From Gemmatimonas sp. (lineage in GTDB: Bacteria > Gemmatimonadota > Gemmatimonadetes > Longimicrobiales > Longimicrobiaceae), in NCBI GenBank assembly GCA_009380025.1, contig WHSP01000034.1, forward strand, positions 1 through 32,358: a DNA stretch of 32,358 bases. The letters run 5' to 3'. Below the pieces are notes generated by a model. The model was not told the origin of the DNA and did not search any database. It saw nothing but the letters and a program-made list of their open reading frames with translations. The position numbers and the translations under genes are program-made. Shown one piece after another: positions 1 through 32,358 of the stretch. Position 1 is the stretch's first letter; every line of letters starts with the position of its first letter.

Positions 1-59
1 ATCGTGCAGGTCAAGGCGCGCGACGAGCCGCGAGTGAGGCGTACTTTCGTACGCCTCAC
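1..59. repeat. Half copy of a dispersed palindromic repeat at the left window edge
   Basis: Positions 34-44 and 49-59 form a perfect 11-bp inverted repeat (arm GTGAGGCGTAC) around a four-base loop. The preceding 33 bases are GC-rich and begin ATCGTGCAGGTC. The right edge of the window (32309-32358) begins ATCGCGCAGCTC and ends GCGTACGAA, so the reverse complement of this stretch would continue that one into a single palindromic element of about 95-100 bases. There is no T-run after the hairpin, so it is not a typical terminator. Inference: the contig broke at two copies of a dispersed repeat. Confidence 0.6.
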
Positions 60-184
60 AAGAAAACCTTCGGCACGACGTCGAGATTGCGGAAATGAAC
101 CGTTTCCGGACGAAAACGAGGCCTAGGGAACCGGACAAGGGGAATCGGGCGTCGATGCATCGCCGAAGGGAAAGGAAGAGTTCG

Positions 185-1075
185 ATGTCGAGAAGGATCG
201 TCGGGGCGATGATGGCGACGGTCGTGAGCGGAATGGAGTGCGTGGGCCAGCTGCCGCCGGAGGCCGATCCACCCTACATCCCGACATCGTTGGCTGTCCT
301 CGATGTGATGCTCGAGATGGCCAGTGTTGCCTCCGGAGACACAGTGTACGATCTGGGCTCCGGAGATGGCCGCATCGTCATTCGGGCTGCCGAGCGGGGG
401 GCGCGAGGTGTGGGTACAGAGTACGACCTCGAGCTTGTCGAACGCAGCCGAGCGAATGCCGACAGTGCCGGTGTGGGGGAGAGCGTAGAGTTCGTTCACG
501 GTGACGTGTTCGAGGCGGACGTACGGAGCGCTACCGTCGTGACGCTCTACCTTGGCGCCGAGTTCAACCGTCGTCTTCGGCCGCGACTCCTCGAGCAGCT
601 GCGCCCTGGGTCTCGCATCGTCTCGCACGGATTCCACATGGGCGACTGGGAGCCCGACAGCGTCCGGAACGTCGGCACTGGAGCGGCCCGAGCCACCCTC
701 TACGCCTGGGTCGTACCTGCCGATGTCGGCGGCTTCTGGTCAATCGTGATCGAGGGCCGGGAAACGACGGTCCTGGAGTTCGATCAGTCCTTCCAGAAGA
801 TCGACGGCAGCCTGGGGCGGGCAAGCAGGACCGTGCCGATCGCCGCCGGCGAGATTACGGGCGACTCGGTCGAATTCGAAGCCGTTCTCGCCGAGGGTCG
901 CGGCAGGGGTGTGTTTCGGTTCGAGGGTCGGCTGGACGGCGGGCGGCTAGCTGGGGTGGCGCGCGGACCGGATGGAGGGGCACTCGCGTGGCATGCCGTC
1001 CGCTTCACTGATCCTTCTCGGTCGCCCGAGTGGCGCGATGCTCCGGATCGGTTCCCGCCCGATGGCATGCCCTGA
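185..1075 (+). CDS. Class I SAM-dependent methyltransferase with C-terminal beta-rich extension
   Basis: Predicted 296-residue protein. The ATG at 185 is chosen because a purine-rich ribosome site (GGAAAGGAAGAG) precedes it; an in-frame ATG at 95 has none and adds a very basic stretch. A short weakly hydrophobic N-terminus could be a poor export signal. The Rossmann fold follows: motif I is VYDLGSGDGRIV at about residues 55-66, then GVGTEYD for the acidic ribose-binding position. HGDVFEAD and VVTLYLGAE match later methyltransferase motifs. The last about 100 residues, after a GFWSIVIEG segment, alternate short beta-like strands and glycines and look like a separate domain. Homologues known to me begin with a Sec signal and a PYIPTS-like segment. 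The substrate is unknown. It converges with the next gene 27 bases away. Confidence 0.8.
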   Translation: MSRRIVGAMMATVVSGMECVGQLPPEADPPYIPTSLAVLDVMLEMASVASGDTVYDLGSGDGRIVIRAAERGARGVGTEYDLELVERSRANADSAGVGESVEFVHGDVFEADVRSATVVTLYLGAEFNRRLRPRLLEQLRPGSRIVSHGFHMGDWEPDSVRNVGTGAARATLYAWVVPADVGGFWSIVIEGRETTVLEFDQSFQKIDGSLGRASRTVPIAAGEITGDSVEFEAVLAEGRGRGVFRFEGRLDGGRLAGVARGPDGGALAWHAVRFTDPSRSPEWRDAPDRFPPDGMP

Positions 1076-1102
1076 CCTGGGCACTTTCTCGTCGGCCCTC
1101 GC

Positions 1103-1753
1103 TCAAACCTGCTGATCAACGGCCTCATAGAGGAACACCTGCCACGCGAGCGTGCGAACCACCGAGCGCACCTCGAACCCAAGGCTCCGAATCAGCGAGT
1201 CGACGCTCGATGTATCGTGGACGTGCGCCCGAAACCTGGATCTTCGGAGAAACATGATCAGATTCGCGGCGGCGGCGGCCGCTCGAAATGGAGCACTGCT
1301 TCGCGGATAGACGAGTCCGAGCCACCGATCGGCGTGGGCCGCGGATGCCCGTACCAACGGCTCGACCTCGGGATAGCAACAAATGACCCGATCAAGGGTG
1401 ACAATGTCAGCTGCCTCGAGGGTTTCGGCGACGTCAAGGAAGTCGGCGACGAGAAAGCGCATTCGCCCGATCGTTCCTCGACGCTCCGCCTCGTCCCTGG
1501 CGGCCTCGACGTAAGGACGGGAAATATCGACGTCGATTGCGTGCCGGACGCCGCTTTCGATGAGCAGGTGCTGAACGGCGCCAACACCGCCGCCGATGTC
1601 GAGGAGGGTCGCGCCTTTGGGATCCTCCCGGGCGATCGCTTCCACCAGCAGTCGAGTAGACCGGGTCGGCCCCCGCCGCCTGAAACGGCGCAACTCGCGG
1701 GCTGCCCACTTTGCGTCGAACTGCTTCTCGAGCCCCTCGCAGCAACTCTTCAC
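1103..1753 (-). CDS. Class I SAM-dependent methyltransferase
   Basis: Predicted 216 residues with a GTG start. The N-terminus KSCCEGLEKQFD followed by a basic RRFRRRGP stretch is typical of a bacterial family of small methyltransferases, which supports the GTG over longer versions. Motif I is LLDIGGGVGAVQ at about residues 50-61, the acidic motif II position is AIDVDIS, and LDRVICCYPEVEPLV is a characteristic later motif of this family. Similar proteins are sometimes annotated as magnesium-protoporphyrin methyltransferase-like, but no other pigment gene is present, so I would not assign that activity. The GTG overlaps the TGA of a possible 63-residue ORF upstream (1750-1941) in a GTGA arrangement, which suggests translational coupling. 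Substrate unknown. Confidence 0.85.
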   Translation of the reverse strand: MKSCCEGLEKQFDAKWAARELRRFRRRGPTRSTRLLVEAIAREDPKGATLLDIGGGVGAVQHLLIESGVRHAIDVDISRPYVEAARDEAERRGTIGRMRFLVADFLDVAETLEAADIVTLDRVICCYPEVEPLVRASAAHADRWLGLVYPRSSAPFRAAAAAANLIMFLRRSRFRAHVHDTSSVDSLIRSLGFEVRSVVRTLAWQVFLYEAVDQQV

Positions 1754-1941
1754 CGCTCGCAGGTCTGGTAGACGTGATCGGAAACGGCCAACAAAGGGAA
1801 CACTGCCCCACCAGAAGCGCTATTCTTGGTGGTCACGAGGACGGCCCGGTATGCCTCGTGCTTCGCAAGCGCGGCGGTCCCGCGCTGAACCAATACAAAC
1901 AAGACAATCGAGGAATCGAAGGCGGTTGACGGATCGCGCAT
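1750..1941 (-). CDS. Possible small ORF coupled to the downstream methyltransferase
   Basis: A 63-residue ORF starts with ATG and ends with a TGA that overlaps the GTG start of the methyltransferase by four bases. I do not recognise the sequence. It contains a moderately hydrophobic stretch (SSIVLFVLVQ) near residue 10-19. No good ribosome site is visible before the ATG, and GC at third positions is lower than in neighbouring genes. The only positive evidence is the precise GTGA overlap, so it may be chance. If it is not real, the roughly 295 bases from 1754 to 2048 are a divergent intergenic region with no recognisable element. Confidence 0.25.
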   Translation of the reverse strand: MRDPSTAFDSSIVLFVLVQRGTAALAKHEAYRAVLVTTKNSASGGAVFPLLAVSDHVYQTCER

Positions 1942-2048
1942 CTCTGCCTGGGAAACTGCGGCTTCTTCGGGCGCGTGACTCTCATCGGTCTTCGTTGAAG
2001 CCTGTCTATCAACAACCCTCTAGCCGCTGACCCGCAACGCAGACCCCA

Positions 2049-2561
2049 ATGAAATGGATGCCACTTCCTCGAGTCTCGTTCGTCGCCCTCCTCGCGATGA
2101 TGGCGACGGGATGCGGGCCCACGCCGGTGCCACAACCAACGCCGGCTCCGCCGCCTGAATACGTTGCCATGCCCGACACCTTGGTTTGTGTTGTGGACCG
2201 AGCCACCCCCGTTGGTCTGACTCACCTTCCCGCCAAGGTTGGCTCCCAGGGCATTGTAGTCTACTCCGAAGGGGCGATTCGACCCCTTGAGGAGATTCAT
2301 CCTGTCAACATGATCGCCGGCTATGCCGGCCAGGAGGAATGGGTCGCGCGAGGGGATCCGATCCCCTTCTCGAACGCCCGTTACGTTCGCATCGGTGGCG
2401 AACGCAGGGTCGACTTGGACCTGCTGGCGAGGGTGGGCGAGCACCTCGGCATCCTGCTGTTCGCCGGGCGGGAAGATCCCGCTACGGAAGCGCTCTATAT
2501 CCCGACCACGCCCGGCTGTATCTTTCAGGCGTATGTGCGGGAAGACCTGATCGAACCCTGA
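2049..2561 (+). CDS. Small predicted lipoprotein of unknown function
   Basis: Predicted 170 residues. The N-terminus has a basic start, a hydrophobic core (VSFVALLAMMA) and a lipobox ATGC with the modifiable Cys at about residue 22, followed by a proline-rich linker (PTPVPQPTPAPPPE). This is a type II signal peptide, so the mature protein should be membrane-anchored and face the periplasm. The remaining about 130 residues are predicted soluble; I recognise no domain. There is no strong ribosome site before the ATG. It is followed by a small gene on the same strand. The long antisense reading frame over this region is a high-GC shadow. Confidence 0.75.
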   Translation: MKWMPLPRVSFVALLAMMATGCGPTPVPQPTPAPPPEYVAMPDTLVCVVDRATPVGLTHLPAKVGSQGIVVYSEGAIRPLEEIHPVNMIAGYAGQEEWVARGDPIPFSNARYVRIGGERRVDLDLLARVGEHLGILLFAGREDPATEALYIPTTPGCIFQAYVREDLIEP

Positions 2562-2687
2562 GGGCACGAGTTGGGAATCCGGCACGTGGGTTGCGGACCC
2601 CGTCTTAGCCCGTGGTTGGTGTGTCTTTCCGAGCGAGGGGGCCCACCGCAGGGACCCCGATCAAGCCCTTGTGCGGAAGGAGCGGCC

Positions 2688-2858
2688 GTGAAGCAGGAGC
2701 CCGCTTCCGACTGGAGTCCGTCCAACGGAGATCGCATTCGCCAGCTCGGCTTCGATCCGAGCTACCTGACGTCCGCAGAACAGGCGGAGTTGCTGGAGAT
2801 CGAGTTGCGGTTGGCGGCCACAGCGCCCCAGCCGGATCCCGCTCTATCGCGGCGATAG
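2688..2858 (+). CDS. Small hypothetical protein (56 residues)
   Basis: A GTG start at 2688 is preceded by a strong ribosome site (GGAAGGAG) at good spacing. An in-frame ATG at 2571 would add a segment that looks non-coding, so the short form is preferred. The product is polar, with an amphipathic helix near the C-terminus (SAEQAELLEIELRL). No signal peptide or membrane segment is visible and no family is recognised. It lies 126 bases after the lipoprotein gene on the same strand and just before a REP-like repeat. Confidence rests on the ribosome site and codon use only. Confidence 0.5.
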   Translation: MKQEPASDWSPSNGDRIRQLGFDPSYLTSAEQAELLEIELRLAATAPQPDPALSRR

Positions 2859-2909
2859 GCACCTCGGAACCAGCGTTGCGGCTGACCGCGGACGTCATGC
2901 CCATTCGCC

Positions 2910-3008
2910 ATTCCCGCGAAGGCGGGAATCCAGAGCACCGCCGCCGACTGAGCCACTGGATCCCCGCCCCCCGCCTACTCCCGCGGGGGCATGCTTCGCG
3001 GGGATGAC
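2910..3008. repeat. REP-like dispersed palindromic repeat
   Basis: The left arm 2910-2929 is a perfect 8-bp stem (ATTCCCGC / GCGGGAAT) with a GAAG loop, followed by TCCAG. The right arm, 2957-3008, opens with TGGATCCCCGCC and ends GCGGGGATGAC, with an inner hairpin (CCCGCGGGGG). This matches the widespread intergenic element written as ATTCCCGC..GCGGGAATCCA .. TGGATCCCCGC..GCGGGGATGAC in many proteobacterial and metagenomic genomes (recalled, not searched). It fills most of the gap between the small ORF and clpP. Confidence 0.75.
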
Positions 3009-3106
3009 CATTCTTGGGGACTCGGAATAGGTCGCCGTACCTGTGACCGGAGGTACTTGGGTTACAGCCGACGAGGCGCCTGAGACCCGAAGGCCGGACC
3101 CGGGTT

Positions 3107-3721
3107 TCAGGGAAGTTCGGTCGACTTGTCGATGATCTCGCCGACCAGTCCATACTCCTTCGCCTCCACGGCCGAAAGCCAGAAATTCCGTCGCGTATCG
3201 TCCTCGATCCTCGAGATCGGCTGCCCTGTCTGCTCCGCAAAGACGCGATTCAGTCTCTCACGCATCTTGATGATCTCGCGCGCCTCGATATCGATATCCG
3301 CAGCCGTACCCCCGACGCCGCCGGCAGGCTGGTGGAGAAGGAATCGCGTGTGAGGCAAACAGTATCGATCGGCCTTGGGCACCGATACGTAGATCAATGC
3401 CCCCGCGCTCGCCACCCATCCCGTTCCGACGATCCTCACGCGCGCGTTAACGAAGCGGATCATGTCGTGAATCGTATCGCCCGATTCGACGTGTCCGCCC
3501 TGTGAGTTGATGAAGATCGTGATCGGCTCGTCGGACTTCGCGGTCAGGGCGAGAAGCTGAGCCATGACACTCGATGCCAACTTCTGGCTGACCTCACCGG
3601 AAATGATCAACGTCCTCGACTCGAAGAGCCTCTCGCGGATGGGATCCGTCAAGGGCGTCGTCGGCATCTCTGGAGCGGGTCCCACTTCTTCTTCTTCTTC
3701 CGGCCGTTCGTCTTCGCGCAT
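3107..3721 (-). CDS. clpP: ClpP-family protease subunit with Asn in the Asp position of the triad
   Basis: Predicted 204 residues, the usual ClpP length, with an acidic N-terminal extension (DERPEEEEEVG). A strong ribosome site (GGGGGAGG) precedes the ATG. ClpP is the peptidase barrel that degrades unfolded proteins delivered by ClpX or ClpA-type ATPases. The nucleophile is Ser105 in GWVASAGA and the general base is His130 in LLHQPAGG. The third triad residue, Asp in E. coli and S. aureus ClpP just before the FL(S/T)A segment, aligns with Asn179 in DDTRRNFWLSA. The oxyanion-side motif also has Ala where Met is usual (SAG rather than SMG). Listeria ClpP1 carries the same Asn replacement and works mainly in a mixed complex with ClpP2. 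No clpX or tig lies beside it. It is divergent from argG. Confidence 0.92.
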   Translation of the reverse strand: MREDERPEEEEEVGPAPEMPTTPLTDPIRERLFESRTLIISGEVSQKLASSVMAQLLALTAKSDEPITIFINSQGGHVESGDTIHDMIRFVNARVRIVGTGWVASAGALIYVSVPKADRYCLPHTRFLLHQPAGGVGGTAADIDIEAREIIKMRERLNRVFAEQTGQPISRIEDDTRRNFWLSAVEAKEYGLVGEIIDKSTELP

Positions 3722-4060
3722 CGTCCTCCCCCTGATCGACTATTCCCGGCGCTGGCCGAGTGCAACTCTCGTTCCCTGGCTCCGGTCGACGTGACCTGCG
3801 CCCTCCCCTTGATGTAGCCGCCGCGTCCCGCTTTGTCCACTCCGGGTCAGTCCGGATCCGGAAGCGTCCCGAGCATCGGTCAGGTATGCCTGCGAGATCC
3901 ATCTCGGGGAAGAGACGCGTCCAAAAGTCGAAAGGGGTTGGATCGACAAAGGGAGCGAGGGGGCGAATATTCACTCGGGGTGATATATTTCCATCCTGGC
4001 CGGGGCTACCCCGTGGCCCCATCGAACGGTTTCTTCGTACCCCGAGCTCGGGAGCGACAA
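3722..4060. other. Divergent clpP-argG intergenic region
   Basis: About 340 bases separate the divergent starts of clpP and argG. The argG reading frame stays open back to 3833, but that extension is rich in Arg, Gly and Ser and does not match the start of argininosuccinate synthases, so it is treated as leader. The argG-proximal part contains an extended -10 element and an imperfect inverted repeat, listed separately. I see no tRNA or terminator. Confidence 0.6.
3965..3989 (+). promoter_or_regulatory. Putative argG promoter (extended -10) and overlapping inverted repeat
   Basis: TGATATATT at 3981-3989 fits the extended -10 pattern TGnTATAAT with one mismatch; no good -35 lies upstream. The stretch AATATTCAC (3966-3974) and GTGATATATT (3980-3989) form an imperfect inverted repeat, and GAATATTC (3965-3972) is an 8-bp palindrome. 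This AT-rich patch stands out in GC-rich sequence. It could be an operator for an arginine regulator, but it does not match the ArgR box spacing, so that is only a suggestion. Confidence 0.4.
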
Positions 4061-5317
4061 GTGGCCTCGCGCAAAGTGGTTCTCGCATACAGCGGTGGTC
4101 TGGACACTGCCTGCATCCTCAAGGTGCTACAGCAGAGTGGATACGACGTTGTGGCGTACGTCGCGAACGTAGGGCAGCAGGAAAACTTCGAGGAGGTGGC
4201 GGAAAGGGCGATAGCTACCGGGGCGAGCAACGTCTACGTGGAGGATCTGCGGCGGGAGTTCGTCACGGACTTCATCTTTCCCGCAATCGCCGGAAATGCG
4301 GTCTACGAGAACCGGTACCTGCTGGGCACTTCGCTGGCGAGGCCAGTGATCGCGAAGCGGCAGGTGGAGATCGCGTTCCAGGAGAAGGCGGAGTACGTAG
4401 CGCATGGAGCGACGGGAAAAGGCAACGATCAGGTTCGTTTCGAGCTAGCGTATGCTGCGCTGGCACCGCGACTGAGGGTGATCGCACCGTGGAAGGAGCG
4501 GGACTTTCTTCTGCGTTTCCGGGGCCGCTCGGATCTGCTCGCATTCGCCCGTGAGCACTCGATCCCGGTCGAGGCGTCGGCCGAGAAGCCGTATTCGAGC
4601 GACGAGAACTTGATGCACCGGTCATACGAGGCGGGGCTTCTGGAAGATCCGATGGAGGCGCCTCCGGAGGACATGTTCAAGTTGACGCGGTCACCCGAGG
4701 CGGCACCTGATCGAGCCGAGGAGATCGAGATCGAGTTCAAGGATGCGATGCCAGTGCGGGTAGAAAACGTCGGTGACGGAACGAAGCATCTCGACCCGCT
4801 CGATGCCTTCGACTACCTGAACGAACTGGGCGGGGTGCATGGAATTGGTAGGGTCGACATGGTGGAGAACCGGTTTGTCGGCATCAAGTCGCGCGGTGTC
4901 TACGAGACACCGGGCGGCACGATCCTCCATCACGCGCTCCGAGATCTCGAGGGAATCGCGATGGATCGCGAGGTCCTTCGGCTCCGGGATTCACTCTCGC
5001 CGCGTTTCGCCGAGCTGATCTACAACGGGTTCTGGTACTCGCCGGAGATGGACTTCATTCAGGCGGCGTTTCGCCAGTCGGAGCGGCTGATCGATGGTGT
5101 CGTTCGAGTGAAGCTGTACAAGGGCACGGCTATCGTCCGAGGGCGGAACTCTCCCAGCTCGCTGTACGACCGCGAGCTGTCCTCGATGGATGTCGCGGGC
5201 GGCTATGACCAGGAGGATGCACGGGGCTTCATCCGCATCAACAGCCTGCGCCTGCGCGCGCATAAGTTGATTCTGCGGAAGACGGGGGAGGAATCGGTGC
5301 CGGTGGGGCTTTCGTAG
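4061..5317 (+). CDS. argG: Argininosuccinate synthase
   Basis: Predicted 418 residues, normal for the family. It joins citrulline and aspartate using ATP to make argininosuccinate, the penultimate step of arginine synthesis, in the cytoplasm. The GTG at 4061 is chosen because it places the ATP-binding motif [16 protein letters not shown] at residues 5-20, as in homologues, and follows a GGGAG ribosome site. Other signatures are [18 protein letters not shown] and [10 protein letters not shown]. It is a stand-alone gene here: no argH, argF or other arginine gene adjoins it. A strong hairpin terminator follows 26 bases after the stop. Confidence 0.97.
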
Positions 5318-5343
5318 TCGGAGGCCGGCCTTCGGAGGAGAAT

Positions 5344-5376
5344 CCGGGCGCCACCCAGGGGCGCCCGGTATTCTTT
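5344..5376 (+). terminator. Rho-independent terminator after argG
   Basis: A perfect 9-bp GC stem (CCGGGCGCC at 5344-5352, GGCGCCCGG at 5360-5368) with a 7-base loop is followed by TATTCTTTT. It sits between the convergent ends of argG and the MscS gene, and could help stop transcription in both directions, though the T-rich side favours argG. Confidence 0.85.
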
Positions 5377-5381
5377 TCCCG

Positions 5382-6458
5382 TCACTCCACTTGTGCGAGA
5401 CCGGCGGGGACCACGTGCAGGGTCCGGGTGGGGAAGGCGAACGCGATGTCCCGCTCCTCAAACAGGCGGTAGAGCGAGAGGTTGATCGACTGTTGGCGAT
5501 CCATGTAGAGGTTGAAGTCGGGCTGAAGCACGTAGTAGACGACCTCGAAATCGAGGGACGAGTCGCCGTACCCCTTGAAGTGAGCGCGGTCAATGCGGGT
5601 GTCGGGGAGTTCCTCGATGATCTGACGGACGGCCGACGGGATCCATTCAAGCTGATCGAACGGAGTGCCGTACTCGACGCCGAAAGAGAAGGCGACCCGC
5701 CGCTCGAACATCCTCTTGAAGTTTCGGATCCTGCTCATCAACAGGTCCGAATTCGCGAAGACGAGCTGTTCGCCAGACAAGCTACGGAGGCGAGTAGTCT
5801 TGAGGCCGACGTGATCGACGGTTCCGAGGAGGTCGTCGACGATGATGAAATCACCGACGACGAATGGTTTGTCGAAGACGATGGAGAGAGAGGCGAAAAC
5901 GTCGCCCAGGATGTTCTGGAGGGCAAGTGCGACCGCGATGCCGCCGATCCCGAGGCCAGCGATCAGGGTGGTGACATTGAAGCCGAGGCTGTCGAGGCCG
6001 ACGAGAAGGATCGTCGTCCACAGCGCGACGCTCCCGAGGAAGCCGAGGGCACGGACGGTCATGACGCTCGCCGCGTCGTCCGCGAGGTTCCGGTGGTCGT
6101 AGAATTTGACGTAGGAGCGGATCGCGGTGGTACCCCAGATGCCGATCTGGGCGAGGATGGCGAGGATCGCGACGGTGACGATGAGGTCGAAGATCCTGAC
6201 CGGCAGGTCGAGCACCAGGGCGGCGGCCCACAACGCCAGGGCGGCCCGAAGCCACGACCGGGTTACGGAAAGGACGGTGACGAGGAGGTCGACCCAGTGA
6301 TTGCTGGTGAACGCACTGATCCTCGTGATCTGGCGGATCAGGAGCCGCTGCACCAGCCGGAGGGCGACAAAGACGGCGAGCGCGATCGTCAATGCGTAGA
6401 GCCAGGCCCGCACCGGGTTGCCCAGGAGTTCCCAGTCCAGAAACTCGAATCCGTTCAC
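5382..6458 (-). CDS. MscS-family mechanosensitive ion channel
   Basis: Predicted 358 residues with a GTG start behind a GGGGGA ribosome site. It should form a heptameric inner-membrane channel that opens under membrane tension in hypo-osmotic shock. Hydrophobic segments lie near residues 18-38, 56-80, 88-112 and 130-153. The pore-lining helix follows, with the family signature GLGIGGIAVALALQNILGD at about 167-185 and then DKPFVVGDFI, the start of the beta domain. The C-terminal alpha-beta vestibule contains RVAFSFGVEYGT. With four to five membrane segments it is slightly larger than E. coli MscS (286 residues). It may form a short unit with upstream minus-strand genes, but a 43-base gap separates it from the next. 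Confidence 0.93.
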   Translation of the reverse strand: MNGFEFLDWELLGNPVRAWLYALTIALAVFVALRLVQRLLIRQITRISAFTSNHWVDLLVTVLSVTRSWLRAALALWAAALVLDLPVRIFDLIVTVAILAILAQIGIWGTTAIRSYVKFYDHRNLADDAASVMTVRALGFLGSVALWTTILLVGLDSLGFNVTTLIAGLGIGGIAVALALQNILGDVFASLSIVFDKPFVVGDFIIVDDLLGTVDHVGLKTTRLRSLSGEQLVFANSDLLMSRIRNFKRMFERRVAFSFGVEYGTPFDQLEWIPSAVRQIIEELPDTRIDRAHFKGYGDSSLDFEVVYYVLQPDFNLYMDRQQSINLSLYRLFEERDIAFAFPTRTLHVVPAGLAQVE

Positions 6459-6501
6459 CTGTCCCCCGTTTTAGCTTCCACGAACCTGTGGGCGTGCCCG
6501 G

Positions 6502-7308
6502 TTAGAGCAGATCGACGTCGGTGACATGCCAGAACTCATGGCGCGCGACGCCGGGCTGAGCCCGAGCGGCTTCTTGCAACACGTCGAGCTCACTCCGGCT
6601 GATGGCCCCGTGCTCGACGAGTGACTCGGCCAACCGATCGATCAGGTTGGCATAGTAGGCGAAGGCGGCGCGGTCGTTCCGCTCCTGAATGTGGCCGAGC
6701 TCCGCCCGCATTCCTTCGGTGATCTCCCGATCGACGAGAACGAGCCGGTACTTGATCCGACCCTCGTACTCGGACCACTCCGCGACCCCTAGCCGCATCT
6801 CGCGAGGCGTCTCCTGGATTCCGCGCCGGATCACCGGAAAGCTCTGGCGCGTCCGAATCAAGCGGTTGATGCGGGTGACGTCGGCAGGGTTTCCGACGAG
6901 CTTCGCCCAGATCGTCAATCCTTCGTCGAGCAGTTCTTCCCGATACTCGTACGGATGCAGCTCCATCGAGTCGATGAGGAGGGCTTCCAGACTCAGCTCT
7001 TCCGACTCACGCAGGATCAGACCGTATGTATGGATTCCCGCCGACTCGCCGTAGGAGTTCCAGGAAATCTGCCAACGACCCAGGGAGTCACCGTTCGAAT
7101 CGGCGGATCGGACCGCCGTGTCGCCCAGACCTCGGAGCGTCACGGAAAGCCACCGGTGGGTTTCGGAATCGTCGGTCGTCGCCCAGCCGTGGATCTCCTG
7201 GAGCTCCTGCCCGGTGTGTGGAGATTGGCCGGTCGTGCGCCTTCGGACATGGACACTGATCGACCGATGATCGGGGAGTTGGAGCTCAATCACCTCTCCA
7301 GTGGGCAT
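6502..7308 (-). CDS. Conserved-looking protein of unknown function
   Basis: Predicted 268 residues, cytoplasmic (no signal peptide or membrane segment). I recognise no domain. It is rich in charged residues, with strand-like segments in the first half and long helical stretches toward the C-terminus (LGHIQERNDRAAFAYYANLI). The ATG follows GAAGGAGAG with only two bases of spacing, which is tight; a GTG five codons later is also possible and similarly close to a GGAGAG. Codon use is like the neighbours. It is followed by the MscS gene on the same strand. Confidence 0.75.
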   Translation of the reverse strand: MPTGEVIELQLPDHRSISVHVRRRTTGQSPHTGQELQEIHGWATTDDSETHRWLSVTLRGLGDTAVRSADSNGDSLGRWQISWNSYGESAGIHTYGLILRESEELSLEALLIDSMELHPYEYREELLDEGLTIWAKLVGNPADVTRINRLIRTRQSFPVIRRGIQETPREMRLGVAEWSEYEGRIKYRLVLVDREITEGMRAELGHIQERNDRAAFAYYANLIDRLAESLVEHGAISRSELDVLQEAARAQPGVARHEFWHVTDVDLL

Positions 7309-7416
7309 CTCTCCTTCGGCTACAGGACGGGGTATGTCGGCGGCGATTCCTGATCGAAATCTGCTGTCGGGTTTAGATCCGCCAACCTAACTCGGCCTTA
7401 CCCGCCCGGCCAGCGG

Positions 7417-7659
7417 TCATCCTTCGTCGGCAGGTCGGAGCAGCACGCCGCTGTGCTTCTGGGCGCGGTCGTCGTTGCGGAAGGACGTGCTCCGGATGAG
7501 GATGGGCAAGGAGCAGCTGCGCGGAACCGGCCGATTCAGCTTCGCGAGCGTGGTGCCCGAATTTCGCCGGGGGGGGTCGTGCGGATCTGAATCAGGTGGC
7601 GTCCGGGGTCGCGATGAATCGGAAACCACGCCGTCGGTATCCGACTTTCCGGATGCCAA
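7417..7659 (-). CDS. Possible small ORF in the 7309-7663 gap
   Basis: The gap between the two uncharacterised minus-strand genes is 355 bases. It holds an 80-residue frame starting with TTG five bases after the stop of the upstream gene. The sequence AAGGAGAG, inside the end of that upstream gene, is placed about ten bases before the TTG and could act as its ribosome site. The predicted protein is Pro-, Ser- and Arg-rich and probably disordered in its first half. I recognise no family. Third-position GC is high in the second half. A competing plus-strand frame at 7475-7678 has less support. Confidence 0.3.
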   Translation of the reverse strand: MASGKSDTDGVVSDSSRPRTPPDSDPHDPPRRNSGTTLAKLNRPVPRSCSLPILIRSTSFRNDDRAQKHSGVLLRPADEG

Positions 7660-7663
7660 CTAC

Positions 7664-8227
7664 CTACTCTCCTTCTGACGATACGCGAGGGATCCAGGAG
7701 GGAGCGATCTCACCATTCACCAGAGCACTCAGCCGATCCAGGTAGTGCGGAGTGCAATAGAGAGGAACTTCTCCGCGCTCTCCCGCCCGAACCATCTGGC
7801 GTAGGAAGCATGCCACCTTCTTCTCGGTGCATAGGCGATCGAGGGCGCGGGCCGCCCGAGCCGTGTCCACTCGATGCTCCCCTTTCACATCCTGCTCGTG
7901 CCATCCAAGTCCATCGGCCGTCTGGTGCGCCGAGATAGCGTCGTTGATCGAGGCAGTCGTCAGATTGCCCTCCAGGATCTGGCGTTCCCTCTCGCGCAAG
8001 AAGCGAAGAATCAGCTCGACGTCCTGAGCCTGACGGATCGAATCCTCCGTCTCTTTGATTCGCGTGGCCATCACCTCGGACTCGTCGAGGCCGGGTATGT
8101 CGCCCGGCTCGCCCGCTTGCCACCGGGCAGTCGCCACCTTCTCGGCCGTCGTTGCATCGCGGGCGCAGACGTGGTAGACCGTCCGGTGACGAGAAACCAC
8201 TTCGACTTCGAAAGATTTGTCGTCCAT
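7664..8227 (-). CDS. Hypothetical cytoplasmic protein
   Basis: Predicted 187 residues from an ATG at 8227; a longer version starting at 8287 adds a proline- and arginine-rich stretch that looks non-coding. The N-terminal about 45 residues resemble a small alpha-beta segment (FEVEVVSRHRTVYHVCARDATTAEKV). The middle is strongly helical and charged (ELILRFLRERERQIL). Three Cys are scattered and do not form a zinc motif. There is no signal peptide. No strong ribosome site is visible. I do not recognise it, and the neighbours give no clear functional hint. Confidence 0.65.
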   Translation of the reverse strand: MDDKSFEVEVVSRHRTVYHVCARDATTAEKVATARWQAGEPGDIPGLDESEVMATRIKETEDSIRQAQDVELILRFLRERERQILEGNLTTASINDAISAHQTADGLGWHEQDVKGEHRVDTARAARALDRLCTEKKVACFLRQMVRAGERGEVPLYCTPHYLDRLSALVNGEIAPSWIPRVSSEGE

Positions 8228-8330
8228 GCGTTTAGCGTAGTAGCCGCGAGGGCGCGGAGTTCGCGGAGACGGTGACGGCCAATGCAAGCGGCGTGCGCAT
8301 TTTCTGGAGGCGCCCGACTTCCTTACCAGG

Positions 8331-8993
8331 TCAGAACGGAGCTCGCAGCTGAAGCCAGCCGAGGGCTCGAAGGAAGAGGGGCAGGAAGAGCAGGAACGAG
8401 AAGCTGCGAAAGCCGAGGTTGCGCCGCGCGGCCTCTAGCTGGAACTGGTCAGTTCGGAGTGCTTCCGGGATCTTGCGCAGATCGGGCAGGAGACGTGGTG
8501 GAGGGCGATAGCGCGAGAACTGCGCCGGGAACTTCAGGGTCAGGTACTCCTCCTCGCCCAACATCGTCGGATAGTATACGAACCCCACGAGGGCGACGAA
8601 GAGCAGCAAACCGAACCCCGGGCTGCCGACCGTGAGGAAATAGGCGAGAAAGAGCGAAAGACTTCCGGTATACAGAGGGTGCCGCACCAGGACATAGACG
8701 CCCGTCCTCGTGATTTCCTGATTCTTTCGCAAGTTGCCCGATCCCCACAGGCGGATGGAAGCCCCGAACCCGATCAGCATCCAGGACAGGAGGACGGGAG
8801 CGGAGAGTCTGGGACCGAGGAGGTCGGCCGGCACGGTACCAGTGAGCAGGGAATGAAGTGGGGCTGCGAGGACCAGAATCGCGGTCAACAGCGGCCGGCG
8901 GCGGTGGATCCATCGAATTGCTGGCCACGGCCCTCTACGGGCGGACTTCAACTGCCCGACAGACACTTCCGAACGAATCTCAGTATTTAGCAA
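8331..8993 (-). CDS. Isoprenylcysteine carboxylmethyltransferase (ICMT/PEMT)-like membrane protein
   Basis: Predicted 220 residues from a TTG start one base after the dnaN stop, so it is probably translated together with dnaN. Hydrophobic segments occur near residues 35-55, 62-82, 108-125 and 128-145, with another near the C-terminus. The signature GVYVLVRHPLYTG at about 98-110 followed by a membrane segment, and later GEEEYLTLKFP.QFSRY, is typical of the ICMT/NnrU/phospholipid methyltransferase fold, which uses S-adenosylmethionine to methylate small lipid or thiol substrates at the membrane. In bacteria without prenylated CaaX proteins the true substrate is usually unknown. The N-terminal about 20 residues may not be translated if a later GTG is used. 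Confidence 0.8.
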   Translation of the reverse strand: MLNTEIRSEVSVGQLKSARRGPWPAIRWIHRRRPLLTAILVLAAPLHSLLTGTVPADLLGPRLSAPVLLSWMLIGFGASIRLWGSGNLRKNQEITRTGVYVLVRHPLYTGSLSLFLAYFLTVGSPGFGLLLFVALVGFVYYPTMLGEEEYLTLKFPAQFSRYRPPPRLLPDLRKIPEALRTDQFQLEAARRNLGFRSFSFLLFLPLFLRALGWLQLRAPF

Positions 8994-8994
8994 C

Positions 8995-10101
8995 TCAGTC
9001 CTGCAACCTCAGGGGCATCACGAGGGAGAGGAAATCAGGCGCGTCTTCGTTGCCGAGGGGCTCCAACGTAGCGGCTCTTTCCGGCGCTTTGAAGGTGAGC
9101 TTGACCTCGTCCGTCGACACGTATCGGAGGAGCTCCAGGAGGTAGTTCGCGTTGAAGCCGATCTCGAGAGGTTCGCCCTCGTACTCCACGGGTAGCTCCT
9201 CCGAGCCTTCACCGAGATCGGGCGTCTGCACGGAGAACTTCATCATCGGCCCCCCAAGAGACAGCCGGATCCTGTGCGTCTGATCGGAGGCCACGATCGC
9301 CATCCGCCGGACGGCACCCGTCAACCCCGAGCGGTCCGCGATAAGTACCTTGTCGTTGTCCTTCGGGATGACCTGCTCATAGTCGGGGTAGGGACCTTCG
9401 ATCAGCCGGGTGAAGATCTGCACGCTCCCGCCGCGGAAACCAAGATGGTTTTCCGATCGTGCGATCTGCACTTCCTCATCCCCCCCAAAGAGTTTCTGAA
9501 CCTGCTGAAGGGCTCGAGGATGGACGATCAGATCCTCCTCCGCACCGCCGGACGATCGCGCAATGGTGATTTTCGCGAGCCGGTGTCCGTTCGTGGCAAC
9601 CATTCTCGTCTCGTCGGGCCGAAGCTCCCATTTCACTCCGTTGAGAATCGGCCGTGTCTCCTCCGTCGAAACCGCGAAGGAAACATGCGAAATGAGCTGG
9701 TTGAGTTCCCGACCAGTCGTGGTCCAACTCTCCTCGAAAGGCACGGAAGGGAAGGCCGGGAACTCGTCCTTCGAAAGCCCGTTCAGGCGGAATCTCGATC
9801 GCCCGCCGGTGATCGAGATCGCGTCGCCCTGAGTCGACAGACCGACTGGAGCCGGGGGTAGCTCGCGCGCGATTTCCTGGAGCTTCTTCGCTGGCACCGT
9901 AATCGCACCCCCGACTTCGACCTCTGCCGCAACGCGCACGGACACGGCGGTATCCAGGTCCGTTCCGCTCATCCGAAGTCCGCCTTCTTCCGCCTCCAAC
10001 AGGAGGTTGGACAGTACGGGGAGCGTCGAGCGAGTCGGGATGCTTCCGGCCACCGCGCCGAGGCCCTCCTGCAACTTCTCACGCGTGATGCTGACTTTCA
10101 T
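8995..10101 (-). CDS. dnaN: DNA polymerase III sliding clamp, beta subunit
   Basis: Predicted 368 residues, the usual length. The dimeric ring encircles DNA and tethers the replicative polymerase, and also recruits repair factors through a hydrophobic cleft. The three similar clamp domains are visible: the N-terminal one begins MKVSITREKLQEGL with TLPVLSNLLLEAE, the second includes RPILNGVKWE, and the C-terminal one has GFNANYLLELL with the LxLVMPLR ending. It lies 283 bases downstream of dnaA on the same strand; the gap holds the putative oriC. The ICMT-like gene follows directly. Confidence 0.98.
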   Translation of the reverse strand: MKVSITREKLQEGLGAVAGSIPTRSTLPVLSNLLLEAEEGGLRMSGTDLDTAVSVRVAAEVEVGGAITVPAKKLQEIARELPPAPVGLSTQGDAISITGGRSRFRLNGLSKDEFPAFPSVPFEESWTTTGRELNQLISHVSFAVSTEETRPILNGVKWELRPDETRMVATNGHRLAKITIARSSGGAEEDLIVHPRALQQVQKLFGGDEEVQIARSENHLGFRGGSVQIFTRLIEGPYPDYEQVIPKDNDKVLIADRSGLTGAVRRMAIVASDQTHRIRLSLGGPMMKFSVQTPDLGEGSEELPVEYEGEPLEIGFNANYLLELLRYVSTDEVKLTFKAPERAATLEPLGNEDAPDFLSLVMPLRLQD

Positions 10102-10384
10102 GTTCGCTCCGGCCCGTGTGGCGTTATCAACGGAGTCCGTTTCCAGGAGTACGAATTAAGATGATTCGTAGTCGTAGTAGGGGCGGCGGAAAAGTGGAAG
10201 CCTCCGATCTGGGTGCTAGAATCCACCGCACAACCGGGCAGAAGTGGCACGCGCGGGCTGTGGACTCCACGTGGAAACAAAGAGGCGTTGTCCACCCTTT
10301 CCACAAATCCCCGGCGCGAGGTGATCTTCCACAGCTCGTCTACACGAACTCCACACACGTTGTCCACAGGTTGCCGACCCCATC
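10102..10384. other. Putative replication origin (oriC) in the dnaA-dnaN gap
   Basis: The plus strand has several copies of TCCACA or TCCACC that look like DnaA boxes. The best is TTGTCCACA at 10360-10368. Others are TTGTCCACC (10288-10296), CTTTCCACA (10297-10305), TCTTCCACA (10325-10333) and AACTCCACA (10347-10355). A short AT-rich stretch lies at about 10148-10165 near dnaN and could be the unwinding element. The position beside dnaA and dnaN is where oriC is found in many bacteria. The exact extent cannot be set by eye. Confidence 0.7.
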
Positions 10385-11785
10385 TCAAAGACCCCTGCGT
10401 AGTTCGTCGATCTTCTGGCGGAACTCCTCATCGGCGCCCAGCTGCTCCTCGACTTTGTTGATCGAATGAATGACGGTCGAATGGTCGCGGCCACCAAAGA
10501 GTTTCCCGATCTCGACGAGCGACAGGTCGAAATGTTCCTTGATCAGATACATGGCGATTTGCCTGGGAACGGTGAGGTCCTTCGTCCTTTTCTTCGACTG
10601 GAGCTGCTCGGGTGATACACCCCAGGCGGATGACACCTTGCGACGCACCAGGTCCGGCGTCAGCTGCTGCGCCTCCGGGTCCTGCGGGCTCCTAAGGACC
10701 CCGCCGAGCGCTTCCTGTGCGAGGTCGACGTTGATCTCACGACGGGTCAACGAAGAGTAGGCGAGCAGCTTGATCACCGCGCCTTCGAGTTCGCGGACCG
10801 ACGAAGTGCAATGCCGCGCGATGAAGTTGAGGACCTCCTCCATGCCCGAGATCTCGAGGCCGTCCTCCTGCGCCCGTTTGCGCAGGATGGCAACGCGGGT
10901 TTCGAAGTCGGGAAGCTGGATGTCGGTAACGAGTCCCCACTCGAAGCGCGAAACGAGGCGATCCTCGAGACCAATATCCTTCGGCGGTCGATCGGAGGTG
11001 AGGACGATCTGCCGCTGCGCATCGTGCAGTGCGTTGAAGGTATGAAAGAACTCCTCTTGAGTCTGGCGCTTTCCCTCGAGGAACTGGATGTCGTCGACGA
11101 GCAGGAGATCGATCTGGCGGTACATTCTCCGAAACTCGGCCATCGAGCCACCCTGGATCGCGCCGATCAATTCGTTCGTAAAGGTTTCGGACGAGAGATA
11201 AAGGACGCGCTTGTGGGGGGCTCGTTCGACCACCGCATGCCCGATGGCATGCATCAGATGTGTTTTGCCCAACCCGACACCACCGTAGATGAAGAGCGGG
11301 TTGTACATCCTGGCCGGCGCCTCGGCCACAGCGTGCGCGGCAGCGGCAGCGAGCTGGTTGTTGTGGCCAACCACGAAGCGATCAAATGTGTATCGCTCGT
11401 TGAGGGGAGTGGCTGGGCGTCTCAACGTCTCCGTAGGGGCGCCAACGAAACGGTCCTCGTCTCGGGGCGTGGGGAGCTGCGGCGGCGAGGCCAGCGGAAT
11501 CCCCAGAGTGCCCGGCCCGTCGACCGGGCTCCCGCCCGAACTGAACTGGACGGACAGGCGAAAGCGCGTTCCATATAGCCGCTCACTGATTCCGGCCAGG
11601 AGGTCCGCGTACTTGTCTTCGACCCACTGGACCGCGAACGGATTGGGAGTAGAGACGATCAACGTATCGCTGGAAACGGAGATCGCCTCGGTAGGCGCCA
11701 GCCAGGTTCGGAAAGCCTGCTCCGGGAGAGCCGTTCGTGCCTCGTCGAGAATCTGAGACCAGAGTTCGGAGGCGCTCAGCTCCAT
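10385..11785 (-). CDS. dnaA: Chromosomal replication initiator protein DnaA
   Basis: Predicted 466 residues. The ATG at 11785 gives MELSASELWSQIL, the normal N-terminal interaction domain; a TTG at 11821 is too early. DnaA binds 9-bp boxes at oriC and, with ATP, melts the origin and loads the helicase. Domain II is a proline-rich linker at about 85-130. The AAA+ domain has Walker A GGVGLGKT (168-175), Walker B LLLVDDIQF (about 227-235) and a sensor region around LTSDRPP. The C-terminal domain carries the DnaA signature GGRDHSTVIHSI. It is divergent from rpmH, and its own promoter appears to contain a DnaA box. Confidence 0.98.
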   Translation of the reverse strand: MELSASELWSQILDEARTALPEQAFRTWLAPTEAISVSSDTLIVSTPNPFAVQWVEDKYADLLAGISERLYGTRFRLSVQFSSGGSPVDGPGTLGIPLASPPQLPTPRDEDRFVGAPTETLRRPATPLNERYTFDRFVVGHNNQLAAAAAHAVAEAPARMYNPLFIYGGVGLGKTHLMHAIGHAVVERAPHKRVLYLSSETFTNELIGAIQGGSMAEFRRMYRQIDLLLVDDIQFLEGKRQTQEEFFHTFNALHDAQRQIVLTSDRPPKDIGLEDRLVSRFEWGLVTDIQLPDFETRVAILRKRAQEDGLEISGMEEVLNFIARHCTSSVRELEGAVIKLLAYSSLTRREINVDLAQEALGGVLRSPQDPEAQQLTPDLVRRKVSSAWGVSPEQLQSKKRTKDLTVPRQIAMYLIKEHFDLSLVEIGKLFGGRDHSTVIHSINKVEEQLGADEEFRQKIDELRRGL

Positions 11786-11833
11786 GTACGCAGCGCGAAA
11801 AGCAGAGGGGCCGCAGGGCAAGACGAACGGGCC

Positions 11834-11862
11834 AAGCTAGGCGGCCGATGTGGAAAAGTCAA
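11834..11862 (-). promoter_or_regulatory. Predicted dnaA promoter with an embedded DnaA box
   Basis: On the minus strand, TTGACT (11857-11862) and TAGCTT (11834-11839) are separated by 17 bases, close to the sigma-70 consensus. TTTTCCACA, one mismatch from TTATCCACA, lies at 11849-11857 and overlaps the end of the -35 box and the spacer. Binding of DnaA there would be expected to block RNA polymerase, giving the autoregulation known for dnaA genes. The transcript would have a leader of roughly 40 bases. Confidence 0.6.
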
Positions 11863-11963
11863 GCCGAGAATCGGCGCGAATCGAGCCGTCCGCGCACGGT
11901 AGACGCTCGGGCAGAAAACGTGCAAGACGCTCCGCTGACGAGACGCCTGGGCGAGGCTGGAGA

Positions 11964-11993
11964 TTGACGTGCGCCGAGTGCCGGATGTAGATT
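11964..11993 (+). promoter_or_regulatory. Predicted rpmH operon promoter
   Basis: TTGACG (11964-11969) and TAGATT (11988-11993) are separated by 18 bases, a reasonable sigma-70 promoter. It points toward rpmH, whose start is about 55 bases downstream, and is divergent from the dnaA promoter. Confidence 0.5.
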
Positions 11994-12047
11994 GAGCGGC
12001 TGTGTCGAGAAGTCTGAGCGAGCATCGAAGCATCCGGAGGGGTCCCG

Positions 12048-12209
12048 ATGAAGCCGACATACCGTCCGCGCAATCGAAAGCGCATCAACAAGCATGGCTT
12101 CCGTGCGCGCATGGCGACGCGTGGGGGTCGAAGGGTGCTGAACGCGCGGCGCAAGCGGGGTCGCAAGCGGCTGACGGTGAGTACCGGCGGCAAGAACGGG
12201 CGCTCGTAG
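12048..12209 (+). CDS. rpmH: 50S ribosomal protein L34
   Basis: A 53-residue, very basic protein reading [22 protein letters not shown] at its start region and [19 protein letters not shown] at its end, which is the L34 signature. It is a small structural protein of the large ribosomal subunit. A GGAGGGG ribosome site lies five bases before the ATG. A short extra tail (STGGKNGRS) makes it slightly longer than the 44-46 residues of E. coli L34. It is the first gene of the rpmH-rnpA-yidD-yidC-mnmE block and is hidden within a longer open frame. Confidence 0.97.
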
Positions 12210-12221
12210 GCCGCGGGGCGC

Positions 12222-12659
12222 GTGACGCCGTTGGTGAGCGGCGACGCGTCGGCGGGCAGAGGTGGCGATCGGACGCTGCCGAGGGTGGCGCGGATCACTA
12301 CGACCCAAGAGATCCGGAATTTGTTTCGACGGGGGAAGAGGAGGAAGACGCGTCACCTCGACGTCTTCGTCTCCGCTTCCCCCGTCGCGCATTCGAGGCT
12401 CGGGCTGGTGGTGGCGAAGCCACGGGCGAAACAAACTGCGCGGGCGGGCCGTATCCCAGGTCCGGCGGTGCGGAGGAATCGCCTGAAACGGCGGCTTCGA
12501 GAGATCGGGAGGACGGAGATCCTCCCGAGGCTCGCGGTGCGGGGGTGTTCGGCGGACGTGTTGATCCGCGCGCGATCGGAGGCCTACGAGGCGAGCTATC
12601 GGGATCTCCTACAGGAGCTGATCGACCTGGAGGATTGGGTGTGCTCAAGCGTGCGCTGA
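12222..12659 (+). CDS. rnpA: Ribonuclease P protein component
   Basis: Up to 145 residues from a GTG. The conserved part begins near residue 19 with [20 protein letters not shown], so the true start may be a later GTG or TTG. The protein assists the RNase P RNA in trimming the 5' leader of tRNA precursors. The RNR signature is [13 protein letters not shown] at about residues 82-94, and [13 protein letters not shown] gives the family's SxxGLVVsKk-like segment. It follows rpmH by 12 bases and its end overlaps yidD by 19 bases, as in many bacteria. Confidence 0.95.
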
Positions 12660-12853
12660 TGGCTGCAATCCGGTTCTACCAGCGCGGAATCTCTCCGCTC
12701 AAACCGCCCGTCTGTCGCTTCGAGCCGAGTTGTTCCGCGTTCGCACTCGAGGCGATCGATCGCTACGGTGTTCGTCGCGGGGCATGGCTGTCGCTGCGTC
12801 GACTTCTTCGGTGTCATCCCTTCTGTCGGGGTGGCTACGACCCGGTTCCGTAG
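12641..12853 (+). CDS. yidD: Membrane protein insertion efficiency factor YidD
   Basis: A 70-residue protein starting with GTG after a GGAGG site located inside rnpA, with which it overlaps by 19 bases in another frame. The signature is complete: [19 protein letters not shown], then [19 protein letters not shown] at the C-terminus, with the three family cysteines and the GGYDPVP end. YidD is a small inner-membrane-associated protein that helps YidC and Sec insert membrane proteins. The ORF continues upstream in frame through rpmH and rnpA, but that extension is not coding. yidC starts 84 bases downstream. Confidence 0.95.
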
Positions 12854-12937
12854 CCAGAGCTCTTCACGTGGGTGCCTAATGATCCGGGTGCGGCCGCTCC
12901 GGCCGACCCGTTTTCGTGAGTTTTCTCGCTGGTTCGA

Positions 12938-14641
12938 ATGGAAAAACGGTTGCTCCTGGCGGTGGTGCTGATGACCGCTGCCATCATGTTCACGAATCTG
13001 TTGTTTCCGGCCCCGGCCCCGGGGCCTGCGCCTGCGCCGGTGGAGCCGCCCGCTACCCCAGAGGTAGCGACGGAGGCGCCCGCTCCGCCGACGCTAGAGA
13101 CATCCCGCCCTACGATCGGGATCCCCGATCGCGCCGTCGCGGCGGATTCGGTGGTCGTCACCTCCGATCTCTACACCTTCGTCCTTTCGTCCCGCGGGGC
13201 GACGGTCCAGAAGGCATTCCTTACCGAGTACAGCTCCTATCACGACCCGGAGGGGGTCGTTCAGCTCGTTCCCGAGGGTGCAGCGTTCCTGGAGAGTCGT
13301 CTCGTGATCGGCTCTGACACGGTCGACTTGAGCGGACTGCCCTTCGAAGTGAGCACCAGCCACCTTCCAGTCACTGAGGAAGGCGGTCCGGCGAGCGTCG
13401 ATTTCCGCTACCAGGCGGAGTCGGGAATCGGCGTGGGGATCCGATACACGTTCCAGCCCGGGACCTACGTGGTTCTGGTGGAAGGCATCGTCGAGGGGGC
13501 TGGCGGCCGGCCGACCCAGGTGTTGACCAGCCTGGGACCGAGGCTCGAGATGCATGAACATCCCGACCACAATAGCGAGAACGAGTTCGCGGTCGTAACG
13601 CGCACGTCTTCGGGAGGGGTTGATCGGCGTCCGTTACGCAGCATAGAGGGGCAGGAGGTTGTCGGTCCGGGGGTCACGTGGGCTGGCATCAAGGACAAAT
13701 ACTTCCTCGCGGCGATGATCGCGGGTGAGGAACGACCTTTCGAGCGTTCCATCGCTCAGGAGCTGCCACCGGTCACCGTGGCCGAGAACGGGGAGACGAT
13801 CGAGGCTCCGGAGGTCCGGTTGACAGCCGTCGCTCCGACCGCTGGCGATGGCGGGTTCGCATATTCGGCGTATTTCGGCCCGCAGGAGTTCGAGCGGCTG
13901 TCGGCGATCGGGTACGAGGTCGAGGACGTGACACCATACGGGTACCGGTGGCTGCAGCCGGTGATCCGTCCGCTCGCCGCGGCGGTGCTCTGGGTGCTGA
14001 ACACCCTGCACAATACCCTTGGCGTTGCCTACGGATGGGTGTTGGTGGTCTTCGGGGTCATGATGCGGATCCTCCTCTGGCCGCTCAACGCGAAGGCGAT
14101 GCGCGCGCAGATGAAGAACATGGGCGTGCAGCCCCTTCTTCAGGAGCTTCGAGAGAAGTACAAGAACGACCCGCAGAAGCAACAGGAGGCGATGGTCGCG
14201 CTCTACAAGGAGCACGGGTTCAATCCCTTCGCCGGGTGCGTCCCGATGCTGGTCCCGTTCCCGGTTCTGATCACCCTCTTCTTCGTCTTTCAGAACACAA
14301 TCGCGTTTCGAGGGGCCGGGTTCCTCTGGCTCCCGGATCTTTCCCTGCGGGATCCTCTCTACGTCCTTCCGCTCATCCTCGTGGTTTCGATGTTCGGGTT
14401 GCAGTGGGTCAGCGCTCACCTGAGCGGAATGGAGCAGAACCCGCAGATGAAGATGATGATGTACTTCATGCCAGTGATGATGGGCGCCATCTTCTTCATG
14501 CTTCCCGCCGGGCTGAACCTGTACTACGCCGTGACGCAGGTCGCGAGCATTCCTCAACAGGTCCTGATCGCGAAGGAAAGGCGGAAGGCCCAGGAGGAGG
14601 TCAAGGCGAAGGGCCCCAAGAAGAAGAAGGCCGGCCGATAG
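12938..14641 (+). CDS. yidC: Membrane protein insertase YidC
   Basis: Predicted 567 residues, the Gram-negative type with a large periplasmic domain, which argues for an outer-membrane-bearing host. It inserts and folds inner-membrane proteins alone or with SecYEG. The N-terminal membrane helix is at about 4-21, followed by a Pro/Ala-rich linker (PAPAPGPAPAP), then the P1 beta domain to about 335. The insertase core begins near 346 with the groove Arg in VMMRILLWPLN, the cytoplasmic helical hairpin (QMKNMGVQPLLQELREKYKN), NPFAGCVPML, and three further helices to about 536. The C-terminus is Lys-rich (KGPKKKKAGR), which can contact ribosomes. A KH-domain jag gene, often next, is absent. Confidence 0.98.
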   Translation: MEKRLLLAVVLMTAAIMFTNLLFPAPAPGPAPAPVEPPATPEVATEAPAPPTLETSRPTIGIPDRAVAADSVVVTSDLYTFVLSSRGATVQKAFLTEYSSYHDPEGVVQLVPEGAAFLESRLVIGSDTVDLSGLPFEVSTSHLPVTEEGGPASVDFRYQAESGIGVGIRYTFQPGTYVVLVEGIVEGAGGRPTQVLTSLGPRLEMHEHPDHNSENEFAVVTRTSSGGVDRRPLRSIEGQEVVGPGVTWAGIKDKYFLAAMIAGEERPFERSIAQELPPVTVAENGETIEAPEVRLTAVAPTAGDGGFAYSAYFGPQEFERLSAIGYEVEDVTPYGYRWLQPVIRPLAAAVLWVLNTLHNTLGVAYGWVLVVFGVMMRILLWPLNAKAMRAQMKNMGVQPLLQELREKYKNDPQKQQEAMVALYKEHGFNPFAGCVPMLVPFPVLITLFFVFQNTIAFRGAGFLWLPDLSLRDPLYVLPLILVVSMFGLQWVSAHLSGMEQNPQMKMMMYFMPVMMGAIFFMLPAGLNLYYAVTQVASIPQQVLIAKERRKAQEEVKAKGPKKKKAGR

Positions 14642-14733
14642 CAGGCCGTCGTAAGATCGGGCAGCACTGCAGCGAGATTCGCGGGCGTCCTTCCCTCCCT
14701 TCGGTGCCGGAACCCTCGTAGGGGCCGCGGTTC

Positions 14734-16125
14734 ATGGAATCAGTAGGTTTCGACGACACCATCGCGGCGATCGCTACGGCGCGGGGCAGGAGCGCTGTTG
14801 CTGCGATCCGCCTTTCCGGGCGCCTGGCGCTGCCGCTACTCGAGAGGGTCTGTCCAGAGGTCGCGGGGCGAAGCGGGCCTCCTGATGCGCGGCGCCAGTA
14901 TCTCTTCCGAGTCCACCATCCCGAAACCGGCGAGCTTCTCGACCGCGCCCTGGTCACGTACTTCGCCGCGCCCGCCAGCTATACGGGCGAGGAGGTAGTC
15001 GAGATCAGCACCCACGGTGGAAGCATCGCCCCCGAGAGGGTGTTTAGCGCGTTGCTTGCGGCGGGCGCCCGACAGGCGCTCCCGGGAGAGTTTACTCGCC
15101 GCGCCGTCCTGAATGGGAAGCTCGACCTGCTGCAGGCAGAGTCCGTAGCCGATCTCGTCGACGCGCGCTCAACTGCTTTTCATCGCGCCGCCGTCCACCA
15201 GATGGAGCGTGGCCTGTCTGCCCGCCTCTCTGCTCTCAGGGCCGACCTGCTTCGGACCGAGGCGATGGTCTCCTACGGCATCGATTTCCCCGATGAGGAC
15301 GAGCCTCCCATCCCCATCGGCCAGATCGTAGAAGCCGCTCGGGGGACGCTCCGGCAAATCGAGCTCGCAATCGGAACGGCACCACAGGGCGAGTTGCTTC
15401 GGCGAGGCGCGGCCGTGGTCCTCGCCGGCCTTCCCAACTCCGGCAAGTCCTCTCTTTTCAATGCGCTTCTCGGCATCGAACGCGCGATCGTCACGGATAT
15501 CCCCGGCACAACGAGGGACGCGATCGAAGCGGACACCACCGTGCTCGGCTTTCCCTTCCGCCTCGTCGACACCGCCGGACTACGAGAGACGCAGGACCAC
15601 GTCGAGTCGCTCGGAATCGAGGTTGCGCAGAACTATCTCGCCGCTGCAGACATCGTCCTGTTCTGCACTGAATCGAGCGGCACGCTGAGCCGGCAGGAGG
15701 CGCGCTTCGTCCGGGAGGTCGACGCGAAGCGCCTCCTCGTAGTCTCGACCAAGGCCGACCTCGGCCGCCCATCTGGAGAGGTGGTCGGGGCGCCTGCCGG
15801 ATCCGAGGAGCGCCTCCGAGTGTCGGCCCGATCCGGGGTCGGTCTCACGGCCCTAAGGGAGCGCTTGGTGCACACCTCCTTCGACGAGGAGCTGTCGCGC
15901 CCCCCGGACGAACCGCTCGTTACGAGCGAGCGTCAGCTGCGCGCGCTGGGGCGCTCCGCCGCCGAGCTGAGGCGCTTCGTCGTGGAAATCAAGGAGAACC
16001 TGTCGAGCGAGTTCGCTGTTACCCACCTTCGCGGGGCGACCCACGAGCTCGAGGAGTTGATCGGCGCCGTTACTACCGACGACGTGCTCGACACCCTCTT
16101 TGGCCGGTTCTGCGTTGGGAAGTGA
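14734..16125 (+). CDS. mnmE: tRNA modification GTPase MnmE
   Basis: Predicted 463 residues. With MnmG it adds the (carboxymethyl)aminomethyl group to C5 of U34 in certain tRNAs. The N-terminal folate-binding domain begins DDTIAAIATARGRSAVAAIRLSG. The G domain, inserted in a helical domain, has G1 GLPNSGKSS near 230, G2 GTTRD, G3 DTAGL near 278 and a G4 read as STKAD, where NKxD is usual. The C-terminus ends FGRFCVGK, the catalytic Cys motif FC[IV]GK. The usual partner mnmG lies 2.1 kb away, separated by a minus-strand cassette. Confidence 0.97.
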   Translation: MESVGFDDTIAAIATARGRSAVAAIRLSGRLALPLLERVCPEVAGRSGPPDARRQYLFRVHHPETGELLDRALVTYFAAPASYTGEEVVEISTHGGSIAPERVFSALLAAGARQALPGEFTRRAVLNGKLDLLQAESVADLVDARSTAFHRAAVHQMERGLSARLSALRADLLRTEAMVSYGIDFPDEDEPPIPIGQIVEAARGTLRQIELAIGTAPQGELLRRGAAVVLAGLPNSGKSSLFNALLGIERAIVTDIPGTTRDAIEADTTVLGFPFRLVDTAGLRETQDHVESLGIEVAQNYLAAADIVLFCTESSGTLSRQEARFVREVDAKRLLVVSTKADLGRPSGEVVGAPAGSEERLRVSARSGVGLTALRERLVHTSFDEELSRPPDEPLVTSERQLRALGRSAAELRRFVVEIKENLSSEFAVTHLRGATHELEELIGAVTTDDVLDTLFGRFCVGK

Positions 16126-16216
16126 TGGCGGGCTCCAGGGGCGGTGACTCCAACGGTCGGCGACAGTGAGGGATGTGAAAGGTCGGGACGCCGAATGTTC
16201 GGTCTATTTTCGGGTG

Positions 16217-16486
16217 CTATTCGACGATCTCGAAACCCGGGCTGGAATCCGGACTCGCAACGGCCTCTTCGACGTCCTCGACCGCGGCAGCTGAAGGACC
16301 GATGTGCAGGGATCTCCGGAGGACGTCGAGCGCGTCATCCGACCCGGTAGCCAGCACCTCGACGCTGCCGTCCTCCCGATTGCGAACGTGGCCCGTGATC
16401 GACAGCTCCAGCGCACGCGACCGGACCCACCAGCGGAAGCCGACTCCCTGAACGCGGCCGCGTACGTTGAAGTGGAGAGTGGTCAC
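16217..16486 (-). CDS. acyP: Acylphosphatase
   Basis: Predicted 89 residues from GTG 16486, the typical length; longer in-frame starts add a stretch unlike the family. It hydrolyses carboxyl-phosphate bonds in small metabolites such as acetyl or carbamoyl phosphate. The phosphate loop is VRGRVQGVGFRWWV with catalytic Arg18, and the catalytic Asn is Asn36 in GHVRNREDGSVEV. The C-terminal strand is GFEIVE. No clear ribosome site precedes the GTG, but the gene follows the membrane-protein gene by 22 bases and is probably co-transcribed. Confidence 0.93.
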   Translation of the reverse strand: MTTLHFNVRGRVQGVGFRWWVRSRALELSITGHVRNREDGSVEVLATGSDDALDVLRRSLHIGPSAAAVEDVEEAVASPDSSPGFEIVE

Positions 16487-16508
16487 CGGGTGACGGGCGT
16501 CAAGGCGC

Positions 16509-17015
16509 TCAGAACGGGGATTCGTCGAAGGGGTCGAGATCGTTCTCGTAAGGAGCCCCGCCGTGACCGGTTCGCTCGAGACCCTCTTCGACAATGCTCT
16601 CGTCTAGATCATCGAGGTCCTCGTCATTGATCAGGGAACGAACCTCCTGGGCAATCGTCGCCGTCGCGACGCCGACCAAGATCTTTTTCAGTTGACTGCG
16701 AGCGCGATCGACCGCCCAATGGTGGCTGCGGGATCCGGTGACTGCGGCGATCACGAATCCGGTGACGAAGGCGGCGCCGACCGAAACGATCGGATTGGTC
16801 CGGATGGTCGAGACGATGTCGGTCCGCTTCCCGAGGAACTCGCCGGCCCGCTCGAACGAGGCTGCGAGCGAACTGGCCCGCTCGCGTAGCTCCCGACCGC
16901 GTTCCGCCGAGCTGTCCGGGCGCCGATCATCGGCCGGGCCGCTGCCGAGGTGCATGTGGGATTCGATCCCCCCATCGTCGGATGCCATTTCCATGTCGCC
17001 GTTGATGCGTTCCAT
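16509..17015 (-). CDS. Small predicted membrane protein, DUF883/YqjD-like
   Basis: Predicted 168 residues. The N-terminal third is acidic and polar, followed by a helical stretch (ELRERASSLAASFERAGEFLGKR). A single hydrophobic segment, NPIVSVGAAFVTGFVIAAVTG, lies at about 73-93. The region after it is helical and ends in an acidic tail (NDEDLDDLDESIVEE). The sequence NP..SVGAAFVTGF recalls the C-terminal anchor of DUF883/YqjD-type proteins, which associate with the inner membrane; that comparison is inference. It lies 14 bases after the holin-X-like gene. Confidence 0.75.
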   Translation of the reverse strand: MERINGDMEMASDDGGIESHMHLGSGPADDRRPDSSAERGRELRERASSLAASFERAGEFLGKRTDIVSTIRTNPIVSVGAAFVTGFVIAAVTGSRSHHWAVDRARSQLKKILVGVATATIAQEVRSLINDEDLDDLDESIVEEGLERTGHGGAPYENDLDPFDESPF

Positions 17016-17028
17016 ATCGAGCTCCCGG

Positions 17029-17508
17029 TCAGTGTCGTAGGTCCCGCTTGATCCGCTCGAGCTCCGCTTTTGCCCACTCCCTGTCGTGACGGAGCGCCTG
17101 CTTCGCGTTCTCCGGCGTCAGGCCACCGTTGCGGAGGCCGCTCCTTCCGCTGAGCAGCAGGATTCCTCCGAAGAGCACCAGTGCGCCGCCCACGATCAGG
17201 GTGCTCAACCAGTACTCGCCGCCGAGAAGGGCGCCGAGCCCAACGACGAGGAACACAACGAGTAGGAGCAGGCCAAGCGCGAGGATCGCGATCCCAATAC
17301 CCAGCAGTGCCGCGTTGCGCGCCAGCGCGCGCACACTCTGGTGAAGCTCGGCTTGCGCCAGCGCGAGCTCCTGACGAAGGAGCGTGCGGGTGTCATCGAC
17401 CAGCCGGCTGACGAGGGCCGACAGGGAGCGACGCGCTCTGTCTCTCAGCTGGGTCGTGGATGGGTCCGATCCGTCGTTCGACTCTGCCGACCGATCCGTC
17501 ATCGCCAC
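17029..17508 (-). CDS. Holin-X / phage-holin-3_6-like small membrane protein
   Basis: Predicted 159 residues. An amphipathic helix ([25 protein letters not shown]) precedes two adjacent hydrophobic segments at about 68-92 and 101-121, which is the arrangement of the Putative Actinobacterial Holin-X family (PF07332). Despite the name these proteins are usually chromosomal and have no proven lytic role. The C-terminus ([29 protein letters not shown] region) is charged and helical. The start lies one base after the stop of the upstream gene, so the two are probably co-translated. No lysin or phage gene is nearby. Confidence 0.85.
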
Positions 17509-17509
17509 G

Positions 17510-17944
17510 TCAACGAAGGATCTTTCCGGCCAACCAACCTACGCCCAGGGCCACGAGGGTCGTCTGCAACGGTTTCGCTCTCACTTGCTCGGCAAGGTCG
17601 TCGCGGATGCTCCGGAGATCGCTGGCGCGCAGGTACGCAGCGACATCCTGGATCGCTTCGCTGGCCGCTTGGACTGCGTCGCTGGCGCGGGCAGGGGCCA
17701 GGCCGGAGCCGAGCTGAGCGTCCACCAGCTGATCGAGACGGTCGGCCGTGTCTTCGAGGCGCGCCGCCATTTGCTGGAACGCACGGTTGGGCCGGCGCCG
17801 GCGCTGCGAATCGAGGGTCTCTCGCTTCGGGGGTTCCTGGAATGCCTCGCGGGCGCCTTCCTGCGGATTCCATGCGTCGCCGGGCTCGGTTGCGCGGTCG
17901 GCGGAGTTCGCCGGAGCGAGGTCATCGGGTCCGTGTTCGTCCAT
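17510..17944 (-). CDS. DUF883/YqjD-like small envelope protein
   Basis: Predicted 144 residues from an ATG at 17944; the frame is open much further upstream, but that portion is antisense to mnmG and is not coding. The first 55 residues are polar and probably disordered. A helical segment ([20 protein letters not shown]) and another ([17 protein letters not shown]) lead to a short C-terminal hydrophobic stretch with glycines, [15 protein letters not shown]. This layout matches the DUF883/ElaB/YqjD type, where a long helix ends in a membrane anchor. The ribosome site is weak. It is the first gene of a four-gene cassette. Confidence 0.7.
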
Positions 17945-18083
17945 GAGGGCTCGTTCGGGGCTCGGTCTGGGGAGAGGGAGGCCGGGGGCAGCGGGTGTGC
18001 AACGCGCGTGCCATGTGCGGGCGTTGTTCGCGGGCCGCGGCACGCGGTGGAACGGACTGTGCCAGTACCGGCGCCGCCGGCAA

Positions 18084-18099
18084 CGTTCCACGTGGAACA
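18084..18099. other. parS site upstream of mnmG
   Basis: CGTTCCACGTGGAACA matches the bacterial parS consensus TGTTCCACGTGGAACA in 15 of 16 positions; the core GTTCCACGTGGAAC is a perfect 14-bp palindrome. It lies in the gap between the divergent cassette and mnmG, about 3 kb from parB. ParB would load here as a CTP-dependent clamp. Confidence 0.92.
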
Positions 18100-18238
18100 A
18101 CGTCGCCGTTGCGGTGTCGCCCGGGAAGCGGCGATGGTCGTGTTGCCCACGAAAGGGCGGCCGCGACTCCCGGGGGGCCCGGGCGTCCATGGTCGGCATT
18201 CCCAGGGGGCGGGCCGGATACCAACCGAGGAAGGAGAG

Positions 18239-20128
18239 ATGCGGAGCAAATACGAGGTCATCGTCGTCGGTGGCGGACATGCGGGGGTTGAGGCCGCGGG
18301 GGCCGCGGCCCGCGCGGGTGCCAACACGCTGCTGGTCACGCCGAACCTCGAGGCGATCGGCCAGATGAGCTGCAATCCTGCCATCGGCGGCGTTGCGAAA
18401 GGCACGGTGGTGCGCGAAGTCGATGCGCTCGGCGGCGTCATGTCGCGGGCGACCGACCGGGCGAGGATTCAGTTCCGGATGCTGAACCGCTCGAAGGGCC
18501 CGGCCGTGTGGTCTCCGCGTGCACAATGCGATCGAGGGCTGTACCGCCGGGCGGCGCGTTCCGTTCTCGAAGAGCACGCCCAGCTCGGGTTCTTCCAGGG
18601 TATGGTCGCTTCGTTGACGATCGAGCGCAATCGGGTCACTGGCGTCCGGACGGAGAGCGGCATCGAATTCGCCGCGCAGGCGGTAGTGGTGACGACCGGG
18701 ACTTTCCTGCGCGGAAGGATTCACGTCGGGGGGAGCCCCGGGCAACCAGCGGGAAGGGCGGGCGAGGCGCCCTGCGTACGCCTGGCGGAGCAGATGGAGG
18801 CGCTAGGCCTGGAGGTAGGGCGTTTCAAGACCGGAACTCCGCCCCGAATCGACGGCCGCACGATCGACTACGACCGCACGGTCCGCCAGGACGGCGAGAG
18901 TCCGGGCTACCGGTTTTCGAGCTGGGAGCGGGCCGAGCTCGCCCCCCAGAGGCCATGCTGGCTCACTTGGGCCGGCGAGCCCTTGCAGGAGATCGTTCGA
19001 AGGAATCTAGAGCGCTCGGCGCTCTACGGGGGGGAGATCGCGGGTCGCGGTCCCCGATACTGCCCTTCGATCGAGGACAAGATCGTGAAGTTTCCCGACG
19101 CGGAGCGGCACCAGATCTTTCTGGAACCGGAGGGTCTGGCGACGGACGAAGTCTACGTCAACGGGCTGTCGACGTCGCTGCCCGCGTCCGTCCAACAGGA
19201 GATGCTGCGGACGCTTCCCGGTCTGGAGCGGGCCGCAATGACACGGATGGGCTATGCGATCGAATACGACTACTTTCCACCGCATCAGCTCCATCCCACG
19301 CTCGAGCTGAAGGCTCTGTCGGGGCTCTATTTCGCCGGCCAGATCAACGGTACGACGGGGTACGAGGAGGCCGCGGGTCAAGGGATCGTCGCCGGCGCGA
19401 ACGCGGCCTTCGATGCGCTCGGCCGGGAGCCCCTGGTGTTGCGGCGCGACCAGGGGTTCATCGGAGTGCTGATCGACGACCTGGTGACGAAGGGAACGGA
19501 CGAGCCCTATCGGCTCTTTACTTCGCGAGCGGAGTTCCGGCTGCTCCTGCGACAGGACAACGCGCTGGCGAGGCTTGGCCCGGTCGCTGCGGAGAGGGGG
19601 ATGCTGACGGCACGCCAGCGGGCGCGGCTGGACGAGCGGCTGGCACTATCGGCCGCGGCGACCGAGTGGATGGATTCGACGAACGCGCGGCCTGACGAAG
19701 TGAATGCCGTTCTGCAGCAAGCGAATTCGGCGCAGCTGAGCGAACCCGTACGGATGAGTGCACTGCTGAAGCGCCCGAACGTTTCCGTCCAGGCTTTGCT
19801 GGACGCGCTCGGCCAGTCCCCACTCGGCGAGGTGTCGGATCACGAGCGAGAGGAAGTGCTGACCGGGGTCGAGATGGAGCTGCGGTATGCCGGATACCTC
19901 CGGCGAGAGCGGGAGCGGGCCGAGGCGTTGCAGCGGCAGGCGTCGTTCCCGTTGCCGGGTGACCTTCCATTCGGCGAGCTCCGGACGTTGTCGACCGAAG
20001 CTCGGCAGAAGCTCGCGCGGGTGCAGCCGCGGACGCTCGGCCAGGCCGGGCGGATCCCGGGGATCTCGCCGAGCGACCTGCAGAATCTGGTGCTGGAGGT
20101 GCGGAAGCGGCGAGCGAGCGGCGCGTAG
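18239..20128 (+). CDS. mnmG: tRNA uridine-5-carboxymethylaminomethyl modification enzyme MnmG
   Basis: Predicted 629 residues, the usual length. It uses FAD, NADH, methylene-tetrahydrofolate and glycine or ammonium with MnmE to modify U34 of tRNAs. The ATG is set by the AAGGAG site just before it; the frame stays open about 0.86 kb upstream, but that is antisense to the cassette. The FAD motif is [12 protein letters not shown] at about 9-20. Other signatures are [50 protein letters not shown] and [16 protein letters not shown]. The C-terminal helical domain ends [13 protein letters not shown]. No rsmG follows it; the next gene is parA. Confidence 0.98.
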
Positions 20129-20160
20129 AGGGGGATCTCCTCGCGTCCGGACTCCCGGTG

Positions 20161-20176
20161 TGTTCCACGTGAAACA
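20161..20176. other. parS site between mnmG and parA
   Basis: TGTTCCACGTGAAACA is a hybrid of the two common parS spellings (TGTTCCACGTGGAACA and TGTTTCACGTGAAACA). It lies about 100 bases upstream of parA and could both load ParB and affect expression of parAB. Confidence 0.92.
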
Positions 20177-20266
20177 AAGTTGGCGCTGAGGCGCTGGACT
20201 CGCCTGTACGCCGCCCGCTATATTGGCCGGCACTCCGGACCTTCGACCTGCGACCTGAGAACACGA

Positions 20267-21085
20267 GTGGCTCGGATTATCGCCATCGCCAACCAGAAGG
20301 GCGGTGTCGGCAAGACCACGACCGCCATCAACCTGGGAGCGTGTCTCGCCGTCGCGGAGCGCCGCACCCTCGTGATCGATATCGACCCGCAGGCCAATGC
20401 GACCAGTGGTCTGGGCGTGCCGAAAGAGCAGGTGACGCGCTCGATCTACGACGTCCTCGTCGAGGGGATGCCGGCGGCCGACACGATCACGCGGGAGGTA
20501 CATTTCCCCCGCCTCGACCTACTTCCCGCGACCCGGGACCTGGTGGGCGTGGACGTGGAGCTGGTGACTCGCGCTCGCCGTGAGACGATCCTGCGGAGGG
20601 CGCTGGATCCATTACGGGACGCGTACGACTACATCTTGATCGACGCCCCTCCGTCCCTCGGGTTGCTGACTCTCAACACCCTGACGGCGGCGGACTCGGT
20701 GCTGATCCCGATCCAGTGTGAGTTCTACGCGCTGGAGGGTTTATCGCAGCTACTCAACACGGTTCGCATCGTCCAGCGCAACCTCAATCCCTCCCTACAG
20801 ATAGAGGGTGTCCTCCTGACTATGTTCGACAGTCGGCTGAACCTGTCGCGCCAGGTGGCGGAGGAAGCGAAGGAGTATTTCGGGTCAAGGGTCTTCCGAA
20901 CGCCGATTCCGCGGAACGTTCGCATCGCCGAGGCGCCGAGCTTCGGAGAGCCAATCGTACTCTACGATATCGTGTCGGCGGGAGCGAAGAGCTATCTGGC
21001 GTTGGCGCAGGAAGTGATTGCGCGGCAGGCGTCGGGAAGTGTGGAACGGGAGGCGCTCCCGATGCCCGGCGGGGGGGAGGAGTGA
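20267..21085 (+). CDS. parA: Chromosome partitioning ATPase ParA (Soj)
   Basis: Predicted 272 residues with a GTG start at 20267, which puts the deviant Walker A motif KGGVGKTT at residues 11-18, as in homologues; an earlier in-frame start would add an unrelated segment. The protein binds ATP and DNA non-specifically and drives movement of ParB-parS complexes. [12 protein letters not shown] and [12 protein letters not shown] carry the switch and Walker B regions, and [11 protein letters not shown]-type sequence follows later. It overlaps parB by four bases. Confidence 0.97.
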
Positions 21086-22026
21086 GCTCGGCGAGGGAGT
21101 CAAGCTCCGGCACCGGGGGGGACCCTAGAAAGAAGAGCCGCCTGGGCAAAGGGTTGGAGGCGTTGCTGGGCGAGTATCTTCCGGAGGAAGGGGTAGGGAG
21201 CGAGGGGTATCGGCAGGTGCCGGTGGGCGCGATTGTGGCGAACCCATTCCAGCCTCGTCGGGAGTTCCCGAAGGAGCAGCTCGGGGAGTTGGAGAGCTCG
21301 ATCCGAGAAAACGGGCTGCTTCAGCCGCTCGTCGTCCGACCGACCGATCCGGCGTCGACGATGGGAGCGGAGTGGGAGTTGGTGGCGGGAGAGCGGCGGC
21401 TCCGGGCCGTGCGCCAGCTGGGCTGGAAGGAGGTGCCGGTCGTCGTTCGAGACATGGACGATCGGACGCTGTTAGTGCTGGCGATCGTCGAGAACGTGCA
21501 GCGGGCGGACCTGACGCCTCTGGAGGAGGCGGAGGGGTACCGGCAACTCATCGAGGATTTCGAGTACACGCAAAAGGAGGTAGCGGAGAGCGTAGGCCGT
21601 GAGCGCTCGACCATCGCCAACCTGCTCCGGCTGCTGCAGCTGCCGGCATCGGTTCAGCAGCTGGTATCGACTGGCCGGCTCTCGATGGGACACGCGCGAG
21701 CGATCCTGGGAATGGGCGATCACCGGCAGATGGCTGACCTCGCCCGGCGTGCGGCAGACGAGGGAATGTCGGTGCGGAACGTGGAGGAGCTGGTGCGTAG
21801 CTCCCGCCCGGGAGGGCGAAAGAAGCGGGAGGGTTCCGGTCGGCAGAACGCTACGGATCCACACGTGCGGCAGCTGGAGACGGAGTTGCAGCGCTACCTC
21901 GGAACGGAGGTAAGGATTCGCGTCTCAGGACGAACTTCGGGCCGGATCGAGATCCCGTTCTATGGTGTCGAGGACTTCGAGCGGGTGACAGAGTTACTCT
22001 TGGGTGCCGAGGCGACGAGGTCGTGA
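21082..22026 (+). CDS. parB: Chromosome partitioning protein ParB (Spo0J)
   Basis: Predicted 314 residues. The GTG start overlaps the parA stop (GTGA) and follows a GGGGGGAGG site. An N-terminal basic segment ([15 protein letters not shown]) resembles the ParA-activating tail. The CTP-binding domain has the motif GERRLRA at residues 103-109 and ENVQRADL at 137-144. The helix-turn-helix that reads parS lies at about 162-186 ([17 protein letters not shown]). A C-terminal dimerisation domain ends at the stop. Two parS sites lie within 3 kb upstream. Confidence 0.98.
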
Positions 22027-22129
22027 CGATGCCGTGGTGGGGAGCGAGACGGGTCGGGCGCATGAACGAGGCGGCGGGGTCGGTCGCAGTCGCCCACATG
22101 AGCGGCCTCGGCAGGGCCGAGAGAGCAAG

Positions 22130-22939
22130 ATGAAGGATCGCGGGCAGAAGGAACGCAGGAAGAAGAAGGCGCCACGTCGGATGACGTTCATCGTCGTGCC
22201 ACATGGTCGGCGCGACGAGGGCACGCGCTCGTTCGAGGTCTCCTATCGACGGTTGAGGGCAACCGGGGCCCTGGTCCTCTTGCTCGTGCTTACGTGGATC
22301 GGGATGGCGGGATCCTGGCTTTGGGTCGGAAGTCAGGCCGCCAGGGTTCCGGGTCTGGAGGGAGAGGTCACGCGGATGGAAGAGGAGTTGGCGCAGGTCG
22401 GACAGCTGGGACTCGCGCTGCGCCAGCTCGAGGGTCAGTACCACCGGATGCGGGAGATGCTGGGGGCGAATCGTCCGGCCGATCCGGGAAGCATCTGGCT
22501 GCCCGCAATCGGCGAGTTGCCGCTGCCGGAGCCGATGTCCGACGAAGCGGCAGCGGACTCCGTGCCCAACGCATGGCCATTGACGCAGCGAGGCTTCGTT
22601 ACCCGTGAGCACCTCGGTGTCATTCCCGGTCAGCATCCCGGTATCGATATCGCCGTGGCCGAGGGTTCCTACGTCCGAGCGGCCGGGATAGGTGTCGTCA
22701 TCGAGGCGGGTGAGGACGACGTCTACGGAAGATTCGTGCGGATCAAGCACCCGGAAGGGTATGAATCGGTCTATGGTCACGCTTCCGAGCTCTTCGTAGT
22801 CCCCACCGATGAGGTCGAGCGTCACCAGGTGATCGCCCTGAGCGGGAACACCGGAACCTCGACTGCGCCCCACCTGCATTTCGAGATCTGGCAGGACGGT
22901 CACGCGATCGATCCGCGGCAGATCGTCGCCACACCCTGA
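22130..22939 (+). CDS. M23 family metallopeptidase (LytM/zinc endopeptidase domain)
   Basis: Predicted 269 residues. After a basic N-terminus (KDRGQKERRKKKAPRR) there is one membrane segment at about 46-67, so the domain should face the periplasm. A coiled-coil region (about 74-112) follows. The LytM domain has all metal ligands: His169 and Asp173 in HPGIDIAV, and His250 in HLHFE, with His217 in VYGHASEL and His248 as the remaining active-site histidines. It probably cleaves peptidoglycan cross-links or acts with a divisome or elongation complex. The ATG at 22130 is the first sensible start. It follows parB closely (103 bases). Confidence 0.92.
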   Translation: MKDRGQKERRKKKAPRRMTFIVVPHGRRDEGTRSFEVSYRRLRATGALVLLLVLTWIGMAGSWLWVGSQAARVPGLEGEVTRMEEELAQVGQLGLALRQLEGQYHRMREMLGANRPADPGSIWLPAIGELPLPEPMSDEAAADSVPNAWPLTQRGFVTREHLGVIPGQHPGIDIAVAEGSYVRAAGIGVVIEAGEDDVYGRFVRIKHPEGYESVYGHASELFVVPTDEVERHQVIALSGNTGTSTAPHLHFEIWQDGHAIDPRQIVATP

Positions 22940-23087
22940 GAACGGTTCCCTCGGCCGGACTCGATCCGGATCGAACAAGCGGACCACGTAAATCGAGAAT
23001 CGCGGGCATCGATATCGAGGTGAGGCGCCCGCCCTGGAGGGTGACCCGTGATGAGGAGAGCATCTGCAGGGCTCACGCTGGGAATTG

Positions 23088-23198
23088 TTCTCCACAGTCG
23101 ACTCTACTCCATATCGCATTGCCGCACAATGAGTTGCCGCTTTCCACAAAAGATAGCACCGGTTTTCCACGCGTTTTCTCCACAATCGTGGAAACGCG
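23088..23198. promoter_or_regulatory. Second cluster of DnaA-box-like motifs with hairpin, upstream of the Nif3-family gene
   Basis: The gap 22940-23214 contains two identical TTCTCCACA copies (23088-23096 and 23176-23184), each one mismatch from TTATCCACA, plus CTTTCCACA (23140-23148), TTTTCCACG (23163-23171) and the inverted GTTTCCACG (23187-23195). The arm CGCGTTT (23170-23176) pairs with AAACGCG (23192-23198) around an inner CCAC/GTGG stem. The hairpin ends 17 bases before the next start codon. It may be a DnaA-bound control site, an origin-associated site or the target of another regulator. Confidence 0.45.
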
Positions 23199-23214
23199 CG
23201 GCAGGGGTTGGGAA

Positions 23215-23967
23215 ATGAACGTGATCGAGCTGAGGGAACGCCTCGACGGGCTGCTCCGTACAGCCGAGATCGCCGACTATCCGGATGCCTATAACGGGCT
23301 GCAGGTGGAATGCGGCACGGAGATCGAGCGAGTCGCTTTTGCTGTCGACGCCTCCCTGGTAACGATCGAAGCGGCGGTGGACGGCAGAGCGAACCTGCTG
23401 GTCGTCCACCATGGGCTTTTCTGGGGTGGAGGTGCCCCGTTGACAGAACGGCGGTACCGTCGGGTGCGTGCGTTGATCCAGGCGGACGTGGGACTCTACA
23501 GCGCACATCTTCCGCTGGACGCGCACCCGCAAGTCGGCAACAACGCCGTCCTGGCACGGAAGCTAGGTGTGGAGATCGAGGGGAGGTTCGGCGACTACAA
23601 GGGGACGGAGATCGGCATCTGGGGTCGGCTCGAGATGAGGCGAGAAGCGCTTGCCGCTCGGCTGGACGAGTTGCTGGGGAACCGGGTGCGGCTGATCGCG
23701 GGCGGACCCGAGCGGGTGCGCAACGTCGGTGTGATCACCGGGGGTGCCGGCGGGGAGGTAGCGGCCGCGCGTGCGGCTGGCCTGGACGCGTTCATCACGG
23801 GCGAAGGAGCTCACCACAACTATTTCGACGCGGTCGAGGGCAGCATCAACCTGTACCTCGGTGGGCACTACGCCACGGAGGTCTGGGGGGTTCGCGCTCT
23901 GGCAGAGTACTGTTCCCGTGAGCTGGGGCTCCAGACCTTCTTTATCGATCAACCTACTGGTTTGTAG
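23215..23967 (+). CDS. Nif3-like dinuclear metal centre protein
   Basis: Predicted 250 residues. The ATG at 23215 is preferred to an in-frame start at 23020 because homologues start MNVIELRE-like and the longer form would read through the hairpin and box-like region. The conserved metal-binding His pair is His65-His66 in LLVVHHGLFW, then HLPLDAHPQVGNN with Asp102, and His218 and Glu222 in GGHYATEVWG. Nif3/YbgI proteins form hexameric toroids; some are annotated GTP cyclohydrolase I type 2, but the cellular role is unclear. The usual zinc-ribbon partner (C4-type) and sigma factor or rpoD neighbour are not next to it. Confidence 0.93.
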   Translation: MNVIELRERLDGLLRTAEIADYPDAYNGLQVECGTEIERVAFAVDASLVTIEAAVDGRANLLVVHHGLFWGGGAPLTERRYRRVRALIQADVGLYSAHLPLDAHPQVGNNAVLARKLGVEIEGRFGDYKGTEIGIWGRLEMRREALAARLDELLGNRVRLIAGGPERVRNVGVITGGAGGEVAAARAAGLDAFITGEGAHHNYFDAVEGSINLYLGGHYATEVWGVRALAEYCSRELGLQTFFIDQPTGL

Positions 23968-24200
23968 GCGTTTCCACGACCGGTGTCGGCGACGTCCTCG
24001 CCTGCCTAGCGGCGCGTGGGCGGCAGGAGGGGATGGCCCGCAGAGGACTTCGGGCCCCCCGGTGGTCGACCCACCGGCTTCCCCGGCCAATCGGTCGATT
24101 TTGTCCGGCTGTCCTCGAGCTGTCGACCCGGGAGGTCCGTTGCCCCTCCGGGAGGTGGGCGCCGGTCGATGCGGCCGTCATGCAACTCCAGTAACCCGCA

Positions 24201-25061
24201 ATGCGCTTCGATCACGCAGTCATTCTCGTACCGGATCTCGGGCGAGCCGTCGTGGCGTTCGAGGAGCTCGGCTTCAGGGTCGCCCCAGGGGGAGTCCATG
24301 ACGGGGGTGCGACGCACAATGCCCTGATCGCACTGGCGGACGGGAGCTACATGGAGCTGCTGGCTTTCACGGGACGTCTGGTCTCCCGCGCCCTCCCGAT
24401 GCTCGAGTCGGTCGGCCTCGGAAGGCTGCTCACTGGAAGTGGGGGGCGGGATCCGATGGCGGAGCGCTTCCGGGCACGCGCGCCACGACGGAGCGGATTG
24501 ATCGACTTCGCCCTCCTACCGACGTCGATGGATGCCGATCTGACGAGAGCTCGGCGGGAGGGGGTGAGGATCCGCGGCCCGATTGAAGGCGGGCGCCTTC
24601 GGCCAGGGTACGCGCCGATCGCCTGGGAGCTGGGTCTGCCGGAGGCTCCGGAGCTGCCCTTTTTCTGCTCCGATTTGACGGATCGGAGCGAACGGGTCCC
24701 CTCCGGTGAGGTAACCCAGCATGCCAATGGAGTGACCGGGATCAGAGCAGTGACAGTTGCCGTGGAGAAGCTGGAGCCGAGCTCTGCGCGCTATCGGGCG
24801 ATGTTGGGCGTCGAGCCGGAGCCGGCTGCGTTGGGAGGGACGGGGGTGGCGCGTGGCCGCATCTTTCGGATTGAAGGCGTGGAGGTAACGGTGGCGACGA
24901 CCGAGGATCCGACGCATGCAATGTGGCGGCACCTTCGGGAGCGCGGAGAGGGTCCGTTCGAATTGACCCTGACCGTGGAAGCCCCGAGCCGCACGGGCGT
25001 AGCGGAAGTGTGCGGCGCGCGCTTGAACCTCATCCTGGATCGACCACGGTCGCTAGCGTGA
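24201..25061 (+). CDS. VOC-family (glyoxalase-like) protein
   Basis: Predicted 286 residues. Two VOC modules can be seen: the first starts MRFDHAVILVPDLGRAVVAFEELGF with the metal-ligand-like His5, ending near NALIALADGSYMELLAF; the second starts after GVTGIRAVTVAVEKLEPSSARYRAMLG at about 175-201. This resembles Glyoxalase_3-type (PF13468) proteins, which are of unknown substrate. No strong ribosome site precedes the ATG. Its stop overlaps the GTG of the truncated oxidase remnant by four bases. The 233 bases between this gene and the Nif3-family gene hold only GC-rich short hairpins (for example CCGGTGG/CCACCGG at 24059-24077). Confidence 0.85.
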   Translation: MRFDHAVILVPDLGRAVVAFEELGFRVAPGGVHDGGATHNALIALADGSYMELLAFTGRLVSRALPMLESVGLGRLLTGSGGRDPMAERFRARAPRRSGLIDFALLPTSMDADLTRARREGVRIRGPIEGGRLRPGYAPIAWELGLPEAPELPFFCSDLTDRSERVPSGEVTQHANGVTGIRAVTVAVEKLEPSSARYRAMLGVEPEPAALGGTGVARGRIFRIEGVEVTVATTEDPTHAMWRHLRERGEGPFELTLTVEAPSRTGVAEVCGARLNLILDRPRSLA

Positions 25062-25243
25062 CGAATGATCTCGATGTGATCGTCGTCGGGCTCGGCGCGT
25101 CAGGCGGTGCGGCTGTATACCACTTTGCAGATCGGGATGCGAAGGTGCTCGGCAGCGACCGATTCGATCCGCGCCGATCCACCGCACCGAAACGGGTCAT
25201 CGCATCGCGAATCCTTGGTGAGGCGTATTTCGAAGAACAGAGC
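25058..25243 (+). pseudogene. N-terminal remnant of a sarcosine/N-methyl amino acid oxidase
   Basis: A GTG overlapping the VOC stop begins a frame that reads TNDLDVIVVGLGASGGAAVYHFADRDAKVLGSDRFDP, the dinucleotide (FAD) binding beta-alpha-beta start of the MTOX/SolA family, followed by SRILGEAYFEE, which matches the conserved SRIIREAYFEH-like segment. Similarity stops at about residue 62; an intact enzyme needs about 370-390. The frame stays open to 25558, but that part is antisense to the next gene. The G-x-G-x-x-G motif survives as GLGASG and key Arg residues before the AYFE segment are altered. Inference: a deletion removed most of the gene. Confidence 0.7.
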
Positions 25244-25258
25244 TCCGATTGGCGGCGA

Positions 25259-26044
25259 TCAAGGTTGATTCGCGAGCCTCTCTGCCTCCGCGCGCATGTC
25301 GGGAAGAGCCGGTTCATGCTCGGCATATTCGGCCCTTTCCAGGGCGATCTCGGAGTCGTAGCTCTCCAGGAATTGCGAGTAGAGGGAGGCAGCTTCCTCG
25401 GAGTTCCCCAACATATTCTCCGCCTGCCCGGCGGTGATCAGGCCGAAGAGATGGTTCGGTTCGCGGGCGAGGATCTCTCCGGCTGTCTCGCGAGCCGCGG
25501 CGGGGTCGTTGCTGACGAGCTCGAGGACCGCGAGATGGTAGAGCCCGTCGTTGTCTAGCTCACCGACCATCCCATAGGCGGAAATCGCCATCGGGACGAA
25601 CGACATGGCCTGAGCCGTGTCGCCCGCCGACAGCGTCCGCATCACTCGGTCGTACAGGTTGCCAGCCGCCTGCTCCGGCGTCATCGTGCTGAGGTCGGGC
25701 GGATTGGCGCCGCTGGCGGGACCGGTGATCGGCGGTGCGGCTACCGACTCGGGTTCGGACGAAGTGAAACGTGGTGCGACGATGGCCGCAGCCAGTGCGA
25801 TCATGGCCGCACCCGCGATGTACCATGGAAGGCTGCGGCTTAGCCCGGGTGAGCTGCTTCCGGTGCTACCGTCCGCGGCGGTACCCGCGATCGGGATCCC
25901 ACACATGTTACAATAGCGACCGCCGGCAGGGATCGAATTCCCACACCCGGCGCATTTCCGTCCCTGCTCGAGCGTTCCCCCACATTGCGAGCAGAACTTT
26001 CCGGTTTCCTTTCGACTACCGCAGGCCGCACACGTCTTCGGCAT
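25259..26044 (-). CDS. Double zinc-ribbon membrane protein with TPR-like C-terminus
   Basis: Predicted 261 residues. An AAGGAAG site precedes the ATG. The N-terminus holds two zinc ribbons: CAACGSR...CSQCG (about 5-22) and CAGCGNS...CNMCG (about 31-48). A single membrane segment (LPWYIAGAAMIALAAAIVAP) at about 73-92 follows a Gly/Ser linker. The rest is helical (LYDRVMRTLSAGDTAQAMSF, AGEILAREPNHLFGLITAGQAENMLGNSEEAASLY), which looks like a few TPR-like units outside the ribbons. Such proteins sense or tether partners at the membrane; function is unknown. It is antisense to the end of the oxidase frame. Confidence 0.88.
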   Translation of the reverse strand: MPKTCAACGSRKETGKFCSQCGGTLEQGRKCAGCGNSIPAGGRYCNMCGIPIAGTAADGSTGSSSPGLSRSLPWYIAGAAMIALAAAIVAPRFTSSEPESVAAPPITGPASGANPPDLSTMTPEQAAGNLYDRVMRTLSAGDTAQAMSFVPMAISAYGMVGELDNDGLYHLAVLELVSNDPAAARETAGEILAREPNHLFGLITAGQAENMLGNSEEAASLYSQFLESYDSEIALERAEYAEHEPALPDMRAEAERLANQP

Positions 26045-26345
26045 CCAAGCTTCCTTGGGCTCTGGTGACTGAACCGGTAAATGTAGGCCGGCGTGGAGGC
26101 TGGCTCAAGCGCTCCCCCTTGCCGCAGCTGCCGAACGGGACGGGCGGACTGCCGAGGACGGGGCACGCGGGCCGTGATGCACCAGTGAAGTAGAGGTCGT
26201 CGGCGCACGCCGATGTCACCTCGAGTCGCTCCATCATGACGACGGGAGGTCCACTGGCGCCGCTCGAAGCGGGGCATCATGATGCCCGTTGGTGGAGCCC
26301 GGACCAAAGGAGCGCGGTCGTGCAGAGGAACGAACGAGTAGATCG
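26045..26345. other. Intergenic region before aguB with a perfect 16-bp palindrome
   Basis: Just over 300 bases separate the divergent starts of the zinc-ribbon gene and aguB. The main feature is a perfect palindrome at 26272-26287; the rest contains no RNA gene or credible ORF that I can support. A related half-site CATCATGA lies at 26232-26239. Confidence 0.6.
26272..26287. promoter_or_regulatory. Perfect palindrome, possible operator for aguBA
   Basis: GGGCATCATGATGCCC is identical to its own reverse complement over 16 bases. It lies 58 bases before the aguB start, where a repressor or activator of an agmatine operon could bind. No regulator gene is adjacent. Confidence 0.4.
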
Positions 26346-27257
26346 ATGAGCGGACCGTTCGGAATAGGCGTCATCCAGCGCGCTGTCGGCGTGGACAAGG
26401 AGTCAACTCTGGCGGTTCATGAGGAATCGATCCGGGAGGCCGTAGCCCGTGGCGCTCAGGTCGTGTGCCTTCAAGAGCTGTTCGATGCGCCGTACTTTTG
26501 CAAGGTGACCGATGCGGAGCGCTTCGACCTGGCCGAACCGATTCCAGGGCCGACGGTCAGTCGGATGCAGGGGTTGGCGAGCGAGTTGGGGGCGGCCATC
26601 ATCGTTCCGATTTTCGAGCGCCGTGCTCCCGGCGTTTACCACAACTCGGCGGCCGTCGTGGACGCGGATGGCGCGCTCCTCGGTGTCTACCGGAAGATGC
26701 ACATCCCCGACGATCCGCTCTACTTCGAGAAGTACTATTTCACTCCGGGCGAGATCTATCAGCACGGAGCGTCCGCCGAAGGTCCCAGTGGCTTTCGAAC
26801 GTTCGACACACGCTTCGGCAGAATCGGGGTTCTGATCTGCTGGGACCAGTGGTATCCCGAGGCAGCGCGGATCACTGCGCTCATGGGGGCGCAGGTTCTC
26901 TTCTACCCGACCGCGATCGGGTGGCATCCCTCCGAGAAGGAGGAGTGGGGGAAGCCTCAGGCCGACGCATGGCGTACGATCCAGCGAAGCCATGCGATCG
27001 CGAACGGCGTCTACGTGGCGGCGGCGAATCGTGTAGGATACGAGCCCGAACCGGGAACCGATGGGATCGAGTTTTTCGGGCATTCGTTTGTTTGCGATCC
27101 TTTCGGGAGGCTGCTGGCCGAGGCAGGCACCGAGCCGGAGATCCTGATCGCCGAGTGTGATCCCGCTCAGATCGAGTACACTCGCCGGAACTGGCCCTTC
27201 CTGCGCGACCGTCGGATCGACGCGTACCCACCAATCCTCAACCGGTACATCGGGTGA
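26346..27257 (+). CDS. aguB: N-carbamoylputrescine amidase
   Basis: Predicted 303 residues from ATG 26346; a longer in-frame start (26289) adds an unlikely Arg/Glu-rich leader. It is a nitrilase-superfamily enzyme that converts N-carbamoylputrescine to putrescine, CO2 and ammonia. The catalytic triad is Glu44 in CLQELFDAP, Lys117 in YRKMHIPDD and Cys165 in LICWDQWYPEAAR. AKEYYFTPGE-like sequence (EKYYFTPG) is typical of this subgroup. It overlaps aguA by four bases (GTGA), so the pair forms one operon. Confidence 0.95.
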   Translation: MSGPFGIGVIQRAVGVDKESTLAVHEESIREAVARGAQVVCLQELFDAPYFCKVTDAERFDLAEPIPGPTVSRMQGLASELGAAIIVPIFERRAPGVYHNSAAVVDADGALLGVYRKMHIPDDPLYFEKYYFTPGEIYQHGASAEGPSGFRTFDTRFGRIGVLICWDQWYPEAARITALMGAQVLFYPTAIGWHPSEKEEWGKPQADAWRTIQRSHAIANGVYVAAANRVGYEPEPGTDGIEFFGHSFVCDPFGRLLAEAGTEPEILIAECDPAQIEYTRRNWPFLRDRRIDAYPPILNRYIG

Positions 27258-28300
27258 TCGGGGTGCCGGCTCCCCGATGGCCCGCGGAGTGGGAGCCGCA
27301 CCACTCGACCTGGATCGGCTGGCCACACCATGAACCCGACTGGCCGGGGAAGCTCGAAGCGGTCGAGTGGGTCTACGTCGAGATCGTACGGGTACTTCAC
27401 CGCCATGAACGGGTCGAGATCCTCGTGCCAGACGAGCGAGCCAGGGACGGCGCCGCGGCGCGCCTGATCGCGCACGACGTGGATCTCGGACGCTGCGGTT
27501 TCCACCTCGTTCCGACGGATAGGGTCTGGCTGCGCGACTCGGGGCCCACAGGGGTCTACCAACCCGATGGATTCGAGTGGCTCCGGTGGCGGTTCAACGG
27601 GTGGGCGAAGTACAGCAATCATCGGCGCGACGAGCGCGTCGGCGCCGCGATTGCGGAGCTCACTGGCCTCCCGTCCGACGTTCCGCGTCGGCCCACTGGA
27701 GAAGTCCTCGTCCTGGAGGGCGGCGGCATCGAAACGAATGGAGCGGGGGCGATGCTCGTCACCGAGGAGTGGCTGTTGTCGGACTCGCAGCTCCGCAACC
27801 CCGGGATGGGTCGCGAAGACTATGAGGATGCGTTCGCCCGGTACCTCGGTGTTGAACGCACGATCTGGTTGGGCGACGGGATCGTCGGGGACGATACTCA
27901 CGGCCACGTCGACGACCTGGCCCGCTTCACGGCCAAGAACACGATCGCCCTGGCGCATGAGCGGAACCCCTTCGACGAGAATCATCGCAGAACCCTGGGC
28001 AACTTTCGCAGGCTGGAAAGGGAGGCCGAAACGTTCCCAGACGGGCTCACGATCGTCGAGCTTCCGTTCCCTCGTCCCGTCCTGATGGACGGCCAGCGCC
28101 TGCCGGCGAGCTATGCGAATTTCTACATTGCGAACGGCGTGGTGCTGGTCCCGACCTTCAACGACGTCAACGATCGCGTCGCCCTGGGCACGCTGGCGGA
28201 GCTCTTCCCGGATCGCGAAGTCATCGGGATCCACTCCGTCGATCTCGTCTGGGGACTGGGCACCCTGCACTGCCTGACGCAGCAGCAGCCAGTCGGGTAG
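27254..28300 (+). CDS. aguA: Agmatine deiminase
   Basis: Predicted 348 residues with a GTG overlapping the aguB stop. It converts agmatine to N-carbamoylputrescine and ammonia, the step before AguB, completing agmatine to putrescine conversion. It belongs to the peptidylarginine-deiminase fold: TDRVWLRDSGP near 88-98, LEGGGIETNG near 154-163, DDTHGHVDDLARF near 212-224, and the catalytic Cys340 in GTLHCLTQQQP. The arginine decarboxylase (speA) that would supply agmatine is not in the window. It is convergent with nadE. Confidence 0.96.
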   Translation: MIGVPAPRWPAEWEPHHSTWIGWPHHEPDWPGKLEAVEWVYVEIVRVLHRHERVEILVPDERARDGAAARLIAHDVDLGRCGFHLVPTDRVWLRDSGPTGVYQPDGFEWLRWRFNGWAKYSNHRRDERVGAAIAELTGLPSDVPRRPTGEVLVLEGGGIETNGAGAMLVTEEWLLSDSQLRNPGMGREDYEDAFARYLGVERTIWLGDGIVGDDTHGHVDDLARFTAKNTIALAHERNPFDENHRRTLGNFRRLEREAETFPDGLTIVELPFPRPVLMDGQRLPASYANFYIANGVVLVPTFNDVNDRVALGTLAELFPDREVIGIHSVDLVWGLGTLHCLTQQQPVG

Positions 28301-28332
28301 AAGCGATCAGTGATCCGCGATCAGGGGCGAGG

Positions 28333-30387
28333 TCAGGAGTCGGGGACGTTGCGGCGCAGCTCATCGAGCCACACGGTGGCCTCCGCGTCGGTGGGAGCGC
28401 GCCAATCGCTTCGCGGGGACAGGGAGCCTCCGGATCCGACCTTGGGACCGTTCGGCATGGCAGATCGCTTGAACTGGCTGATCGCGAAGAAGCGATAAAC
28501 GAACACCTCGAGCCACTTTCGGATTGTCGACAGATCGTAGGCGATGCGCTTGTCCGGGGGAATCAGCGCCGGCCACTCGCCGTGCTCGGCGTCACCCCAT
28601 GCGTGATGAGCGAGGAAGGCGACCTTGCTGGGAGGAAATCCGAAGCGGCTGATGTAGTAGAGGTTGAAGTCCTGCAGTGCGTACGGACCGATCATCGCCT
28701 CGGTGCTCTGGATCACCTCGTCCTCCGCGCCGGAAGGGACGAGTTCCGGCGAGATCTCGGTGGAGAGGATGGAGATCAGAACGCGATTCGCCTCATCGCC
28801 GAACTCCTCTCGACCCACGACCCATCGGATCAGGGACTGCACCAGGGTCTTCGGTACCGAGGCATTGACGTTGTAGTGCGACATCTGGTCGCCCACGCCG
28901 TACGTCGACCATCCAAGTGCAATCTCGCTCAGGTCGCCCGTACCGAGCACCAACGCATTGTGGTGATTCGCCAACCTGAAGAGGTGCGAGGTTCGCTCTC
29001 CCGCCTGGACGTTCTCGAAGGTGACGTCGTGAAGGGGGTCACCCTCGGCGAAGCCGTGACCGATGTCCTGCAGCATCTGCGTCGCACTCGGCCGGATATC
29101 GATCTCCTCGGCCGTTACGTCCAGCGCCGCCATCAACCGATGAGCGTTCGCGCGGGTCAGCTCGCCGGTCGCGAATCCGGGCATGGTGTACCCCAGGATA
29201 TTCCGACGCGGGAGCCCGAGCCGATCCATCGTTCGCGCCGCGACGATCAGGGCCTGGGTCGAGTCCAGTCCTCCCGAGACCCCGATCACGACCCGCTCGA
29301 TCCCGGTGCTCGCGAGACGCTTCATCAGACCGTGCACCTGAATGTTGTACGCCTCGAAACACCGGGCGTCGAGGTCCAGTGGGTCACTTGGGACGTAGGG
29401 AAAGCGCTCGACTCTCCGGTGAAGCGGAACGTCGCCCTCTGGGGGTCGTAGCTCGAACGCGATGCGGCGGATCCTCCGCACCTGTTCGGCCAGATGCCTG
29501 GCGCTATCGGCGAAAGTGGTGAAGCGACTGCGGTCCTGGACGAGGCGATCGAGATCGATGTCGCCGAACACGACCTGCTCCTCGCTCGCGAATCGTACGG
29601 ATTCGCTGACGAGATCGTTGTTCTCGTAGATCAGCGCGTGCCCGTCCCAGGCGAGATCCGTCGTCGACTCGCCCTGTCCAGCGGCCGAGTACAGATACGC
29701 TGCGATACAGCGACCGGATTGCGCAGCGCAGAGCCGGTGGCGGTATTCGGCCTTCCCGACGGTGATGTTGCTCGCGGAGAGGTTCGCGAGGATTGTCGCG
29801 CCCGCGAGCGCTCCAAAGGTGCTCGGCGGTACGGGCACCCAGACGTCCTCGCAGATCTCGACGAAGAGGGCGAAATGGGGGACGTCCACGGCGTCGAAGA
29901 CGAGGTCGTTCCCAAAGGGCACCGGCTGGTCGAACAAAGTGACCTCGTCGAAAGGCACGTCGCGACCGGGTGTGAACTGGCGCGGCTCGTAGAACTCGCG
30001 GTAATTGGGGAGGTAGCTCTTCGGAACGATCCCGAGCACACGGCCCCGATGGATCACGACGGCGCAATTGAACAGCATTCCATCGAACCGAAGGGGCGCA
30101 CCGACGAGGAGGACGGGCGTCAGGGAGCGGCTTCCCTCGACGATCGTCGCAAGCCCCTCCAGGACCCCTGCGAGAAGGGCATCCTGCTGAAAGAGATCGT
30201 CGTTACTGTAGGCGGAGACGCCGAGCTCGGGGAAGAGGGCGACGCCAGCGTTCTCAGCCGACGCCCGACCTGCAAGGCCGAGGATGTGCTCGACGTTGAA
30301 CGCGGGGTCGGCGACACGCACGTGCGGGACGCAAACGGCGGTTCGAACGAAGCCGTGGCTGTAGATGGAGTGAAAGGATCGGCTCAT
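28333..30387 (-). CDS. nadE: Glutamine-dependent NAD(+) synthetase
   Basis: Predicted 684 residues from ATG 30387, which follows an AAGGGGA site; a longer frame to 30453 adds a poor extension. The enzyme makes NAD from deamido-NAD, ATP and glutamine. The N-terminal nitrilase-type glutaminase has Glu54 ([11 protein letters not shown]), Lys123 ([14 protein letters not shown]) and Cys179 ([11 protein letters not shown]). The C-terminal synthetase has the PP-loop SGGLDST at 371-377, then [17 protein letters not shown]. The long two-domain form resembles that of M. tuberculosis and other bacteria that use glutamine rather than ammonia. Ends 32 bases from the convergent aguA. Confidence 0.97.
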
Positions 30388-30528
30388 CGTCCCCTTGCCG
30401 CAGGCGTCCAACGATTCGAAGCGAAAGGTCGGCGGAAAGTGTGCCGCGGGCAAGCGGGAGCCGGATGGTGACCCAGGTGAGCGGTTCGCGATCGAGTGAT
30501 CGGCCGCGGATTCCGACTGTAGACGCCA

Positions 30529-30573
30529 AGCGGCGGCGACCCCCCGATATAGGGGCAGGCGCCGCCGCTTTTT
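30529..30573 (+). terminator. Strong hairpin with T-run on the plus strand, no gene ending at it
   Basis: AGCGGCGGC (30529-30537) pairs perfectly with GCCGCCGCT (30561-30569), enclosing a smaller CCCC/GGGG hairpin, and is followed by TTTTT counting from the last paired base. It would terminate transcription going rightward, but both neighbours (nadE and the secreted protein) are on the minus strand. Read leftward the hairpin is the same but lacks a T-run. Confidence 0.6.
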
Positions 30574-30648
30574 CAGTTGGGGAGGCTCGACCGATCGATA
30601 TGCTCAGAGGTGTGCCTCCACTCGTTCTTTTCGATTGGGGCCGCTGCC

Positions 30649-31131
30649 CTAATGACGGATTCCAACTCGCTGGTGCCACCGGTTGTGCTCGGCGCTCTTC
30701 TCGAGTCGCAATTCGAGCCGGTACTGCACGTCGAGCGGCCGGCGTGCCGCGAGATCGTCGTATTTTCGGTCGAGCTGCCGATGAAATTCATCGTGCTCCC
30801 GATCGTAGGACCGCCCCGCCGGATAATCGTTCCGGTCCCTGGAGTCATACCGATCCCTGGAATCGTAACGGTCTCTGGAGTCGTAGCGGTCGTCGGCGTA
30901 GATGAGCCCGCCACGCACGCCACGGACCCATCCCTTCTCCACGCACCATCTCATCCCGTGGACGGGGTGACCCGAGCCGTTGCGGCAGAAGGGCGGCCCG
31001 TTACCGCGCTTGGCCGAGCCCCTACCCTGTGCCGACAGGTCCGAGGCGGACAGGGCCAAGGCGAAAGCAAGACTCAGCAAAAGAACCACGTGAAGTCGAC
31101 TCGACATTGGTACCGTTCCGTTGGAGTCCAT
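30649..31131 (-). CDS. Predicted secreted protein with a tandem hexapeptide repeat
   Basis: Predicted 160 residues from ATG 31131 (AAGGGA upstream); a start eight codons later is also possible. A signal peptide is clear: basic N-terminus, hydrophobic core HVVLLLSLAFALALS and probable cleavage after LSA, just before QG. The mature protein has GNGPPFCRNGSGHPVHGMRWC, with Cys, His and Trp resembling short motifs in other exported proteins of unknown role. A run of R-D-R-Y-D-S hexapeptides follows, coded by three near-identical 18-bp units at 30833-30886. The C-terminal half is highly charged (HRQLDRKYDDLAARR). Function unknown. Confidence 0.8.
   Translation of the reverse strand: MDSNGTVPMSSRLHVVLLLSLAFALALSASDLSAQGRGSAKRGNGPPFCRNGSGHPVHGMRWCVEKGWVRGVRGGLIYADDRYDSRDRYDSRDRYDSRDRNDYPAGRSYDREHDEFHRQLDRKYDDLAARRPLDVQYRLELRLEKSAEHNRWHQRVGIRH
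30833..30886. repeat. Three tandem 18-bp units inside the secreted-protein gene
   Basis: Units at 30833-30850, 30851-30868 and 30869-30886 share about 14-16 of 18 bases and encode the D-R-Y-D-S-R repeat on the minus strand. The copy number could vary between strains. Confidence 0.85.
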
Positions 31132-31337
31132 CAAAGCTGATCCCTTAGGGGCCCTCCGAGGGCAAGGCCGGTGCCATTTGTTTTCGTCTAATTGACTGGG
31201 ATTATTGGCGATCGGCGTCCTCCTTTCGGGACGAGATCGAGCCCTTCGCGAGGACAGGGGCCCCTGCCCCGACTCCGCCAGGATGGGCGCGACCTGCCGT
31301 TCGCGCGGTATGCCGGACACTGGGTCGAAGCCGCTGG

Positions 31338-31709
31338 TTAATCGCGGATTGTCACTACGGGCTCATGATGGCACTCGAAGCAGGTGACTTTGAGCGGGAA
31401 GCGGACTCCCTCCTCGGACTTCACCGGGAGCTCGGTGCCGCACCTGGGGCACTTCCCATCGAACTGTTGAACCCGATACTCTGATCGCCACTGCTTGAAC
31501 GCCAAGACGACCCCGGTGACGATGGCGACCGCTGCCCAGGGGATATGGGGCGGGATGAAGACGACCCCGGCGCCGATGAAGAGGAAGAGAATCAGGAAGC
31601 CGGCGGCCCGGGTGGCGCGTTCACCGGTGGATCGGCGCTGGGCCATCATCGAGCCAGCGACAGGGGAGTGGCCACCAAGGCGGATGTCGAGGTCGAGCGT
31701 CTGGGTCAT
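31338..31709 (-). CDS. Small membrane protein with C-terminal zinc ribbon
   Basis: Predicted 123 residues. Two hydrophobic segments (AAGFLILFLFIGAGVVFIPP at about 35-54 and WAAVAIVTGVVLAF at about 58-71) precede a zinc-ribbon-like region with Cys pairs in CPRCG (about 87-91) and CFECHH (about 109-114). The N-terminus is cytoplasmic and polar. I recognise no named family. It is divergent from the NUDIX gene, with 131 bases between the starts. Confidence 0.8.
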   Translation of the reverse strand: MTQTLDLDIRLGGHSPVAGSMMAQRRSTGERATRAAGFLILFLFIGAGVVFIPPHIPWAAVAIVTGVVLAFKQWRSEYRVQQFDGKCPRCGTELPVKSEEGVRFPLKVTCFECHHEPVVTIRD

Positions 31710-31840
31710 CGTCCATGGATCGAGAGACTGAGGGGCCTGGCCGCCGCGGGCGGATGGCGGAGGATGTCCAGACCAACCGGATCGCGCAAGCGGACGGCTG
31801 CTACCGATCGCACCAACACTCCCGAGCGTCGTCGTGCCTC

Positions 31841-32308
31841 ATGCCAAAGATCAGCGCCGGACTGCTTCTGTTTCGACGGACTTCGGGAGGGATCGATCTT
31901 TTCCTCGCCCATCCCGGTGGACCATTCTGGAAAAAGAAGGAGGAAGGGGCGTGGACGATCCCGAAGGGGCTGGTCGAAGTCGACGAAGAGCCGCTCGAAA
32001 CAGCGATCAGGGAATTTCGTGAGGAGACGGGGATCGATCCCGTCGGGCCGTTCCTGGATCTCGGGGACATTCGTCAGAAGGGTGGGAAGGTGGTTTACGC
32101 CTGGGCGTGGGAGGGCGACGCGGATGCCTCTTCGGTCGTCAGCAACCTGTCGAGAATCGAAAGGCCGCGCGGCAGCGGGCGATGGCTCGAGTTCCCGGAG
32201 GTCGATCGGTGCGGTTGGTTCGATCCGGAGCGGGCCAGGGTTCTGCTGAACCCCGCGCAGGCTGAACTCGTAACACGCCTCGCGGATCTGCTAGAAGGCC
32301 GAAGATAA
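31841..32308 (+). CDS. NUDIX hydrolase
   Basis: Predicted 155 residues from ATG 31841; an in-frame start at 31715 adds an unlikely leader. The Nudix box fits GX5EX7REUXEEXGU exactly: GLVEVDEEPLETAIREFREETGI at about residues 44-66, binding the catalytic metal. The N-terminus MPKISAGLLLFRR and the segment FLAHPGGPFW are typical of the family that cleaves nucleoside diphosphates linked to another moiety, close to diadenosine polyphosphate or dinucleotide pyrophosphatases; exact substrate unknown. The stop is one base before the right-end repeat. Confidence 0.95.
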   Translation: MPKISAGLLLFRRTSGGIDLFLAHPGGPFWKKKEEGAWTIPKGLVEVDEEPLETAIREFREETGIDPVGPFLDLGDIRQKGGKVVYAWAWEGDADASSVVSNLSRIERPRGSGRWLEFPEVDRCGWFDPERARVLLNPAQAELVTRLADLLEGRR

Positions 32309-32358
32309 ATCGCGCAGCTCTGCGTTACGCTTCCTCGCCGCTCCCTGCGGCGTACGAA
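32309..32358. repeat. Half copy of the same palindromic repeat at the right window edge
   Basis: ATCGCGCAGCTC begins right after the NUDIX stop and the stretch ends GCGGCGTACGAA at the window edge. The left edge begins ATCGTGCAGGTC and has GCGTACTTTCGTACGC at the same offset within about three bases, so the two ends look like the two arms of one imperfect inverted repeat. CGCAG/CTGCG lies inside it. Confidence 0.55.

Follow-up and report, generated by a model that had tools for sequence, protein, structure and literature searches.

Directly behind the chromosome segregation genes of a soil-type bacterium whose genome, judged by its nearest named relatives, is Longimicrobium-like and belongs to the Gemmatimonadota, a short non-coding stretch carries four predicted DnaA boxes and an inverted fifth site. 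Since relatives across the class keep the cluster after these genes whatever gene follows it, its probable role is to control replication timing or the coupling of replication to segregation. The best explanation, to which we give close to an even chance, is that it serves as a cis-acting DnaA-binding cluster beside the parABS centromere and near oriC, which would restrain re-initiation in the manner of datA or of the DnaA-box clusters (DBCs) of Bacillus subtilis. A first-pass annotation of this DNA had put forward a second origin element, a datA/DARS-like titration or regulatory site and a 5′ leader of the Nif3 gene; the second of these is favoured by what follows, and the other two found no support.

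To our knowledge, the restraint of DnaA after initiation is poorly understood in bacteria other than E. coli, Bacillus, Streptomyces and Caulobacter. A DnaA-box cluster fixed to parAB and conserved across much of the main class of a phylum is a small and concrete target, with which to ask if DnaA titration close to the origin, or the action of DnaA at the centromere, is old and general.

Gene Neighbourhood

The window, by which we mean the whole stretch of 32,358 nucleotides that was analysed, holds an origin neighbourhood of the classical type, with dnaN and dnaA (10385..11821, minus strand; Pfam Bac_DnaA, DnaA_N and Bac_DnaA_C) pointing leftward and yidC, mnmE, gidA, parA, parB, an M23 peptidase gene and nif3 pointing rightward; putative rpmH, rnpA and yidD genes are assigned by their position between dnaA and yidC. 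The gap between dnaN and dnaA (10102..10384), with DnaA boxes and DnaA-trios, is the predicted oriC. In 25 of 30 relatives a good DnaA box also precedes dnaA by 20–110 bp, and one lies at 11849-11857 in the window, as is expected for dnaA autoregulation.

The segregation operon consists of parA (20180..21085, plus strand; Pfam AAA_31/ParA), parB (21082..22026, plus strand; ParB_N and HTH_ParB) and, as its final gene in the window, the M23 peptidase gene (22004..22939, plus strand; Peptidase_M23). In most relatives a bactofilin gene comes next; none was found in window positions 22940-23087, so that here the cluster follows the peptidase gene directly, and the absence probably reflects a recent loss. 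The intergenic region that holds the boxes (22940..23214) thus lies 3′ of the parAB-M23 operon, and its downstream neighbour, though not the owner of the element, is nif3 (DUF34; 23215..23967, plus strand; Pfam DUF34_NIF3, E 3e-56). An exact parS site, TGTTCCACGTGAAACA, is found at 20161..20176 and a second, with one mismatch, at 18084..18099; these are the only two in the genome, 2.9 kb and 5 kb from the cluster. The listed gidA frame (17384-20128) puts about 290 additional residues ahead of the GIDA domain; its real start codon probably lies close to 18240, and the parS-like site at 18084 is therefore probably intergenic.

Composition and Density of the Cluster

All four predicted DnaA boxes lie on the plus strand: box 1, TTCTCCACA, at 23088..23096, which same-family relatives keep about 55 bp ahead of box 2; box 2, CTTTCCACA, at 23140..23148, which reads TTTTCCACA in most relatives; box 3, TTTTCCACG, at 23163..23171; and box 4, again TTCTCCACA, at 23176..23184, 13 bp past box 3. 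They are followed by an inverted DnaA-box-like site, CGTGGAAAC at 23188..23196 (GTTTCCACG on the minus strand), and an inverted box recurs at this place in relatives. The coordinates agree with the first-pass description of two exact TTCTCCACA copies and three variants, one of them inverted, within 110 bases.

That such a density is unusual by chance, as had also been claimed, is borne out by the genome count. Three TTNTCCAC sites fall within 95 bp at the cluster, against 362 in the whole genome of 5,020,577 bases; the probability of at least three in 110 bp is 8e-8, and about 0.004 such clusters would be expected in the genome. Background density does not explain the cluster, which is confirmed as real and non-random. 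The window as a whole has 12 TTNTCCAC sites against 2.3 in shuffles, and 4 of the 49 genome copies of the stricter TTNTCCACA lie on this 32-kb contig. Several predicted DnaA boxes, above background, in a short non-coding stretch outside oriC are what characterises DBC- and datA-like sites. Elsewhere in the genome there are two more close TTNTCCACA pairs, at C172:3481-3580 (91 bp apart) and C445:73519-73568 (41 bp apart).

Conservation and Spacing

The first-pass annotation held that loss of the sites in close relatives would speak against it; comparison with relatives instead found the cluster kept. In its own family (f1), boxes stand ahead of nif3 in every genome examined, and in most of these they start at 0, +55, +78 and +91 and are followed by the inverted box, at a spacing of 55, 23 and 13 bp, so that f1 displays the conserved box number and spacing seen in DBC- and datA-like sites. 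The invariant columns of the f1 alignment are almost exclusively box positions, and the boxes of relatives are nearer the consensus TTATCCACA than those of the window. Each of 14 of the 21 f1 genomes has exactly one copy of the 13-bp double box, TTNTCCACNNNNNTTNTCCAC, always at the cluster, and the reversed control of this motif has no match in the f1 genomes; at least two TTNTCCAC sites are present in the region in 17 of 17 f1 genomes.

Families other than f1 retain boxes with different spacing. Exact TTNTCCACA is at least two orders of magnitude more frequent than in dinucleotide shuffles in each of f1 (39 observed against 0.19), f2 (24 against 0.07), f3 (15 against 0.07), f5 (4 against 0) and f7 (13 against 0.10). 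The cluster is partly retained in f4 and f8, and it is gone from most f6 genomes and from both f9 genomes.

Association with the parAB Operon

In f1 the cluster lies between the operon and nif3, and a class-wide comparison of the positions of nif3, parB and dnaA was informative since nif3 has moved away from parB in some families. In f4, f5 and f8, where nif3 lies elsewhere, no box cluster was found upstream of it, and any boxes stand by the end of the parA-parB-M23-bactofilin operon, between about 50 bp ahead of that end and 180 bp past it. The gene that follows them is a Na/Ca exchanger gene in f4, a LOG-like protein gene in f8, a Bmp lipoprotein gene or nif3 in f7, and in f5 a convergent atpC, such that the cluster sits between two converging gene ends. 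Because the boxes stay with the operon and are absent from relocated nif3, the cluster, judged by this synteny, belongs to the parAB operon and not to nif3. The proposal that it is a promoter or 5′ leader controlling the Nif3 gene is rejected on the same broken synteny: the element does not travel with nif3.

A broader transcriptional role can still be envisioned, in which binding of DnaA at the operon's 3′ end would govern read-through, or would drive or repress the next gene, here nif3. The last box in f1 to f3 usually ends no more than about 100 bp from nif3, and a covarying repeat between boxes 1 and 2, together with the TTTT of box 2, resembles an operon terminator fused with a box (see below). 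However, the downstream gene varies by family and is convergent in f5, where a promoter is not needed, relocated nif3 has no box cluster, and no sigma-70-like promoter was found in the cluster region of this genome; we regard such a role as distinctly unlikely.

Relation to oriC

The cluster lies about 12.8 kb from the dnaA-dnaN gap, which places it close to oriC, as DBC- and datA-like sites of the origin-proximal kind are. The distance from parB to dnaA is 5–14 kb in f1, f3 to f5 and f8, with exceptions in f7. The cluster is present in 23 of the 36 genomes in which parB lies within 25 kb of dnaA and in 2 of the 15 in which it lies beyond, in counts that ignore kinship. An exception to this trend is genome G153, in which dnaA and parB are 111 kb apart and parB is still followed directly by three boxes. 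Conversely, five f3 genomes with a distance of 8–9.5 kb carry no boxes; these five, most of f6 and both f9 genomes indicate that the element is dispensable.

Bacterial origins are known to combine DnaA boxes with DnaA-trios (PMC8287927), and the dnaA-dnaN gap of 30 relatives carries boxes followed by runs such as TCCACACCCTCTACTACTACTACTGA. A strict form of the trio pattern is found at 23 of the 30 dnaA loci, and most of the other seven are recognisable by eye; the window's own gap reads TACTACGACTACGAATCA on its minus strand (CCGCCCC-TAC-TAC-GAC-TAC-GAA-TCA, about 10163-10186). No DnaA-trio unwinding element was found at the cluster, and the strict pattern matches 1 of 48 intergenic regions of relatives. 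GC skew was readable in three genomes: its cumulative minimum is at dnaA-dnaN in G042, it breaks at dnaA-dnaN in G021, and in G145 the cumulative minimum is about 5 kb from dnaA-dnaN and 34 kb from parB; it was ambiguous in G018, G084, G091 and G045. Within the window there is no GC-skew switch at 23 kb. The cluster shares DnaA boxes with the basal unwinding system of bacterial oriC but has no trios, which this contig carries between dnaA and dnaN instead; with trios there, none at the cluster and a skew break at or near dnaA in the three readable genomes, the cluster is rejected as a second origin.

A related idea appears very improbable, namely that the cluster loops with the dnaA-dnaN gap as the second part of a bipartite origin or as a spare one. 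Box density is comparable in the two places, and origins of the bipartite type are known from Bacillus (PMC5295017) and Helicobacter (PMC8235120), but the lack of trios or any unwinding region at the cluster, a separation of 10–14 kb (16–111 kb in some relatives) and a skew break at or near dnaA-dnaN in all three readable genomes argue against it. In G091 a local peak of the cumulative GC skew falls at 1,966,455, some 1 kb away from the cluster, whose boxes are near 1,965,408, but genome-wide samples are too noisy for this peak to be interpreted.

Precedents and Possible Function

The preferred reading, restraint of re-initiation, can be put as a sequence of events. DnaA would bind the boxes as an ordered complex, for which the fixed spacing argues; as the replication fork would pass the cluster very soon after initiation, these complexes would double in number at once, and the doubled complexes would withdraw or inactivate DnaA, so that re-initiation is held back. 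It is important to stress that we infer both the binding of DnaA and its effect on initiation. Several points weigh against this reading: an array of four or five boxes is small for simple titration of the DnaA pool, the element is dispensable in the genomes named above, and the tie to parB fits a role in segregation equally well.

Among the precedents, the Bacillus/Streptomyces group fits best, as a small array, mostly less than 25 kb from oriC, that is copied right after initiation. The DBCs of B. subtilis and the cluster of S. coelicolor likewise consist of several DnaA boxes outside but near oriC, with no unwinding element, whereas the predicted cluster described here belongs to the Gemmatimonadota and is tied, with fixed box spacing, to the parAB-M23-bactofilin operon at its 3′ end. 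DnaA is a target of both ParA (Soj) and DnaA-box clusters in Bacillus, and here parAB and the cluster are neighbours. Untimely initiation is repressed by oriC-proximal arrays of this kind in B. subtilis and S. coelicolor (PMC4585315; PMC5295017; PMC13220808), and one review doubts the importance of the Bacillus clusters (PMC5295017).

The E. coli sites datA, DARS1 and DARS2 are also non-coding DnaA-box arrays of conserved spacing located away from oriC, where they exert their action, but they belong to another phylum and another gene context. At datA, an IHF site lies between boxes 2 and 3 and DnaA-ATP is hydrolysed, and at DARS1 and DARS2 a specific core of three boxes frees DnaA of its ADP. 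DnaA boxes of E. coli are dense near oriC (PMC12371093).

The position beside parABS leaves room for another reading, in which DnaA bound beside parS and parAB would assist in starting or licensing segregation of the origin region. Action of DnaA at the parS of Caulobacter crescentus, in the account of Mera et al. 2014 given in PMC6399470, offers a precedent, and in both cases DnaA boxes lie in a centromere region close to the origin. The place directly after the parAB operon is kept despite different downstream genes, an exact parS is within 3 kb, and G153 retains boxes in spite of its distant parB. However, the boxes are neither inside nor beside parS itself and instead follow parB and its operon with the nearest parS 2.9 kb off; moreover, they are lost in most genomes with parB far from dnaA, which proximity to oriC explains better. 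We judge a centromere-linked site rather unlikely. The two roles could also be joined: through a class-wide DnaA complex in the parABS locus, segregation of the origin would be coupled to how much active DnaA there is. The boxes would then delay re-initiation by acting as a sink and would at the same time signal to the centromere, with a terminator U-tract doubling as a box, a combination that we consider unlikely.

In the literature searched we found no origin study of the Gemmatimonadota, no report of such an element in the phylum and no description of DnaA boxes fixed after parAB, a silence that is weak evidence of novelty.

Inverted Repeats

The first-pass annotation also drew a hairpin from CGCGTTT (23170-23176) and AAACGCG (23192-23198), around the inverted boxes 4 and 5 (23170..23198). 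The arms are present, but the fold is no better than chance and the outer arms are not conserved: pairing of the outer CGCG is private to this genome, and the inverted pair of boxes, which is chiefly what the hairpin is, recurs in relatives. No stable RNA fold was found in 23040-23230 beyond that of shuffles (leader region z = +0.6), the leader region matches no Rfam family, and an RNA leader is rejected on these grounds.

Another inverted repeat lies between boxes 1 and 2; most f1 genomes retain it through paired changes in its two arms (10 of 15 pairs), with a covariation score of 0.368 in f1 against 0.213 in shuffles (0 of 500); the window keeps a weak remnant of it, CATTG..CAATG (23117..23131, plus strand). 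As the covarying repeat runs into the TTTT of box 2 in relatives, it may be an operon terminator that shares its T-run with the predicted DnaA box. A rival view is that DnaA does not bind and that the sequence is conserved for another protein, or as the operon terminator alone; the covarying repeat could be the main constraint. Against this, the invariant columns are almost only boxes, these agree with the DnaA box found in oriC of this lineage, and boxes persist in genomes with no clear repeat; the idea is improbable.

Palindromes of about 66–70 bp, of the form GAGTT(A/T)TCCACA...TGGA(A/T)AACTC with variable arms, are present in at least five copies in this genome, on contigs C32, C36, C51, C65 and C449, and are perhaps a REP-like or mobile hairpin family.
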